This document shows positions 1 to 64,000 of a stretch of DNA of 64,000 bases, in pieces. The notes below the pieces were generated by a model. The model did not search any database. It saw nothing but the letters and a program-made list of their open reading frames with translations, and was not told the origin of the DNA. Position numbers and translations under genes: made by a program. Positions within the stretch are counted from its first letter, which is position 1, and the number at the start of each line of letters is the position of its first letter. Source of the DNA: Clostridium sp. JN-9 (GTDB taxonomy: Bacteria > Bacillota > Clostridia > Clostridiales > Clostridiaceae); the NCBI RefSeq assembly GCF_004103695.1, contig NZ_CP035280.1, forward strand, positions 992,001 through 1,056,000. The letters are read 5' to 3'.

Positions 1-210
1 CATATCTGCTGTCTTGTTATTATCTTCCTCATGGTCATCACAATTTTTTTCTAAAACACTTAAAGCAAAGGCAATGGCAAACACTCTTGGACTAATTTTA
101 AATTCCACACAGATATTAGGACAGGAATCATCATCAGAAGATGTTTCAATGCCGATGTACGTGTTAACTCCACTAAATGACTGTTCTAAATCATCATTTT
201 TATTATTCAT
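1..210 (-). CDS. Hypothetical protein, N-terminal part only (runs off the left edge)
   Basis: A minus-strand frame opens with ATG at 210 and stays open for all 70 codons to the window edge, so the C-terminus is not seen. The visible part is acidic (runs of D and E near residues 25-28 and 58-62) and contains a short hydrophobic stretch (VFAIAFALSVL). I do not recognise a family. The ribosome site is weak (GAGAATC about 12 bases upstream), so the start is less certain than for most genes here. The plus-strand frame over the same bases is a shadow. Confidence 0.55.
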   Translation of the reverse strand, partial: MNNKNDDLEQSFSGVNTYIGIETSSDDDSCPNICVEFKISPRVFAIAFALSVLEKNCDDHEEDNNKTADM

Positions 211-680
211 ATTTAACCATAAAATATTGATTCTCATATATTATATGCTTTATATACAATTTTGACATAGAAATAAACCCCCATATATTTAATATGGAGG
301 CTCATATTGCTTAAGTATGTTAATTAAGTTTTTTATTTTTAATATGTCGTTAGGAGGTATTAAATGGGGGAGTCCATTAAGCGTCAACCAAACAATATAT
401 TAACATAATAAGCAAAATATTTTGGAATAATTACTATTTATTAAGGGGGTAATAAATAATAACTTCTTTCTATGTTTAAATAATATACCCATTCTTATTA
501 CTTGTCAATAGTTATTATTAAATAATATGAAATATTTATATTTATATTATTTATATTATGAAATTATAAAATACAAGGATTTAATGAATTTTCGTAGAAT
601 TATATATATAATATAAATAAAAACGTGGATAAGGGAAATAACTTAAAACTTCAGTAATGTTTCCCTAAAAGGTGGGCTAT
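211..680. other. Intergenic region with a hairpin and one tiny SD-led reading frame
   Basis: This stretch separates the minus-strand partial gene from glgB. It holds an imperfect inverted repeat at about 275-299 (CCCCCATAT / ATATGGAGG). It also has a strong Shine-Dalgarno TAGGAGGT at 351-358 followed by a 14-codon frame (ATG 364 to TAA 408). No homology is apparent for that peptide; it may be a leader or the stub of a lost gene. The remainder (410-660) is very AT-rich with no recognisable gene. Confidence 0.4.
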
Positions 681-2624
681 ATGAAAAATAAAAAAGCAGC
701 TAAAACAATTAAAGACAGCTTCAATTCAGGTACTAATTATCAATGCTATGAGATGCTTGGAAGCCATATTAGAAAAATAAACGGAGTTCAGGGAGTAAAA
801 TTTTCACTATGGGCACCAAATGCAGTGAGAGTAAATATTAAGGGAGACTTCAACGGCTGGAATGGAGAAAATTATGCCATGAAGTTAAATAAGAAAACTG
901 GAATATGGCAGTTATTTATACCTGAAGCAAAAGAGGAACAGGGATATTTGTATGAAGTTTATTCAGAGGAAAACAGCATTCCAGTGGAAAAAGCAGACCC
1001 ATTTGCATTTTTCTCTAAAGTAAGACCTGATAAGGCATCTTCCATATATAGGGTGGCAGGATATAACTGGAAGGATAAAAACTGGATGGAGGAAAGAAAA
1101 AATAAAAATCCATACAGCTCTCCCATGAACATATATGAAGTTCACCTTGGCTCATGGAAAACTCATGAGGATGGAACCTTTTATTCTTATAAAGAACTGG
1201 CTCAGGAACTTCCTGAATATGCTTCAAAAATGGGATATACACATATTGAATTTTTACCTATTATGGAGCACCCTCTTGATGATTCATGGGGATATCAGAT
1301 TACTGGTTACTATGCTGTAACCAGCAGGTATGGAACTCCAAAGGACTTTATGTACCTTGTAGATAAGTGCCATGAAATAGGACTGGGTGTAATTTTAGAC
1401 TGGGTGCCCGGGCATTTCTGCAAGGATGATCACGGCCTTTATAATTTTGATGGAACCCACTTATTTGAACATAAGGATCCATTAAGAGGAGAAAACTATG
1501 ACTGGGGTACAGCAAATTTCAACTTTGAAAAGCCTCAGGTTAAAAGTTTCCTGATTTCCAATGCACTGTTCTGGTTTAAATATTATCATATTGATGGAAT
1601 CAGAGTAGATGCAGTGGCAAATATGCTTTATTTGGATTACGGTATGAAATGGAATAGCAATGTAAAAAATAAATTTGGAGGAAATGAGAATTTAGATGCA
1701 GTAGATTTTATTAAAAAACTTAATGAAGCCATATTTAAAAATGTGGATAATCCTTTGGTAATTGCTGAAGAGTCCTCTACATGGCCCATGATAACTGCCC
1801 CTACATACTTAGGAGGGTTAGGGTTTAATTACAAGTGGAATATGGGATGGATGAATGACATGCTGACATATATGGAGATGGATCCTATATATAGAAAGTG
1901 GCATCACAATAATGTTACATTTTCCATAGTATATTCCTTCACAGAGAATTTTGTACTTCCTCTTTCACATGATGAAGTGGTGCACGGGAAAAAGTCGCTG
2001 CTGGATAAAATGCCTGGTGACTACTGGCAGAAGTTTGCCAACTTAAGGCTATTCTATGGCTATATGATTGGACATCCAGGTAAAAAACTGCTTTTCATGG
2101 GAGGAGAATTTGGACAGTTTATAGAATGGAACTTTAAAAAACAGCTGGACTGGGTCCTTCTCTTGTATCCTCAGCATAAAATGCTGCAGCAGTACGTTAT
2201 AGATTTAAACAAATTCTATAAAAATCAGGCCAGCTTGTGGCAGCTTGACCATACCTATGAGGGATTCAGCTGGATAGATAATCAGAACTACGAGCAGAGC
2301 ATAGTGACCTTTATGAGAAAAAGCAAAAATAAAAGGGACTATCTGATATTTATCTGTAATTTCACTCCAGTGGTGCATTATGATTATAAATTAGGTGTTC
2401 CTGAAAAAATATGCTATAGGGAAGTATTTAACAGTGACAGCGAAAAATACGGAGGGTCAGGACAGGTTAACAAAGAAATCCTAACAAGCTTTAATGAAAA
2501 GTGGAACAATGAGCCTTACTACGTTATGACTAAGGTGCCGCCTCTTGCCGTAGCAATAATTAAACCATATTATAAGCTGGTACGTAATACAAAGTATAAA
2601 GTTCAAAGAGTCAATAACAAATAA
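681..2624 (+). CDS. glgB: 1,4-alpha-glucan branching enzyme
   Basis: GlgB transfers a cut alpha-1,4-glucan segment to an alpha-1,6 position during glycogen synthesis in the cytoplasm. The protein (647 residues from the chosen start) has an N-terminal CBM48-like beta domain (residues 35-125, VRVNIKGDFNGWNG). A GH13 barrel follows with the expected motifs: DWVPGHF, GIRVDAVANML (nucleophile Asp), IAEESS (general acid Glu) and LPLSHDEVVHGKKSLL. Length fits the family. A GTG at 672 is in frame, but it lies inside the Shine-Dalgarno AAGGTGG, so ATG 681 is the better start. The rest of a glycogen operon (glgC, glgD, glgA, glgP) is not adjacent. No clear terminator follows. Confidence 0.95.
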   Translation: MKNKKAAKTIKDSFNSGTNYQCYEMLGSHIRKINGVQGVKFSLWAPNAVRVNIKGDFNGWNGENYAMKLNKKTGIWQLFIPEAKEEQGYLYEVYSEENSIPVEKADPFAFFSKVRPDKASSIYRVAGYNWKDKNWMEERKNKNPYSSPMNIYEVHLGSWKTHEDGTFYSYKELAQELPEYASKMGYTHIEFLPIMEHPLDDSWGYQITGYYAVTSRYGTPKDFMYLVDKCHEIGLGVILDWVPGHFCKDDHGLYNFDGTHLFEHKDPLRGENYDWGTANFNFEKPQVKSFLISNALFWFKYYHIDGIRVDAVANMLYLDYGMKWNSNVKNKFGGNENLDAVDFIKKLNEAIFKNVDNPLVIAEESSTWPMITAPTYLGGLGFNYKWNMGWMNDMLTYMEMDPIYRKWHHNNVTFSIVYSFTENFVLPLSHDEVVHGKKSLLDKMPGDYWQKFANLRLFYGYMIGHPGKKLLFMGGEFGQFIEWNFKKQLDWVLLLYPQHKMLQQYVIDLNKFYKNQASLWQLDHTYEGFSWIDNQNYEQSIVTFMRKSKNKRDYLIFICNFTPVVHYDYKLGVPEKICYREVFNSDSEKYGGSGQVNKEILTSFNEKWNNEPYYVMTKVPPLAVAIIKPYYKLVRNTKYKVQRVNNK

Positions 2625-2717
2625 GGATGTATAATTTTGTGAACCTTCAGTGTAAATGATTAGGGCTATAAATTAATTATTTAATATGATATGATTAACT
2701 AAAGTGAGGTGATGTGG

Positions 2718-2870
2718 TTGGATACTGAAATAAGAGATATACTTGTGAAATTACTAGAAGGTCAGGAAGGGCTTAAGGGCAAAGTAAGTGGTCTTGAAAC
2801 GTAAGTAAGAAAGAACTCAATTAAACTTGAATCCATAGAAAAAAAGATAGATGAAATTATTAAAGCGTAG
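2718..2870 (+). pseudogene. Small coiled-coil protein gene interrupted by an in-frame TAA
   Basis: A good Shine-Dalgarno (GTGAGGTGAT) precedes TTG 2718. The frame encodes 28 residues (starting MDTEIRDILVKLLEGQ), meets TAA at 2802-2804, then continues in the same frame to TAG 2868-2870 (VRKNSIKLESIEKKID). Together the halves look like one short heptad-type coiled coil of about 50 residues, as seen in small clostridial or phage-like hypothetical proteins. A single CAA-to-TAA change would explain the stop. Function unknown. Confidence 0.6.
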
Positions 2871-3082
2871 ACCAGTTTAAAAATATATATTTAAAATTCA
2901 CTTATAGGGCTTGTGCAACCTTATTTTTTTCAATATTATCTGCCCATATAAACCTTTTTATATACTATCATGGATGTAAATTTTTTGAAATTTTATTACA
3001 TTATATACATGGTATAATTAAGCAAACAAATATTTACTTAATTATAATAATATAGTAGTAATATGTAGAGAGGTGAAATTTA

Positions 3083-3406
3083 GTGTGGGAGATTATATTA
3101 AAAACTGCTATTAATTTATTAGTTATATTTATTATCCTTGAAATAGGGGCTAATACTGGAGGAAATAGGGGATTAAAGAGAAGCTGGCACAAACTAGAAG
3201 ATAACACAAGCAATAGTTCTAAACTGAAGGACATATTTTATGATTTGTTTTCAATAATTATTTATGCAGGAATAGGTGTCATGTGTATTTCTTTTTCAAA
3301 AGAATATACATTTCCAATTTTAGTTATTACATTTTTGTTAGAGGTAATCTTTGTAGTAGCTTTTATACGGGATTTAAAAATTTACAAAGGTAATCATAAA
3401 AAATAA
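3083..3406 (+). CDS. Hypothetical three-helix membrane protein
   Basis: 107 residues from a GTG start preceded by GAGAGGTGAAA. Three hydrophobic segments are visible at about residues 6-24, 53-70 and 76-95, with a polar basic loop (residues 28-48) between the first and second. No family recognised. It sits alone among decayed genes, so whether it is functional is uncertain. Confidence 0.6.
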   Translation: MWEIILKTAINLLVIFIILEIGANTGGNRGLKRSWHKLEDNTSNSSKLKDIFYDLFSIIIYAGIGVMCISFSKEYTFPILVITFLLEVIFVVAFIRDLKIYKGNHKK

Positions 3407-3435
3407 GAATATTTAGACTTGAGTAAAGATCAATG

Positions 3436-3579
3436 CATCCTTATTCCGATTTTGTTTTAGGGCTGGTGTTAGCAATTTCTTATATTATGTCTAAAAATAT
3501 ATTAACCCCAATAATTATTCATTTATTTAATAATATAATCTCAATATTAAGTATTAAATTAATAAATAGAAAGTATTAA
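3436..3579 (+). pseudogene. C-terminal remnant of a CPBP (CAAX protease/bacteriocin-processing) membrane protein
   Basis: An open frame of 47 codons with no start reads as the end of a CPBP intramembrane protease. It has a GLVLAISYIMSKNIL helix followed by a TPIIIHLFNNII segment, matching the conserved last motif of the family (small residue-rich helix, then H..N). The catalytic EExxxR motif and all upstream helices are absent. The rest of the 3407-3764 gap shows nothing else. Confidence 0.55.
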
Positions 3580-3779
3580 AATTTCACATCATTAGGGTCA
3601 TTCTAAAAAAAGGATATATGGAACAAAAGACTTTTTTGGTTGTTATAAATATATTGTGTTAAATTACTTATTCCAGTATAATTTACTTGTTTAATACAAT
3701 TTGTTTATTATTATGTAATATAAAAGTATATAATTTTAGTATCTACATAAGAAGTTATTAATATTTGGTAGTGATGTGG

Positions 3780-4070
3780 ATGAATATAAATTCAAGTGAT
3801 GCTTTATTATTGATGATTGAAATATTAGGAATTACAGAGATAGTGTATGGAATACGTTTCCCTAGTATAAAATTTAAAAATATAAATGGTGATAGAAACA
3901 GTAAGATATGGAAGACAATATATATAGTTTTCGGTATTTATTTTATGACTTTACCAATTCTAATTATAACTGGATTTATAAAAGAAAATGTAATAGCTTT
4001 ATGCTTTTCTGTAACTATTTTACTACTATATAATAACTATGTTGAATATTATAGTAGCAAAAATATCTGA
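3780..4070 (+). CDS. Hypothetical small membrane protein
   Basis: About 97 residues with three probable membrane segments (residues 5-25, 46-66 and 73-90). The frame also allows TTG 3765 and ATG 3774. ATG 3780 is preferred because GTAGTGATGTGG lies just upstream, although that ribosome site is poor. No family recognised. Its three-helix layout resembles that of the gene starting at 3083, but I see no convincing sequence similarity. Confidence 0.45.
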   Translation: MNINSSDALLLMIEILGITEIVYGIRFPSIKFKNINGDRNSKIWKTIYIVFGIYFMTLPILIITGFIKENVIALCFSVTILLLYNNYVEYYSSKNI

Positions 4071-4217
4071 ACTATAGCTATTTGTAAGGCATTGTAAATG
4101 GCAGGCTGCGATACTATTTATGTTAGATTTGAAGGAGAAATAAAATAGTTTATAAATTTATATGTAAATATATTCAGGCATGATATAATATAATCACCAA
4201 AAAGGGAGTGATTATAT

Positions 4218-4558
4218 TTGAGTAAGAACTATAAGCCTAAAGAATTTGCTGAATTATTAAAGGTAGTTATATATACAAGGGTTTCAACTTCTAATCAAAA
4301 AGATGATTTAAAAAATCAAGTTATATTTCTTAAACAATATGCTAATGCAAAAGGAATTATTGTAGATGAAGTGATTGAAGATTATGGGAGTGGATTGAAT
4401 TATAATCGCAAAAATGGGATAAACTTATTGATGAGTGAATGACATCTGTAATCTCAATACTTCATGTTTTTAGCTGCAGAATTTATGGTTTAAGAAAGTA
4501 TAAAAAAGAGATAAAGGAAGATGAAGAAGTTGAAAAGAGCATACAAAACAGAGATTAA
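4218..4558 (+). pseudogene. tnpA: IS607 transposase TnpA (serine recombinase), two deletions
   Basis: TTG 4218 follows AGGGAGTGATT. The first residues (MSKNYKPKEFAELL) are the start of the MerR-like DNA-binding domain of IS607 TnpA, but they join directly to the resolvase core (VVIYTRVSTSNQ), so most of the helix-turn-helix domain is gone. The catalytic Ser of the RVSTS motif remains. After NYNRKN the frame is lost and stops at 4442. From 4442 another frame gives the true C-terminus (SILHVFSCRIYGLRKYKK) to TAA 4556-4558, overlapping the start of tnpB as in intact elements. The central catalytic region between these pieces is deleted, so the protein is non-functional. Confidence 0.85.
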
Positions 4559-5693
4559 ACCAACCAAAGAACAAATAACTAAAATACATCAAACCATTGG
4601 AGTAAGTCGATTTGTCTATAACTTTTACATCGCTCATAATAAGGAAGTTTATGAAAAAGAAAAACGGTTTGTTAGCGGCATGGATTTTTCTAAATGGCTT
4701 AATAATGAGTATATCCCTAATAATAAAGATAAAGTATGGATAAAAGAAGTATCTTCAAAATCAGTTAAGCAGGCTATTATGAATGGAGAAAAAGCCTTTA
4801 AGAAGTTCTTCAAAGGTGAAGCTGGTTTCCCAAAATTCAAGAAAAAGAAAAACCAAGATGTTAAAGCCTACTTTCCTAAAAACAATGAAACAGACTGGAC
4901 TATTGAAAGACATAGGATTAAAATACCAACTTTAGGCTGGATTAGGCTCAAAGAATACGGCTATATACCAGCTAATGGCAGAATAACAAGTGGAACAGTA
5001 AGTCAAAAAGCTGACAGATATTATGTTTCTGTATTAGTTGAAGAAGATATAAAGATTAATAATAAACGTTGTTCTGAAGGAATAGGGGTGGATTTGGGAC
5101 TCAAAGATTTTGCAATTTGTAGTGATGGTTTAACTAAGAAAAATATTAATAAAACTAAAACAGTTAAAAAAGTAGAAAAGAAACTAAAACGTGAGCAAAG
5201 AAAACTTTCAAGGAAATATGAAAGTTTAAAATTAAGAAATAAAAAAGAGAAAGGGGAAGCTGCTCATCAAAATATCCAAAAACAAATGGTCAAGGTGCAA
5301 AAACTTCATCAAAGACTTACAAATATTAGAACTGATTATATTAATAAAACAGTAAGTGAGTTAATAAAGCAAAAACCAAGCTTTATAACAATAGAAGATT
5401 TAAATATAAAAGGAATGATGAAGAACCGTCATTTAGCAAAGGCAGTTGCACAGCAAAAGTTTTATGAATTTAGAACAAAACTTATTTCAAAAAGTAAACA
5501 AAATGGTATTGAAGTAAGAATAGTTGATAGATTTTATCCAAGTAGTAAAACTTGTAGCTGCTGCGGAAATATTAAAGAGGATTTAAAACTATCAGATAGG
5601 GTGTATAAATGTGATAATTGCAATACTTCTATTGATAGAGATTTAAATGCTTCAATCAATTTAGCTAATGCTAAAGAATATAAGATAGCTTAA
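4521..5693 (+). CDS. tnpB: TnpB, RNA-guided nuclease of IS607-type element
   Basis: TnpB proteins are compact ancestors of Cas12. They bind an RNA from the element's right end and cut DNA matching its guide. The 390-residue protein looks complete: N-terminal helical/OrfB region, RuvC motif I (GVDLGLKDF, Asp), RuvC II (TIEDLNIKGM, Glu), a four-Cys zinc ribbon (CSCCG ... CDNC) and RuvC III (DRDLNASINLANA, Asp). All three catalytic acidic residues are present. The ATG overlaps the end of the tnpA remnant. With tnpA dead, the element cannot move on its own, but the nuclease may still be active. Confidence 0.92.
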   Translation: MKKLKRAYKTEIKPTKEQITKIHQTIGVSRFVYNFYIAHNKEVYEKEKRFVSGMDFSKWLNNEYIPNNKDKVWIKEVSSKSVKQAIMNGEKAFKKFFKGEAGFPKFKKKKNQDVKAYFPKNNETDWTIERHRIKIPTLGWIRLKEYGYIPANGRITSGTVSQKADRYYVSVLVEEDIKINNKRCSEGIGVDLGLKDFAICSDGLTKKNINKTKTVKKVEKKLKREQRKLSRKYESLKLRNKKEKGEAAHQNIQKQMVKVQKLHQRLTNIRTDYINKTVSELIKQKPSFITIEDLNIKGMMKNRHLAKAVAQQKFYEFRTKLISKSKQNGIEVRIVDRFYPSSKTCSCCGNIKEDLKLSDRVYKCDNCNTSIDRDLNASINLANAKEYKIA

Positions 5694-5838
5694 TTAAACA
5701 AGCGCTTATATGTGTACCGAGGGCTATTTCGGGAATTTACGCCTGTGGAGTGCTATACAAACTGTAGTAGCTTAGGCAAGGCAGAGTACAATGAAACAGG
5801 AATTTTCTCAGTATGGATACATTTGACCATATTTTGAG
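5694..5838 (+). ncRNA. Probable omega-RNA (reRNA) scaffold of TnpB and element right end
   Basis: The 145 bases between tnpB and the resumed peptidase sequence encode no protein and are richer in G and C than the surroundings. Known TnpB guide RNAs come from exactly this place, overlap the end of tnpB and extend into the flanking DNA, which serves as the guide. Short complementary segments are visible (for example CCGAGGGCTATTTCGGG at 5718-5734). The exact 3' edge cannot be set from one copy. By position, the guide would be the first bases after the right end, near 5838. Confidence 0.5.
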
Positions 5839-6440
5839 TAGCAGTGTCAGGACACAGCTCAGCTCCAAACCTTGCAAAGGATACTATTTACCCGGCATGT
5901 ATTTTTGTTACTGATCTTCAGGGAATAGTAACTAAAAATGTTGATTCACAGCAGCCAATAATTCTTTCAGTAGGAAAGTTCATTGGAGGAACAAAGGCAA
6001 ATGTTATTGGTAAATACACAGATATTGATATTTCAATGAGATACTTTGACCTTAAGGTTAGAGAAGTAGTGCATGAAGCAATAAAAAGACATGCAAAGGC
6101 TATCGCAGATGCTTATGAGATCAAGGTTGATACAACCATAGAGCAAAGTGCACTCAGCCTTTATAATGATGATGAATTAACAGCAATAGCGGATAATGCT
6201 TCTAAAAAAGTCTTTGGAAAAGGTAAAAATATAGCTTTACCGAAATTAATGGGATCAGAGGACATGTCATATTATTTTCAACATACTAAAGGGGTTTATG
6301 CAATGCTTGGATATAGAAATGAGGAAAAGGGAAGTATATACTATCCTCATAATGAAAAGTTTAAGATTGATGAAGATTACCTAAAGTATGGTACAGCATT
6401 GCATGTACAATTTGCTCTGGATTTTTTAAATAATAACTAG
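5838..6440 (+). pseudogene. M20-family amidohydrolase/peptidase, C-terminal half
   Basis: The frame begins with VSGHSSAP, which lies in the middle of M20D amidohydrolases (the start of the dimerisation domain). It continues to a normal C-terminus through FIGGTKANVIGKY and the metal-site segment LMGSEDMSYYF. A TGA precedes the junction, and the N-terminal catalytic half (the DALP and GHD motifs, about 190 residues) is missing. The GTG at 5844 is simply an internal Val codon and has no ribosome site. The truncation point coincides with the right end of the IS607 element. Confidence 0.85.
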
Positions 6441-6465
6441 GGAAAATTATTTGATTCTCAAAGAA

Positions 6466-7392
6466 TTAGATTCTTTCTTCAATCCATTTATGTATATCCT
6501 GTATAACACTTTCTTTTTCATTTTTTTCACTTAATATTTCATGATAACATTCAGGATATATTTTTATAGATTTATCACTTGAACTAATATTGTTAAGCAT
6601 CCATTTAGAAGCCTCAGCTTTAACTAGTCTATCCATCTCTCCATGAAGTATGAGACATGGATACTCATAGTTTTTAATATTTTCATTAATCCATCTAGAG
6701 CCCTTTATAAATACTTCCCCTAAGAGTTTTATATTAGTTTCTTTAAGTACAAAAGGGTCATTATTATAGTCTTCAACTACATCTTTAATCCATCTAGAGC
6801 CCTTTATAAATACTTCCCCTAAGAGTTTTATATTAGTTTCTTTAAGTACAAAAGGGTCATTATTATAGTCTTCAACTACATCTTTATCTCTGCACATAAG
6901 TTTGGCTAATAGATTAGGCGATTTTTCTCTTGGATGCTTTTCAAAATAGCCATCTTCTTTTAAACTTTTAAAAGCAGGTGGCTCTATAACTGCAGCTCCT
7001 GATAATATCTGGCCCTTTAACTTATTTTTATATTTTATTCCATAGCCTGCAGCAATAAATCCTCCCATACTATGACCAAACATAAATACAGGTAACCCTT
7101 TATTTTCTTTTAAAGCCATATCTACAACTTTATCGGCATCCTTAAAAAAGTCCTGAAAGTTTTCCACATAACCTCTTTCTCCTCCAGATTTTCCATGCCC
7201 CCTATTATCAAATCTATAAACCGTATAACCAAAATCATTTAATCTTTTTGTTAAATAATCATATCTTCCTGAGTGTTCACAAAGTCCATGTACTATTACA
7301 ATTACTGCCTTTGCAGAATCTACTGTATCTTTAGTATAAAATAATTCAATGCCATCAAATGTATTAAATTTACCTTCTAAATGATTTAACAT
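6466..7392 (-). CDS. Alpha/beta hydrolase, lysophospholipase/monoacylglycerol-lipase type
   Basis: The fold is a serine hydrolase acting on lysophospholipids or monoacylglycerols: HG oxyanion motif (VHGLCEHSGRY, residues 35-45), nucleophile elbow GHSMGG (Ser108), acid in HGEMDRLV, and His in PECYHEIL. Family members are about 275 residues; this one has 308. The excess is an exact 33-residue tandem duplication (about residues 170-235) in the cap-domain region that covers the active site. ATG 7392 follows GGGGGAGTGATT. The stop of the extended upstream carrier frame lies only 4 bases before this start. Whether the enlarged cap still allows catalysis cannot be judged from sequence. Confidence 0.9.
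   Translation of the reverse strand: MLNHLEGKFNTFDGIELFYTKDTVDSAKAVIVIVHGLCEHSGRYDYLTKRLNDFGYTVYRFDNRGHGKSGGERGYVENFQDFFKDADKVVDMALKENKGLPVFMFGHSMGGFIAAGYGIKYKNKLKGQILSGAAVIEPPAFKSLKEDGYFEKHPREKSPNLLAKLMCRDKDVVEDYNNDPFVLKETNIKLLGEVFIKGSRWIKDVVEDYNNDPFVLKETNIKLLGEVFIKGSRWINENIKNYEYPCLILHGEMDRLVKAEASKWMLNNISSSDKSIKIYPECYHEILSEKNEKESVIQDIHKWIEERI
6686..6886. repeat. Exact 99-bp tandem duplication inside the hydrolase gene
   Basis: Bases 6686-6787 match 6785-6886 without a mismatch, so a 99-bp unit is repeated head to tail with 3 bases of extra identity at the joint. The unit is 33 codons, so the frame is kept. Complete identity suggests a recent event. Confidence 0.95.
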
Positions 7393-7396
7393 ATAA

Positions 7397-9061
7397 TCAC
7401 TCCCCCATATAATTAATTATACAGGAGTTCCATTTAATAGTCATATATAAAATTATATCCATTTTTGTTAAAGGGTATACATTCCACATAAAAAATGCAC
7501 ACCCTTTCGTTAAACCTGCATTAAGGGTGTGCATAACCTGATTTTTATTTATTAAAGTTGATGTTTGAATTAATAACATTACAGCTGCGAATACCGCAAT
7601 ATATCCCATTAAAGGCATTATGAATTTTAACCATTTATCATAGGTTACATCAACCATTGCCAGCGTTGCAAGAATAAGTCCTGTTGGGGTAATGAATGAT
7701 ATTAATCCTTGCCCAAACTGGTATGCACTTACTATTACATCTCTTGGTAATCCTACGGCATCAGCAAGTGGAGCCATAATTGGCATTGATAATACTGCAA
7801 GTCCTGATGATGATGGGATAAAGAATCCAAGAACTATAAATACCAAAAGCATTACCAGTATAAATGCTTTTGAGTTCATTCCCTGAACCATATTTGTTGC
7901 ACTATGAAGTATTGTGTCGGAAATTAATCCACTTTCCATAATTAGGTTAATTGATCTTGCTACTCCAATAACTAGTGCAACACCTACTAAGTCGGCAGCT
8001 CCTGAAACAAATCTATCAACGAACTGTTTTTCTCCAAGTCCTGAAATTACGCCTAAGCCTATACCTACAACTAAGAATAGTGCAGTCATTTCAGTAAACC
8101 ACCATTCCTGAGTAGAAACTCCCCAGATCATTACAACAAATGCCAATGTAAATATAATTATCATTAATTTACGTCTGGTAGTAAACTCGGGAACTTTTTT
8201 GTTTTCATGGTCTTTAAAGAACCTTTCTTCAATTTCGTCTTTTTGATCATATATTAATGATTTAGTTGGATCTTTTTTGATCTTATTACCATATCTAACA
8301 ATATAAACAATAGTTATTATTGTAGAAATTATTAAGCCTACTGTTCTTATGCCAAGGCCTTGGGTGAATGTTGTTCCAGCTGCATTTGAGGCAATAACTG
8401 ATGAAAATGGATTTACAGTAGAGAACATTGTACCAATTGATGATCCCATATAAAGAGCAGCAATACATACCATAGCATCATAGCCCGCCGCCATAAATAC
8501 CGGAACCAGTATTGGATACAGCGCAATAGTTTCTTCTGCCAGCCCAAAGGTTGTTCCACCTAAAGAAATCAACGCTGTAACAATAATAATCAGTAAGAAT
8601 TCTTTTCCTTTTGTAGCACGTGAAAGACTGGCAATACCAGCATCAAGGGCTCCACTGCTATTTAATACTCCAATACATCCACCAATTATAAGTACAAACA
8701 TAATAATGTCAACGGTATCATATACACCTTCTATTGGAGCTTGAATTATATTAACTAATCCTTGTGGATTTTGCTTTACTTTTTGGTATGTACCTGGAAT
8801 TGCTACAGGTTTACTAATACCTCCATCTTTAAATTTTTGTATATTCATATTAATTTTAAGATTATCTAATGTTGCCTGTGTACCTGGTAAGTCCTTTACA
8901 GAACCATCTGGCTTTGTTACTGTGAAAACGTTTTTAGTATCGTCATAAGCTAATTTTGAGTATGAGCCTGCTGGTACTACATAAGTAAGAACAGCTGCAA
9001 AAATTAAAACTATGAACAATACAGTAAATGCTGTAGGGAAACTCCTTTTCTTTTTACTCAT
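7397..9061 (-). CDS. YfcC-family carrier (DcuC/ArsB-like secondary transporter)
   Basis: A polytopic inner-membrane protein with about 12 hydrophobic segments. It starts MSKKKRSFPTAFTVLF after a strong GAGGAGGAATG ribosome site. YfcC proteins are ion-coupled carriers thought to handle C4-dicarboxylates or basic amino acids/peptides; the substrate here is unknown. The family region ends near ...LLIQTSTLINK. The frame then continues for about 40 codons through an obvious terminator hairpin (7496-7533) and stops 4 bases before the hydrolase start. A CAG codon at 7538-7540 sits where a TAG stop would be expected, so I infer loss of the original stop. Confidence 0.85.
   Translation of the reverse strand: MSKKKRSFPTAFTVLFIVLIFAAVLTYVVPAGSYSKLAYDDTKNVFTVTKPDGSVKDLPGTQATLDNLKINMNIQKFKDGGISKPVAIPGTYQKVKQNPQGLVNIIQAPIEGVYDTVDIIMFVLIIGGCIGVLNSSGALDAGIASLSRATKGKEFLLIIIVTALISLGGTTFGLAEETIALYPILVPVFMAAGYDAMVCIAALYMGSSIGTMFSTVNPFSSVIASNAAGTTFTQGLGIRTVGLIISTIITIVYIVRYGNKIKKDPTKSLIYDQKDEIEERFFKDHENKKVPEFTTRRKLMIIIFTLAFVVMIWGVSTQEWWFTEMTALFLVVGIGLGVISGLGEKQFVDRFVSGAADLVGVALVIGVARSINLIMESGLISDTILHSATNMVQGMNSKAFILVMLLVFIVLGFFIPSSSGLAVLSMPIMAPLADAVGLPRDVIVSAYQFGQGLISFITPTGLILATLAMVDVTYDKWLKFIMPLMGYIAVFAAVMLLIQTSTLINKNQVMHTLNAGLTKGCAFFMWNVYPLTKMDIILYMTIKWNSCIINYMGE
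7496..7533 (-). terminator. Rho-independent terminator now inside the YfcC reading frame
   Basis: An 11-bp perfect stem (TGCACACCCTT / AAGGGTGTGCA) is followed on the minus strand by a run of five or six T. It would normally end the carrier transcript. It is currently translated as the C-terminal extension. Confidence 0.85.
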
Positions 9062-9177
9062 TTTTCATTCCTCCTCATATAATAATTTTTGTGATAGAAA
9101 ACAAATGCATGTTATAATGAATAGGAAAATTAACCTATTTGCTGGAACATTTTATAATACCTCTTGAATAGAGGCTG

Positions 9178-9219
9178 AATTGACTTTAATTAGCTGATTT
9201 CGCTATTAAATTGTCAATT
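9178..9219 (-). promoter_or_regulatory. Long hairpin in the 5' untranslated region of the YfcC-type gene
   Basis: AATTGACTTTAATTAGC (9178-9194) pairs with GCTATTAAATTGTCAATT (9202-9219) with one bulge. It lies between the proposed promoter (9261-9289) and the start at 9061, so it would be transcribed. There is no T-run, so it is not a terminator. It may be an operator or an RNA-stabilising element. Confidence 0.4.
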
Positions 9220-9260
9220 AAATAGAATTAAACGATTAAATGGAATTAAAGGATACTATA

Positions 9261-9289
9261 ATTATATACTATGTAAAAATAAATGTAAA
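9261..9289 (-). promoter_or_regulatory. Sigma-A-type promoter of the YfcC-type gene
   Basis: On the minus strand TTTACA (9289-9284) and TATAAT (9266-9261) are separated by exactly 17 bases, about 200 bases before the start codon at 9061. Confidence 0.5.
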
Positions 9290-9427
9290 ATTGTCAAAGT
9301 TGAGAGTTTTTAGAGAATATATGTAGTTTTTTGATACTATGCATAAATATAAAAGCAATTGATTAGAATTTAACAAAATATACCCGGGTCTTTGATAGTT
9401 GTATAATAAAAAAGCACCGTACAGTAC

Positions 9428-9470
9428 AGTTAAAAGTTAAGAGTTAAAAGTTAAGAGTTAAAAGTTAAAA
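9428..9470. repeat. 14-bp AT-rich tandem repeat (AGTTAAAAGTTAAG type)
   Basis: Three consecutive 14-bp units of AGTTAAAAGTTAAG or a close variant, each made of two heptads. It lies in the 460-base gap between the YfcC-type gene and the ABC permease, where I see no gene. The same unit recurs at 13954 and, degenerate, at 54889. Confidence 0.8.
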
Positions 9471-9521
9471 GCTTTTTCTGGCTGCTAATTATAAGATAAA
9501 AACTTTTTGAGTGAATTAAAG

Positions 9522-10262
9522 TCATAATACCAAATCTTTCTTTTTCATGGCAGCCATACTTAAAAGCATAAAAACAGCAATATATATGCATGCGCATAAT
9601 GTAACCAGAAGCATATGTATGTTGTTTAAATCACCTGATGCACGGACAAAATCATATATATACATTCCTCCTCCTGCTAAAAAGTATACAGCACTTTTTA
9701 CACTATGCTCTATTATAACTGTCATAAACTGAATTCCTAATCCTATACCTATAATTTCACCGATACTGTTTACAAACATTGCAATGAAACTTATAAGTGT
9801 ACAAAATGACAAAAGGGGAAGTAATATATATGCATAACATTTTATATTAAATAAAAAATTTTTCATAAACTGTACTTGAATAGAAGTGCCGAAAACAGCA
9901 ACGCACACAATATAACTGGTTAAAAAGCTTATTGCAAGAAGTATAACTGCATATAAATATATGAACAAAAACTTGCCAGCTATGAGTTCTCTTCTTTTTA
10001 TTGGAGTAATAAGTGAAAACTTCATTGTTCCGTGTACATAATCTTCTGTTATGACACCTGATATAACTATTATCATAAATGCAGGAAGCATAGGCTTTAT
10101 CACCATCCCTGCGAAAGTTTCAAATACAAAGTTCTGAGCATCTATACCTGGATCTTTCATAAATGCCATAAGTATTATGCTTCCTATCAAAATTGCTGCA
10201 ATTATGTAGAACTTTTTTTCTTTAAACATTTTTATAAATTCATTTTTAAGAACTTTAAGCAT
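9522..10262 (-). CDS. ABC-2 type transporter permease
   Basis: 246 residues with six hydrophobic segments and the N-terminal LKVLKNEFIKMFKEKKFY motif typical of BcrB/ABC-2 permeases. It overlaps the ATPase gene by 8 bases, so the two are translationally coupled and form one transporter. Members of this class often export or confer resistance to peptide antibiotics; that role here is inferred from context (AgrC/AgrA-type regulators upstream), and the substrate is unknown. Confidence 0.85.
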   Translation of the reverse strand: MLKVLKNEFIKMFKEKKFYIIAAILIGSIILMAFMKDPGIDAQNFVFETFAGMVIKPMLPAFMIIVISGVITEDYVHGTMKFSLITPIKRRELIAGKFLFIYLYAVILLAISFLTSYIVCVAVFGTSIQVQFMKNFLFNIKCYAYILLPLLSFCTLISFIAMFVNSIGEIIGIGLGIQFMTVIIEHSVKSAVYFLAGGGMYIYDFVRASGDLNNIHMLLVTLCACIYIAVFMLLSMAAMKKKDLVL

Positions 10263-11178
10263 AATTTCTTTCTCCTTCCATGATATTTAAAAAATAATCT
10301 TCCAATGAATTTTCTTTACATGAAATGTTTTCTATATTCACATCGTTGTCAACTAAAATCTTATTGATATTTTGAAAATTACCTTTTTTTATTTTGACCC
10401 TTACACCATATTCATAATTATCTATTTTACATTTGATATTTATGCCATTTATCAAACGTACAGTCTTTTCCTTTTCTCTTGTATGTATTTCTATTATTTC
10501 TTCATTTGTATCAAGAAGCTCATCAATGTATCCCTGAACCTTAAGCTTTCCTTTTTTTATTATGCCTATTCTATTGCACACCATCTCAATTTCACTCAAT
10601 ATGTGTGAAGATATCATGAATGTAACTTTATATTTTTGGGACAAATTCTGTATAAGCTCACGTATCTCTTTTATACCCTGAGGATCTAATCCATTTGTAG
10701 GCTCATCCAATATAACTATATTTGGATTATTTAAAAATGCTCTTGCTATGCCAAGCCTTTGTTTCATACCCAAGGAATATTTGGATACATCTTTATTCTT
10801 GGCAGAAGTCATACCAACCATTTCGAGAACTTCATCTACTCTTTTTTTAGGCACATCATGTAAATTTGCCATCATAAGAAGATTTGTATAACCAGATAAA
10901 TCTCCATAAAAGCATGGTGCTTCTACCATAGCTCCTATTCTGCTTATGGCTTTATCCCGTTCACTTGCTGCATTATACCCGTTTATGAAAACCTCCCCTG
11001 AAGTAGGCTTTATAAGACCGAGAATACTTTTTATGGTAGTACTTTTTCCTGCACCGTTAGGCCCGAGAAATCCATACACATCACCTTCATAAACGGAAAT
11101 ATTTAAATTATCAACTGCTTTCTGATTTTTATATTCTTTTGTTAAATTAAGTGTTTCCAGTAGACATCTCTTTGTCAT
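10255..11178 (-). CDS. ABC transporter ATP-binding protein (BcrA-like)
   Basis: 307-residue nucleotide-binding subunit with Walker A GPNGAGKST, signature YSLGMKQR, Walker B IVILDEPTNGLD and switch His in ISSHIL. The C-terminal extension after residue 220 is usual for BcrA-type ATPases. The start follows AAGGAGCTGATT. It energises the permease encoded immediately downstream. A 150-base gap with a perfect palindrome separates it from the sensor kinase gene upstream. Confidence 0.92.
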   Translation of the reverse strand: MTKRCLLETLNLTKEYKNQKAVDNLNISVYEGDVYGFLGPNGAGKSTTIKSILGLIKPTSGEVFINGYNAASERDKAISRIGAMVEAPCFYGDLSGYTNLLMMANLHDVPKKRVDEVLEMVGMTSAKNKDVSKYSLGMKQRLGIARAFLNNPNIVILDEPTNGLDPQGIKEIRELIQNLSQKYKVTFMISSHILSEIEMVCNRIGIIKKGKLKVQGYIDELLDTNEEIIEIHTREKEKTVRLINGINIKCKIDNYEYGVRVKIKKGNFQNINKILVDNDVNIENISCKENSLEDYFLNIMEGERNYA

Positions 11179-11248
11179 ATATAATCAGCTCCTTATCTTG
11201 ACTATATACTATCAAAGTTTTCACAATAAATTTTCATGCATATCACAA

Positions 11249-11276
11249 GGGGCACTTATGAATTCATAAGTGCCCC
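11249..11276. promoter_or_regulatory. 28-bp perfect palindrome between kinase and ABC genes
   Basis: GGGGCACTTATGAA and its exact complement meet at an EcoRI-like centre with no loop. Neither strand has a T-run directly after it, so a simple terminator is not well supported. It lies upstream of the ABC ATPase gene, so it could be an operator, or an attenuating hairpin in the operon. Confidence 0.5.
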
Positions 11277-11328
11277 GCAATTAACGGTTATGATTAAACT
11301 TTTTACGTTTAAGATATCAATTATTAAA

Positions 11329-12660
11329 TTATTTAATCCACAATTCCTGAATAAACATATTATCTTCAACAGATGTGTTGATTAACACATTATCATATTT
11401 TGTATCTATTATATTTTTCACTGTGTATAATCCTAAACCGCGTCCTTGGCCTTTAGTTGAAAAGCCTTCCCTATATATTTTATGGATTACCGGATTTTTG
11501 CCAAAATAGTTGTTTTGTATTGCTATGATTATGTAATTTTTCCTGCTTACAATACACAAATTGATTTTTGGCTTCTCACATTCTGCAGCTGCCTCCATGG
11601 CATTGTCCATAAGTATTCCAATTATCCTGCACAAATCCATTATATTCATTGATACTGCCTCAATGTTCTCTACAATATCCACTTGGATATCAATATTCAT
11701 TGACAGTGCTTTTATAAGCTTGGAAGACAGAATAGCTTTTAACCCTGAAACATTTATGTACTTAAGCTTATCAATATTGCTGCTGCTCCACTTGATATCT
11801 TTATCCATATTTATAACATTTTCATAAAAAAACCTCTGAAGCCCTACGATGTCAGAAGTATCTATGTATTCTTTAAGCGGTGCAATCATATTCATATAAT
11901 CATGCTTAAACCTTCTGGTTTGTGAATACATGTCCTCTACAATGTGGGAATATTCCTCTATCTCACTCTTTTCTTCTATTTCTCTTTTGAGTTTCAATTT
12001 AATCTCAACACTTCTGTCGTAATTATAAATTATTGTGCTTATAAGCATAATGAATATAAGAGGAAGTGCCTGTGGAAAAAAGTTTCCGTATATAAATTCA
12101 GACTGCTCATTATTTACCAATTGAGAAACCTTAAAGAGCACATACATAATCATGGAAAAAGGTATGCTCGTTACCAAAATCATTTTTAATCTTATGGAAG
12201 ACACTGAAGGCTCTCTTTTTATCTTTTTTATAGAACTGATAAAACTTATAATAATACACACAATGGTTAAGATAATAAGCATTAATAAAAACTGTATCAA
12301 TATATTCTCTAAAGGAATATTATAAAGCTGCCTTCCTGAGAATGCATAAATAAATGTATATACTGAATTTGCCAGATACACCGCATAAATGGTCATCTGT
12401 ATTTTAATTTTGTTTGTATCCTTGTTGTTTAATAGCTGGATTATCATGATAGTAACAAGCATAGGAAGTATAAGTGTATATGAGCCGATATTTAGTATCA
12501 TCCCAATCATAAAAGAAAATAAGAAATACTCTTTAATTTCCTTTATGTCTATTATTTTTTTATACAAAATATATATGGAGATGCAGCATAAAATGCTTGT
12601 AAGGAAAGATGGTATAATCATATAAGATAAAAAATTTGTAATAAACTTTTCTAATGTCAT
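11329..12660 (-). CDS. Sensor histidine kinase, AgrC-like (GHKL type)
   Basis: 443 residues. The N-terminal half has about six membrane helices; the C-terminal half is a HPK10-type kinase with phosphoacceptor RFKHDYMN, N-box MDNAMEAA and G-box GRGLGLYTVK. It would phosphorylate the response regulator encoded just upstream, whose gene overlaps by 4 bases. No agrB/agrD or other peptide gene is nearby, so the signal is unknown; antibiotic-type peptides are plausible given the ABC genes downstream. Confidence 0.9.
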   Translation of the reverse strand: MTLEKFITNFLSYMIIPSFLTSILCCISIYILYKKIIDIKEIKEYFLFSFMIGMILNIGSYTLILPMLVTIMIIQLLNNKDTNKIKIQMTIYAVYLANSVYTFIYAFSGRQLYNIPLENILIQFLLMLIILTIVCIIISFISSIKKIKREPSVSSIRLKMILVTSIPFSMIMYVLFKVSQLVNNEQSEFIYGNFFPQALPLIFIMLISTIIYNYDRSVEIKLKLKREIEEKSEIEEYSHIVEDMYSQTRRFKHDYMNMIAPLKEYIDTSDIVGLQRFFYENVINMDKDIKWSSSNIDKLKYINVSGLKAILSSKLIKALSMNIDIQVDIVENIEAVSMNIMDLCRIIGILMDNAMEAAAECEKPKINLCIVSRKNYIIIAIQNNYFGKNPVIHKIYREGFSTKGQGRGLGLYTVKNIIDTKYDNVLINTSVEDNMFIQELWIK

Positions 12661-13376
12661 GCCAAAAGCCCCTTCATAAACTTAAATGAAACATAACATT
12701 CTTCACCATTTGTCATTATAATTGTTTTGGTTTTCCTGTTTATTTCACTGATTTTATCCTTGTTTACTATGTATGATTTGTGGCATCTGTAAAAGTTTTT
12801 CGGGAGCATCTCATATATGTCCTTCAGGTTGCCATAGAATTCAATCTGCCTGTTTTCCTCGTGAACTTTTATCTTATGAGCCATACCCGTAGTTTCTACA
12901 AACAATATATCGCTGGGCTTAACATTTATTACCCTTTCATCAGTATGTATGGAAATATAATCTTCATTGTGATTTCCTTTATAATAAGTGTTGTAAGCTT
13001 TTATAAGACAGCCTGCCACTCTTTCCTTAAAATCATCATCATCTTTAATCACATAGTCCATAGCCTCTACCTTATATTTAAATGCAAAGCAGCTCATTTC
13101 AAGATGAGTGGTAGTAAATATTATAAACCCCTCTGTATCTTTTTCCCTTATCCTGCTTCCAAGCTTTATACCATTTATATCGCTCTTTAAATCTACATCT
13201 AAAAAATAAATTCCTGTCATATCATTTTTGTCCACATAATCCATTACTTCCTGTGGCTCTCCTGTGCAGAGACAGATTTTTAAATTAAGTCCTTCCCTTA
13301 AAATTATATTTTCAATAAGTTTTTTAAGATTATTTCTATGCACTGAATTATCTTCACAAATTATTACTTTCAACAT
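12657..13376 (-). CDS. LytTR-family response regulator (AgrA-like)
   Basis: 239 residues: receiver domain with acidic pair ED near the start, phosphorylated Asp in FLDVDL and Lys near MDYVIK, then a LytTR DNA-binding domain (DERVINVKPSDILFVE ... NFYRCHKSYIVN). It is the first gene of the regulator-kinase-ABC group and is the likely activator of the transporter genes. LytTR proteins bind paired direct repeats; I could not identify such a pair with confidence. Confidence 0.9.
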   Translation of the reverse strand: MLKVIICEDNSVHRNNLKKLIENIILREGLNLKICLCTGEPQEVMDYVDKNDMTGIYFLDVDLKSDINGIKLGSRIREKDTEGFIIFTTTHLEMSCFAFKYKVEAMDYVIKDDDDFKERVAGCLIKAYNTYYKGNHNEDYISIHTDERVINVKPSDILFVETTGMAHKIKVHEENRQIEFYGNLKDIYEMLPKNFYRCHKSYIVNKDKISEINRKTKTIIMTNGEECYVSFKFMKGLLA

Positions 13377-13509
13377 TTACCTCACCCTCATACACAATTG
13401 TATCATAATTTGATTGGAAGTTTTTACACCCCTGGGGCAATTATATTTACAATGCATTTGATGTATAATTATTTATAATAAATCAAAATTGTTTTAGGTG
13501 GATAGATTA

Positions 13510-13959
13510 ATGCGTAAAAAATATGTTATTACAATATTATTAACAATGCTGTTCTTTTTTCTGCTGATTGTTTGTTCTTATAATAAAAATGAAAAGATGT
13601 CTATTAAGGACATCATAAATAATGAACATATCAATATCACCAAAGTTATTATTTATGATGGAAGAGGGGGATATAATAAACCACTTACTTTAGAAAGCAA
13701 AAAAAAGATAAGAACTCTAATGGACTATTTATATAAATATGTTATAAAAAAGGTAAATCATGCTGAACCTGCAGTTGGGTGGAGTCACAAAGTTATCCTT
13801 TATGATGGTTACAAAGAAGTTATGTCTATAATATTAAATAATCCATTAGAAATAAATAACGAATATTATAGTATTTTGGAAGGTACCTTAGACTCAAAAG
13901 AGATTGATAAGTTAATAAATTCAATAGATAAGAATTGGAGTATTATTCCCTACAGTTAA
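13510..13959 (+). CDS. Hypothetical membrane-anchored or secreted protein
   Basis: 149 residues beginning MRKKYVITILL, with one N-terminal hydrophobic helix ending in LIVCSYNK, which is close to but not a standard lipobox. The rest is a soluble alpha/beta-like region with no family I recognise. An upstream GTG (13498) is in frame, but it forms part of the AGGTGG ribosome site, so ATG 13510 is chosen. The stop codon TAA lies inside the heptad repeat that begins at 13954. Confidence 0.6.
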   Translation: MRKKYVITILLTMLFFFLLIVCSYNKNEKMSIKDIINNEHINITKVIIYDGRGGYNKPLTLESKKKIRTLMDYLYKYVIKKVNHAEPAVGWSHKVILYDGYKEVMSIILNNPLEINNEYYSILEGTLDSKEIDKLINSIDKNWSIIPYS

Positions 13960-14036
13960 AAGTTAAAAGTTAAAGGATAATAGCTTAAAAAAAGTTTTTA
14001 CTTCTTAGTTTTTACTTCTTAGTTTTTAGTTCTTAG
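13954..14036. repeat. Paired AT-rich heptad arrays in opposite orientation
   Basis: AGTTAAA-type heptads at 13954-13976 are followed by three 14-bp units TTTTTACTTCTTAG (13995-14036), which read as the complement of the same kind of unit. The two arms could fold into an imperfect hairpin. The first array overlaps the end of the preceding gene. Confidence 0.7.
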
Positions 14037-14127
14037 CTAAAATGGTTCTTACTTAAAAATTCTTACATCACGGGGACTGTTCCACTGGTCACTATGTACG
14101 ATCCATATAAATAGGGGGAATCATTAA

Positions 14128-14721
14128 ATGAAAAAGATTTCTGGAATTATAACTAATAAAAGCGGTGAGGTTTTAGAAAATGTATTTGTAGCATTAAAAG
14201 ATTCAAGGTTTGAAGATGTTCTTTCTACCACAACAAATGAAAATGGAGAATACTTATTAGAAGCTGAAGAAGGATACTACCCATTTCTAATTGCAGTGAG
14301 AGAATATGCTGAAAATTTCCTGGAATATTGGTGTCAGAACATCTATCTGATAGGCGATATAGAAATTAATGCTAAAATAGATAAGCTTGAAATATATGGA
14401 CTAAATTGTTTTGTAATAAAAGGTGCTTATCCTGCTTTGACAATATACTTCAGACCAATGAGTTTATCAAGAATCTGTAAAAAGGAAAAAGACATTGCAC
14501 CTATACTTTCGTCAGAGATGGTTAATGCATCAGTAAACGGAATACCTTCAAAAATATATCTTTTAAACAAAGTTAGAGAATTTTGCGGAGATTGTAATAT
14601 GACAGCATATCTCATGCAAATTTCACACCCATCAGAACTTCGGGAAAAAGAAAAGAACCTTTTGCATATTCATGTTATGGATGAATCAGGCAACATAGGA
14701 GAGGCTTCATTATATTTTTAG
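14128..14721 (+). CDS. Carboxypeptidase-regulatory-like (CnaB-type fold) domain protein
   Basis: 197 residues without a signal peptide. Residues 1-75 form a carboxypeptidase-regulatory-like beta-sandwich (ISGIITNKSGEVLENVFV ... NENGEYLL). The remainder, with several Cys residues, is not recognised. Start follows AGGGGGAATC. It converges on the collagen-like gene. Similar intracellular proteins in clostridia are sometimes spore-associated, but nothing in the sequence proves this. Confidence 0.65.
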   Translation: MKKISGIITNKSGEVLENVFVALKDSRFEDVLSTTTNENGEYLLEAEEGYYPFLIAVREYAENFLEYWCQNIYLIGDIEINAKIDKLEIYGLNCFVIKGAYPALTIYFRPMSLSRICKKEKDIAPILSSEMVNASVNGIPSKIYLLNKVREFCGDCNMTAYLMQISHPSELREKEKNLLHIHVMDESGNIGEASLYF

Positions 14722-14753
14722 TTATGCTGTCTTCAAACTTCTAAAAGCATAAG

Positions 14754-14783
14754 AATAAGATGCAGCTGTAACTGCATCTTATT
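14754..14783. terminator. Bidirectional terminator between convergent genes
   Basis: A 12-bp perfect stem AATAAGATGCAG / CTGCATCTTATT with a 6-base loop, between the stops of the genes at 14721 and 14795. T-rich sequence follows on both sides. Confidence 0.8.
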
Positions 14784-14794
14784 CAAGTTTTGCC

Positions 14795-16153
14795 TTAACT
14801 AATTTCTTCTATGCTGCAAGTAGAGACTATTGTGGATGTTCCAAGGACTGCTAGTCCAAAAGCAACACCTGTTACTGGATTTGGATTTAGTAAACTTCCA
14901 CCTGCTATTACATTTATTTCTTCTTTACATCTAATCATTGATTTTAATACTCTTCTCATTTCACTTTCACACTCAGCTTCACACCCTGTTGGACATGGTG
15001 ATGGAGGTGGAAGAAATTCTATTTTACATGATCCATTGTTATTAAAGAAGGAATCGCAGCCTGTGAGAGTTATTGCAACTATCTTGCAGACATTTATTAT
15101 ACGCGTTTTACATCCTGTTGAATCTCTTAGCACTAAGGCACCTTCATTTGTAAGTCTAATTGGTATACCCTCAGCTGAACCTGAATTACAATAGTTAACT
15201 ATTATAGTTGATCGCGGGAATATATTAATTATCTGTCTTAAAACATTCTTAATTTGTTCTGTACATAAGCAGTGAAAATCACAACAAGATTCTCCTTTAG
15301 GACCCTGCTCTCCTTTAGGTCCCCTTGGACCAGGACAGCCGGGATCGCCTTGATAACCTCTTGGGCCGGGACATCCGGGATCGCCTTTAGGGCCACGTAG
15401 ACCTTGACAGCCGGGGTCACCTTGATGACCTCTTGGGCCGGGACAGCCAGGATCACCTTTGCAGCCTTTAGGACCTCTTGGGCCAGGACAGCCAGGTTCA
15501 CCTTTGCATCCTCTAGGACCCATAGGACCAGGACAGCCGGGGTCACCTTTGCATCCTCTAGGACCCATAGGACCAGGATAGCCAGGATCACCTTTATCGC
15601 CTTTATGTCCAGGATCACCCTGATTCCCTTTTTCACCTTTTTCACCTTTTATTCCAGGATCACCCTGATTTCCTTTTTCGCCTTGAAGTCCAGGATCTCC
15701 CTTTTCACCTTGGAATCCAGGATCACCTTGATCACCTTTAACCCCAGGTTCGCCTTTGCACCCTTTAGGACCCATAGGGCCAGGACATCCAGGGTCACCT
15801 TTGCATCCTTTAGGCCCCATAGGACCAGGACAGCCAGGGTCACCTTTGCATCCCTTAGGGCCTCTAGGACCAGGCTTTCCGCAAACTGTTATACAATGGT
15901 CGCAGCACTCATCACTTGATTCATCATGACAATAATCCTCTTGTTCATCTGGACACTCATGGCAATCATTGCAATCATATTCTGGCTCATCTGGATATTT
16001 ACCGCACTCTGTATAATAATTATCAACTCCATCCATAAGGTTGTCGTTGTCTATGTCAAATGCTGTTTCGCTGTTTTGAATATATTCATTCTTAGGTTTA
16101 TCATCAAATTTGCATCTATTGGTTGAAGTATAGTATTTTATATCCTTTAGCAT
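14795..16153 (-). CDS. Cysteine-rich collagen-like (BclA-type) surface protein
   Basis: 452 residues. After an acidic, Cys-rich N-terminal region (residues 1-93) comes a long run of about 65 Gly-X-Y triplets (about residues 94-290), mostly [15 protein letters not shown] and GEKG blocks. A Cys-rich globular C-terminal domain follows (about 160 residues). There is no signal peptide or LPXTG, as in BclA-like exosporium fibres that assemble on the spore, so spore-surface location is inferred. Regular Cys within the triplets is unusual and could allow disulfide links between chains. The internal DNA repeats make the copy number prone to change. Start follows AGGGGGAAAT. Confidence 0.85.
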
Positions 16154-16212
16154 ATTTTTATTTCCCCCTTTTTATAACAATTTACACAACATGTCCATTT
16201 TTATATCAGAAT

Positions 16213-16259
16213 AAAAATTAATAAATTAATTTTTATTAATTTAAGGAATTGCTCCTTAA
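16213..16259. other. Two adjacent hairpins between divergent genes
   Basis: AAATTAATAAA pairs with TTTATTAATTT (about 16216-16242), followed directly by TTAAGGA / TCCTTAA (16241-16259). They lie between the start regions of the collagen-like and KimA-like genes. I found no riboswitch of the c-di-AMP (ydaO) class here, although kimA genes often have one. Confidence 0.4.
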
Positions 16260-16418
16260 TACATAATATGACCACTTGCTAAGACGGTGACAACATTGTT
16301 TACATTGATACTACTATTTTGGTTAGAAATATTTTCAGCATATGTATAATTAGTAAAAAAAAGCTCACTATAAATACATAATGTAAAAAATAACTAAACC
16401 TAAAATGGGGGTATTATT

Positions 16419-18251
16419 ATGCTCAAAAAATTTCTTGATCTTTTAATTGGTGAACCATTAGCAAATGAACAAAGAGCTACGGAGAAATATAATATACCCT
16501 TTGGACTTGCAATAATGGCAAGTGATGCTGTGTCATCTGTGGCATATGCAGCTGAAGAAATATTATATGTTTTAATTGCAGTCATAGGGTTACTGTCATA
16601 CCAATGGCTTCAATGGATTTCATTAATGATTATAGTACTTTTATTTATTTTAACAATTTCATATATTCAAATAATAAAAGCTTATCCCCAGGGAGGAGGA
16701 GCTTATATTGTTGCAAAGGAAAATATAGGGGTGACACAGGGACTGGTGGCTGCTGCAGCACTGCTCATTGACTACACACTAACTGTGGCTGTAAGTGCCA
16801 GTGCAGGTATTGCGGCAATTACATCAGCCTTCCCAGGTTTAACAAGACATAAGGTTTCATTGGTAATTCTGCTTATTACAGTTTTAACTATATTAAATCT
16901 CAGGGGTATTAGTGAATCCTCTAAAATATTTAGTATACCTACTTATTTATTTATAATAAGTATGCTTTTCATGATTGTTTATGGATTAATAAAATATTCT
17001 ATTTATGGTGCGCCTGCACCAATGATTAATAAGCAGATTGCAATTACAGGGGACCTAAGTTTGTTTCTTATATTAAGGGCTTTTTCATCGGGCTGCTCTG
17101 CACTAACAGGGCTGGAGGCGGTAAGTAATTCTGTTCCTAATTTTAAGGAGCCAAGTCAGAAAAATGCAAAAATTGTAATGATACTTTTAAGCTTTCTCAT
17201 ACTATTTATCTTTGGAGGCACATCTGTTCTTGCAAGATTTTATAAAGCTGTACCAGTGGGAACTCCAACGGTGGTAGCACAAATTGCCTATGGTGTATTT
17301 GGCAATACATTTATGTTTTATGTAATACAAATCACAACGGCTGTTATTTTAATAATGGCATGCAACACTGCATTTACAGGATTTCCAATGTTAATGTATG
17401 CAATTGCAAAGGATGGGTTTGCTCCAAGACAGTTTAGAATAAGAGGAAAAAGGCTCAGCTTTTCCACAGGCATAGTGGCTTTATCAGTAGTAGCAGGTAT
17501 TTTAGTAGTATTGTTTGATGCCACAACACACAGGCTGATTCCGCTTTACTCTGTTGGTGTATTTCTATCCTTTACCCTGGCACAAACAGGTATGGTAATA
17601 CACTGGAGGAGAAGTAAAGAGAAGGGTTGGAGAAGATCTGCTTTAATAAATGGATTTGGAGTTATAATAACAGTAATAGCAACACTTATAATTGTTTATG
17701 AGAAGTTTGCTGAAGGAGCATGGATTGTTATCATACTTATACCAGTAATAGTGCTAATAATGATGTCCATAAAGAGACATTATGATGGAGTAGCAGAAAA
17801 ACTCAGAACCACAAAAGAAGATATACGAAGCGCCAATATAGGCAGAGAATTTACCCATATAATTATAGTTCCTTTGGCTAGTATAAATAAAGCAGCTCTT
17901 AATGCTCTTCAATATGCCAGAAGCATAAGCCCTAATGTTATTGCTTTAAATATTTCTATAGATAAGGATGCTTTGGAAAAAACAAAATCGCAGTGGAAGG
18001 AATTAAATACAGATATAATATTAGTGGCTAAATATTCGCCATACAGAGCTGTGGTGGGGCCTCTTTTAAAATATATTGAAGATATAGCTCATGCAGCAGG
18101 TGAAAATGAAATAATAACTGTGGTTCTTCCGGAATTTATTACCCATGAGAGATGGGAGGAAGTACTTCACAATCATACAAGTTTATATTTAAGAGAAACT
18201 TTAGCAAGAAACCTTAAGGTTGTAATTACAACATACCCATATAAACTTTAA
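16419..18251 (+). CDS. kimA: KimA-like high-affinity potassium importer (APC/KUP family)
   Basis: 610 residues, matching Bacillus subtilis KimA (YdaO) in length and order. The N-terminal LIGEPLANEQ segment leads into a 12-helix APC-type core with SDAVSSVAYAAEEIL, YPQGGGAYIVAKEN and FSSGCSALTGLEAVSN motifs. A soluble C-terminal region (about residues 465-610) resembles a universal-stress/c-di-AMP-binding fold (HIIIVPLASINKAAL). KimA imports K+ with H+ and is inhibited by c-di-AMP in known cases. Monocistronic; starts after TGGGGGTATT. Confidence 0.88.
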   Translation: MLKKFLDLLIGEPLANEQRATEKYNIPFGLAIMASDAVSSVAYAAEEILYVLIAVIGLLSYQWLQWISLMIIVLLFILTISYIQIIKAYPQGGGAYIVAKENIGVTQGLVAAAALLIDYTLTVAVSASAGIAAITSAFPGLTRHKVSLVILLITVLTILNLRGISESSKIFSIPTYLFIISMLFMIVYGLIKYSIYGAPAPMINKQIAITGDLSLFLILRAFSSGCSALTGLEAVSNSVPNFKEPSQKNAKIVMILLSFLILFIFGGTSVLARFYKAVPVGTPTVVAQIAYGVFGNTFMFYVIQITTAVILIMACNTAFTGFPMLMYAIAKDGFAPRQFRIRGKRLSFSTGIVALSVVAGILVVLFDATTHRLIPLYSVGVFLSFTLAQTGMVIHWRRSKEKGWRRSALINGFGVIITVIATLIIVYEKFAEGAWIVIILIPVIVLIMMSIKRHYDGVAEKLRTTKEDIRSANIGREFTHIIIVPLASINKAALNALQYARSISPNVIALNISIDKDALEKTKSQWKELNTDIILVAKYSPYRAVVGPLLKYIEDIAHAAGENEIITVVLPEFITHERWEEVLHNHTSLYLRETLARNLKVVITTYPYKL

Positions 18252-18337
18252 TTTTCACTCATAGTATTTATGGTAAATATTATTTATTTAAAGTATAATG
18301 TTGATATAAAGTTGCTGCAAAAAGGGGATGTGTAATT

Positions 18338-18811
18338 ATGAAGGAAATAGTTTTAGCAGGAGGATGTTTCTGGGGTGTGCAGGAGTATATGTCCAGAATA
18401 AATGGAGTAGTTGAAACAAAAGTGGGATATGGTAATGGAATTAAACCAAATCCAAGCTATGAAGATGTGTGCACTGGCACTACAGGCCATGCCGAATGCT
18501 GTTATGTAAAATATGATGAAAATATAATAAACCTTACTGAGCTGCTTAATAAATTCTGGAAGGTAATAAACCCCACTATTTTAAACAGACAGGGGAATGA
18601 TATTGGACATCAATACAGAACAGGTATATTCTACATTGATAAAAATGACTTATGTGAAATATTAAAAAGCAGGGATGAGCTGCAGAAAAAATATGAAAAG
18701 CCAATTGTTACAGAAATAAAACCATTACAGTGTTTTTACGATGCTGAAGAGTATCACCAAAAATATCTTAAGAAAAATCCAGGTGGATACTGCCACATAA
18801 AACTAGATTAA
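18338..18811 (+). CDS. msrA: Peptide methionine sulfoxide reductase A
   Basis: 157 residues. It reduces methionine-S-sulfoxide in proteins. The catalytic motif [10 protein letters not shown] is at the N-terminus, followed by the conserved [28 protein letters not shown] and AEEYHQKY blocks. No fused MsrB domain. Start follows AAAAGGGGATG; a clear terminator follows. Confidence 0.95.
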
Positions 18812-18856
18812 TAAATTATATGATAAAATATGGTTAGAAGTTAAAAAGTAATAAAA

Positions 18857-18884
18857 AACGCTGCAATAATAACTACAGCGTTTA
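18857..18884 (+). terminator. Rho-independent terminator after msrA
   Basis: AAACGCTG pairs with CAGCGTTT across a short loop and is followed by TATTTTTATTTATTTTT. It also lies just past the end of the convergent rsgI gene. Confidence 0.8.
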
Positions 18885-18887
18885 TTT

Positions 18888-19802
18888 TTATTTATTTTTA
18901 TTTGAATTTGATTTGTGTGATCCATTTACAGCCTTGCTATTATAAGCTTTTTTCTTATAACCCTGATTATCATTAAATCTATCATTTTTTAATTCATGTT
19001 TTTGTTTTAAATCATTACTTGCATTTTTTTTGGTTTTATTAGAATTTGGGTTTGATGAATTTCCATTATTGCCTTTATTATTTTGCTTATTTTCATTATT
19101 AGAAGGTGATTTTAAGTTCTCCTTATTTACTGAGGAGTTACCATTGCTTACTGAAGACTTTCCATTGTTTACTTTATTATTTTCAGCAGGTTTCTGGTAG
19201 TTTGCATTTTCAGAAGATTTATTGTTTGAATTCTTATCTAATATAACACTGCCATTGGATTGAATTTTAATACTTAAATTAGAATTTTGAATATTTGATT
19301 TAAACTTGGAAATATTTATTTTTTTGCCATCTATATCAACAGAAACAGTTTTTGTTTTAATATAATTATCATCAATAAATTTATCCTTTTTTGATTGATC
19401 TATTATTGTCTTCAATCCTTCATTGATATTAGCATTTTTGATTTTTACTTCACTTAGTATTTTCTCGCCGTCATTGTTAAGGGCTTTTGAGGAGATAATT
19501 TTGTTAAAGTGATTAACTTTAAGCTCAATATTAGGATTTATACTTACAAGCACAGTAGCCACAGGACTGTAATATGCCTTTACTCCTCCGCCTATAGTTA
19601 GTATAAACATTATGCAGGCTGCAGCTGTCAATCCCTTAGTATTAAAATGAAAAATACTATTGGAGACCTGGCAGCCTTGAAACTTTTCCCCAATGTCAGG
19701 TTTTCTGCCAATGCAGCTTACTTTTATAAATTCGCCGCTGGGTGTAAGTAAGTTAGCATATTTACCGCTGACACTTACTACTATGCCTTCCTTTTTACTC
19801 AT
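18888..19802 (-). CDS. rsgI: RsgI-type membrane anti-sigma factor
   Basis: RsgI proteins hold the alternative sigma factor SigI at the membrane. About 304 residues: cytoplasmic RsgI N-terminal domain (residues 1-50, KEGIVVSVSGKYANLLTPSGEF), one membrane helix (about 58-78), the conserved extracytoplasmic NPNIELKVN region, then a low-complexity Asn/Ser/Lys-rich tail from about 195 to the end. No carbohydrate-binding or other sensor domain is present, unlike cellulolytic clostridia. A GTG nine bases upstream is in frame, but ATG 19802 has the better ribosome site (GTAGGTGAGG). It overlaps sigI by 8 bases. Confidence 0.88.
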   Translation of the reverse strand: MSKKEGIVVSVSGKYANLLTPSGEFIKVSCIGRKPDIGEKFQGCQVSNSIFHFNTKGLTAAACIMFILTIGGGVKAYYSPVATVLVSINPNIELKVNHFNKIISSKALNNDGEKILSEVKIKNANINEGLKTIIDQSKKDKFIDDNYIKTKTVSVDIDGKKINISKFKSNIQNSNLSIKIQSNGSVILDKNSNNKSSENANYQKPAENNKVNNGKSSVSNGNSSVNKENLKSPSNNENKQNNKGNNGNSSNPNSNKTKKNASNDLKQKHELKNDRFNDNQGYKKKAYNSKAVNGSHKSNSNKNK

Positions 19803-20481
19803 TATCCTCACCTACTTTAATATTTAAATAAGACTTTATATAAAGAAATTTATCACTATTAAATAATATAAATAATGCGATAATGTATTTTCTCCATTTA
19901 TCAACAAATTTTTTATTTGTCCCAGTGTATAAACAAATCTGCTTAATAGGAAGCTGTTTATTACTTAATATATAGTCACAGATTTCTCTGCTGTTACATA
20001 TTTTTATTACCAGCCTTAAAACGCTGCTTCTGGTATCTTTATGCCTGGGACTTTTACTTACAAGGCTGTTAAAATCAATTTTGTATTTTGAAAGCTCTTT
20101 ATTTAATTCTATGATTTCATCTGCCCTGCTTTTATTTTCAAGTTCCATTTCAAATCTGGTTATAGAATTATTATTATCCAGCTTTTCCATGCTGTAATCG
20201 TCATCATCAAAAGTAAGTAATGGGGTGTTTTTAGTTTTCCTGAAATAATCAATTAGTGCATTTCTTATAATAACTTTAGCGTACCCATAAAAATTACCTC
20301 TGGACTCTGTGTAACTATCGCAGGCTTTGTTAAAAGCTATTAATGCAATACTAAGTTCATCGTCATTTTTCCACTGCAGATGTCTTTTTGTTATGGTATA
20401 TGTACATTTATATATAAAACTTTTATTTTCCTTAATAAATTCATTCCTGTCTTCAAGCAGCAACTCACTGACATTCTGCAT
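19795..20481 (-). CDS. sigI: RNA polymerase sigma factor SigI
   Basis: 228 residues with sigma region 2 (DDELSIALIAFNKACDSY ... FYGYAKVIIRNALIDYFRK) and the SigI-specific C-terminal region (SPRHKDTRSSVL ... QICLYTGTNKKFVDKWRKYI) that replaces region 4. It is known in Bacillus for heat or cell-wall stress and in cellulolytic clostridia for cellulosome genes; the target regulon here is unknown. It forms a two-gene operon with the anti-sigma gene downstream. Confidence 0.92.
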   Translation of the reverse strand: MQNVSELLLEDRNEFIKENKSFIYKCTYTITKRHLQWKNDDELSIALIAFNKACDSYTESRGNFYGYAKVIIRNALIDYFRKTKNTPLLTFDDDDYSMEKLDNNNSITRFEMELENKSRADEIIELNKELSKYKIDFNSLVSKSPRHKDTRSSVLRLVIKICNSREICDYILSNKQLPIKQICLYTGTNKKFVDKWRKYIIALFILFNSDKFLYIKSYLNIKVGEDNE

Positions 20482-20655
20482 GAAATCACCTCATCTATAT
20501 ATAATACGTTTCAAATTAATTTTTTAGTGGAGCTTTGGCGCTGATAAATTTTAAGACAATATGTCACTATTTTAGCATATTTATAAACTGAAATTAAGAA
20601 ATAAATTATTATCAGATGAAATGATTTTTAGCTAATGATATAATATAGTAATTAA

Positions 20656-21327
20656 GAATTTAACATAAGTGCATATCAGGGAGGTGCCGGTACCTCCACA
20701 AATATGGCTATTAATGAAGTTGTAGCAAACAGGGCCATAGAACTGCTTGAAGGTGAAAAAGGGGATTATGGCATAGTTCATCCATTAAATGATGTTAATA
20801 TGTCACAGTCTACCAATGATGTATATCCAACTGCACTTAGGATTTCCTCAATCAGGTTTATCAGAAAGCTCAGCAATGCCCTTGCTGATCTTCAGGAATC
20901 ACTTCAAATTAAGGAAAATGAGTTTTCAAATATTATTATGCTTGGCAGAACTCAGCTTATGGATGCAGTTCCAATGATGGCTGGTCAGCTTCAGCTAAAT
21001 GCATTTACTCCTTTAATAGCAGACAGTATTCTTGAATCCTTGGAGCTTTTAGATAAAGCTGTTATAATATTCAAGGAAAAATGTATTGATGGTATTGAAA
21101 TAGATGAAAAAAGATGTAAAGAAAATCTTGAAAAGTCAAGTTCTCTTGTTACTGCTTTGGTTCATTACATTGGGTATGATAAAGCCAGCGTAATAGCAAA
21201 AAAAGCCTTAGCGGAAGAAAAAACCATAAAGGAAGTTCTCTATGAGGAAAATATTTTACCAAAAGAAAGAATTGATGAAATATTAAACCCTTATGGGCTG
21301 ACAACACCTGGGATACCAGGTAAATAA
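20656..21327 (+). pseudogene. aspA: Aspartate ammonia-lyase remnant with N-terminal loss and internal deletion
   Basis: In frame from about 20656 the sequence reads QGGAGTSTN then MAINEVVANRA, QSTNDVYPTA and GRTQLMDAVP, the conserved blocks of AspA. The first 90 or so residues are absent, and TAA precedes the frame. After DAVP the sequence jumps to the C-terminal third (AGQLQLNAFTPLIADSIL), so about 170 residues including the GSSIMPGKVNP active-site loop are missing. The remaining C-terminus is normal. ATG 20704 is an internal Met codon. The enzyme cannot work. It sits directly before hydF, where intact aspA genes are found in several anaerobes. Confidence 0.88.
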
Positions 21328-21373
21328 TTATTTTTAAGCAAAATGTATATTTGCATTGGATATGGAGGAAAAA

Positions 21374-22606
21374 ATGAGTTTAAATGAAACACCACGTTCA
21401 GAAAGAACACATATAGCACTTTTTGGAAGAAGAAATGCTGGAAAATCCAGTATAATAAATGCTATTACAGGGCAGGAAATAGCCATAGTTTCTGATGTAA
21501 AAGGAACTACCACTGATCCCGTATATAAATCCATAGAAATACTGCCAATTGGCCCCTGTGTAGTAATTGATACAGCAGGACTTGACGATACAGGTGAACT
21601 TGGAGCGCTGAGAAAGAAAAAGACACTGGAGGTTTTAAATAAGACTAATATAGCATTATTAGTAGTAGATGCTTCACAAGGAGTCACTGAATATGATAAA
21701 TCCATAATGCAGCAGGTGAAAGAAAAGAAGATACCTGTTATTTTAGTATTAAATAAAATAGACACAGTAAATTTAAATAATGATTACATTGAAAATTTAA
21801 GCAGGGAATTTAAAATACCTGTAGCTGCTGTGTCAGCAATTGAAAATAAAGGCATTAAAGAACTTAAAGATAAAATAATTTCCATTCTTCTAGGCACAGA
21901 TGATAAATTTAAAATAGTTGGAGATCTAATAAATCCAGGGGATTTTGTAGTTTTAGTTACACCTATTGATAAGGCAGCACCTAAGGGAAGACTTATTCTT
22001 CCACAGCAGCAAACTATTAGGGACATTCTTGAAAGTGATGCCATGGCTGTGGTGACAAAGGAATATGAACTAAAAGACACACTGGAGAACCTGGGTAAAA
22101 AGCCTAAAATGGTTATTACTGATTCACAGGTTTTCCTGAAGGTGGCAGCAGATACTCCTAAAGATATTATGATGACATCATTTTCAATATTATTTGCAAG
22201 ATATAAAGGGGATTTAGTGGAGCTTGTTAAAGGTGTAAAGGCAGTTAAAAAATTAAAAGACGGAGATAAAATACTCATAGCTGAAGGGTGCACCCATCAC
22301 AGACAATCAGATGATATAGGTAAAGTAAAAATACCTAGATGGATAAGGCAGATCACAGGTAAAAATCTGGAGTTTGAATTTTCATCTGGAGTAACTTTTA
22401 CTGAAAATGTTAAAAAATATGCATTAATTGTACACTGTGGGGGATGTATGCTTAACAGAAATGCCATGCTGTCAAGAATTAATGATTCTAAGGAATTTAA
22501 TGTTCCGATAGTTAATTATGGAATGTTAATTGCTTATGTGCAGGGTATTTTGGATAGAGCACTAGAGCCATTTCCACTGGCAAAATTAATCTGGGATGAA
22601 GAATAA
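21374..22606 (+). CDS. hydF: [FeFe]-hydrogenase H-cluster maturation GTPase HydF
   Basis: HydF is the scaffold on which the 2Fe subcluster is built before transfer to hydrogenase. About 410 residues: N-terminal GTPase (GRRNAGKSS P-loop, VKGTTTDPV switch, DTAGLDDTG, NKID), dimerisation domain, and C-terminal Fe-S domain with the ligands CTHHR and HCGGC. Frame allows a TTG at 21356, but ATG 21374 lies right after TATGGAGGAAAAA. hydE and hydG are not in the window. It follows the broken aspA by about 46 bases. Confidence 0.95.
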   Translation: MSLNETPRSERTHIALFGRRNAGKSSIINAITGQEIAIVSDVKGTTTDPVYKSIEILPIGPCVVIDTAGLDDTGELGALRKKKTLEVLNKTNIALLVVDASQGVTEYDKSIMQQVKEKKIPVILVLNKIDTVNLNNDYIENLSREFKIPVAAVSAIENKGIKELKDKIISILLGTDDKFKIVGDLINPGDFVVLVTPIDKAAPKGRLILPQQQTIRDILESDAMAVVTKEYELKDTLENLGKKPKMVITDSQVFLKVAADTPKDIMMTSFSILFARYKGDLVELVKGVKAVKKLKDGDKILIAEGCTHHRQSDDIGKVKIPRWIRQITGKNLEFEFSSGVTFTENVKKYALIVHCGGCMLNRNAMLSRINDSKEFNVPIVNYGMLIAYVQGILDRALEPFPLAKLIWDEE

Positions 22607-22693
22607 TTATATTAATACTCACATTGTAAATATAGTATATTGGAAAAAGTCACAGAATATAAATATTAATATACTATATAGCGGGGGTTAGTG

Positions 22694-23482
22694 ATGAGGG
22701 ATTATGCAAAAATGATTTGGAATATTTTAAAGTATGCATTGACATACTTAATATTTCAAGTAGTAATAGGGGCTATTTCAGGTATTTTCATTATTACGAA
22801 ATATGGAGTTAACTCAGGACAAAAAATATACTATGATAATATATTTTTAATTACTTTACTAGCAGCAATTGCTTCTCTTTTGATTTATTCTGCATTTTTA
22901 AGAGGCAGTGGAGAAAATCTAACAAAAAGATGTTCATTTAAAAGAATATCACTGAAGGATACAGTATTAATTATAATATGCGGTATTGGATTTTCTGCTT
23001 TCACATTAGAAATTATACAGATGGTAAGTGACAGGTTTGAAAGCTACAAAGATGTATCCAACACAATTATTCAGGGTACAAATTCATTCATTGGTATAGC
23101 ATGCGTTGTGCTTCTGCTTCCAATTTTTGAAGAAGTTTTATTTAGGGGATTGATTTTTAATGAGCTGAAAAGAAGGCTTAATGTTATAGTCAGCATCATT
23201 ATACAGGCATTAATATTTGGTGTCTTTCATGGAAATCTGCTGCAGGGCTTATATGCATTTATTCTGGGCTTAGGCTTGGCTGCAGTTTATTACTGGACAA
23301 AATCCCTATGGTCAAATATAATTTTTCATGTTACTTTTAACTTTATGGGAAGTATGGGATCAGTAATTCTTTATTCTGTTATGCAGAAGCATATGATTAT
23401 TTATGGCTTGATCTCCGTTATCATAATAATGACAGCCTTAATTACTATTTATAAAAATAATAATCTGGAGATGGTTAATTAA
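22694..23482 (+). CDS. CPBP-family intramembrane metalloprotease
   Basis: About 262 residues with seven or eight membrane helices. It carries the family motifs EEVLFRG (about residues 144-150), FGVFHGNLLQG and a final HVTFNFMG segment, which hold the catalytic Glu and metal-binding His residues. Such proteins may process CAAX-like or bacteriocin-related substrates; the target is unknown. GTG 22691 is also possible, but ATG 22694 gives better spacing from GGGGGT. Confidence 0.85.
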   Translation: MRDYAKMIWNILKYALTYLIFQVVIGAISGIFIITKYGVNSGQKIYYDNIFLITLLAAIASLLIYSAFLRGSGENLTKRCSFKRISLKDTVLIIICGIGFSAFTLEIIQMVSDRFESYKDVSNTIIQGTNSFIGIACVVLLLPIFEEVLFRGLIFNELKRRLNVIVSIIIQALIFGVFHGNLLQGLYAFILGLGLAAVYYWTKSLWSNIIFHVTFNFMGSMGSVILYSVMQKHMIIYGLISVIIIMTALITIYKNNNLEMVN

Positions 23483-23489
23483 TATAATT

Positions 23490-23527
23490 AAAAGGGCTGT
23501 GGCACTAATAAATGCTACAGCTCTTTT
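23490..23527. terminator. Terminator between convergent CPBP and rubrerythrin genes
   Basis: A 15-bp stem with small mismatches (AAAAGGGCTGTGGCA / TGCTACAGCTCTTTT). It can serve both strands because A-runs and T-runs flank it. Confidence 0.8.
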
Positions 23528-23532
23528 CACAA

Positions 23533-24117
23533 TTAATAATTTTCAGTAAAAACTTCAAAATATGATTGAGGATGTGCACATGCAGGGCATTCCTTTGGTG
23601 GAGTAGTTCCTTCATATATATATCCGCAATTTGAGCACTTCCAAAGAACAGGAGTTTCTTTTGCAAATACAGAATTTGTATCTATATTATTTTTAAGCTT
23701 TTTATATCTTGCTTCATGTCTTTCTTCTACTTTAGCAATGTTTCTAAATACAGTAGCTATTATGTCGAAACCTTCCTTTTCTGCAACATCAGCAAATGAA
23801 GGATAAAGACTTGTCCACTCTTCATTTTCACCTTTAGCTGCAGCTTCCAGGTTAGCTTTAGTGTCACCAAGTGCTACAGGATAAGAAGCATTAATTTCCA
23901 CAGCTTGTCCATTCATACTTTCATTTAATAATTTAAAAAATCTTTTAGCGTGTTCTTTTTCATTATCAGCTGTTTCAGTAAAGATATTAGAGATTTGAAT
24001 ATAACCTTCCTTCTTAGCCTGAGAAGCATAGTATGTATACCTGTTTCTGGCCTGAGACTCACCAGCAAATGCCTTTAATAAGTTTTCTGCTGTTTTTGTT
24101 CCCTTTAAAGTCTTCAT
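23533..24117 (-). CDS. rbr: Rubrerythrin
   Basis: 194 residues; a cytoplasmic NADH-linked peroxidase protecting anaerobes from H2O2. The N-terminal four-helix diiron domain has ExxH-type ligands (LLKAFAGESQARNRY, ETADNEKEHAKRF, KVEERHEARY). The C-terminal rubredoxin domain has CSNCGYIYEG and CPACAHP. Length and order are standard. Monocistronic, with its own promoter and terminator. Confidence 0.97.
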   Translation of the reverse strand: MKTLKGTKTAENLLKAFAGESQARNRYTYYASQAKKEGYIQISNIFTETADNEKEHAKRFFKLLNESMNGQAVEINASYPVALGDTKANLEAAAKGENEEWTSLYPSFADVAEKEGFDIIATVFRNIAKVEERHEARYKKLKNNIDTNSVFAKETPVLWKCSNCGYIYEGTTPPKECPACAHPQSYFEVFTENY

Positions 24118-24166
24118 ATATAAAACCTCCTCTTTAAATTTTAATATGACTTTTCAGTACAAATAA

Positions 24167-24207
24167 ATTATAACACTATTCTTTGTAATAAACAATAATA
24201 ATTATTA
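24167..24207 (-). promoter_or_regulatory. Rubrerythrin promoter with adjacent palindrome
   Basis: On the minus strand TTGTTT (24195-24190) and TATAAT (24172-24167) are 17 bases apart. A 12-bp palindrome TAATAATTATTA (24196-24207) lies immediately upstream of the -35. It resembles, but does not match well, the PerR box (TTATAATNATTATAA), so PerR control is only a suggestion. Confidence 0.5.
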
Positions 24208-24232
24208 ATAAATAATCTTCGTAGAATTAATA

Positions 24233-24243
24233 GGGACGGTTAA
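24233..24243 (+). repeat. Single GGGACGGTTAA dispersed repeat core
   Basis: The leftmost clear copy of the dispersed family with core GGGGACGGTTAAC, in the gap upstream of the small gene at 24363. No inverted partner nearby. Confidence 0.6.
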
Positions 24244-24362
24244 TTTAAATTCGCCATTTTAATATGATAAAATAATAATAAAATTAAATTTTCCATACAA
24301 TAATAAATACCCATATGGTAAAATATATAATAATAAAAGTGCCAGGGAGGTAGTCTTTAGTT

Positions 24363-24500
24363 ATGAATAATTCTATAAATTTAACTGCTATTAATTTAAT
24401 GGCCACAGTAATAAAAATGTTTGCATATTTATCTGTTATTGCTGTTTGTTTCAAGGGAGTTCAGGCATTAAATGTATATATAAATAAAAACACCAGATAA
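24363..24500 (+). CDS. Small hypothetical membrane protein (45 residues)
   Basis: ATG 24363 follows GGGAGG about 12 bases upstream. The 45-residue product has one hydrophobic helix (about residues 13-33, including KMFAYLSVIAVCFKGV) and a short basic tail. No family recognised. The codon usage and ribosome site favour a real gene, but the spacing is long. Confidence 0.5.
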   Translation: MNNSINLTAINLMATVIKMFAYLSVIAVCFKGVQALNVYINKNTR

Positions 24501-24603
24501 TGATTCAAGTATAAAAAAGTAAATTTATTAGCATGAATTAAAAAACGCTGGGAAATATAATTATGAATGTTCAAAATTATTATTCATAAAAAGGAGTACC
24601 AGC

Positions 24604-25302
24604 ATGAAACTAAAAAGATTTTTTTCATCAGTAGTTTTTCTTTTAATTATATTATTTATTTCTAGTGGAATAAAATCATATGCAATGAACATTGAAGAAA
24701 AATCAGAAATTAAAAATAAATATAGTATTTTAGTAGATATATCCGAGTTTGATTTATATTTAATAGATAAGAGTAACAATAAAGTTGTAAAAGCTTATCC
24801 TATAGCAGGCGGAAAACCATCTACTCCATCACCATTTGGAACATGGAAGATTATTGCTAAAGCCGAGAATTGGGGAGCAGGGTTTGGAACAAGATGGATG
24901 CAGTTAGGTGTGCCATGGGGTACATACGGTATTCATGGCACCAATAAACCATTAACTATTAATAATCCTGATTCACTAGGCTGCATTAGAATGTTTAATT
25001 CCGATATTGAAGAATTATATAAAATGGTAGGCTGCGGTACAGAAGTTGTAGTTTATGGGGGCCCATATGGACTTAATAACAATGTTTTCAGAACATTAAC
25101 ACCTGGTGATAAAGGCGGCGATGTGCTGGAAGTTGAAAGAAGATTAATGGATAGGGGATATTACTCTGGGAGTCTTGATGGAATTTATGGTGAAGCTATG
25201 AAAAAAGCAGTAATTAAATTTAAAAATGATAATAAATTGAAATTTACACATTTCTGTGATACAGAATTTTATAATGCTCTTCAAATGAATCCTTTTGAAT
25301 GA
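24604..25302 (+). CDS. Secreted L,D-transpeptidase (YkuD) with peptidoglycan-binding domain
   Basis: 232 residues: N-terminal signal/anchor helix (RFFSSVVFLLIILFISSG), YkuD catalytic domain with the HGTNKP and SLGCIRM motifs (His and nucleophile Cys), then a C-terminal PG_binding_1 domain (GDKGGDVLEVERRLMDRGYY). It would make 3-3 cross-links or anchor proteins in the cell wall. Start follows AAAAGGAGTACC. Monocistronic. Confidence 0.93.
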   Translation: MKLKRFFSSVVFLLIILFISSGIKSYAMNIEEKSEIKNKYSILVDISEFDLYLIDKSNNKVVKAYPIAGGKPSTPSPFGTWKIIAKAENWGAGFGTRWMQLGVPWGTYGIHGTNKPLTINNPDSLGCIRMFNSDIEELYKMVGCGTEVVVYGGPYGLNNNVFRTLTPGDKGGDVLEVERRLMDRGYYSGSLDGIYGEAMKKAVIKFKNDNKLKFTHFCDTEFYNALQMNPFE

Positions 25303-25319
25303 ATACAATAATACAGATA

Positions 25320-25344
25320 GTCCTAGGTACATTATATCTAGGAC
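25320..25344. terminator. Terminator-like hairpin between convergent genes
   Basis: GTCCTAG and CTAGGAC enclose an 11-base loop between the transpeptidase stop and the tetR stop. The T-run is weak on both strands. Confidence 0.55.
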
Positions 25345-25352
25345 GTATTCCT

Positions 25353-25892
25353 TTAATAGCACTCTTTTGTTAATTCTATTAGTCTTTCCGTAAGCTCTGA
25401 CTTTGTTTCATCAGAGAATACCTCTAAGCCAAGGAGTTTAGAAAAAGCTATTCCATCACAGGCAAGTACTATTATAGTGCCTAATACAGGGTCATTTAAC
25501 TCATTGATTTTTTCCAGCCAGCTTTTACGCTTTTCTAAAAAAGGCTGAAGAAGTTCCTGATTTAAGGCAAATGCCGCAATAATACCGCTCATTGTATTGG
25601 TATCTACTCTAGACATATTGAATTGTTCCATAACATAGGCTGCAAAGAAATTATCAGGCGAATCAGAAAGCAAAGCTTTTTCCCTTTCTAAAACCCTGGA
25701 CTCAAACAATTTTATGTGATTTTCTATAAGTCCTTTCATTAGCATATCTTTGCTTTTATAATGATATAAAAGCCCGCCTTTGCTTATACCAGCTTTCTTA
25801 GCAACTTCCTCCAGGGTGAAAGCGTTTAACCCTTTCTCTGTAATTAATTTATTTGCTGCTTCAAGAATCTTTTCCTTAACAGGATTATTCAT
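25353..25892 (-). CDS. TetR-family transcriptional repressor
   Basis: 179 residues with a typical TetR helix-turn-helix (residues 5-50: KEKILEAANKLITEKG, LEEVAKKAGISKGGLLYHYKSK). The ligand-binding part is TetR_C-like and divergent. The gene has a strong leftward promoter (TTGACA-17-TAATAT) with a palindromic site at the expected transcription start, so autorepression is likely. The same promoter-operator occurs in front of the glycosyltransferase gene at 28630, so this protein probably controls that gene too. It is divergent from the DMT-type gene at 26087. Confidence 0.9.
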   Translation of the reverse strand: MNNPVKEKILEAANKLITEKGLNAFTLEEVAKKAGISKGGLLYHYKSKDMLMKGLIENHIKLFESRVLEREKALLSDSPDNFFAAYVMEQFNMSRVDTNTMSGIIAAFALNQELLQPFLEKRKSWLEKINELNDPVLGTIIVLACDGIAFSKLLGLEVFSDETKSELTERLIELTKECY

Positions 25893-25981
25893 ATTATCAA
25901 CCTTTCATTATTTAAATAAAATTTATGAATTTGAGACTTTCAATGAATCCTTTATTATGTTATATTAAAAACGGTGTTGTT

Positions 25982-26032
25982 GTACTGGCTGGACGGTACG
26001 TTAATATTATCAAATTGTAAAATGACTGTCAA
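25982..26032 (-). promoter_or_regulatory. tetR promoter and palindromic operator (copy A)
   Basis: Minus strand: -35 TTGACA (26032-26027), 17-base spacer, -10 TAATAT (26009-26004), then the inverted repeat GTACTGGCTGGACGGTAC (25982-25999) across the expected start point. About 85 bases here (25951-26036) are closely similar to 28711-28795. Confidence 0.75.
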
Positions 26033-26086
26033 GTAAAATGCAGAGTAACGTATTAAAAACCAGAAAAGTTAATTGAGGTGTTATTA

Positions 26087-26911
26087 ATGACAAAGTTATG
26101 GAGCATTGTACTGGCTCTTCTTGGCATACTTTTACATTCTATAGGTATAATACTGCAGAAAAAAGGTACAAGTGGTTTAAACCTTAAGGAATTACTTAAC
26201 CTTAAAAGTATTAAAGATATAAAGATTTCTTCTTATCTAATAACTTGGGTCACAGGGCTTGTCCTTGCATATAATATTTCTGTAATCCCAACAGCGATGG
26301 CATCTGAAGGACTTTCCCCTGAGGTGGTTTCAGCAATTTCTGGTTTAGGTATAGTATTTATTCTCGTATTGTCACGTATTTTTTTATCAGAAAAGATTTA
26401 TAAATCAGATATACCATTAGCAATGATTATAGTTGTGTCTATTTATGTTATATGTTTATCACAGCAAAATGAGTCTATTGATTATATGGATAAAACTGCT
26501 TTTTTTGCTCTTACTTTTGCCCCATTTTTACTTTTAATACCTTTTTTCAAAAGAAGGCTAAGTAATAAGACCAAAGCTGTGCTGTTTTCATCTATATCAG
26601 GACTTACAGGTGGAATGGCATATGTTGTATTAAATATAGCCATTAAAAAAGGCGGAATTTCTTTAAATGAAGTATTTAGTGCTGTTTACATATATGAGTA
26701 CATTATTATTGGATTTATTTCAGGTGCATTTTTACAAATTGCCTATAAATTTGGCGACATAATACATATAGTGCCAATACAAATGTCCCTTACTGTAATT
26801 TATCCATTAATCTGCTCCTATTTTATTTTTCATAAAACCATATCGGTGGTTCAGGACTCATTAATTTTATTGATTGCATTATGCTGCTGGATAATATTAA
26901 GACATCATTGA
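26087..26911 (+). CDS. DMT-superfamily (EamA/NIPA-like) membrane protein
   Basis: About 274 residues with nine or ten hydrophobic helices and the EamA-like half-repeats (LLGILLHSIGIILQKKG; SAISGLGIVFILVLSRIFLSEK). Substrate unknown; metabolites, lipids or Mg2+ are possible for this fold. GTG 26078 is part of the GAGGTG ribosome site, so ATG 26087 is chosen. It is divergent from tetR and followed closely by the CrtO-like gene, probably as one transcript. The family is broad, so the specific class is uncertain. Confidence 0.75.
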   Translation: MTKLWSIVLALLGILLHSIGIILQKKGTSGLNLKELLNLKSIKDIKISSYLITWVTGLVLAYNISVIPTAMASEGLSPEVVSAISGLGIVFILVLSRIFLSEKIYKSDIPLAMIIVVSIYVICLSQQNESIDYMDKTAFFALTFAPFLLLIPFFKRRLSNKTKAVLFSSISGLTGGMAYVVLNIAIKKGGISLNEVFSAVYIYEYIIIGFISGAFLQIAYKFGDIIHIVPIQMSLTVIYPLICSYFIFHKTISVVQDSLILLIALCCWIILRHH

Positions 26912-26946
26912 TGAAATTATATATTTTACTTAAGGAAGGATAGATC

Positions 26947-27447
26947 ATGGTAAGAATAATAAAACTATCATTTTTAAAAAAATTAGCAGCTGACATTGGA
27001 ATATTTGCTGTTTTATCCATTGTAATAACATTATTGTCCTTTATATTGCCCTATAGCTGCTTTCATTATGAAAATTGGATGTTTAAGCAGCGAAAGTGGG
27101 AAAAGAACGGTAAATTTTATCAGAACATATTTAAGGTAAAACTGTGGAAAGACAAGCTTCCTGAGTTGGCTGATTTTATAAAATTTGCATTCCCTAAAAA
27201 GTTCATAAAGGAATTCAAGGGAGAATTTCTAACAAAATATATAAAGGAATCATGCAGAGCAGAGCTTGTGCATTGGATTATTATCTGTTCTTCGATTATT
27301 TTCCTGTTTTTTAATGATATATCAACATTTATTATCATGGTAATAATAGATGTTATGCTAAATATACCCTTTATAATAATTCAAAGATACAACCGCCCCA
27401 GAATAATATCAATTATGAAACATAAAGGCATGGCTGTCCAGCTTTAG
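26947..27447 (+). CDS. CrtO-like acyltransferase (glycosyl-diaponeurosporenoate acyltransferase family)
   Basis: 166 residues with two or three membrane helices. The middle block YENWMFKQRKWEKNGKFYQ with KVKLWKDKLPE matches the CrtO family, whose founder adds a fatty acid to glycosylated carotenoid in Staphylococcus. No carotenoid genes are nearby. The next gene (opposite strand) makes glycolipid, so acylation of a glycolipid is a reasonable inference only. Start follows GGAAGGATAG. Confidence 0.7.
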   Translation: MVRIIKLSFLKKLAADIGIFAVLSIVITLLSFILPYSCFHYENWMFKQRKWEKNGKFYQNIFKVKLWKDKLPELADFIKFAFPKKFIKEFKGEFLTKYIKESCRAELVHWIIICSSIIFLFFNDISTFIIMVIIDVMLNIPFIIIQRYNRPRIISIMKHKGMAVQL

Positions 27448-27476
27448 CAGTATATAAAGTAAGTTCAGCAAAATAG

Positions 27477-27508
27477 AAAAGCAGAGGTTACATTCCCTCT
27501 GCTTTTTC
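27477..27508 (+). terminator. Terminator after the CrtO-like gene, overlapping the convergent gene's end
   Basis: AAAAGCAGAGG / CCTCTGCTTTT with an 8-base loop and a following T-run. Its right arm codes for the last residues of the glycosyltransferase on the other strand. Confidence 0.8.
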
Positions 27509-28630
27509 AAATTCATATAATGTATTTGATACAAATTTAACTATATCAGCTGCTGCATCTGGCTTTCTAAACTCTATCTGACTTTTTACTATTTCCTTAA
27601 GCTTTTTTCCATCATCAGCAATAAGTTCATTTACAATTTGAGGAAGGCTGTTAATGTCTTTACACTGTACTCCAAGATTGTTATTTTCTATGTACTGAGG
27701 ATTCTTCTCTTCCTGGCCTGTAAAGGACCCTGTCATTATAATTGGCTTACATAAATTTACAGCTTCCATGAGCACATTAGGACTTGCTCTTACAAATAAT
27801 ATATCAGAGTTCATCATATAATATTCAACTTTGTCGGTAAACCCACAAATAGTAACTCTGTCAGAATACTTTGGCTTTAAATAATCCTCTAATGATTTCT
27901 TTAGAATAGTATTTTTTCCAGCTAAAATTGTAACATTGCAATCAAAGTTTTTAAGCAGGTTTTCAGCAATCTGTTTTGAAGTCCTGCCGCCCTGGCTTCC
28001 ATTCATTATTAAAAAGTTTAGCCTTCTATTGCAGATAGTTCTATAGGTTTCCATAAAGGCATTTTTAGAATTTATATGATTAAATTTATCCCTTGTTGGA
28101 AAACCGAAGAGTTTCAGCCTTTCCTCAGGAATTCCAATTTTAAGCATGGTATTGTATGATTCCTGGCTTGGACATATGGTGTATAATGTACGTTTGTCTC
28201 CCCAGAGATGTGAAACATTATCTAAATCAGCTATCACCACTACAACTGGTATATCAAATTCATTTTTTTGAAGAATGTTATTAATGGATCCAACAAATCC
28301 AGGGTGCACTGTAATAATCAAATTAGGTCTGTTTTCTTTTATTAATTTAATAAAATTATTTTTTATATTATGTTCAGCAAAAAAGTTAACAGGCTTCTTA
28401 AATTTATTTCCCATTTTATAAATGACACCCCACAAATTTGGAGTTAACACTGCTATCTTATTATACAGCTTGGCCATATTTTTAGTAAAAACTCCTCCTA
28501 AATAAAAAGCATCTACTTCTTCAAGGTGTATTTCAGGATTTAATTTTTCAAATTGATTATTTAAAGCCTGAACCATACTATTATGTCCATTTCCAGTAAT
28601 CTTTGATGATATAAAGAGAATTTTATACAA
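27488..28630 (-). CDS. Diacylglycerol glycosyltransferase (MGDG synthase/UgtP-like, GT28)
   Basis: 380 residues. The N-terminal MGDG-synthase domain begins with ISSKITGNGHNSMVQAL and includes ITVHPGF; the C-terminal GT28 half has NGSQGGRTSKQIAENLL, VTICGFTDKVEYYM and ANVLMEAVNLCKPII-type blocks (here SPNVLMEAV). Such enzymes add glucose or galactose to diacylglycerol at the inner face of the membrane, giving glycolipids or the lipoteichoic-acid anchor. Its promoter (28742-28791) copies the tetR promoter and operator. Confidence 0.88.
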   Translation of the reverse strand: MYKILFISSKITGNGHNSMVQALNNQFEKLNPEIHLEEVDAFYLGGVFTKNMAKLYNKIAVLTPNLWGVIYKMGNKFKKPVNFFAEHNIKNNFIKLIKENRPNLIITVHPGFVGSINNILQKNEFDIPVVVVIADLDNVSHLWGDKRTLYTICPSQESYNTMLKIGIPEERLKLFGFPTRDKFNHINSKNAFMETYRTICNRRLNFLIMNGSQGGRTSKQIAENLLKNFDCNVTILAGKNTILKKSLEDYLKPKYSDRVTICGFTDKVEYYMMNSDILFVRASPNVLMEAVNLCKPIIMTGSFTGQEEKNPQYIENNNLGVQCKDINSLPQIVNELIADDGKKLKEIVKSQIEFRKPDAAADIVKFVSNTLYEFEKAEGM

Positions 28631-28741
28631 TTCAACATCCTCCCAACTTACATGACAATAAAGCTTTTATTGTATTATTAATTTTATATATGTAGTCTTT
28701 TATTAAATCTTTTATTATGTTATATTAAAAATAATGCAATA

Positions 28742-28791
28742 TACCGACTGGACGGTAAGCTAATATTAACAGATGACAAAACCACTGTCAA
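28742..28791 (-). promoter_or_regulatory. Glycosyltransferase promoter and TetR-type operator (copy B)
   Basis: Minus strand: TTGACA (28791-28786), 17-base spacer, TAATAT (28768-28763), then the palindrome TACCGACTGGACGGTA (28742-28757) at the expected start of transcription. Spacing and flanks match copy A, so the two sites are duplicates. Confidence 0.75.
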
Positions 28792-28918
28792 GCAACAGTT
28801 TGGAAAGAAAAAGCCATGGTATAAGAACTATTCGGGACAATTCCATTCTCTATACAAACACTATGAAAAATTAGCATTAATGAACTCTTACACAAAAGAA
28901 GAAGATGGACTTGCATAG
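28790..28918 (+). other. Orphan open frame, possible gene tail
   Basis: An open frame of about 42 codons ending in TAG 28916-28918 reads FGKKKPWYKNYSG ... MNSYTKEEDGLA. Its composition looks protein-like (Trp, Tyr, charged), but it has no start or ribosome site and overlaps the right edge of promoter copy B. I do not recognise it. It may be the 3' remnant of a gene lost when the promoter was duplicated. Confidence 0.3.
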
Positions 28919-29020
28919 AATTTGAAATAGCTTATAATATTAATAATATAGCGCAATCTTTTATATGGGTAATTATATATTTGCATCATAACTTTATTGC
29001 TTTGAGAGGAATTGTTAAAT

Positions 29021-30550
29021 ATGAAATTGTTTAAAATAATAAATAGCAGGGTATTTCTTATAACTGCATTAATTGCAATACAGTTTTTTTGGGTTATGTT
29101 TTTCTTAGTCAAATTAACAAGCTATCGTGCATGGATAAATGCAGCTTTTACCATATTGAGTATTTTAATTGTATTGTTTATTATTGGAAAAGATGAAAAT
29201 GATTCTTATAAGATTGGATGGATTATTCTTATTATGTTATTGCCATTGTTCGGCGGGCTTTTCTACCTTTTTCTTGGCAACAAAAGACCATCTAAAGGTA
29301 TGAGGATTAAATTAAACAAGGAACATAACAAGGTGATTGAATTAATAAACACCGATGAAAGTGTTATTGACCAAATTGGTAAACTAGATAAACGTGCTTC
29401 TGGAACATTCAAATATTTACAGGAAAGAAGCTCCTGTCCGGTTTATAAGAATACAGAAACTACATACTATCCTTTAGGGGAGCTTATGTATAAGGATATA
29501 CTTCCGGAATTAAGTAAGGCACAGCATTTTATTTTTCTTGAGTATTTTATTGTTGAAGAAGGAATCATGTGGAATGGCATACTTGAAATACTTACAAAAA
29601 AAGCTGCTGAAGGTGTTGACGTAAGAATCATATTTGACGATATAGGATCTCTTTTTGTACTTCCAGGCAATTTTGCCAGGAAGATGGAAAAGAGAGGAAT
29701 TAAATGTATGGCATTTAATAAATACAGACCAATTCTTTCATTAGCCATGAATAACAGGGACCATAGAAAGATTATGGTTATAGATGGACACACTGCTTTT
29801 AATGGAGGAATTAATCTGGCAGATGAGTATATTAATAAGAAAAAAAGATACGGTCATTGGAAAGATACAGGCATACGATTAAAGGGCGATGCTGCCTGGA
29901 GTTTTACATTGATGTTTTTGGAAATGTGGAATGCATTTACAAAAGATCAGGATACTTTGGAAGACTTTAAGCCCCCCATCCAGTGTTCTGAAGATGTGAA
30001 AAATGATGGATTTGTGCAGCCTTTTTCAGATTCACCCCTTGACGATGAATCAATAGGCGAAAATACTTATATTGAACTTCTGGCACAGGCAAAAAGCTAT
30101 GTTTATATTTTTACACCATATCTTATTATTGACAGTGAGATGAAATCTGCACTTTGCATGGCAGCAAAAAGAGGAGTAGATGTAAGAATTGTTACTCCTG
30201 GTATTCCTGATAAAAAAATAATATACAGGCTTACACGATCTAATTATGCACCTCTTTTAAAGAATGGTGTAAAAATTTATGAATATACCCCAGGCTTTAT
30301 TCATGCTAAGAGCTATGTCTGTGATGATGAATTTGCCGTTATTGGAACTATCAATATGGATTATAGAAGTCTTTATCTGCATTTTGAATGTGGAACATTC
30401 ATGTACAGGACTCATTGCATTATGAGTTTAAAAAAGGATTCACTTGAAACAATAGCTAAAAGCAGACAGATTAATCTATGTGACTGCAGACAGGGATTCT
30501 TTGGAAGATTGTTTGACTCAGTACTTAGAGTTTTTTCACCGATTTTTTAA
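29021..30550 (+). CDS. cls: Cardiolipin synthase (phospholipase D family)
   Basis: 509 residues: two N-terminal membrane helices, a PLDNc-type segment (IGWIILIMLLPLFGGLFYLF), and two HKD phosphatidyltransferase motifs (HRKIMVIDGHTAFNGG and HAKSYVCDDEFAVIGT). It condenses two phosphatidylglycerols to cardiolipin. TTG 29012 is in frame but too close to GAGAGGA, so ATG 29021 is preferred. It follows glycolipid genes, so the region as a whole concerns membrane lipids. Confidence 0.95.
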   Translation: MKLFKIINSRVFLITALIAIQFFWVMFFLVKLTSYRAWINAAFTILSILIVLFIIGKDENDSYKIGWIILIMLLPLFGGLFYLFLGNKRPSKGMRIKLNKEHNKVIELINTDESVIDQIGKLDKRASGTFKYLQERSSCPVYKNTETTYYPLGELMYKDILPELSKAQHFIFLEYFIVEEGIMWNGILEILTKKAAEGVDVRIIFDDIGSLFVLPGNFARKMEKRGIKCMAFNKYRPILSLAMNNRDHRKIMVIDGHTAFNGGINLADEYINKKKRYGHWKDTGIRLKGDAAWSFTLMFLEMWNAFTKDQDTLEDFKPPIQCSEDVKNDGFVQPFSDSPLDDESIGENTYIELLAQAKSYVYIFTPYLIIDSEMKSALCMAAKRGVDVRIVTPGIPDKKIIYRLTRSNYAPLLKNGVKIYEYTPGFIHAKSYVCDDEFAVIGTINMDYRSLYLHFECGTFMYRTHCIMSLKKDSLETIAKSRQINLCDCRQGFFGRLFDSVLRVFSPIF

Positions 30551-30625
30551 TATATAATTTTATTGAATGGTGGTATGCACTAAATCTGCATACCACTTTT
30601 TACTGTCCTAAATTAATAAAAAATT

Positions 30626-30686
30626 GTTAACCGTCCCTAATTATCTGCCTGTGCCTGGAATTAATAAATAGTTGTTAACCGTCCCC
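30626..30686 (-). repeat. Two tandem copies of the GGGGACGGTTAAC repeat
   Basis: Cores at 30626-30637 and 30674-30686 lie 48 bases apart in the same orientation, each within a unit beginning AATTAATAAA and ending AATTATCT. They sit between cls and the hybrid kinase gene. Confidence 0.8.
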
Positions 30687-30807
30687 AATTATCTATTGAA
30701 ACAATTAATGTTAAGTGATACTATTTAAATGCTATTATTTGTATTTGCTTGAAACATAAGGCTAATTATAAGGCTAACTATAGAGAAAGTGATTTTTTAA
30801 ATAAGCA

Positions 30808-33800
30808 ATGAAAATTAAAAGTATGAAAAAGATATTAAAATTTATTATAGTTATAGGAATGATATTGGTTATATTTTTATTAATTTATTCAAATAAAATC
30901 TATACGGGAAGACCTCCTGCAGCAAGGCAGGGAAGGCTGGATCTTTCACAATGGGATTTTGTAGAAAATGGATCTGTTAATCTTAATGGTGAATGGGAAT
31001 TCTATGATAATCAATTGCTTACACCAGATGATTTTAATGGAAAAGGTAACAAGCTGCCAAAGCTTACGGGTTATGCTGACTTAACATCATCAGTATTAAA
31101 AAATAAAAATACAAAACTTTCAAACCCCATAGGCGTTAAGACTTACAGATTAGTTGTAAAAATTAAACCTTCTAATAACACCTATGGCTTAAAAATAGGA
31201 AATATAAAAATGAGTAACAAAGTATTTGTAAATGGGGATATTAAAGGTGAAAGAGGAAACCCTGCTGAGAAAAATAATGGATATGTTCCAAGCAATATTC
31301 CATATTGTACTTATTTTAATATTAATGGCGATAAAGCAGAAATAATTATTCAAACTGCAAATTTTGAATATCCTTTTGCTGGTACAATGTATAAAATTAA
31401 CTTTGGACTTCAGGATAATATTAATTATGCAAATATAATTTCCATTTCAATTGAAATGATAGGTTCAGTATTAACACTTTTATTTGGTATGTATTATTTA
31501 GGCGTTTATTTCAATAGAGAAAGGGATAAGAGATTTTTAAGTACTGGTTTGTATTTTTTTACAATTCCAGCTACTCTTCTTTTTAATGGAGAAAAATTAG
31601 TAATGCAGCTGTTTCCAGGTATACCCTCGGAACTTATGAGTAAAGTTCAGCAGATTTCATTTATATTGACAATAGTAATGCTTTCAGAAATAATGAATCA
31701 GCTGGATAAAGAAATATTATCGGATAAGGCAGCTAAAAAAGTTAAAATTTACAGCATTATATATATATTCATAGTGGTAATAGCTGATTATTCAAAGTAT
31801 GTTTATTTACTTCCTTTTATGTATACCATTGTTACTGCTTTTATAATGTATATAATAATTAAGTTATTAAATACTATTGTTAGGGAAGAGTTTGGTAGTT
31901 TACATAGAAGTGGTACATTAATTTTATTAAAATCTTTAATATGTTTATTTATAGCTATAATAATAAATTTCATGTATAATTTCAGATTATTGAACTCAAT
32001 AACATTTGGATCTATAGCTTTTTTTGGATATATACTTTTTATGGTAAATCTACAGGCAGATATTTTATCTGAAGCTTATAAAAATATGAAAGAAATGTCA
32101 ATAGAATTAATAAAGATGGATAAGGTGAAAGATGAGTTTATAACAAAAACCTCCTCAGAGTTAAAAGCACCTTTATTTGGAATAATTAATATTGCTGAAA
32201 CAGTTATAAAAGAAAATAAAAATGATTTAAGTTCAAAACATATTAAAGACATGATTATTACTAAAGACATTGCACTAAAACTTACAAATACAATAAATGA
32301 CACATTAGATATTACATTACTAAGAAATGGACAGCTTAAAATTAATATTTCCATTGTAGATATTAAAGTGTGCATTAATATTGTAATTGAAAGCTTCAAA
32401 TATATAATACAGCATAGAAATATAGAAATTATTAATAATGTTCATGGATGTCTAATGGTTAAAGCTGACGAAAACAGGGTAATACAAATTTTATTTAATC
32501 TAATCAGCAATTCCATAAAGAGCATGGATAAGGGTACAATAAAGCTTAACGGGGAAAGAATAAATAATATGGTATATGTATCAGTAGAGGATGCAGGATG
32601 CGGAATACCAAAAAGTAAATATAATGAAGTTTTTAATGCATATGAATCACTGAATTCAGAAGGAATAGGCATGGGTTTATTTATATGCCGTCAGTTAATA
32701 CAATTGATGAATGGCAGTATATATTTAAAATGGTCAGAAATAAATAAAGGAAGCTGTTTTGTGTTTTCACTTCCTTATTCTGAAGAAAAATATGATGAAA
32801 GTATAATAGCAGATAATGAAAACATTAAATATTTTCAGCCTGAAGCATCTATACAAAATAAAGATAATAATTATGAAAGCACAATTTTAATAGTAGATGA
32901 TGAGCTTTTGAATATTCAAACTGCTTTGGATATTTTAAGCAGGGAAAATTATAATGTGTTAACTGCTTTTTCAGGAGAAGAGGCATTAGAGAAAATTAAC
33001 AATAATAAAATTGATTTAGTGGTATTAGATGCGCTGATGCCTAGGATTTCTGGCATTGATGTGTGCAGAAAAATAAGACAGCGATATTCCTTAATAGAGC
33101 TGCCAATATTGATATCAGTCCTTGGAAATATAAATTATAGTTTGTCTTTAGGCTTTGATGCAGGTGCCAATGATTTTATAGCAAAGCCCTTTGTGGAGAA
33201 AGAACTAATTTTAAGAACAAGGACCTTAATTACCATGAGAAAATACATGGACAATGCCTTGAAAAGTGAAATGGCATTCCTTCAAGCCCAGATAAAACCG
33301 CATTTTTTATACAATACACTAAGCACTATTATATCGTTTTGCTATACTGATGGGGAAAAGGCAGCTAAGCTTCTCACAGATTTCAGTAAATATTTAAGAC
33401 TGACATTTGATATTGATAATAATACTGCTCTTTCTCCCTTAAGGAGAGAGTTAGAAATGATAGATGCATATGTAGAAATAGAAAAAGCACGTTTTGGGGA
33501 TAAGATTAAAATTGAATATTTCATTCAACAGGAGATTTTAGATAAAAAAATACCATCTCTTTGTATACAGCCCCTGGTTGAAAATGCAATAAAGCATGGC
33601 CTCTTAAAAAAGGAACAAGGGGGAACAGTATATATTTCCGCTAAAGAGAAGGATAATTTCATTAACATTACAGTAAGTGATACTGGAGCAGGCATGGCAA
33701 AAGAAAAAATTGAAAGATTAAAAAAAGCAGATAATAATGGTGTTGGGTTATCCAATGTATTTAAAAGAATCAAAGGGCTTGGTAATAGCAGCATAGATAT

Positions 33801-33861
33801 TTACAGTACATTGGGAAAGGGTACAAAGATAATCCTGCACATAGATAAATCAAGATGTTAA
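30808..33861 (+). CDS. Hybrid sensor kinase with two kinase modules (HisKA-like, REC, LytS-like)
   Basis: 1017 residues. Order: N-terminal helix (10-28), extracellular jelly-roll-like region (45-215), seven-helix 7TMR-DISM-type region (about 218-425), HisKA-like helices (435-510), HATPase (540-665, with NLISNSIKS and GIGMGLF), receiver domain (690-805, VDDE and VVLDALMPR), then a LytS-type kinase (815-1015) with QIKPHFLYN (His832) and a second HATPase (QPLVENAIKHG). In the first module the usual SHELRTPL motif reads SSELKAPL, so Ser450 replaces the phosphoacceptor His. The last module looks active. It precedes the response regulator by 16 bases. Confidence 0.92.
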   Translation: MKIKSMKKILKFIIVIGMILVIFLLIYSNKIYTGRPPAARQGRLDLSQWDFVENGSVNLNGEWEFYDNQLLTPDDFNGKGNKLPKLTGYADLTSSVLKNKNTKLSNPIGVKTYRLVVKIKPSNNTYGLKIGNIKMSNKVFVNGDIKGERGNPAEKNNGYVPSNIPYCTYFNINGDKAEIIIQTANFEYPFAGTMYKINFGLQDNINYANIISISIEMIGSVLTLLFGMYYLGVYFNRERDKRFLSTGLYFFTIPATLLFNGEKLVMQLFPGIPSELMSKVQQISFILTIVMLSEIMNQLDKEILSDKAAKKVKIYSIIYIFIVVIADYSKYVYLLPFMYTIVTAFIMYIIIKLLNTIVREEFGSLHRSGTLILLKSLICLFIAIIINFMYNFRLLNSITFGSIAFFGYILFMVNLQADILSEAYKNMKEMSIELIKMDKVKDEFITKTSSELKAPLFGIINIAETVIKENKNDLSSKHIKDMIITKDIALKLTNTINDTLDITLLRNGQLKINISIVDIKVCINIVIESFKYIIQHRNIEIINNVHGCLMVKADENRVIQILFNLISNSIKSMDKGTIKLNGERINNMVYVSVEDAGCGIPKSKYNEVFNAYESLNSEGIGMGLFICRQLIQLMNGSIYLKWSEINKGSCFVFSLPYSEEKYDESIIADNENIKYFQPEASIQNKDNNYESTILIVDDELLNIQTALDILSRENYNVLTAFSGEEALEKINNNKIDLVVLDALMPRISGIDVCRKIRQRYSLIELPILISVLGNINYSLSLGFDAGANDFIAKPFVEKELILRTRTLITMRKYMDNALKSEMAFLQAQIKPHFLYNTLSTIISFCYTDGEKAAKLLTDFSKYLRLTFDIDNNTALSPLRRELEMIDAYVEIEKARFGDKIKIEYFIQQEILDKKIPSLCIQPLVENAIKHGLLKKEQGGTVYISAKEKDNFINITVSDTGAGMAKEKIERLKKADNNGVGLSNVFKRIKGLGNSSIDIYSTLGKGTKIILHIDKSRC

Positions 33862-33877
33862 TGCTTTAGGGGGTAAT

Positions 33878-34999
33878 ATGAGAGTTATAATAGTGGACGA
33901 TGAGAAACCAAGTCTGGAATTAATAAAAATTATTTTCAGTAAAAATAAAAGCCTGAATATAATAGGAGAGTATACAAATCCTAATGAAGCTTTAAAGGGC
34001 ATATTTAAACTGCAGCCTGATGCTGTTTTTGTGGATGTGGAAATGCCAAATATGAGCGGAATAGAATTTGCTCATGAGGTAATAAAATTTAGTGACAAAA
34101 TTCAGATAGTATTTTTAACTGCCTATGAAAAATATGCAATAGATGCTTTTAAGGTAAATGCAGTTAATTATATTTTAAAGCCAATTACAGAAGAAGACTT
34201 AAATATCACAGTTAGCAGGCTTTTAAAAAACCTGAAATTAAATAATATGATAAGTAAAGAAAATAAGGAAAATCAAATATTTTGCTTGGGCTATTTTAAG
34301 GTTTATGGAAGATCAGGTTCAGAAATTATTAAATGGTCTACATCAAAAGTGAAAGAATTGTTTGCCTATTTTATATATAATAGAGGAGAAGAAATCGACA
34401 AATGGGAGCTTTGCGATATGCTTTGGAGAGAATCTCCTGTTAAAAAGGCTGAGCATAATCTGCATAGTTCTGTATATAGGTTAAGAACTGCATTAAAGGA
34501 TAATTCAATAAAGGATATTGTTTATTATGAAAATGGGAAATACAGAGTGGATTTTGAAAGCTTTTGCTGCGATGCCTGGAACTTTCAGCAGTTCATGGAA
34601 AAGAATACTTTAGTGAATGATGAAAATATTAAAAAATATGAGGATATATTAGGCACATATAATGGGAATTTATTTGGAAATGAGGACTACATGTGGAAAA
34701 CAAACTTAGATGAAAAATTAAATAGGTACTATATTTCAGGTACAAAAAAAGCAGCTGAATATTATATGGAGAAAAAGAAATACAATGAGGCAGAAGAATA
34801 TCTTCTAAAAGCTCTTAACATGGATTTATTTGATGAAGAAGCACACGATTTAATTATGAGAACATATTCTGGTCTTGGTGACAGGATAAAATTAATGGAG
34901 CATTATTGCAAAATGGAACAAATGCTTAAGAAAGAGCTTCATATACTTCCAAGGGAGTCAACAAGAAAACTTTATAAGGATTTATTAAAAAACATGTAG
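33878..34999 (+). CDS. Response regulator with winged helix and BTAD domain
   Basis: 373 residues: receiver domain (1-120; VDDE, phosphorylated Asp in VFVDVEMPN, Lys in YILKPI), OmpR/SARP-like winged helix (about 135-215, KVKELFAYFIYNRGEEIDKWEL), then a bacterial transcriptional activator (BTAD) TPR-like domain to the end. It is co-transcribed with the double kinase. The LPXTG adhesin gene follows a terminator and is the natural target candidate. Start follows TTAGGGGGTAAT. Confidence 0.92.
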   Translation: MRVIIVDDEKPSLELIKIIFSKNKSLNIIGEYTNPNEALKGIFKLQPDAVFVDVEMPNMSGIEFAHEVIKFSDKIQIVFLTAYEKYAIDAFKVNAVNYILKPITEEDLNITVSRLLKNLKLNNMISKENKENQIFCLGYFKVYGRSGSEIIKWSTSKVKELFAYFIYNRGEEIDKWELCDMLWRESPVKKAEHNLHSSVYRLRTALKDNSIKDIVYYENGKYRVDFESFCCDAWNFQQFMEKNTLVNDENIKKYEDILGTYNGNLFGNEDYMWKTNLDEKLNRYYISGTKKAAEYYMEKKKYNEAEEYLLKALNMDLFDEEAHDLIMRTYSGLGDRIKLMEHYCKMEQMLKKELHILPRESTRKLYKDLLKNM

Positions 35000-35027
35000 A
35001 CAGAGAATTTATTTTCTCTGTTTTTTT
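35000..35027 (+). terminator. Terminator after the kinase-regulator operon
   Basis: ACAGAGAA / TTCTCTGT with a 6-base loop followed by seven T. Confidence 0.9.
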
Positions 35028-35112
35028 GTGAGAAATTTGTGATAAACAGGTATTATTATAAGAATATACAGAATAAAAAATCTTTTTTGGAGGCTTTGAT
35101 CTATATACTTAT

Positions 35113-35176
35113 TTGGGCACTTTGTATATAGTGAGCCGTTAGTGCAACCGGCCGGCTTTTAGAGTTTAGGTCGATT
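35113..35176 (+). promoter_or_regulatory. Structured GC-rich leader before the adhesin gene
   Basis: In an otherwise AT-rich gap this patch can form GGGCACT/AGTGAGCC and AGCCG/CGGCT stems around a CCGGCCGG palindrome, and ends in a T-run (35174-35180). It does not match the conserved cores of c-di-GMP-I or other riboswitches I know. It may be a binding site for the upstream response regulator or an RNA attenuator. Confidence 0.35.
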
Positions 35177-35207
35177 TTTTATTTTAAAAATTATGAGGGG
35201 TGATGAG

Positions 35208-38200
35208 ATGAAAAAGAAAAGAAAATCCATAATAGCAATGGTACTGGCTATGATTTTTCAGCTTTCCACAATTTTAATTCCGGCAATGAAAGTTTATGCA
35301 GCAGATAGTGACATTACAGATAAATTTCAATTTATTACAGGAGTCAGCATAACAGATAAAGACGGCAATGCTCTTGGGGATAATGTGGACAAGGCTTCTG
35401 AGATTCATGTTAACTATACCTGGAGTATACCTAATGGACAGACTGTTGATTCAGGTGATTATTATACTATGCAGCTGCCAAAGGAGATAAAAATAGTAGC
35501 ACCTATAAGCCAGTCAATTAGTGTGGATGATGGTACTAAAATAGCAGACCTGAATATTGGAACAGATGGAAGTATAAAAATTACTTTTAATGACAATGTA
35601 AAAAATTATTCTGATGTAAATGGAGGGGTTTATGTTGACTGCCATTTTAACAGCAGTGAAATAGGAAACTCAAATCCTGTACCTATTACATTTAATTTAC
35701 AGGGAAGTGCAGTTTCTAAAACTGTGGATGTAAACTTTAAGCAGCCTGATCCAACTATTACAAAAGATGCTGCAGGCTCAGGCTATAATCCAGCAGATGA
35801 TACTATTACATGGCAGATAACTGTTAACAAAGAAGGAGTAAATGTTAATAATGCTGTTGTTACAGATACCATAGAAAACACACAAAAATTTGTAGAAGGT
35901 TCAGTTAAAATTAATGGAACACCTTCAGAGGACAACTATGATGCTGCAGCTAAAAAATTAACATTTAATCTTGGAAATATAAATTCAAAGCAGGTTATTA
36001 CCTATAAGACAAGTGTACATGATGATTTAGCTGCTAAAGCTCAGGGAAACTATAATTATAAAAATACTGCATCATTTAATTATGATAAAAGTGGTACACC
36101 TGTAAATATAACTTCAAATACAAAATCTGTTCCGGTATATGTAAAATACATCAGTAAGGATGGAACCTACAATGCCAAAACAAAGCAGATTGACTGGACA
36201 ATTACAGTTAATGAAAGTGGAAGAACAATTAACAATGCAGTGGTTAAAGATACTATTCCTGAGGGACTTGCTATAGATGCTGCTACTATTAAATTAAATT
36301 CAAATGAAGGTACAGAATATACAGCAGGAGGTATAGGATATACTGTTTCAGGACAGGATTTCACCTATAATTTAGGTAATATAAACAGCTTGCAGACCAT
36401 AAAATTTTCAACATCAGTGGATCCAGCTGTTTACAATTCTAATAATACTAAAAATTATTCTAATAAAGCTTATTTAACAGGTGATGGTGTGCCTGCTGGT
36501 ACATCCGCAGGCAAAGGTGTTGGGGTAAGCCCAAGTATAATAAAAAAGGCTGGGGCAGGCTATGATGCTTCTAAGGGAATAATAACCTGGAAGATTACTA
36601 TAAATAACGATAAAACAAATGTAGCCCCAAATGCAGTGATTACAGATACTATTCCAGAGGGGCAAAAATATATACCCGGTACTGCAAGTATAGATGATGA
36701 CACAAATGGCTCTTTTACTACTTTGGAAGACGGAAAGGTTGTTTACACCTTCAACAATAGTTTTAGCAAAACCTACACAATAACCTTTAAAACTCAGATA
36801 ACTGATGATACTCATTACAGAGCAAATTATAGCGGTAATTACAATAATCTTGTCAATATTACTGCTGCAGGCATAAAACAAGATACAACAGGAAATCAGA
36901 CAGTAAAAAGCAATATAATTCAAAAAAGCGGTAAAGGCTATGATTATTCAACCAGAGAGATTACATGGCAGATAGTAATAAATACTAATAAAATGAACAT
37001 AACGAATGCAGTGGTCACCGATGTTATTCCAGATGGTCAGGAGTATGTAGATGGGTCTGCAAATATAGATGGTGCAGCACAAGGTTCATTTAATAGTGAT
37101 TCTGATATAAATTCAACAGGAAAAGTTGTGTATACTTTCGAACCTGGGTCTACTATTAATAAAACATATACTATAACCTTCAAAACAAAGCTTACAGATT
37201 TAAGCATTTTTAATACCAGCGGTGATAAGACAATTAAAAATACTACATCTATTACTGGTGATGAAATACCTGTGAACGGTAATGCAGGCAGTACTGGTAC
37301 TCAGACTGTTAAAAATTCAGTAATTTCAAAGGAAGCTGGATATGTTAATGGCAAAGATTATATAGATTGGACAGTTAAAACCAATGCTAACTGGAGCATT
37401 CCTCTGGCTGGGGCAGTTATAACCGATACACTTCAGGATGGACTTTCACTTAATACTGATACTGTTGAGCTTTATAAGGCAGTTGTGAAGGCTGATGGTA
37501 GTCTTACTGAAGGTGAAAAGGTGGCATTAACTCCTGATGTGAAATACGACCCCGTTTCAAGATTGTTTACATTTACTTTTCCTGGAGATTCCGGTAACGG
37601 TGCATTTATTTTGAAGTTTACAACAATTGCATCTAAAGCAGGTGACTATTCAAATAAAGTTACTTTTAATGCAGCAACTGCAAGTCAAAGCGGAACTTCT
37701 GAACAAGTTAAGGTCTGGTATTCATCAGGAGGAGGCTGGGGTACTGGTAAAACCGGCAGTATTACTGTTGTAAAAGTAGACAGTGATAATAATTCCAAGA
37801 AACTATCAGGAGCTGTGTTTCAGCTTTTGGATCAGTATGGAAATGTGAAAGCAGTTTCACAGCCCACAGGGGCAGATGGTACTGCACTATTCGATAAGCT
37901 TCTGTATGATATAAATTATAGTGTTAAAGAAATAAAAGCGCCTGATGGATACAATTTAAGCAGTCAGGTTTATACATTCCAAATTAAGAGCTCCGATGTT
38001 CAAAAGAATATTACCTATAATTATTTGGACACCAAAATAACAGGTGGAATAAAAATAACAAAAACTGATGCATTAACTTCTTCTGTACTACCAGGTGCAG
38101 AAATAGGTGTATATGACAGCAGCAATAATCTTGTAAACAGTGGAAGAACTGGTGTGGGTGGAACAATAGAGTTTGACAATCTGGCTTATGGGAATTACTA

Positions 38201-39395
38201 CTTTGCCGAAAAAAATGCTCCTGAAGGATACATGTTAAATGATACTAAATATCCATTTAATATTACTGATAATGGAGTTATTTTGGCAGGATCTGTTTCT
38301 GACACAAAAATTACGGGCAATATATTATTTAAAAAAATAGGACAAAGCGGTAATCCTCTCAAAGATGCAGAATTTAAGCTTTATAAAAATACTGATACAG
38401 CCTTTGCCAATGCCGTGGCGACAGCAATAAGTGATGAAAATGGAAATGTGCAGTTTAATAATGTGGATTATGGCATTTATAATATAAAGGAGACAAAAGC
38501 TCCAGCTGGATATTATGTTTCCTCTGTGGTATTAACAGCAGATATTAACACAAATGGTGCCACAGAGTATGCAAGACCAACAGGAGACACAGGAAGTGGT
38601 TTATACAGCCTTACTGACTATTTTATTATTGTAAATATTCAAGGCTCGGTTAATATTAATAAAGCTGATGAAAATGGCAGCCCTCTTAAAGGTGCGGAAT
38701 TTACTTTGTTTGATTTAAATGGTAATCCGGTAAAAACAGCAGTTACAAATGAAAGCGGATTAGCACAATTTAATAATGTACAAAGTGGTAAATATACTAT
38801 AAAGGAAACCGAGGCTCCTTTGGGGTACACTATTTCTGATAAATCAGTTCCTGTAGAAGTAACCGAAAATGGTAAGTCTTACGATGCAGGTACAATAAAG
38901 GATACAAAAATAAAGTCTTCAATTCAGATTAGTAAAACAGATAAGGATGGAAATCTACTTTCTGGAGCTGAATTTACATTGTATGACTCAGAGGGTAATG
39001 CAATGCAGACTGTCGTATCTTCTTTGGATGGAATTGCACTATTTAATAATGTGACTTATGGAAACTACACTGCTAAAGAGACTAAAGCTCCCCTTAGGTA
39101 CACTATCAGCAGTGAAATAATTAAAATTAATGTGAATTCCCCTGAAATGCAGAAATTTGTTGTACAAGACGAAAAACAAAAGGATTCAAACCATGAAGAC
39201 ATAGATAATAAAGGTAACGGAAGTAATAATGATAAACAAAATGAAAATAATAAAGCCTCCTTAGAAAATGGCTCAAAGTTACCTAAAACAGGAAGCATAG
39301 TGGACTATGAAACATTATTGGCAGTTGGAGTAACATTCATAATAGCAGGTCTAAAGCTTATAATTAAAAGAAAAAATACAAGCAAAAGCATTTAA
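35208..39395 (+). CDS. LPXTG-anchored adhesin with collagen-binding-like and CnaB repeats
   Basis: About 1395 residues. Signal peptide (SIIAMVLAMIFQLSTILIPAMKVYA), an N-terminal MSCRAMM-like beta domain, and four or five collagen-binding-type repeats (TWQITVNKEGVNVNNAVVTD pattern, about residues 180-830). Five CnaB/SpaA domains follow (about 850-1330), each with the K....D start and E..AP.GY end that permit isopeptide bonds. Then come an Asn-rich linker, LPKTG, a membrane helix and a basic tail. Sortase would link it to the wall. ATG 35193 is in frame but overlaps the ribosome site GAGGGGTGA, so ATG 35208 is used. No sortase gene is in the window. Confidence 0.93.
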   Translation: MKKKRKSIIAMVLAMIFQLSTILIPAMKVYAADSDITDKFQFITGVSITDKDGNALGDNVDKASEIHVNYTWSIPNGQTVDSGDYYTMQLPKEIKIVAPISQSISVDDGTKIADLNIGTDGSIKITFNDNVKNYSDVNGGVYVDCHFNSSEIGNSNPVPITFNLQGSAVSKTVDVNFKQPDPTITKDAAGSGYNPADDTITWQITVNKEGVNVNNAVVTDTIENTQKFVEGSVKINGTPSEDNYDAAAKKLTFNLGNINSKQVITYKTSVHDDLAAKAQGNYNYKNTASFNYDKSGTPVNITSNTKSVPVYVKYISKDGTYNAKTKQIDWTITVNESGRTINNAVVKDTIPEGLAIDAATIKLNSNEGTEYTAGGIGYTVSGQDFTYNLGNINSLQTIKFSTSVDPAVYNSNNTKNYSNKAYLTGDGVPAGTSAGKGVGVSPSIIKKAGAGYDASKGIITWKITINNDKTNVAPNAVITDTIPEGQKYIPGTASIDDDTNGSFTTLEDGKVVYTFNNSFSKTYTITFKTQITDDTHYRANYSGNYNNLVNITAAGIKQDTTGNQTVKSNIIQKSGKGYDYSTREITWQIVINTNKMNITNAVVTDVIPDGQEYVDGSANIDGAAQGSFNSDSDINSTGKVVYTFEPGSTINKTYTITFKTKLTDLSIFNTSGDKTIKNTTSITGDEIPVNGNAGSTGTQTVKNSVISKEAGYVNGKDYIDWTVKTNANWSIPLAGAVITDTLQDGLSLNTDTVELYKAVVKADGSLTEGEKVALTPDVKYDPVSRLFTFTFPGDSGNGAFILKFTTIASKAGDYSNKVTFNAATASQSGTSEQVKVWYSSGGGWGTGKTGSITVVKVDSDNNSKKLSGAVFQLLDQYGNVKAVSQPTGADGTALFDKLLYDINYSVKEIKAPDGYNLSSQVYTFQIKSSDVQKNITYNYLDTKITGGIKITKTDALTSSVLPGAEIGVYDSSNNLVNSGRTGVGGTIEFDNLAYGNYYFAEKNAPEGYMLNDTKYPFNITDNGVILAGSVSDTKITGNILFKKIGQSGNPLKDAEFKLYKNTDTAFANAVATAISDENGNVQFNNVDYGIYNIKETKAPAGYYVSSVVLTADINTNGATEYARPTGDTGSGLYSLTDYFIIVNIQGSVNINKADENGSPLKGAEFTLFDLNGNPVKTAVTNESGLAQFNNVQSGKYTIKETEAPLGYTISDKSVPVEVTENGKSYDAGTIKDTKIKSSIQISKTDKDGNLLSGAEFTLYDSEGNAMQTVVSSLDGIALFNNVTYGNYTAKETKAPLRYTISSEIIKINVNSPEMQKFVVQDEKQKDSNHEDIDNKGNGSNNDKQNENNKASLENGSKLPKTGSIVDYETLLAVGVTFIIAGLKLIIKRKNTSKSI

Positions 39396-39405
39396 CTTAT
39401 TTATT

Positions 39406-39445
39406 TAATAGAGCTTCTTATTTAATTAAGACGCTCTATTATTTT
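39406..39445 (+). terminator. Terminator after the adhesin gene
   Basis: TAATAGAGC / GCTCTATTA with a loop of about 18 bases, followed by TTTTG. Confidence 0.75.
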
Positions 39446-39582
39446 GTAAAAAATCATTGCAGGAAGTATTTTAATAATAAGAAAAAATTAATAATTATTT
39501 AAACAAAATTTAATGTTTGTATAATATATTTAAATTTAGAAGGTTATATACTTTCTAATCTTATAATAATGGAGGTTAAAAA

Positions 39583-40449
39583 ATGAATAAAAAAATTGTC
39601 GCTATGGTAACCAGCTTAGTTATAGGCAGTACTATGCTTTTAGGAACTACTTATGCTAACGCTAAACAGCTTTCTGGTTATGACTCTTATAAAGCTGCAA
39701 TTAAGGATACTAAAAATTTGAAGAATGAAACGGCAAATTTAAAAGTATCTGTATATGATAATGGCAGCGATATAATGGATATGACCACTAATGCAAAAAT
39801 TAATCTGGCTTCAGATGCAATGAGCCACGAGACTTCTTTAAAATCATCTACTGAAACTGAAACTTTTAACATTTACAGGCAGAATGGGAAAAACATTTCT
39901 AAATCAAGCAGCAGCCCTGTATACAATGTGAGAGATGTAAAGGCCAGGAACAATAATAAGGCGCAAAATCCTGAGATAGAAAAAAGTGTTGAAACTATAG
40001 TTGATACATTAACGGGCAATATGAAAAATAATGTATCAGTCACTGATAATAATGGCAGTGGTAAAAAGGTATCAATAAATTTAAGTGAGAACGACGTTAC
40101 TCCATTGGTAGATGCAGTAACATCAATTGCTTTTATTGGAAATAGTGATAAACCAGTTTACAAAGAAAAAGCTGGAGAAATTAATTTATCAAATGTAATT
40201 CCAAAACTGCAAAGTAATGTAAAAGTTAAGAGTGCAGTAGTAACTGGAGATATAAATAATAATGATATCATTAACAATCAAGCTGCAAAAATAGTTATAA
40301 CAGGTACAGATGCTCAGGGAAAAACTCATGAAATCACTATAAATATGAATTTTGACATAGCTAATATTAACAGCACAACTCCGGATACAGTTGACTTAAC
40401 TGGAAAACAAGTAAAAAATATAACACAGCAGTTTAGAGAAGAAAATTAA
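39583..40449 (+). CDS. Secreted protein of unknown function
   Basis: 288 residues with a clear signal peptide (KIVAMVTSLVIGSTMLLGTTYANA). The mature part is rich in Asn, Lys and Thr and predicted to be mostly beta, with no Cys. I do not recognise the family. Good ribosome site ATGGAGG. It has its own terminator and stands between the adhesin and an ABC transporter. Confidence 0.75.
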   Translation: MNKKIVAMVTSLVIGSTMLLGTTYANAKQLSGYDSYKAAIKDTKNLKNETANLKVSVYDNGSDIMDMTTNAKINLASDAMSHETSLKSSTETETFNIYRQNGKNISKSSSSPVYNVRDVKARNNNKAQNPEIEKSVETIVDTLTGNMKNNVSVTDNNGSGKKVSINLSENDVTPLVDAVTSIAFIGNSDKPVYKEKAGEINLSNVIPKLQSNVKVKSAVVTGDINNNDIINNQAAKIVITGTDAQGKTHEITINMNFDIANINSTTPDTVDLTGKQVKNITQQFREEN

Positions 40450-40465
40450 TAAGGCAGGGATATGG

Positions 40466-40503
40466 CTAAAAAATGGGCTGGCTTTCGGCCATCCATTTTT
40501 TAG
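40466..40503 (+). terminator. Terminator after the secreted-protein gene
   Basis: CTAAAAAATGG / CCATTTTTTAG with an inner GGC/GCC stem. Confidence 0.85.
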
Positions 40504-40527
40504 TGCTATTTATAGAGAGGAAATAAT

Positions 40528-41265
40528 ATGGAAAAGGTTTTAGAAGTAAGAAACTTAACTAAGCTTTATAGAAATGGAAGAGGAGTAAAAAATATAAATT
40601 TTCATATAAATAAAGGTGAAATCTTTGGTTTTCTCGGACCAAATGGTGCAGGCAAAACTACAGTGATGAAGTCAATTATGGGATTAAATATGTTTCAGAG
40701 CGGAGAAGTTAAAATCCTGGGCTTTAATATAAAAACTCAATTGGAAAAAGCTCTTGAAAAAGTAGGAGCAATTATTGAAACTGCTGATGCTTATGAATAT
40801 ATGAGTGCGTATAATAATTTAAAAATAGCTGCTAGGTTTTACAGTGGTATTAAGGAATCAGATATAGATGAAATACTGGACTTGGTGGACCTTAAGAAAT
40901 TTAAAAATGAAAAAGTTTCTAAATTTTCTCTGGGAATGAGACAAAGATTGGCTCTGGCTTTAGCACTTATATCTGATCCGCAGCTGGTAATTTTAGATGA
41001 GCCTACAAATGGACTGGATATTGAAGGTACAGTAAAAATGAGAAATTTAATAACTGAATTGGCAGATAAAAAGCACATAACATTTTTTATTTCAAGTCAT
41101 CTTGTACATGAAATAGAGCTCATATGCAGCAGAGTTGCTATAATTGATAATGGAAAGCTGATCAATGATGGTGAAGAAATTAAAAAAATAAAAGAAAAAT
41201 ATGAAACTTTAGAGGACTTTTATATGCATGAGATAAATCAAAGGAGGGCTGACTCTAATGAATAG
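40528..41265 (+). CDS. ABC transporter ATP-binding protein
   Basis: 245 residues with Walker A GPNGAGKTT, signature FSLGMRQR, Walker B LVILDEPTNGLD and switch His in ISSHL. Of the bacitracin-resistance-like group but shorter than the paralogue at 10255. Overlaps the permease gene by 8 bases. Substrate unknown. Confidence 0.92.
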   Translation: MEKVLEVRNLTKLYRNGRGVKNINFHINKGEIFGFLGPNGAGKTTVMKSIMGLNMFQSGEVKILGFNIKTQLEKALEKVGAIIETADAYEYMSAYNNLKIAARFYSGIKESDIDEILDLVDLKKFKNEKVSKFSLGMRQRLALALALISDPQLVILDEPTNGLDIEGTVKMRNLITELADKKHITFFISSHLVHEIELICSRVAIIDNGKLINDGEEIKKIKEKYETLEDFYMHEINQRRADSNE

Positions 41266-42007
41266 CCTGAAAGCAAATATTATAAATGAAATTGAAAAGC
41301 TTTTTTTAAAGAAAAAAATAGCAGTGTTTTTAATAATCACAGCAGTGCTGTGTTTTCTTTCAACATTTTTTGTGTCAAATATTCAAGGAAAGTTGGTATT
41401 TGTTGCTTTAAATTCAATGAGTTTTCCTTTGATGATTTTAAGCGTATTTACAAATGTATTTTTGCCTTTATTTATATTTATGGCAGTTTCGGAGCTATTT
41501 TCTGGTGAAGTTGGGTCTAAATCCATGAAATTAGTCTTTATGAGGCCAATTAGCAGATTTAAAGTTTTTATTTCTAAAAATATTGCAGTAACTGTATACA
41601 TAATTATTAATTTATTAGTGGTTCTTATTGTTTCTTTGGGATCAGCATTTCTCCTGCACCATGGATTTATGATTAAAAGCATTCCACAGGTTGTCTTTGC
41701 ATATCTTATAGATATTTTTCCAGCAGTGGTTCTGGCAATATTTTCTGCATTTATAGCACAGCTTTTTAAAAGCAGCAGCGGAGCCTTAATTACCTGTACA
41801 TTATCCTATATTGGAATTAAAATATTATCTATACTTATAAATGGTATGAATAACAGCATATTTACATCCTATTTAAACTGGTATTCATTGTGGCTTAAGG
41901 GAAGCTCAGGCATTTCCAGAAATATTAATATTTTATTTATGATGTTATCATATGCAATAATATTTTTTACACTTGGCTATTATTTATTTGATAAGAAGGA
42001 AGTATAA
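41258..42007 (+). CDS. ABC-2 type transporter permease
   Basis: 249 residues, six hydrophobic helices (first at about residues 20-38), with the ELFSGEVGSKSMKLVFMRPISR segment common in ABC-2 permeases. Start follows AAGGAGGGCTGA inside the ATPase gene. Partner of the preceding ATPase. Role likely export or resistance, but unproven. Confidence 0.85.
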   Translation: MNSLKANIINEIEKLFLKKKIAVFLIITAVLCFLSTFFVSNIQGKLVFVALNSMSFPLMILSVFTNVFLPLFIFMAVSELFSGEVGSKSMKLVFMRPISRFKVFISKNIAVTVYIIINLLVVLIVSLGSAFLLHHGFMIKSIPQVVFAYLIDIFPAVVLAIFSAFIAQLFKSSSGALITCTLSYIGIKILSILINGMNNSIFTSYLNWYSLWLKGSSGISRNINILFMMLSYAIIFFTLGYYLFDKKEV

Positions 42008-42119
42008 TTAACTAATAATCATTTTCATTTATCTCAAATATGTGATAAAATATATATGTAATAAAAATATTAATTATTTTCTATATAGATAAGGAAAATT
42101 GCCTTTGGGAGGTATAGAT

Positions 42120-42887
42120 ATGAAAAAAGTTGTATTGCTAAGACATGGAGAAAGTTTATGGAATAAGGAAAATAAATTTACAGGCTGGGCAGATATAGAG
42201 CTGTCTGAAAAAGGAATTGAAGAAGCAAAAATGGCTGGCAGAATATTAAAAGAAGAAGGATATACATTTGATGTAGGTTTTACATCAATGCTGAAAAGAT
42301 CTATAAAAACTTTATGGTATGTGCTAGACGAATTAGAGCTTTTATGGATTCCTGTGGAAAGATCATGGCGATTGAACGAAAGACACTATGGTGCTTTACA
42401 GGGCTTAAATAAAGCTGAAACAGCGGCAAAATATGGACAAGATCAGGTGCAGAAGTGGAGAAGAGATTCTAATGTTTATCCACCAGCTTTGGATAAAATG
42501 GATAAAAGATATCCTGGATTTGATGCAAGATACAAAGACTTAAAGGAAGATGAAATCCCTCTTACGGAAAACTTAAATGATACAATTAAAAGGGTAATCC
42601 CATACTGGAATGAAATAATTGCACCAACAATAAGGCTGAACAAAAAAGTTATAATATCTGCTCACGGTAACAGCTTAAGGGCTCTTGTTAAATACCTTGA
42701 TAATCTTTCCAATGAAGAGGTATCAAATTTAAATATTCCAACTGGCACACCTTTAGTTTATGAATTAGATGATAATTTAAAACCAATAAGACACTATTAC
42801 CTTGGTGATGCAGATGAAATTGCAAAGGCTCAACAGGCAGTAGCAAACCAGGGACGGTTAACAAATAAAATCAGTAAAATCGGGTAA
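42120..42887 (+). CDS. gpmA: 2,3-bisphosphoglycerate-dependent phosphoglycerate mutase
   Basis: Interconverts 3- and 2-phosphoglycerate in glycolysis. The N-terminal [16 protein letters not shown] holds the phospho-His; [22 protein letters not shown] and [14 protein letters not shown] complete the active site. TTG 42099 is in frame, but ATG 42120 follows GGGAGGT. The usual end ...AVANQGK is followed here by about 10 extra codons (LTNKISKIG) encoded by the dispersed repeat, so the C-terminus derives from repeat insertion or shared sequence. Confidence 0.95.
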
Positions 42888-42991
42888 AATTGGGGACGGT
42901 TAACAAATAAGATCAGTAAGATTGGGTAAAATTGGGGACGGTTAACAAATTATTTAAGTATTTTGGTAACGAAAATTAATTAACCGTCCCC
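42851..42991. repeat. 42-bp tandem repeats ending in an inverted pair (REPIN-like)
   Basis: Three cores GGGGACGGTTAAC start 42 bases apart (42851, 42892 and 42934 counted with the variable first G). A fourth copy in opposite orientation follows (42980-42991). Copies three and four form a 58-bp inverted pair able to fold into a hairpin. The first copy lies inside the gpmA reading frame. Confidence 0.85.
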
Positions 42992-43062
42992 ATAATTCAG
43001 CCTAAAATTTTCATTTACAGCATATATTGTATTGATTAATTTTTTTATGGGAGTTTTTATTT

Positions 43063-43620
43063 ATGTATTATGATTCAAACTTACTTAGAAATAATTCATA
43101 CAATAGACAAAGTGCTGTGGATTATGCTGTTAAATATGCATTAAACCCAAACAGCCAATATAGATATTTTCCATTGATTCACGATAGCAGCGGAGACTGT
43201 GCTAATTTTTTGTCTCAGTGTCTGAGGGCGGGGGGAGCTCCTATGAGCTTTAAATATGGAAATGAATGGTGGTATAATAATCAAGGGACCTTAAACAATG
43301 TAAAGGATGATACCTGGTCCATATCATGGGCCGTAGCACATTCATTGTATTGGTACTTGAAAATAAATGGAAGTAAAAATACAAGTGGATCTGTTAAAGG
43401 TGCTGAGGTTAACTATACAAATCAGCTTGAATTAGGTGATGTTATTTTTTATGAAGATTACAAAGGCTTAATTTTTCATTCTGCCATGATTACTTCATTT
43501 GCGGCTTCAAATGGTACTAAGATGCCTTTAATCAGTCATCATTCTTATGAGGCTTTAAATGTACCATATATAAAGGACTATCCTTATAAAAAAGTTCACT
43601 TTTTAAAAATAATAATCTAA
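43063..43620 (+). CDS. Amidase-domain (Amidase_6) protein
   Basis: 185 residues: an NlpC/P60-like amidase domain of the Amidase_6 type. It has an AVDYAVKYAL helix, DCANFLSQCLRAGG (catalytic Cys) and LGDVIFYE/IFHSAMIT (His) blocks. Family members are usually wall-acting, but no signal peptide is present here, so the location is unclear. Start follows TGGGAG. Confidence 0.8.
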   Translation: MYYDSNLLRNNSYNRQSAVDYAVKYALNPNSQYRYFPLIHDSSGDCANFLSQCLRAGGAPMSFKYGNEWWYNNQGTLNNVKDDTWSISWAVAHSLYWYLKINGSKNTSGSVKGAEVNYTNQLELGDVIFYEDYKGLIFHSAMITSFAASNGTKMPLISHHSYEALNVPYIKDYPYKKVHFLKIII

Positions 43621-43644
43621 GATGATAAAAATAAGGAGCGTATA

Positions 43645-44418
43645 ATGGAAGATTGGTTTACTGTTGAAAATATTGATAAAAGCACATTTGCTATTAGTGA
43701 ATACGGACACTGGGAGAAAACACATTCATACCTTTTACTAGGTACAAAATATGCCCTGTTAATAGATACAGGATTGGGAATAGGAAATATAAAAAAGGAA
43801 GTAAATAAATTAACCAATTTGCCGGTAAAGGTTGTAACAACTCATGTTCATTGGGATCATATAGGCGGACACAAGTTTTTCAATAACATATATGTTCATG
43901 AGAATGATGCACAATGGTTAAGAAATGGACTTCCAATACCAATAAGCGTAATAAGAAAAAATATCATAAAAGAGCCATTTACTAAAAAACCTCCTGAGGA
44001 ATTTGATATAAATAAATATTTCACATTCATCAGTGGTGCAATTAATATACTTAAAGATAGGGATATAATAAATATTGGAGCTAGGGAACTAGATGTTATA
44101 CACACACCAGGTCATTCCCCGGGGCATATTTGTTTATTTGAAGAGAAGACCGGATATTTATTTACTGGAGATCTAATATACTTAGGGACACTTTATGCAT
44201 TTTATCCAAGCACAAATCCTAAGGATTACAAAAATTCTATAGATAAAATTTCTAAGTTAAAAGGAGTAATCAAAATACTTCCAGGTCATAATGATTTAGA
44301 AATTCCAAAGGATATTATTCAAAGAGTAAAACATGCATTTCAGCATTTAGAAGATATTAAATTATTGTCTCACGGTAGCGGTACTTTTAACTTTGGAGAC
44401 TTTAACATACAATTATAG
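43645..44418 (+). CDS. MBL-fold metallo-hydrolase
   Basis: 257 residues with the metallo-beta-lactamase metal motif THVHWDHIGGH, HTPGHSPGH, FTGDLIY and LPGHND. Substrate not evident; glyoxalase-II-like or lactonase activities are common. Begins 24 bases after the amidase stop with AAGGAGCG, so the two genes are probably co-transcribed. Confidence 0.88.
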   Translation: MEDWFTVENIDKSTFAISEYGHWEKTHSYLLLGTKYALLIDTGLGIGNIKKEVNKLTNLPVKVVTTHVHWDHIGGHKFFNNIYVHENDAQWLRNGLPIPISVIRKNIIKEPFTKKPPEEFDINKYFTFISGAINILKDRDIINIGARELDVIHTPGHSPGHICLFEEKTGYLFTGDLIYLGTLYAFYPSTNPKDYKNSIDKISKLKGVIKILPGHNDLEIPKDIIQRVKHAFQHLEDIKLLSHGSGTFNFGDFNIQL

Positions 44419-44437
44419 ATGAGATACAAATAATCTG

Positions 44438-44460
44438 CAGGGCATGGACCCTGTTTTTTT
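44438..44460 (+). terminator. Terminator after the MBL gene
   Basis: CAGGG / CCCTG with loop CATGGA and seven or eight T. Confidence 0.9.
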
Positions 44461-44489
44461 ATTTTTTTATTAATAAAAGGCAAAAACAA

Positions 44490-44502
44490 GTTAACCGCCC
44501 CC
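44490..44502 (-). repeat. Variant dispersed repeat (GTTAACCGCCCCC)
   Basis: One copy of the family with a T-to-C change in the core, in the 280-base gap between the MBL and TPR genes. Downstream (about 44530-44660) an open frame ends ERAFFKFTSYMEKSF and may be an old gene tail; I could not identify it. Confidence 0.6.
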
Positions 44503-44669
44503 GATTTAACCACAAAAGCTAAGTAATAATAATGAAAATGGAAACAGAAATAAGAATCATATTATTAACAGGCTATACATAATATTTTGCCAAGATAAGG
44601 AAGAAAGGGCATTTTTCAAATTCACATCATATATGGAAAAAAGCTTTTAATGTTTCTTTTTAAATACGA

Positions 44670-44693
44670 GGGATGATTATTTTAAATCATCCC
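44670..44693. terminator. Terminator of the TPR gene (both strands possible)
   Basis: GGGATGATT / AATCATCCC directly after the TPR stop codon, with GTTTTTAT on the plus-strand side. Confidence 0.75.
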
Positions 44694-44697
44694 GTTT

Positions 44698-45405
44698 TTA
44701 TGATATTTTTACCATATCCTTCATAATCATATACTGGCTTTTATACCATTCATCATCAGGTGTGAGTTCATAAGCTTTTTTTGCAAAATTAAGTGCATTT
44801 TCCCAGTCATCCATTTCCTTATATATAAATGCTTTGCCTAAATAAGCTTCACTTTCGCAATCATTTACCTTGATAGCATTTGAATATATTCTCAGGGCTT
44901 CATTAATCTGCCCCATATTCCTTAGAAGATCTGCTTTTTCACAAAGGGCTTCATAAAAATCAGGCTTTAATTTTAAACATGTGTTATAACAGGCCAAAGC
45001 TCTGTTGATTTGCCCTAAATAGATATAAAAACCAGCTTTTTTGAAATATAAATCTGGATTTTTACTATCACTTTTAATGAGTTTATTACAGTATCTAAGG
45101 GCCTTTTGAAAATCAGCCATTTCGTCATAGACTTCTATTAAATCCAGGTATGCTTCCACACTATTTGGTACAAGCTTAATATATTTCTTAAGACAATCCT
45201 CTGCTTCATCTACTTCAAACATACCCATATGTGCTTTAGCCTTTACCAGATAAGTTTCAGCAAAGTTTTTGTCTAATTGAAGAGCTTTATCAAAATACTT
45301 AAAGGCTTCTCTTATTTTATTTTCATGGTAATATAGGAATTTACCTTTATCAAGATATTCCTGTATTTTATCTTTATTTTTATCGGTTGTCTTTATATTT
45401 TCCAT
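44698..45405 (-). CDS. Tetratricopeptide repeat protein
   Basis: 235 residues made of about six 34-residue TPR units (pattern A...F.KAL.L.P....AY), with no signal peptide or membrane helix, so a cytoplasmic scaffold. Partner unknown. ATG 45423 is in frame, but its codons form the AGGAGA ribosome site of ATG 45405. Confidence 0.88.
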   Translation of the reverse strand: MENIKTTDKNKDKIQEYLDKGKFLYYHENKIREAFKYFDKALQLDKNFAETYLVKAKAHMGMFEVDEAEDCLKKYIKLVPNSVEAYLDLIEVYDEMADFQKALRYCNKLIKSDSKNPDLYFKKAGFYIYLGQINRALACYNTCLKLKPDFYEALCEKADLLRNMGQINEALRIYSNAIKVNDCESEAYLGKAFIYKEMDDWENALNFAKKAYELTPDDEWYKSQYMIMKDMVKIS

Positions 45406-45584
45406 ATAATCTCTCCTATTCATGTGATTTACTTTCTATCTATGGATTATTGACATAAACTTTAAATATATACTTAATTTAATTATTTTAATAAAGTTTT
45501 AAAGATAGAGAATTTATTTTACTTATCAGGGTAATATTGTTATTATAGAAATATATAAAACAAAAAAATATAGGGGGTTTTAAC

Positions 45585-47282
45585 TTGCTGAAATTTAAAG
45601 ATTATGAATACAAAAGACCTGATATGGGAAAAGTAAAGGAAGACTTTAGCACTCTAATTAAAGAATTCAGGAATGCTGATTCCTTTAGTGAACAAGATGT
45701 GATAATGAAAAAAATAAATGGACTTAGAATTGAAGTAGAATCTATGATGGAATTGGTAGGCATTAGAAATACCATTAATACCACAGATGAATTCTATGAA
45801 AAAGAGAAGCTTTTCATGGATGAGAACAGTCCTGTATATGAGGGAATAATCTCTGATTATTATGAAGCTTTAGTGAATTCCAGGTTTAGAGAAAAGTTAG
45901 AAGAAAAATGGGGAAAACAATTATTTACAATGGCAGAAATGCAGCTTAAAACTTTTAAACCTGAAATTATAGAAGATCTGCAAGAGGAAAACAAGCTGGT
46001 AACAGAATATGATAAGCTTAAGGCTTCAGCTAAAATAATGTTTGATGGTAAGGAAAGAAACCTGGCCCAGCTGACACCTTTTATAGAATCCAAAGACAGA
46101 GTCATGAGAAAAAGAGCTTATGAGGCTTCCACAAATTTTTATGCTGAAAATGAAGAAAAGTTTGATGAAATCTATGATAAATTGGTTAAAATAAGAACCA
46201 GAATATCTAAAAAGTTGGGATATAAGAATTTTGTTGAACTGGCATATTTAAGAATGAGTAGATCAGATTATAATGCAGACATGGTTGCTAATTACAGAAA
46301 GCAGGTATTTGAATATGTTGTCCCTATTGCAGAACAGCTGAAAAAGAGACAAGGGGAAAGACTGGGAATTACTGAACCTAAATACTATGATGAACCTTTG
46401 AAGTTTTTAACAGGCAACGCCATTCCAAAGGGAGATTCAAACTGGATATTAAATAATGGAAAACGAATGTACAAAGAATTGTCAAAGGAAACAGATGAAT
46501 TCTTTACATTTATGGTAGATCATGAACTTTTGGATCTGGTAAGCAAGAAGGGCAAAGCAGGAGGAGGCTACTGCACTTATATAGCAAAATATAAGTCGCC
46601 ATTTATATTTTCCAATTTTAATGGTACTTCAGGTGATGTAGATGTGCTGACTCATGAAGCAGGTCATGCTTTCCAGGCATATTTAAGCAGGGGTTATGAA
46701 GTTCCTGAGTATTCATTTCCAACAAACGAAGCTGCAGAAATACATTCAATGAGCATGGAATTTCTCACATGGCCATGGATGAAACTATTTTTTAAGGAAG
46801 ATGAATTAAAATACAAGTTTACACATCTGAGCAGTGCAATAACATTTATACCTTATGGAGTTACAGTAGATGAGTTTCAACATTTCGTGTATGAAAATCC
46901 TGAAATTACTCCTAAGGAAAGAAAGGATGCCTGGAGAAGAATTGAAAAGAAATACATGCCAAGCATAGACTATGAGGACAGCGATTTATTAAACAGAGGA
47001 GGATACTGGTTTAGGCAGGGACATATTTTCCAGGTGCCATTTTACTATATAGATTATACTCTGGCTCAGGTTTGTGCACTGCAGTTCTGGGTTAAAGCAA
47101 ATGAAAACAGGGAGAAAGCCTTCCAGGATTATTTAGCATTATGCAGACAAGGAGGAAGCAAGTCATTCCTGGAGCTTGTTGATGTTGCAAAACTGAGGAA
47201 TCCATTTGAAGACGGAACCATTGAAAATGTTATGATACCAGTAAAGAAATGGCTGGATCAGGTGGATGATAAAAATTTATAA
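45585..47282 (+). CDS. pepF: M3-family oligoendopeptidase (PepF-like)
   Basis: 565 residues; a cytoplasmic zinc metallopeptidase degrading short peptides. The HEAGH zinc motif (DVLTHEAGHAFQAYLSR) and downstream Glu (FPTNEAAEIHSMSMEF) are intact, with the usual all-helical body. TTG start after TAGGGGGTTTTAAC. The family symbol is by similarity. Confidence 0.92.
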   Translation: MLKFKDYEYKRPDMGKVKEDFSTLIKEFRNADSFSEQDVIMKKINGLRIEVESMMELVGIRNTINTTDEFYEKEKLFMDENSPVYEGIISDYYEALVNSRFREKLEEKWGKQLFTMAEMQLKTFKPEIIEDLQEENKLVTEYDKLKASAKIMFDGKERNLAQLTPFIESKDRVMRKRAYEASTNFYAENEEKFDEIYDKLVKIRTRISKKLGYKNFVELAYLRMSRSDYNADMVANYRKQVFEYVVPIAEQLKKRQGERLGITEPKYYDEPLKFLTGNAIPKGDSNWILNNGKRMYKELSKETDEFFTFMVDHELLDLVSKKGKAGGGYCTYIAKYKSPFIFSNFNGTSGDVDVLTHEAGHAFQAYLSRGYEVPEYSFPTNEAAEIHSMSMEFLTWPWMKLFFKEDELKYKFTHLSSAITFIPYGVTVDEFQHFVYENPEITPKERKDAWRRIEKKYMPSIDYEDSDLLNRGGYWFRQGHIFQVPFYYIDYTLAQVCALQFWVKANENREKAFQDYLALCRQGGSKSFLELVDVAKLRNPFEDGTIENVMIPVKKWLDQVDDKNL

Positions 47283-47345
47283 TTTGGTGAAAGTTTATTA
47301 TTGATATATCCACTTTTAAAATATGCAAAAATTTTAAAATATTAT

Positions 47346-49256
47346 GGGGCTGTCGCATTAGCATAAAAAAATATGCTAACGCGGCAGCATTTTTTTTGTG
47401 TTTTATAGAAAATTTAATGATATTTTAGTCCCCAATGAGCTTGATAATTAAAAAAAGACGCACTTTAATAAGCCTTTCATATTAAGGCTTTTTTTGATTT
47501 GCAGAGTTTTTAAAATTTTAAAGTTTGATAATTATGCACCTTTTTTAAGTGGAAAAAGATGCGTTTCAGTTCTATCTAACTGAATTTTATTATGTAGCTT
47601 ATTTATATTATGTGCCATTGCTAACAAAATACTTTCTGCCAAAACATTCTTTTTACCTTTGCATAGATATCTACGAAATCCCATATCCTGTTTTATCTCT
47701 CCAAAAGAGCCTTCGGCTTGAATACTTCGATTCATTCTCAACTCGCAACCATCATCACTTATAATTCTTTCAAGATCCTCTTTGCGAAGCATGTTGAATA
47801 GTTTTGAAGTCTCAAGATTTTTAACCCTTTCTTCTAATGGCGTTTTACAGTTATGTCCTCTTATGCATTTACTCTTGTAAACACAGTTACTGCAGTCCTC
47901 ACAAGTATAGATTGTTTTTTCACTTATATAGCCAGTCTTACTTTTCCTTTTTACTATTTTATTTACTGTTAGTTTCTTATTATTTTTGCAAGTATAATAA
48001 TCGCCCAATTCAGTATAATCCATGTTTTCTATTCTGCTTATATCATGTTTATATTTTCTTGTTTTTGATATTTCATAATTTGCTGGTTTAATATATGATA
48101 GCTGTCCATTTTCTTTGATATAAAGATAATTTTCTTCACTCTCGTAACCTGAATCCGCATCAATTTTAAAATACTTAAAGTACAAGGAATTCTCCATGCT
48201 TTTTATAAATGGAATCAATGTTGTTGTGTCCCCAGGCTTATCGCAAACAGTAACCCATACTATATATTGGGAATCTACTCCATTCTGAACATTGTAACCT
48301 GGTTTTAACTGACCATTTTTCATAGCATCCTCTTTCATCCTCATAAAGGTTGCATCTTTATCTGTCTTGGAATAGCTATTACGTTTACCGCAGGTATGGA
48401 TTTTCTGTGTATATTCTTTTAACTTTCTAAGGTATTCCTCAAGTTTTTCAATAGAACGTTGAATAGGAGTTTTCCTTTTACCACATCCATGTACAAATTC
48501 AATATTTTCTTCCTTTTTCAAGGCGTAAAGCTTTTTGCGTAGCTTTTTTACATGTTTCATTTTTACTTTGTTTTCGTATACAAGCTTTATTCCATACAAT
48601 TCCTCACATTCGGCTACAAAATCAGCTAATTTAGAAAGTAATCTCTCCAGGTTTTTTGAAACTGCTTTTTTCCAGACGAAAGTATACTTGTTAGCACATG
48701 CCTCTATCTTTGTACCATCAATAAATATAGTATCTCCTGATATTTCTCCAATCTCATAAAGAAAATTTGACATTTCAGCCATTATTGTTTCTGAGCACGG
48801 GGCAAAATGAATACTACGAAATCTTGCAAAAGTAGAATGATCTGGTGCTGGTGAACCTTCTAAAAGGTACATGAAATTTACATCTCTTTTGCAGGATAGC
48901 TCCATTGCTCTTGATGAATAATTATGATTCATATAGGAGTAAAGTACAATCTTCAGCATCTGACGTGGCGTAGCCTGATTTTCCCTTATTCGGGAATAAG
49001 TCGAATATAAATCTGTTAAATCCATCTCCTCTACAAATTGACTTAGCAAACGCACTGAATCATTATTGGGAATCATGTACTCAATATTTAATGGAAGTTT
49101 TAATTGATAATTTCCACGATATAAAGTATAATTTTTGTGTGAATTAATGTATTTTCTCATATGTTAATTTTACTATAAATCTTTCACTCTTTCGAGTGGA
49201 AGATTTATTTTTATGTAAAAAAGCTGCCGCACCAATTATTTTAGTGCAACAGCCCC
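47346..49256 (-). mobile_element. IS1182-family insertion sequence, complete
   Basis: 1911 bases bounded by imperfect inverted ends GGGGCTGTCGCATTAG (left) and GGGGCTGTTGCACTAA (right, read inward), enclosing one transposase gene on the minus strand. Both ends contain internal hairpins with T-runs (for example 47350-47396) that block transcription from the neighbours, and a further plus-strand terminator is at about 47468-47494. I see no clear target duplication. It lies between pepF and the phosphodiester glycosidase gene without breaking either. Confidence 0.85.
47532..49160 (-). CDS. IS1182-family DDE transposase
   Basis: 542 residues: N-terminal DUF772 domain (RQMLKIVLYSYMNHNYSSRAME ... 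PDHSTFARFR), DDE core with Asp in IFIDGTKIEA and in KIDADSGYES, a Cys cluster (CEDCSNCVYKSKC) and Glu in QAEGSFGEIKQDMGFRR. The frame is intact, so the element may still be mobile. Confidence 0.93.
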   Translation of the reverse strand: MRKYINSHKNYTLYRGNYQLKLPLNIEYMIPNNDSVRLLSQFVEEMDLTDLYSTYSRIRENQATPRQMLKIVLYSYMNHNYSSRAMELSCKRDVNFMYLLEGSPAPDHSTFARFRSIHFAPCSETIMAEMSNFLYEIGEISGDTIFIDGTKIEACANKYTFVWKKAVSKNLERLLSKLADFVAECEELYGIKLVYENKVKMKHVKKLRKKLYALKKEENIEFVHGCGKRKTPIQRSIEKLEEYLRKLKEYTQKIHTCGKRNSYSKTDKDATFMRMKEDAMKNGQLKPGYNVQNGVDSQYIVWVTVCDKPGDTTTLIPFIKSMENSLYFKYFKIDADSGYESEENYLYIKENGQLSYIKPANYEISKTRKYKHDISRIENMDYTELGDYYTCKNNKKLTVNKIVKRKSKTGYISEKTIYTCEDCSNCVYKSKCIRGHNCKTPLEERVKNLETSKLFNMLRKEDLERIISDDGCELRMNRSIQAEGSFGEIKQDMGFRRYLCKGKKNVLAESILLAMAHNINKLHNKIQLDRTETHLFPLKKGA

Positions 49257-49394
49257 TGTTTTTTTTGCTAAAATGTTTATATTAAAATTTTGTCCCTAAA
49301 TTTTAACTAATTATTAACCTCTTTTTAATTAATAAATATTATACTAAAAGTTATGTTAAAGGTAGTCTTAATTTCCAATTGGAGGAGTGTTATT

Positions 49395-50393
49395 TTGGGT
49401 AAAAAAAAGAAATTTAAATCAAAACTTTTAATAATGTTTATAATCTACGAGATAGTATTTACTATAATAACAGCACCTTTTTATGTATTAAAAGGACCAT
49501 TTGAAAACTTAAAAAAGATTGTGGTTGCTACAGTAATGGGCACAAGGCATACATATCTTGTAACAACATTTTTGTCAACAGATGAAATTAATAAAATATT
49601 AAATAATCAAGGTGGTGTTAAAGATACAGAGGCTGTAGATGTGGCAAATATAAAGGTAAATAATAACCGCAGTAATGAAATTGTAAGATATGATCTGCAT
49701 CCTGATTCAGGAAGATATGATGGTTATTTATTGGAGATACCTGTACCTACCAAGGTTAAGATAGCTGTTACTAGTAAACTAGGAGTGCAGGGAGAGAAAA
49801 CCAGTGAAATGGCAAAGGAGCATAATGCAGTGGCGGCAATTAATGGAGGCGGATTTTACGATGCCAATAAAGCTTCATTTGGAGGCGCTGCAGCATATCC
49901 AGGCGGTTTTGTAATTTCTAACGGTCAGGTTGTATTTCCAAAGGATGATTCAGGTGCAGACGTAAAATATAGTGTCACAGCTTTTACAAAGGCTGGACAG
50001 CTGATTGTAGGAAATTATAGTTTAAATGAATTGAGACAAAAGAATGTTTCTGAGGCTATTTGTTTCAGAGGCCCTGTTTTAATAGCCAATGGAAAAGGAC
50101 AAATATCTTCTAAGGACGCAGCCAGCAGTGGTTTACAGCCTGTAACGGCAATAGGACAGAAAAGAGACGGTACTGTTTTATTTCTAGTAATGGATGGCAG
50201 GAAAAATCTTATAAAGTCAGGAGCCACCATGAAAGATGCTCAGGATGAACTTTTAAAATTCGGCGCATATAATGCAACAAATTTAGATGGAGGATACTCG
50301 TCCACTATGTATTATGATGGCAGCGTTATAAATAATCCGCATGGATTGAATGGAGAAAGATATGTGGCCACTGCATTGTATGTTGAACCTTAA
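49395..50393 (+). CDS. Phosphodiester glycosidase (NAGPA-like) membrane-anchored protein
   Basis: About 332 residues: one N-terminal membrane helix, then a phosphodiester glycosidase domain (AAINGGGFYDANK, FRGPVLIANGKG, LFLVMDGR, NLDGGYSSTMYYDG) as in enzymes that act on GlcNAc-1-phosphate diesters in teichoic acid or exopolysaccharide. An upstream ATG 49353 is in frame, but GGAGGAG at 49381-49387 points to TTG 49395. Followed after 15 bases by the propeller-like gene. Confidence 0.85.
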   Translation: MGKKKKFKSKLLIMFIIYEIVFTIITAPFYVLKGPFENLKKIVVATVMGTRHTYLVTTFLSTDEINKILNNQGGVKDTEAVDVANIKVNNNRSNEIVRYDLHPDSGRYDGYLLEIPVPTKVKIAVTSKLGVQGEKTSEMAKEHNAVAAINGGGFYDANKASFGGAAAYPGGFVISNGQVVFPKDDSGADVKYSVTAFTKAGQLIVGNYSLNELRQKNVSEAICFRGPVLIANGKGQISSKDAASSGLQPVTAIGQKRDGTVLFLVMDGRKNLIKSGATMKDAQDELLKFGAYNATNLDGGYSSTMYYDGSVINNPHGLNGERYVATALYVEP

Positions 50394-50408
50394 AGGAGAG
50401 TTAGTAAT

Positions 50409-51446
50409 ATGAGTAAAATTAAAAGAATATTATTATGGAGTATAATTGCCGTGCTGGTTCAAACTGGTGTATTTTTTGCTGCAGATAAGTACTATGGGGA
50501 AACCATATTAAATACTAATGTTACTGAAGTAAGGGTAGATAAAAACAATAAAACACTTAAGAATATAACAGTTAATGTGCCTTCAGATGCTAAACAAACT
50601 GAGATTTCCTATGATGGCAAATATATATCTTATTATCAACAAAATAAATTAAACATAATTAACACTTATGATGGAACAAAACATTCTGTAAGTGCAGAAA
50701 ATGGCTTTACACAGGTATACAGTAGATGGTTTCCTGATATGAATTCAATGGTTATATGTGAAAAGGACTTAAATCAGGGTAGAAATATAAATATTTATAG
50801 ATATAATGCAGATAATGATAGTAAATTTACTCCAACAAATTATAAAGGAAAGGATATTAAGCTGAAATTAAATAACAGCAGCGACAAAATTTCAGATATA
50901 GCAATTTCATCTGCCATGAACATATGGTATATAAGAGTGGCTAAAGCTAATGGAAGAGCAGATATATTTAATATTGATGTAAATGGAAATGTGGTACCAT
51001 TATTAAATTCAAAAATGATTGGTAAAATCGGAGTATTTAATCGTATGACCAATTTGATTTATGAAAGCAGAATAGATAATAATGTATATGTAAAAAATAA
51101 TAGCTGGGATTCCCTAAGTAAAGATGTTTATTTACTTAAAGTAGACGATTCTGATAATTTATATATAGGTAAAATTAAGAATAATAAAATTGTTAAAATT
51201 CAATTTGGGTCTATAAAGAAAAATATAAATCAATGGCAGTCCATAGATTTTAATGATCCTGTAGCTATAAATCATATTATTATAACAAACAGCGGAAAAG
51301 TATATATGGCTGACAGCACAAATGGCGTCATTACAGATGAATTATCCAGTAAAACTACAAAATATAAAGGAATCATAATTGGTATTATTGATAAAACTTT
51401 ATATGCTGTAAATAATGGTGTACTCATAAAGGAAAACTTAAATTAA
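50409..51446 (+). CDS. Membrane-anchored beta-propeller-like protein
   Basis: 345 residues with an N-terminal helix (ILLWSIIAVLVQTGVFFAA) and an outside part of repeated short beta strands (ISYDGKYISYYQQ, YSRWFPDMNSMVICE) typical of TolB/DPP-IV-like propellers. No catalytic motif seen. Start follows AAAGGAGAGTTAGT. Probably acts with the glycosidase in the cell envelope, inferred from gene coupling. Confidence 0.65.
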   Translation: MSKIKRILLWSIIAVLVQTGVFFAADKYYGETILNTNVTEVRVDKNNKTLKNITVNVPSDAKQTEISYDGKYISYYQQNKLNIINTYDGTKHSVSAENGFTQVYSRWFPDMNSMVICEKDLNQGRNINIYRYNADNDSKFTPTNYKGKDIKLKLNNSSDKISDIAISSAMNIWYIRVAKANGRADIFNIDVNGNVVPLLNSKMIGKIGVFNRMTNLIYESRIDNNVYVKNNSWDSLSKDVYLLKVDDSDNLYIGKIKNNKIVKIQFGSIKKNINQWQSIDFNDPVAINHIIITNSGKVYMADSTNGVITDELSSKTTKYKGIIIGIIDKTLYAVNNGVLIKENLN

Positions 51447-51537
51447 TTTCTAGAAGGAAGAATTGCTTCGCTTCCTATTGCTGCCGAATATATTATAAAG
51501 TTATTGTTTCCATAATTATCATCTGCATATATAAAAA

Positions 51538-51579
51538 GAATGTAAATAGATTTGATTTTACACAAATCTATTTACGTTC
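51538..51579. terminator. Strong bidirectional terminator
   Basis: GAATGTAAATAGATTTG pairs with CAAATCTATTTACGTTC (one G-T pair), an 8-base loop, and TTCTTTTTAT following on the minus strand. It ends the nitroreductase transcript and also the plus-strand operon. Confidence 0.85.
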
Positions 51580-51591
51580 CCTGTTTGTAAT

Positions 51592-52095
51592 TTATTTGTA
51601 AATAACAAGTTCTTCTAGTGGACGTCTCATTCTTCTGTAAGGGCTTTCCTTTTCATATCCAATAGGTGTAAAAGCTATAGGATGAAGTGAACTATCAAGT
51701 TCTAATATATTCTTAGCTGCTTCCACGTCAAATGCCCCCACCCAGCAGGTTCCAAGCCCAAGGGCTGTGGCAGCATAAACAATATGATCCATAACTATAG
51801 CAGCATCTACATCGCTGTAATTTTTATTGTCACGACGAACCCAGCACTTTTCTGGAATTGAGCAGATACAAATCACATAAGGTGCTTCTACGAACCAATT
51901 GCTGTTATATATTTTTTTCAGTTCTTCTTTTTTACCCTCAGTACTGATTACAATTATTTTAAATCCCTGACGATTAGCTGCAGTTGGAGCTAGTCTTGCT
52001 GTTTCTAGTATTTTATCCAGCTTTTCACGTTCAACGGTGGTTGATTTATAAGCTCTTACACTATGACGTTTTTGTACCAATTCAAAATAATCCAT
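51592..52095 (-). CDS. Nitroreductase-family flavoprotein
   Basis: 167 residues; FMN-dependent NAD(P)H oxidoreductase fold. The FMN-binding N-terminus KRHSVRAYKS, SAPTAANRQGF-type block (here LAPTAANRQGF) and ALGLGTCWVGAFD are present. Short form as in clostridial members. Substrate unknown. Confidence 0.9.
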   Translation of the reverse strand: MDYFELVQKRHSVRAYKSTTVEREKLDKILETARLAPTAANRQGFKIIVISTEGKKEELKKIYNSNWFVEAPYVICICSIPEKCWVRRDNKNYSDVDAAIVMDHIVYAATALGLGTCWVGAFDVEAAKNILELDSSLHPIAFTPIGYEKESPYRRMRRPLEELVIYK

Positions 52096-52515
52096 ATCAT
52101 ACCCTCCATTAATTATTATTATTAATTGTATATTTTAACACTAACACATTTATCTAAATTATCAAGTGCTGTTTTTTGTCGAATGCTACCAGGCAGCACC
52201 CGAAATAAGTCGATAAAATGGGGACGGTTAAGTGAATAAAGCTAATTTCATAGAGTTTAATTGCGGCATTTTAATAACAAATATAAGTTATATTTATGTG
52301 AGGTGCTTCTAGATTAAATAGATATTAAAATATTAAATCATTAAATTAATATTATTAACTTATATATTAATAGTATTAATATTAATATAAATATAATATA
52401 AATATTTTTAATTTTAATATTGATTTATTTTAATAAGGGTAGTATATTATATACATAAGCATTGTAAGATTATTCATAAATTGGATTATATGATTTATTT
52501 AAGGGAGATGAAATT
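52096..52515. other. Intergenic region with one dispersed repeat and an AT-only block
   Basis: Contains a GGGGACGGTTAAG copy at 52220-52232 and a short TGCTACCAGGCAGCA hairpin near 52183. A stretch of almost pure A and T runs from about 52315 to 52440. No gene seen. The promoter of the DUF2089 operon is probably near its right end. Confidence 0.5.
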
Positions 52516-52881
52516 TTGTCCTATAAAATTATTAACAAGTGTCCAGTCTGCGGCTCTAAACTGTACATAACAAGATTAAAATGCAGTAAATGTAACACAG
52601 TAATTGAAAATGAGTTTGAAATGACATCAAAATTTGATTATTTAACAGCAGATCAATTATCCTTTGTGGAAACTTTTCTTAAAAACAGAGGGAATATAAA
52701 AGACGTTGAAAAAGAGCTTGGAATATCATATCCAACGGTTAGAGCTAAGCTGGATGAAGTTTTAAATGCATTGGGATATAATGTAACTTCACAGACTGCC
52801 GTGAATAAAAAGAAGATTGTAGATATGCTTGAAAATGGTGAAATAACACCTGATCAGGCCATTAAAATGTTAAATGAATAA
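52516..52881 (+). CDS. DUF2089-family zinc-ribbon/HTH regulator
   Basis: 121 residues: an N-terminal zinc ribbon (Cys9, Cys12, Cys23, Cys26), a helix-turn-helix region (GNIKDVEKELGISYPTVRAKL) and a C-terminal SHOCT-like motif (VDMLENGEITPDQAIKMLNE). It looks like a small DNA-binding regulator of the operon it heads. TTG start after AAGGGAGATG. Confidence 0.88.
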   Translation: MSYKIINKCPVCGSKLYITRLKCSKCNTVIENEFEMTSKFDYLTADQLSFVETFLKNRGNIKDVEKELGISYPTVRAKLDEVLNALGYNVTSQTAVNKKKIVDMLENGEITPDQAIKMLNE

Positions 52882-52900
52882 ATAAATGGGGGTTATTAAT

Positions 52901-53278
52901 ATGAATGAAGAAGTATCAAAAATTTTAAAAATGGTTGAAGATGGCAAGATAACTGCTGATAAAGCACAACAGCTTATAGAGGCCCTTAGTGAAAAACCTA
53001 AGGATGTTCAAGTTGCAAATTATGATGACATTATGAATAAAATGTTGAAAATAAGGGTGAGTTCACATGATGGGGACAAAGTAAATGTAACCCTTCCAAT
53101 AAAGTTAATTAAAACTATGCTTAAAACATTTGGTAAAATTCCAATGTATAGTGACAATAAATACATGGAGAATGTTGATATTACAGTTATAGCCGATGCA
53201 ATTGACAATGGACTCACAGGAAAAATTGTGGATGTAAATTCTTCTGATGGCGATATTGTTGAGATTTCAATTGAATAG
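52901..53278 (+). CDS. SHOCT-like domain protein
   Basis: 125 residues. The N-terminal ILKMVEDGKITADKAQQLIEAL repeats the C-terminal motif of the upstream DUF2089 protein; the remainder is a beta-rich domain found in clostridial membrane-stress proteins. ATG 52886 is in frame, but GGGGGTTATT precedes ATG 52901. Function unknown; tight operon with its neighbours. Confidence 0.7.
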   Translation: MNEEVSKILKMVEDGKITADKAQQLIEALSEKPKDVQVANYDDIMNKMLKIRVSSHDGDKVNVTLPIKLIKTMLKTFGKIPMYSDNKYMENVDITVIADAIDNGLTGKIVDVNSSDGDIVEISIE

Positions 53279-53289
53279 GATGTGAATTT

Positions 53290-53541
53290 ATGAAGGTTTC
53301 AGTTAAAACTGAAGGAAAAAGATTTTTCATTCCAGTACCTTTTGGAATTATTAAGCTTGGTATATTAATGGCTAAATCCCCTCTTGTTTTAAAACATACA
53401 CCGGAAAAATACAGGGGATATATTAACTGTATAGATACAAATGAACTCAGTAAATGTATTGGTATTCTTAAGCAATATAAAGGCTTGAGAGTTGTAGACA
53501 TAAGAGATAAAGATGGCACAGAGGTAGTAATAACAATATAG
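53290..53541 (+). CDS. Small hypothetical protein
   Basis: 83 residues, mixed alpha/beta, with no membrane helix of full length (PFGIIKLGILMA is short). It resembles the beta-rich half of the preceding protein in general pattern only. Fits between the SHOCT-like and MFS genes with 11- and 12-base gaps, so it belongs to the operon. Confidence 0.65.
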   Translation: MKVSVKTEGKRFFIPVPFGIIKLGILMAKSPLVLKHTPEKYRGYINCIDTNELSKCIGILKQYKGLRVVDIRDKDGTEVVITI

Positions 53542-53553
53542 AAAGGGAATATT

Positions 53554-54888
53554 ATGAGAGGTAAAAGAAATTTATCATTATATTTAACTGGAAGGTTAAT
53601 TTCTCTAGTTGGGACAGGAATTCAACAAATAGCGCTGCCGCTTTATATTCTGGATTTAACACATTCTGGTGTTATGATGGGAGTATTTTCAATGCTTTGC
53701 CTGCTGCCAAATCTGATAACTTCGCCTTTTGCAGGTATTCTTGGGGATAGGAAAAACAGAAGAAATTTAATGGTAATAGCGGATTTTGGAAGAGGTATTT
53801 TAATCTGCATTTTAGGATTCCTGTCTATGTCAGGGACTATTAATATTTATATATTATTTATAAGTCAGATATTAATTTCCATTATGGACAGTATTTTTGG
53901 AGGAGCTTCGGTGGCCATGCTTCCTGAATTATTATCTGAAGATGAGCTTATGAAAGCTATGTCTATAAGGGGTGCTCTGGATGCAGTCTCAATGATTATT
54001 GGACCGGCACTGGGCGGTATAATTTATGGATTCTTTGGAATTAAAACAGTTTTCTATTTAAATGGAGTTTCATTTATTTTATCGGGAATATGCTCATTGG
54101 CAATAGTATACAAAGCTAAAGTATATGACAAGGGAAAAATAACATTAAGATCATTTTTTACGGAAAATAAAGAAGTATTGTTATTGATAAAAAACAGCAG
54201 GGGGCTCATGCAGTTATTTGCATTTGCAATGATAACAAATCTTCTTATGGAACCTTTGTTTGATATAGTAATGCCTTATGTTATGAAAAAGGGAATAGGC
54301 TTTAGCTCACAGCAGTATGGTTACATAATAACAGCTTTTATGGTGGGGATTCTTATTGGTAACCTAGCCTTGGGCCTTTTCGCGGGTAAATTTAAAACCA
54401 AATTTTTAATGAACAGTGGATTTATTTTAGAAATGATAATGTCTTTTGCACTTACAATTGTAGTATTCCCTAAAGTGGTAAATATTCTAGGAGGTAACAG
54501 CTGGAATCTATTTATAATTCTTTCACTTATATGTCTATTCATGGGAATCTTTAATGCAGCAGTTAATACTCCACTTAATACAAATCTTCAGAAAATGGTA
54601 TCTAATGATATGAGATCAAGATTTTTCTCATTGCTTGGAGTTTTTTCACAGGGTGCAGTCCCTCTCGGAGCAATTATATATGGTATCCTTTTAGATAAAT
54701 TTCATTACTTTAATATAATGTTTGTAATAACAATATTGACATCAGCTATAACCATATACTTTATTATAAAGGCAGTTCCAGAGGTTTATGATCCAAAACC
54801 AATTGGAAATAATGCAAAAATAGAAGAAAAGAGTTTGACGGGGACGGTTAACAACCTAAACAACTTAAAAGGGATGGTTAACAACTGA
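53554..54888 (+). CDS. Major facilitator superfamily transporter
   Basis: 444 residues with 12 helices and the MFS motif A region (AGILGDRKNRRNLM), of the MFS_3/enterobactin-exporter-like group often linked to drug efflux. Last gene of the DUF2089 operon. Its final 16 or so residues (TGTVNNLNNLKGMVNN) are encoded by two dispersed repeats, so the natural C-terminus was probably shorter or different. Confidence 0.88.
   Translation: MRGKRNLSLYLTGRLISLVGTGIQQIALPLYILDLTHSGVMMGVFSMLCLLPNLITSPFAGILGDRKNRRNLMVIADFGRGILICILGFLSMSGTINIYILFISQILISIMDSIFGGASVAMLPELLSEDELMKAMSIRGALDAVSMIIGPALGGIIYGFFGIKTVFYLNGVSFILSGICSLAIVYKAKVYDKGKITLRSFFTENKEVLLLIKNSRGLMQLFAFAMITNLLMEPLFDIVMPYVMKKGIGFSSQQYGYIITAFMVGILIGNLALGLFAGKFKTKFLMNSGFILEMIMSFALTIVVFPKVVNILGGNSWNLFIILSLICLFMGIFNAAVNTPLNTNLQKMVSNDMRSRFFSLLGVFSQGAVPLGAIIYGILLDKFHYFNIMFVITILTSAITIYFIIKAVPEVYDPKPIGNNAKIEEKSLTGTVNNLNNLKGMVNN
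54840..54882 (+). repeat. Two dispersed repeats at the MFS 3' end, left flank of the transposase
   Basis: Cores GGGGACGGTTAAC (54840-54852) and GGGATGGTTAAC (54871-54882), 31 bases apart, pointing toward the Y1 transposase gene. A third decayed copy is at about 54930-54939. Confidence 0.8.
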
Positions 54889-54923
54889 CTAACTTCTAAC
54901 TTTCAACTTCCAATTTTTAACTA
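54889..54923. repeat. Degenerate heptad array
   Basis: AACTTCT, AACTTTC, AACTTCC, AATTTTT and AACTA follow each other directly after the MFS stop. Same type as the arrays at 9428 and 13954 (opposite orientation). Confidence 0.55.
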
Positions 54924-55135
54924 AGGAATGGTGGTTAACAATTTACCAATGTTTTCAAATAAGTTGAATAACATCCTTTGTTGGAGTCAATACTATTAGC
55001 TATATAATTTCATTTAGTAAATCACTATTTAAGTGAGCAAAAATACTGATGCTTCTACAGTTTTTTGAGAAGCTGCATAGCTGATTTACTTTGAAATCTA
55101 TTTGGTTGAGTTTAACAAAGAATGGGGTGTTTTCA

Positions 55136-56050
55136 TTGCCAAGAACTGAAAGAATAAAGATGGATAATGCAATATACCATGTTATGGTGAGAAGTATAAC
55201 TGAAGTTCCGTTGTTCAAAAAAGATGATGATAAAGACAAATACTTGAAACAGATGAAGGATTACCAAACAATATTTGGATTCAAGGTATATGCTTATTGT
55301 ATCATGACTAACCATGCACATTTCATAATTGATTCCAATGGAGCAGACATATCAAAAATAATGCATGGACTGAATTTTAAATATGCAGTTACTTATAATA
55401 GGATTCATGATAGGCATGGACATGTGTTTCAAGATAGATTTAAGAGCAAAATAGTTGATACTGATAGATATTTAGTTACTTTATCAGCTTATATTCACAA
55501 TAATCCTTTAAAAATAAAGGGTTATGAAAACTGTCCTGAAAAGTATAAATATTCAAGTTTAAAAGTGTATTTGGGTCTTAAAAAAGATGAAACAGGTCTT
55601 TTGGATGAGGCTTATATAATGCAAATGATGGGTGAAAATGTTAACAATGCAAGAGATAGATATTTAAAATTTGTATATATGTGTGATAAAGAAAAGCTAA
55701 AGAAGGAAATGGAATTTGAAGATGAAAAGACTGAGTATAGAAGTCAGAGAAAGGTACTGGTTAGAAATTTCAGCCCAGAGAAGATAATAGCCTTTATTTG
55801 TGAAGAAACAGGCATAGAAAAGCTAATGATGTATATGAAGAACAGCAGAAATAATAAGGAAGCAAGAGCATTAGCAGTGCTTTTAATGAGAAGCCTCTGT
55901 AATTTTAAAATTAAGCATATCTGCCAGATCCTTGGTAATATTACGGAATCCAGGGTTTCAAAGCTATGCTCCATAGGAGTTGAACTTATATCCACGGAGG
56001 ATAGGTACAAGGATATTGTAAATAAATTTATTCTTCAGCAGGTGTGTTGA
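55136..56050 (+). CDS. Y1 (HUH) transposase, RAYT-like
   Basis: About 304 residues. It starts MPRTERIKMDNAIYHVMVRS, has the HUH metal motif TNHAHFII and a catalytic-Tyr region with SAYIHNNPLK followed by YKYSSLKVYLG, all hallmarks of REP-associated tyrosine transposases. A C-terminal extension (about residues 180-300) carries a DnaA-C/HTH-like region. The longer frame begins at 55091, but GGGGTG precedes TTG 55136. It stands alone, without tnpB, and is flanked by inward-facing dispersed repeats. It looks like a single-copy, possibly domesticated transposase that could act on them. Confidence 0.9.
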   Translation: MPRTERIKMDNAIYHVMVRSITEVPLFKKDDDKDKYLKQMKDYQTIFGFKVYAYCIMTNHAHFIIDSNGADISKIMHGLNFKYAVTYNRIHDRHGHVFQDRFKSKIVDTDRYLVTLSAYIHNNPLKIKGYENCPEKYKYSSLKVYLGLKKDETGLLDEAYIMQMMGENVNNARDRYLKFVYMCDKEKLKKEMEFEDEKTEYRSQRKVLVRNFSPEKIIAFICEETGIEKLMMYMKNSRNNKEARALAVLLMRSLCNFKIKHICQILGNITESRVSKLCSIGVELISTEDRYKDIVNKFILQQVC

Positions 56051-56080
56051 AAAAACATTTAAGTTAATAAGAAATTATAC

Positions 56081-56123
56081 AGCCTTTTATGGCCATTTTT
56101 TTATACTTTATAAAAGGCTTTAT
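56081..56123 (+). terminator. Terminator after the transposase gene
   Basis: AGCCTTTTAT / ATAAAAGGCT enclosing about 19 bases, followed by TTATTTG. Confidence 0.8.
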
Positions 56124-56291
56124 TTGTTTGCATTTTATTATTTTGTACAAGCTTCAAGCTGTTCGAATTCTTTATAAATGAGAATCAATAATGAAGTAAT
56201 TACATAGCAGAATAATAGTATGTTTAAATATTAATATATAGGAAAATCAAATTAGGCGTAGGCAATGCTATAAACTTAACAGATAAAAAAT

Positions 56292-56303
56292 GTTAACCGT
56301 CCC
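56292..56303 (-). repeat. Dispersed repeat at the right flank of the transposase
   Basis: GTTAACCGTCCC in inverse orientation to the copies at 54840 and 54871, so the gene is enclosed by inward-facing repeats. The rest of the 56051-56405 gap holds only the two terminators. Confidence 0.8.
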
Positions 56304-56357
56304 ACCGTTACACTGTTACATTTCTCCCGCAATAATTCAGGGAACTAAATGAGATTA

Positions 56358-56399
56358 AAAAAATCTCCAGGTAAATGTAAAATTGCCTGAAGGTTTTTT
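56358..56399 (-). terminator. Terminator of the ferritin-VIT1 gene
   Basis: Minus strand: CTTCAGG / CCTGGAG stem (one mismatch) followed by ATTTTTTT. Confidence 0.7.
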
Positions 56400-56405
56400 A
56401 ATAAA

Positions 56406-57287
56406 TTATAATTTTATTCCAAGTACATTTTTTACAAATAATCCAATAATGAAGGATAAAAACGCAACCCCCAAGCTTACTCCTGCCATTTGTATAAATC
56501 GCTGTTTGAAGTTAACTTCTTTAGCAACAGCTATATAATAATTAAAAACTGAAATTACAATCACAGCAATAACAAGACTTATTATAAGTGCTTGTACATA
56601 CATATCTTTAGGTAAAATGATAAAAGGGAGTACTAATAAGATAACTGTTAATAGATATGAGACTCCTGTATAAACACTTGATTTCAAAGCATCTTTCGTA
56701 TTCTCTGCTTTTTCAGCTATATACTCGCTAGCTGCCATAGAAAGAGTAGCTGACATCCCTGTGATTATTCCAGCCAGGGCAATTGTTTTGGTATTTGCCA
56801 TAGACAGAGTAAATCCTGCAAGACTTCCTGTTATCTCCACAAGGGCATCGTTTAATCCAAGAACAATAGATCCTACATATTTAAGACGATCTTCGTCCAG
56901 CATACCAAGAAGTAAAGATTCATGGCTTTCTTCTTCTTTAGCCATTTTAGCAAATTCGGGTAGTTTGTATGATAATTCATCGTATTTGTATAACTTATAT
57001 GCTTGATTTTCTCTTCCTTCCATTTGTTTTACTGCAAAAGTAAATCCAAGCGTTTTAGCTATAAATGAATAAAACCAAACTACATTTTTATTAACCTTAA
57101 CATCTGTATTAGTATATGTTTTTATAAATTTATAGTGCTGATTTTCATCAGCTGCTATTTTAAGCAATATGTTTTTATTATTTTCGTCCTTTGTAATTTT
57201 AGCTACATTCCTATATATCTGACCCTCAGTTATTTCTCTTAACTGAATTTTAAGCAATATTTCTTTTAAATTTTCACTTATTTCCAT
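56406..57287 (-). CDS. Ferritin-like/VIT1 fusion, probable iron or manganese exporter
   Basis: About 293 residues. The N-terminal third is a rubrerythrin-type helical domain with ExxH ligands (REITEGQIYRN, ADENQHYKF, KEEESHESLLLGM). The C-terminal part is a VIT1/CCC1 membrane domain with five helices (SIVLGLNDALVEITGSLAGFTLSM and GMSATLSMAASEYIAEKAE). This resembles MbfA, a membrane-bound ferritin-like Fe exporter. ATG 57287 is used because AGGTGG overlaps the in-frame GTG 57299. Confidence 0.88.
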   Translation of the reverse strand: MEISENLKEILLKIQLREITEGQIYRNVAKITKDENNKNILLKIAADENQHYKFIKTYTNTDVKVNKNVVWFYSFIAKTLGFTFAVKQMEGRENQAYKLYKYDELSYKLPEFAKMAKEEESHESLLLGMLDEDRLKYVGSIVLGLNDALVEITGSLAGFTLSMANTKTIALAGIITGMSATLSMAASEYIAEKAENTKDALKSSVYTGVSYLLTVILLVLPFIILPKDMYVQALIISLVIAVIVISVFNYYIAVAKEVNFKQRFIQMAGVSLGVAFLSFIIGLFVKNVLGIKL

Positions 57288-57501
57288 TTTATTTACCACC
57301 TTTCCATATGATTTACTTTACATCTATTTAAATGGTTTTTACTAATTTTATGAAAGGATTTATCATATTATTATAGTACTACCACATTAAACTTACAATG
57401 AAAATAATTGATATTAAGTTTTATGAAATAATTAATATTGGGTTCATGACCTCAATTAGAAAACTAAATAAAAATTATGAGACTAATTATTGCTTAAAAA
57501 G

Positions 57502-57591
57502 CTTAACCGTCCCCAAGAGATACCAGGGAATATTGCTAAGGAAGCTTAACCGTCCCTTAGAAATATTGCCAAAAAAGCTTAACCGTCCCCC
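57502..57591 (-). repeat. Three dispersed repeats in one orientation
   Basis: Cores CTTAACCGTCCCC start at 57502, 57545 and 57578, each preceded by AAG. They fill the gap before the ABC exporter; the remaining 57300-57500 is AT-rich with no gene. A 72-codon frame through them has no ribosome site. Confidence 0.85.
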
Positions 57592-57647
57592 AAAAATAGT
57601 GCTAAAATTAAAATAAGCGACTATATAGAAAGGATTTATTATGTGAA

Positions 57648-59414
57648 ATGATAGAAGAAAAAAACAAAATGGTAAGGTTTTCTCCTCCTAAGGAAAAGGA
57701 AAGGCTGTTATCTTATATTATAAAATATCGTAAACAGTTTTTAATAACAGCTGTGTCAGGAATATTTTTTAATTCAGCTATAGTTTTGGGCCCTATTTTT
57801 CAGGGTAAACTGCTGGATGCTGCAGTAAATTCACCAAGTATAACCAATATACTAAATGCGGGAATTTCATTTATACTTGTTACCTTGTCTTTTCAAATAG
57901 CAAGATTTTTTAAAAGATATTATGTAAGGGATATGGCTAACAGAATCAGCGGGGATATGCGTATTTCTGTTATGGAATCTATACTTCATACTGATTTAAA
58001 TGCTATAGAGAAGAAAAAGGTAGGAGATATGATGTCAACTACTATAGGGGATGTAGACATAGTGGTTGAAGCAGTGAGAAAAACTATAACTGAACTGTGG
58101 GATACAGGTGTGCTTATGATTGCATATTTTGCAGCACTTATGTTTTATGATGTTAAAATCACATTAATAGTATGTATCCCAATCCCATTTGTTATAATGC
58201 TGACTCAATTCATGAGAAAAGTGGTTCAGGCTAAATCAAAGGCTGCCAGAGCAGCTAACTCAAAGACTACTACCCAAATCAGAAAAATGATATCACAAAT
58301 TAATATACTCCGCTTATATGGAAGAGAGGATACAGAGCTTAAGAGATTTAAGGAAAGACTCACTGTTCAGGCTAAAAAGACTGCCATAGTTAATGTACTG
58401 CAAAATGGACTAGCTCCCATATATTCATCCATATCAAGCTTAGGTATTATTTTAGTTATTTATTTAGGAGGTAATAAAGTTATTGGAGGAAGCTGGACAA
58501 TTGGTATATTTACAGCATATATAACCATGTTTACTGCACTTGCTGTGAGAACCACAACAGCTGCTAAGGTTTTTAATCTTCAGCAGGGAGCCAAAGCTTC
58601 ATGGGATAGGGTTAAATCATTATTAAACAATGACAGTTTCAGGGAACATCAGCATTCTGAAGGTATGAATCCAATTGAAATAAGTGTCAATAACCTTTCC
58701 TTTAAATATGGTGATGACCAAAACTATGCTATTAAAAATGTTTCATTTAAAGTGCCTGCTGGTATGATCGTTGGAGTAACTGGGTCTGTGGGATCTGGAA
58801 AAAGTGCATTAGGTCTGGCGTTAACAGGCTTATATGATTATGAAGGAGAAATTTGCTTTAACGGACAGGATTTAAAAAACATAGATTATAATAAAAAGAT
58901 TGATGATATAACATATATGGGGCACGATTCCTTCCTATTCTCTGATTCCATAAAGAATAATATCACCTGGGGAAATACTGATGAAGCAAAGCTAGACAAG
59001 GTGCTGGATATAGCATGTTTAAAGCAGGACATGCTGAATTTTCAGGATGGCTTGGAAACACAGCTTGGTGAAAAGGGAACCAGAGTTTCAGGAGGACAAA
59101 GGCAGAGAATATCTATGGCAAGGGCTCTATATAAAGATTCTAGTATTGTAATACTTGATGATCCTTTTTCAGCTGTAGACATAAATACTGAGGCCAAAAT
59201 CATAAAGGAGCTTCGACAAAATTTACAGGGAAGGACAATCTTTATATTTTCTCACAGACTTCAGATATTTAAATATACTGACATGATTTTAGTTTTTGAT
59301 AAAGGCAGAATTGCTGAGAAAGGCACTCATAATGAATTAATTAATGAAGAGGGAATATATAGTAAAATTTTAGACTCACAAAGTTTTTTAGGCGGTGAAT
59401 TATATGAAGCATAA
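57648..59414 (+). CDS. ABC exporter half-transporter (degenerate-site subunit)
   Basis: 588 residues: six-helix exporter domain then nucleotide-binding domain with Walker A GSVGSGKSA, signature VSGGQRQR and Walker B VILDDPFSAVD. The catalytic Glu after Walker B is Asp here, as in the first subunit of heterodimeric exporters such as TM287/288. The pair probably exports a lipid or drug. The second subunit overlaps by 11 bases. Confidence 0.92.
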   Translation: MIEEKNKMVRFSPPKEKERLLSYIIKYRKQFLITAVSGIFFNSAIVLGPIFQGKLLDAAVNSPSITNILNAGISFILVTLSFQIARFFKRYYVRDMANRISGDMRISVMESILHTDLNAIEKKKVGDMMSTTIGDVDIVVEAVRKTITELWDTGVLMIAYFAALMFYDVKITLIVCIPIPFVIMLTQFMRKVVQAKSKAARAANSKTTTQIRKMISQINILRLYGREDTELKRFKERLTVQAKKTAIVNVLQNGLAPIYSSISSLGIILVIYLGGNKVIGGSWTIGIFTAYITMFTALAVRTTTAAKVFNLQQGAKASWDRVKSLLNNDSFREHQHSEGMNPIEISVNNLSFKYGDDQNYAIKNVSFKVPAGMIVGVTGSVGSGKSALGLALTGLYDYEGEICFNGQDLKNIDYNKKIDDITYMGHDSFLFSDSIKNNITWGNTDEAKLDKVLDIACLKQDMLNFQDGLETQLGEKGTRVSGGQRQRISMARALYKDSSIVILDDPFSAVDINTEAKIIKELRQNLQGRTIFIFSHRLQIFKYTDMILVFDKGRIAEKGTHNELINEEGIYSKILDSQSFLGGELYEA

Positions 59415-61176
59415 TGGCATTGCAGTTTCTGCTTTAAAATCAACAATAAAAAATAAATTAGTACAAAGTATATTTTTAATAGCTGCTATTTTAGGTGGTA
59501 TAGCTATGCAGCTGGTGCCGCCTCAAATATTAAAAAGCATCATTGATAATAATATTTCAAAGGGAATTTACAGTGGTGTAATGAAGCTTTCAATATATTA
59601 TCTGCTTGCTGTTATACTTAGCGGAGCCTTTGACTTTTTAAGAGAGCTTATGATGGCAATTATAGGTCAGGATATTCTTGCTAATATCAGGTATAATATG
59701 GGCAAAAAATTAAAAAAGCTGCCCATTTCATACTATTCCAATAATGCAGTTGGTGAAATAATAAGCAGATTTACATCAGATGTGGATGCTGTAGGAACTC
59801 TTTTTTCTGAAGGATTGGTAGGAATGCTGGCGGATGGACTGAAAGCTTTGGGAATCATTGTTTCAGTTTATTTCATAAGCCCTTTATTAGCCTTATATTT
59901 GTTAATATTTATTCCAGTAATATATTTTATAACCAGATTTTTTAAATCCGCAACTTTTAATGCACAAATGGCTGCCAGAAGGGCTGTATCCCATATTAAC
60001 GGTTCAATTCAGGAACTATTTAACGGCATCAGAACAATAAAAGTATTTTCAAAGGAACAGCTTTTTTTAAATAATTTTCAGCAGCCATTAAATGAAAACA
60101 TATCCGCAGTTCATAAAACAAGTACATTAGATTCCTTTTTCCCATGCATAATGCAGATTCTTAGAGCTGTAATTATAACGATTACTGTTCTTATAGCAGC
60201 TCCAAAGGGTTTGGGTGCTCTTGGAATAACAATAGGGTCTGTTGCAGCAGTTGTAGACTTAATTTCCAGAATGTTTGACCCCATTCAATCAATAGCTGAA
60301 GAATTTCAGACAATTCAGGAAGCTGTTGCAGGTGTGAAAAGGATAAATGATTTTGACAATGAAAAAGAGGAAATAAGACAAACTGAAAAAAGTGACAAAT
60401 ACTTTACTGAATTATCATTAGATAAAAGTAATTTTAATAACACTAATATATCTATTAATAATATGAGCTTTTCTTATGATAATAAAAAAAATATTGTTCA
60501 GGATATTAATTTTAATGTAACGCCCGGAACGAAAGTAGCACTTGTTGGAAGAACAGGTGCAGGGAAAAGTACAATTTTAAATCTTGTGGCAGGGCTCTAT
60601 AAGCCAAGCAGAGGCAGTATAAAAATACAAGGAATGGATTCTTTTAAAATTCCTGAAAATTTAAGAAGAAAAATATTAGGCATAGTACCTCAAAGTTTTC
60701 CTATTTATGATGGAAGCATTAGGGATGCTGTAACTTTATATGACGAAACTATCACAGATAAACAGGTAATAAAGGCATGTAAAACTGTATATCTGCATGA
60801 TGATATTATGAAATTAAAAAATGGATATAACACTTTAATAGGTGAAGGTGAAAGCAGTCTTTCACATGGCCAGTATCAGCTGTTAGCTTTAGCCTGTGCT
60901 ATTGTGTGCAACCCTCCTATATTGCTTCTGGACGAGGTTACTTCAGGGCTCGATTCATTAACTGAACAGAAAATATTCAAAGCTTTAAATGCAATATCTA
61001 AAGAAAGAACTATACTTACCATAAGCCACAGAGTGTCAGGAATTATAGATGCTGATAAGGTTATCATTTTAGATAACGGAAGAATAGTGGAAACAGGAAC
61101 ACCTGCTGATTTAGCAGGAAAAAATGGGTGGTATGCTAAATACAATCAAATTGAAAAGCTGGGCTGGAAGCTTTAA
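59404..61176 (+). CDS. ABC exporter half-transporter (catalytic-site subunit)
   Basis: About 590 residues with six helices, Walker A GRTGAGKST, Walker B LLLDEVTSGLD (Glu present) and switch His in ISHRVSG. Its signature is LSHGQYQL rather than LSGGQ, which fits the asymmetric ATP sites of heterodimers. GTG 59395 is in frame, but ATG 59404 follows GGCGGTGA. Confidence 0.92.
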   Translation: MKHNGIAVSALKSTIKNKLVQSIFLIAAILGGIAMQLVPPQILKSIIDNNISKGIYSGVMKLSIYYLLAVILSGAFDFLRELMMAIIGQDILANIRYNMGKKLKKLPISYYSNNAVGEIISRFTSDVDAVGTLFSEGLVGMLADGLKALGIIVSVYFISPLLALYLLIFIPVIYFITRFFKSATFNAQMAARRAVSHINGSIQELFNGIRTIKVFSKEQLFLNNFQQPLNENISAVHKTSTLDSFFPCIMQILRAVIITITVLIAAPKGLGALGITIGSVAAVVDLISRMFDPIQSIAEEFQTIQEAVAGVKRINDFDNEKEEIRQTEKSDKYFTELSLDKSNFNNTNISINNMSFSYDNKKNIVQDINFNVTPGTKVALVGRTGAGKSTILNLVAGLYKPSRGSIKIQGMDSFKIPENLRRKILGIVPQSFPIYDGSIRDAVTLYDETITDKQVIKACKTVYLHDDIMKLKNGYNTLIGEGESSLSHGQYQLLALACAIVCNPPILLLDEVTSGLDSLTEQKIFKALNAISKERTILTISHRVSGIIDADKVIILDNGRIVETGTPADLAGKNGWYAKYNQIEKLGWKL

Positions 61177-61181
61177 ATTAA

Positions 61182-61193
61182 GGGACGGTTAAG
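61182..61193 (+). repeat. Single dispersed repeat after the ABC exporter
   Basis: GGGACGGTTAAG begins 6 bases after the stop codon of the exporter gene. Confidence 0.75.
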
Positions 61194-61296
61194 TTTAAAA
61201 CGTTATATTTCAATAGACATTATTATTTATTACAATATGTGGTAAAATGATTGTATAGTAGTAATATATTCAATAAAAGTTTTTGGGGAGGCTTTT

Positions 61297-62067
61297 ATGA
61301 GAAAATTTATTATTTTATGCATTGGTTTAATTTTTACATTTAACATAATGGGATGTGGAGCCAGTAAAAGTGCCAATGCGGCTGGTGAGGATAAATTAAA
61401 GCTTCAACTCGAGAGCCAGCATTTTAGGTTCTATTCATTTAATAAAGATGTAAAATGCTTAAATGATTTGAATAAAAATCTTCAAGAAAATTATAAAAGG
61501 ATTTCAAAGGATTTAAATGTATCATTAAAAGATAAAGTTGATATTGAAGTTTACCCAGATATTCAGTCATTTCATAATGCAATAGGGGCACCTATGGCAC
61601 CTGAGTGGAATGTTGGAACGGAATGGGAAGGCAAAATTAAAATGGTTTCACCTTTAAACCCGGGGAAATATCACACCTATGACACATTGATGATGGTAGT
61701 GGTGCATGAATTTACCCATGTTATGGTTTCTCAAATTAATTCAAATTTAAAAGATATACCTATATGGCTTAATGAAGGTACCGCAGCTTTTGAAGCAAAA
61801 CAGATGAATAATAATATAAAACAAGATTTAAAGAAAAAAATACAAAACAATGAGGTGCCGCCGTTATTTTCAATGAATAGCCAAAATTTATCTGACGGGG
61901 GATATGCATTTTCTTATACTGCTGTAGAATATGTGGTTAAAAATTATGGATATAACTCCTTAATTAAATTAATCAAATCACCTTCAAATTTACAGGAAAT
62001 ATTAGGATGCAGCAGCGAAGAATTTGAAAAGAGGTGGATGGACTTCTTAGTTAAAAATTACAATTAA
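61297..62067 (+). CDS. Lipoprotein with peptidase-MA-like (gluzincin) domain
   Basis: 256 residues: lipoprotein signal ending NIMGCGAS, then a zinc metallopeptidase domain with HEFTHVM and WLNEGTAAFEA (HExxH plus downstream Glu). Displayed on the outer face of the membrane. Substrate unknown. Start follows GGGGAGGCTTTT. Confidence 0.85.
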   Translation: MRKFIILCIGLIFTFNIMGCGASKSANAAGEDKLKLQLESQHFRFYSFNKDVKCLNDLNKNLQENYKRISKDLNVSLKDKVDIEVYPDIQSFHNAIGAPMAPEWNVGTEWEGKIKMVSPLNPGKYHTYDTLMMVVVHEFTHVMVSQINSNLKDIPIWLNEGTAAFEAKQMNNNIKQDLKKKIQNNEVPPLFSMNSQNLSDGGYAFSYTAVEYVVKNYGYNSLIKLIKSPSNLQEILGCSSEEFEKRWMDFLVKNYN

Positions 62068-62110
62068 AAATAATATTTATTTTGATTTTTTAATTGTTCT
62101 TCATGGGAAA

Positions 62111-62134
62111 GGAACGGTTTATGGTAACCGCCCC
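62111..62134. repeat. Degenerate, compact inverted repeat pair
   Basis: GGAACGGTT and AACCGCCCC face each other with about 6 bases between, probably a decayed pair of the dispersed family, just past the lipoprotein gene. Confidence 0.5.
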
Positions 62135-62148
62135 TGAAAATGCTAAAG

Positions 62149-62325
62149 TTAAGCCCTTGATTCTGGAGTAAATGTTGCACAGTCTGTTTCCTGCGAAGTA
62201 TTAGCATTCCTATGTTCAACTTCAATCATTGATGCTGAGCAGTGATCTCCTGACATATAATAGTGACAGGTATTGACAACACATTTAATTCCCTGGTTAG
62301 GCTGATTCAATTTTTCTGCTTTCAT
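62149..62325 (-). CDS. DUF1540-family small Cys-rich protein
   Basis: 58 residues from ATG 62325 behind a strong TAGGAGGG site. Four Cys in the pattern CVVNTCHYY ... DHCSAS ... DCATF match the DUF1540 domain, a small probable metal-binding module common in clostridia and bacilli, often linked to sporulation. Function unknown. Confidence 0.85.
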   Translation of the reverse strand: MKAEKLNQPNQGIKCVVNTCHYYMSGDHCSASMIEVEHRNANTSQETDCATFTPESRA

Positions 62326-62467
62326 TTATATACCCTCCTAAAAATAAAATACTATCTACAAAAGTATTATTGGCAAAACTAACTTTTTTATTCTGGAAAT
62401 GAAGGCTGGGAATAAATAATATTTTATTTATGATAGATAATTAAATTAATATTTTGGAGGTGAGATT

Positions 62468-62701
62468 ATGTCAGAGGACAAAGAGAAAAAGGTTCTAGAA
62501 AAAACAAGACGAAATTACTCGGAAATTCATACTATATCTGGAAACTTGTTTAAGGTTGATAGACATGAGGGAAAGAAAATCGCGGATGAAAGAAATGTGA
62601 AAAATCCACTTGTAGCAGTGTTGATTGTATTAGCGGCCATTGGAGCCACCTGGCTGGTAGCATTTTTAATTTTATCTTTGAGCAAAATGTTAAGCCATTA
62701 A
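62468..62701 (+). CDS. Small hypothetical membrane protein
   Basis: 77 residues: a charged N-terminal half and one C-terminal helix (PLVAVLIVLAAIGATWLVAFLILSL). Strong ribosome site TTGGAGGTGAG. No family recognised. Confidence 0.7.
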   Translation: MSEDKEKKVLEKTRRNYSEIHTISGNLFKVDRHEGKKIADERNVKNPLVAVLIVLAAIGATWLVAFLILSLSKMLSH

Positions 62702-62813
62702 ATTGTTAATAATATTGAAACTTAATTGTCACTTAGTTGTAACAATAGCATAGTAGAATAAATATTAGTGACAAAAATTACAACCCTAAGGGTGGAAATG
62801 GAGAAAAATCATA

Positions 62814-63263
62814 ATGGCACAAAAGGATAAAAAAACATCTAAGGAATCAAAAAGATTTTCAATATCAATTGTTATGTATGTAGCTGCTGTAATAGTTGCT
62901 ATTCTTGGTATTACTGCATTAGTAAACAATATCATATTATTTAAAGGCACTGTGGCTCAATATGTAGCACAGGGATATGAGGCCTCAACGGTCAACAAAC
63001 TATTAATACCATCGCAACTGCTTCCTGGAATATTTGAACCAATTGCAGTATATTGGGGTATTGCACTAGTTTTGGTGGGCGCAGGAATCATTAATAAAAA
63101 AGTTTCAAAATGTTTGGTATTATTAGGTAAAGAAGAAGTTTGCAATAATTCTGCTGAAGAAAATATAATTGAGAAAAATGCCCATGAAGAAAACAATACA
63201 GAAATAAAAGAAACACCTCAGGATGCTGGAACAGTGGATAAAACTGCGGAAACTCAATCATAA
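62814..63263 (+). CDS. Hypothetical membrane protein with acidic tail
   Basis: 149 residues: a basic N-terminus, helix at about 20-42, a second helix at about 78-95, and a Glu/Asn-rich tail from residue 108. No family recognised. Separate promoter likely, since 110 bases separate it from the gene before. Terminator follows. Confidence 0.65.
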   Translation: MAQKDKKTSKESKRFSISIVMYVAAVIVAILGITALVNNIILFKGTVAQYVAQGYEASTVNKLLIPSQLLPGIFEPIAVYWGIALVLVGAGIINKKVSKCLVLLGKEEVCNNSAEENIIEKNAHEENNTEIKETPQDAGTVDKTAETQS

Positions 63264-63299
63264 ATAATATAATTATTTAGCAATTTTACTATTTTTATT

Positions 63300-63334
63300 A
63301 AGAACTTATCTTCAATAGATATGTTCTTTTTTAT
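63300..63334 (+). terminator. Terminator
   Basis: AAGAACTTATC / GATATGTTCTT with loop TTCAATA and a TTTTTT run. Confidence 0.85.
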
Positions 63335-63469
63335 TTAAAATATTTTATGCTATACTTTTCATTTAACCACTAGCTTATGTAAAATAAAGGGTATTGTTTC
63401 AATTACCTATTGACAATACTTTTATAATTTTATATTATTTTATCAAGAACACAAAATTAATAAATACGT

Positions 63470-63695
63470 TACTAGGAAGAGGAAAAGTAAATATTATAAT
63501 CTTTTTAAAGAGAAGAAGTCATTGGTGGGAGACTTTTAAAAGAATAATTTTGAACCAGCCTCTGAGTTCTGCACTGAAGTAATAGTAGGCTGCAGCGGGA
63601 GTTTTCCGTTAAAACAATAAGTGAGTATATGAAAGTATACTAACGAGGGTGGTACCACCGATAACTCGGTCCCTATTGGGATCAGGTTTTTTTTA
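63470..63695 (+). promoter_or_regulatory. T-box leader controlling proS
   Basis: The T-box AGGGTGGTACCACCG is at 63646-63660. A terminator (GGTCCC / GGGATC with eight T, ending 63695) follows, and a Stem I-like region (AGAGAAGAAGTC at 63509) lies upstream. Uncharged tRNA would stabilise the antiterminator. The likely specifier codon is CCA at 63555-63557 (Pro), consistent with the downstream gene. The 5' edge is approximate. Confidence 0.9.
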
Positions 63696-63774
63696 TTTTT
63701 TGTAAAAAAGTTTTAAATTAAGGTAAACAACTCAAACTATAAATATAATGTTTATCTACATTGGAGGAGTAAAT

Positions 63775-64000
63775 ATGGGAAAACAGAAAAAATTTGTGGA
63801 AGAAATAACAGCAATGGATGAAGATTTTGCTAAGTGGTATACTGATATCGTAAAAAAGGCTGAACTTGTTGATTATTCATGTGTCAAAGGGTGTATGATT
63901 ATACGACCTTATGGATATGCAATTTGGGAAAATGCTCAAAAGTACTTGGATGGAAAGTTTAAGGAAATGGGCCATGAAAATGTATATATGCCTATGTTCA
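63775..64000 (+). CDS. proS: Prolyl-tRNA synthetase, N-terminal part (runs off the right edge)
   Basis: ATG 63775 follows TTGGAGGAG. The visible 75 residues ([18 protein letters not shown] ... [17 protein letters not shown]) match the short archaeal/eukaryote-like ProS type, class II motif 1 region. Control by the T-box immediately upstream supports the assignment. Confidence 0.92.

Follow-up and report, generated by a model that had tools for sequence, protein, structure and literature searches.

The window that we analysed, a 64-kb stretch of the 3.22-Mb genome of Clostridium sp. JN-9, harbours a gene for a Y1/HUH transposase that is positioned between inward-facing GGGACGGTTAAC repeats and inside a halo of further repeats, which take the form of single units, direct arrays and convergent, REPIN-like doublets. 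We consider it probable that this is a transposase of the TIRYT type (subclass 2.1) with its cognate repeat family, and that the halo was made by processing of the repeats. The initial annotation had described a Y1/HUH transposase enclosed by inward repeats, and this was confirmed; its flanking coordinates at 54840 and 56292 were correct, while the repeat that it placed at 54871 begins one base earlier. A search with GGGGACGGTTAAC allowing up to two mismatches gave 16 matches in the window compared with 0.25 expected and a maximum of 2 in 100 shuffles, so the abundance first claimed is far above chance even though the count of 'about 18' was slightly too high. The gene and the repeats are as follows:

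24232..24244, plus strand: halo repeat farthest from the gene in the window, 2 mismatches
30626..30638, minus strand: one unit of a halo repeat pair
30674..30686, minus strand: the other unit of this pair
42850..42862, plus strand: halo array unit 1, within the 3' end of a phosphoglycerate-mutase-like ORF
42892..42904, plus strand: halo array unit 2, 42-bp period
42934..42946, plus strand: halo array unit 3, pairing convergently with 42979
42979..42991, minus strand: convergent partner of the 42934 unit
44490..44502, minus strand: halo repeat
52220..52232, plus strand: halo repeat
54840..54852, plus strand: upstream inward repeat, exact, in the 3' end of an MFS ORF and coding for part of its C-terminus
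54870..54882, plus strand: second upstream inward repeat, AGGGATGGTTAAC, 2 mismatches
55136..56050, plus strand: Y1/HUH transposase gene, 304 amino acids, TTG start
56292..56304, minus strand: downstream inward repeat, 1 mismatch
57502..57514, minus strand: halo array, unit 1 of 3
57545..57557, minus strand: halo array, unit 2 of 3
57578..57590, minus strand: halo array, unit 3 of 3
61181..61193, plus strand: halo repeat, beginning 4 bp past the end of an ABC-transporter ORF

Two ORFs in the window, the phosphoglycerate-mutase-like ORF (42099-42887) and the MFS transporter (53554-54888), are invaded by repeats at their 3' ends, such that the repeats code for their last residues. The window also contains a DDE transposase (DDE_Tnp_1_6, DUF772; 47532-49160, minus strand), which is an unrelated insertion sequence within the halo, and three RNAs at Rfam gathering thresholds: a RAGATH-18 RNA (5742-5802), a c-di-GMP-II riboswitch (35080-35162) and a T-box leader (63465-63677). 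A near-palindromic MITE-like element of 104-111 bp (55000-55103, plus strand) has approximately 26 copies in the genome and folds as DNA to -14.2 kcal/mol (z -2.9); four of these copies are close neighbours (about 200 bp or less) of four transposase copies (0.1 expected), and two of the pairs may be of shared ancestry.

The window protein has the HUH motif NHAHF (amino acids 59-63), in which the middle residue is A, and the Y motif YIHNNP (amino acids 119-124). Pfam analysis identified Y1_Tnp (1.8e-15) and, under the Pfam cut-off, a C-terminal HTH domain, Bac_DnaA_C (7.9e-5); the NCBI model for REP-associated tyrosine transposases (NF047646) scored 63.3 bits (2.1e-17), which does not reach its cut-off of 80. 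The best Foldseek match of an AlphaFold2 model (mean pLDDT 74.8 and pTM 0.67, from an alignment of only seven sequences) was the E. coli RAYT with a REP hairpin (4ER8), at a weak E of 5.6e-3. When compared using VIA-align 2, the N-terminal part of the model aligned with 4ER8 over 148 residues (Z 11.2) and residues 212-303 with domain IV of E. coli DnaA (1J1V) over 92 residues (Z 15.0); the Y1 HUH fold of IS200/IS605 (2A6M) gave a Z of 9.3. Profile and model comparisons thus show a predicted architecture of an N-terminal RAYT-like nuclease (amino acids 2-191) and a C-terminal DNA-binding domain resembling DnaA domain IV (amino acids 212-303). The combination of a RAYT-like Y1 nuclease with a C-terminal DnaA_C-like HTH is that of TnpA-Y1 subclass 2.1, which has been equated with the TIRYTs (Quentin 2018, PMC6006769), and it is to this type that the predicted architecture and the motifs assign the window transposase. 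A VirB8-like match in a sequence-profile search of the PDB (E 0.01) was weak and was judged to be due to chance, and a PHROGs search for phage origin gave no match.

Within the window the transposase is alone, as the initial annotation had stated, but a 97%-identical copy begins 1.6 kb past the right end, and the gene is not single-copy as had been supposed: the genome encodes five close copies (about 84-100% identity) and one relative at 54-65%, all six being flanked by inward repeats. This divergent sixth copy (L036; 2920625-2921584, minus strand) contains a 62-bp exact direct repeat at a 57-bp offset that keeps the frame, and its flanks have the tails TTCA upstream and TTAA downstream. Three more distant Y1 proteins with 32-35% identity are encoded at 2041971, 2057771 and 2586559 of the same genome.

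Five copies of 84-97% similarity, two of them approximately 10 kb apart, are what might be expected of an ordinary insertion sequence, that is, a transposase with inward terminal repeats mobile as a unit, with the scattered repeats being remnants of departed or decayed copies; relatives have 1-6 homologues per genome, and the 4-6 found in some genera fit this explanation as well. We nevertheless regard it as unlikely, given that the two copies 10 kb apart already have a dS of 0.24, that homology between the own-genome copies ends at no fixed terminal sequence, with repeat count and distance to the gene differing between them, that the halo consists of doublets and arrays with no gene remnants, and that the motif is Y---NP and not the Y---Q of IS200. 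Furthermore, most of the loci compared show 20-kb synteny between species. This synteny points to vertical inheritance of the gene, which with a dN/dS of 0.04-0.18 is under purifying selection; it therefore behaves more like a domesticated RAYT than an insertion sequence.

A homologue of the transposase (E<=1e-40) was found in 65 of 207 genomes of the family. At least three copies of GGGACGGTTAA were present in 45 of these 65 genomes, compared with 2 of the 142 genomes that have no homologue (Fisher 3e-27, the genomes being related and not independent), with means of 14.6 and 0.18 copies per genome respectively. Equal abundance in relatives lacking the gene had been named at the outset as the observation that would count against a gene-repeat pair, and the repeat is instead concentrated in the carriers. 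In the genome of the window there are 43 exact copies of this sequence and 2 of the reversed control. Co-occurrence spans many genera, with carriers including Clostridium liquoris, C. psychrophilum, C. bowmanii, C. tagluense, Caloramator, Fervidicella and Haloimpatiens among others; one genus of more than 60 genomes, with no homologue among those listed, is practically repeat-free. Gene loss as a gauge of repeat decay was considered for one genome (G083), in which 10 repeats accompany a homologue of only 34% identity, but its fragmented assembly lacks the syntenic locus.

The flanking arrangement is equally widespread: inward GGGAC[GA]GTT occurs within 650 bp in 64 of 65 oriented 20-kb loci (36-100% identity), and inward repeats were present on both sides in 40 of the 63 usable loci of an overlapping named set. 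An apparent inversion of the gene between its flanks was an artefact of showing loci on the plus strand of the genome. In remote relatives (33-38% identity) from Desulfosporosinus, Syntrophomonadaceae and other MAGs, one or both flanks usually carry GGGACGGTTCTTG. A 39%-identical relative in a Clostridiaceae MAG (L237) is flanked by inverted GGGGACACTTCTCACC repeats, in which GGGGACAC matches GGGGWSAS exactly, and by its sequence this repeat appears to bridge the clostridial and the published terminal-repeat motifs. These data support the original proposal that this Y1 transposase is a Gram-positive one whose flanking repeats are cognate and arranged as in REP/REPIN-RAYT systems.

The consensus of 412 repeat contexts is approximately aaaattGGGGACGGTTAACAAcTATTT, nine core bases of which were preset by the search, and it has no GTAG/GTGG foot. 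Neighbouring repeats within 200 bp form 81 direct, 64 convergent and 1 divergent pairs; spacing has a mode of 42-46 bp in direct pairs and is mostly 36-50 bp in convergent ones. The 68-nt convergent doublet at 42934/42979 is able to form a 13-bp stem (-14 kcal/mol, z -3.6), whereas a single repeat unit forms no hairpin (-0.3 kcal/mol, z 0.6). At more than 600 bp from the gene the repeats are mostly intergenic, the commonest site of halo repeats being the 3' end of a gene, with the arrow directed away from it (91 versus 37). Inward units outnumber outward ones by 37:10 at 1-2 kb, 48:20 at 2-4 kb and 34:18 at 4-6 kb, so that an inward bias extends to approximately 6 kb. Comparison of the arrays between species at 94-95% identity showed differences in blocks of 33-186 bp comprising whole units, with a spacer specific to each array, which is local tandem expansion or loss; no clean gain of a repeat at a previously unoccupied site could be resolved in these comparisons of close species. 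We also considered cargo cassettes between inward repeats and rejected them, as 50 of 62 convergent gaps are below 100 bp and there is no prominent 1-2 kb class.

In what we take to be the likeliest mechanism, the repeat would be recognised by helix 72-92 in the nuclease domain, to which the DnaA-like domain may contribute. Repeat DNA in single-stranded form, for example the hairpin of a doublet behind the replication fork, would be nicked and rejoined by the nuclease; repeat copies would be re-inserted close by, and arrays would lengthen and shorten by tandem units.

The bases that follow GGGACGGTT fall into three classes: TTA, TTCA and TTCT. The tail class of the flanks is that of the halo in 48 of 51 loci, and genomes with C-tailed flanks have GGGACGGTTC in bulk (137 copies in G192, 109 in G191, 83 in G185 and 52 in G118) with GGGACGGTTAA almost absent. 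On a protein tree from which helix 72-92 was left out, the tail changes 5 times, compared with at least 12 in 200 shuffles. The protein columns most informative on the tail are residue 81, followed by 224, 85 and 134. Q is present at residue 81 in 18 of 20 C-tailed proteins versus 3 of 44 A-tailed ones, the helix motif being NQ[CS]YAQ in C-tailed loci and mostly N[FLS]KYA-x in A-tailed loci; one locus (L136) has gone back to TTA and has R85, and another (L140) is an exception. In an alignment with E. coli RayT (EcRayT), residue 81 stands opposite K82, although this alignment is remote (hhalign probability 0.7%), so the register may be a residue or two off. In EcRayT, K82 is described as part of the DNA-binding helix alpha3 and as touching REP base C27 (PMC8266576). 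An independent-pairs test of residue 81 against the tail had only 2-5 usable switches, too few for a sign test. From the sequences compared, the tail is thus associated with residues 81 and 85, and given the remote alignment and the few independent switches we treat the link between residue 81 and the tail as a lead and not as proof.

With many units in direct arrays and a favoured spacing of 42-46 bp, these could be thought of as simple tandem or chance repeats bearing no relation to the transposase. That is scarcely credible: it is refuted by the genome counts (43 versus 2) and by the strict inward and convergent orientation, and both the co-occurrence and the tail matching tie the repeats to the gene.

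The halo stays within approximately 20-50 kb of the gene, and in many clostridia the gene has its own field of repeats of 20-40 kb. In the genome of the window, 41 of 43 repeats are located within 50 kb of a transposase copy, and 8 of 14 non-flanking clusters are within 20 kb of one compared with 0.88 expected. Five other genomes contain 95 exact 9-mer cores, of which 69 lie no more than about 20 kb from a homologue; the remainder, 26, falls short of the 55 found with the reversed control, and copies away from the gene are therefore no more than background. The REPs of Marinomonas also cluster near their gene, which was interpreted as indicating recent arrival (PMC8266576). In the clostridia the halo remains local even though the locus is syntenic between species (82-95% nucleotide identity), and confinement here therefore looks intrinsic.

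The repeats themselves are unusually well conserved. For single halo repeats, an exact core is kept at the orthologous intergenic place in 67% of comparisons at 82-92% identity, versus 20-21% for intergenic 9-mers, and in 75% versus 4-13% at below 82% identity; the p-values of this comparison (<=0.006) are too strong because the comparisons share loci. Halo clusters retain the core in 42 of 44 comparisons at >=92% identity, 131 of 141 at 82-92% and 64 of 76 at <82%. Since the clusters are old and stable, present mobility is unproven, and the suggestion in the initial annotation that the system is perhaps still active was not supported, the clear differences between close species being gains or losses of tandem units. 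Such conservation, along with the position of halo repeats mainly at gene 3' ends pointing away and the purifying selection on the transposase, would agree with the repeats now being functional sites kept by selection (for example iteron-like sites bound by the DnaA-like domain and acting in local expression, transcript ends or replication), the transposase having become a host protein and ceased to spread them. We think this improbable: array length differs between close species, many relatives lack both gene and repeats, and copying or homogenising by the transposase would likewise keep the cores identical, so that selection and continued copying would both explain the conservation. There is a comparably small chance that a domesticated HUH nuclease with a DnaA-type origin-binding domain maintains by selection a fixed, oriented field of repeats within 20-40 kb, as a local chromosomal marking system and not as selfish repeats. 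A TIRYT-type transposase that processes its own repeats is the explanation we prefer.

With about 65 gene-repeat pairs occurring in nature, in which three types of tail, one candidate specificity residue and a local halo are represented, culturable clostridia offer a direct way to test binding, cleavage and target range. The system bears on how REP-like repeats originate, spread and persist, and the unusually high conservation raises the question of whether such repeats are selfish or useful.

By comparison with known systems, the clostridial family is a Gram-positive version of the TIRYT branch, and its kind is already known from TIRYT/TIRtron and RAYT/REP elements. TIRYTs and TIRtrons have terminal repeats, many with GGGGWSAS (Di Nocera 2013, PMC3733652), and with TIRYT or subclass 2.1 proteins the window transposase shares the Y---NP motif, the N-H-hydrophobic-H HUH motif and the Bac_DnaA_C-like C-terminal HTH. 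As in TIRYTs, the gene lies between inverted repeats, whose copies (TIRs) occur as dimers and clusters in some genomes, and GGGGACGG, which the initial annotation had called an unrelated core, matches GGGGWSAS, the known TIRYT terminal-repeat motif, at 7 of 8 positions. Published TIRs differ in being long and moderately abundant in some organisms, whereas the clostridial unit is short (about 13-20 bp), co-occurs with the gene across the family, has a halo that is conserved and strictly local, and shows tail matching. No REP-like sequences were reported near subclass 2.1 (PMC6006769), and Clostridia and Firmicutes are unmentioned in PMC3733652. The CGTC-tagged REPs described there were also compared, given that AACCGTCCC holds CGTC, and were rejected because they are palindromic and have no association with a transposase gene.

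With the RAYT/REP/REPIN systems of E. coli (rayT), Pseudomonas, Stenotrophomonas and Marinomonas the clostridial family has in common the nuclease fold (4ER8) and vertical inheritance, with REPINs the convergent doublets in one fixed orientation (64 convergent versus 1 divergent), and with Marinomonas REPs the concentration near the gene (PMC8266576). It differs from canonical RAYT/REP systems in that the repeat has no GTAG foot and a single unit is non-palindromic, the protein carries an extra DnaA-like domain, there are several gene copies per genome, and the halo is local even at loci syntenic between species and not just after recent arrival. The Y1 HUH fold is shared with IS200/IS605 (subclass 1.1), which has Y---Q in place of Y---NP; the clostridial protein has the DnaA domain, and its gene copies are not near-identical and have no fixed element ends.

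An open-literature search for GGGACGGTT in clostridia returned nothing related among the matches listed, and we know of no earlier demonstration that subclass 2.1 (TIRYT) proteins act on adjacent repeats. To our knowledge, the clostridial GGGACGGTT family is new relative to the open literature, as are its co-occurrence with the gene across the family, the strict rule of orientation, a halo that persists and is conserved, and the link between tail and residue.
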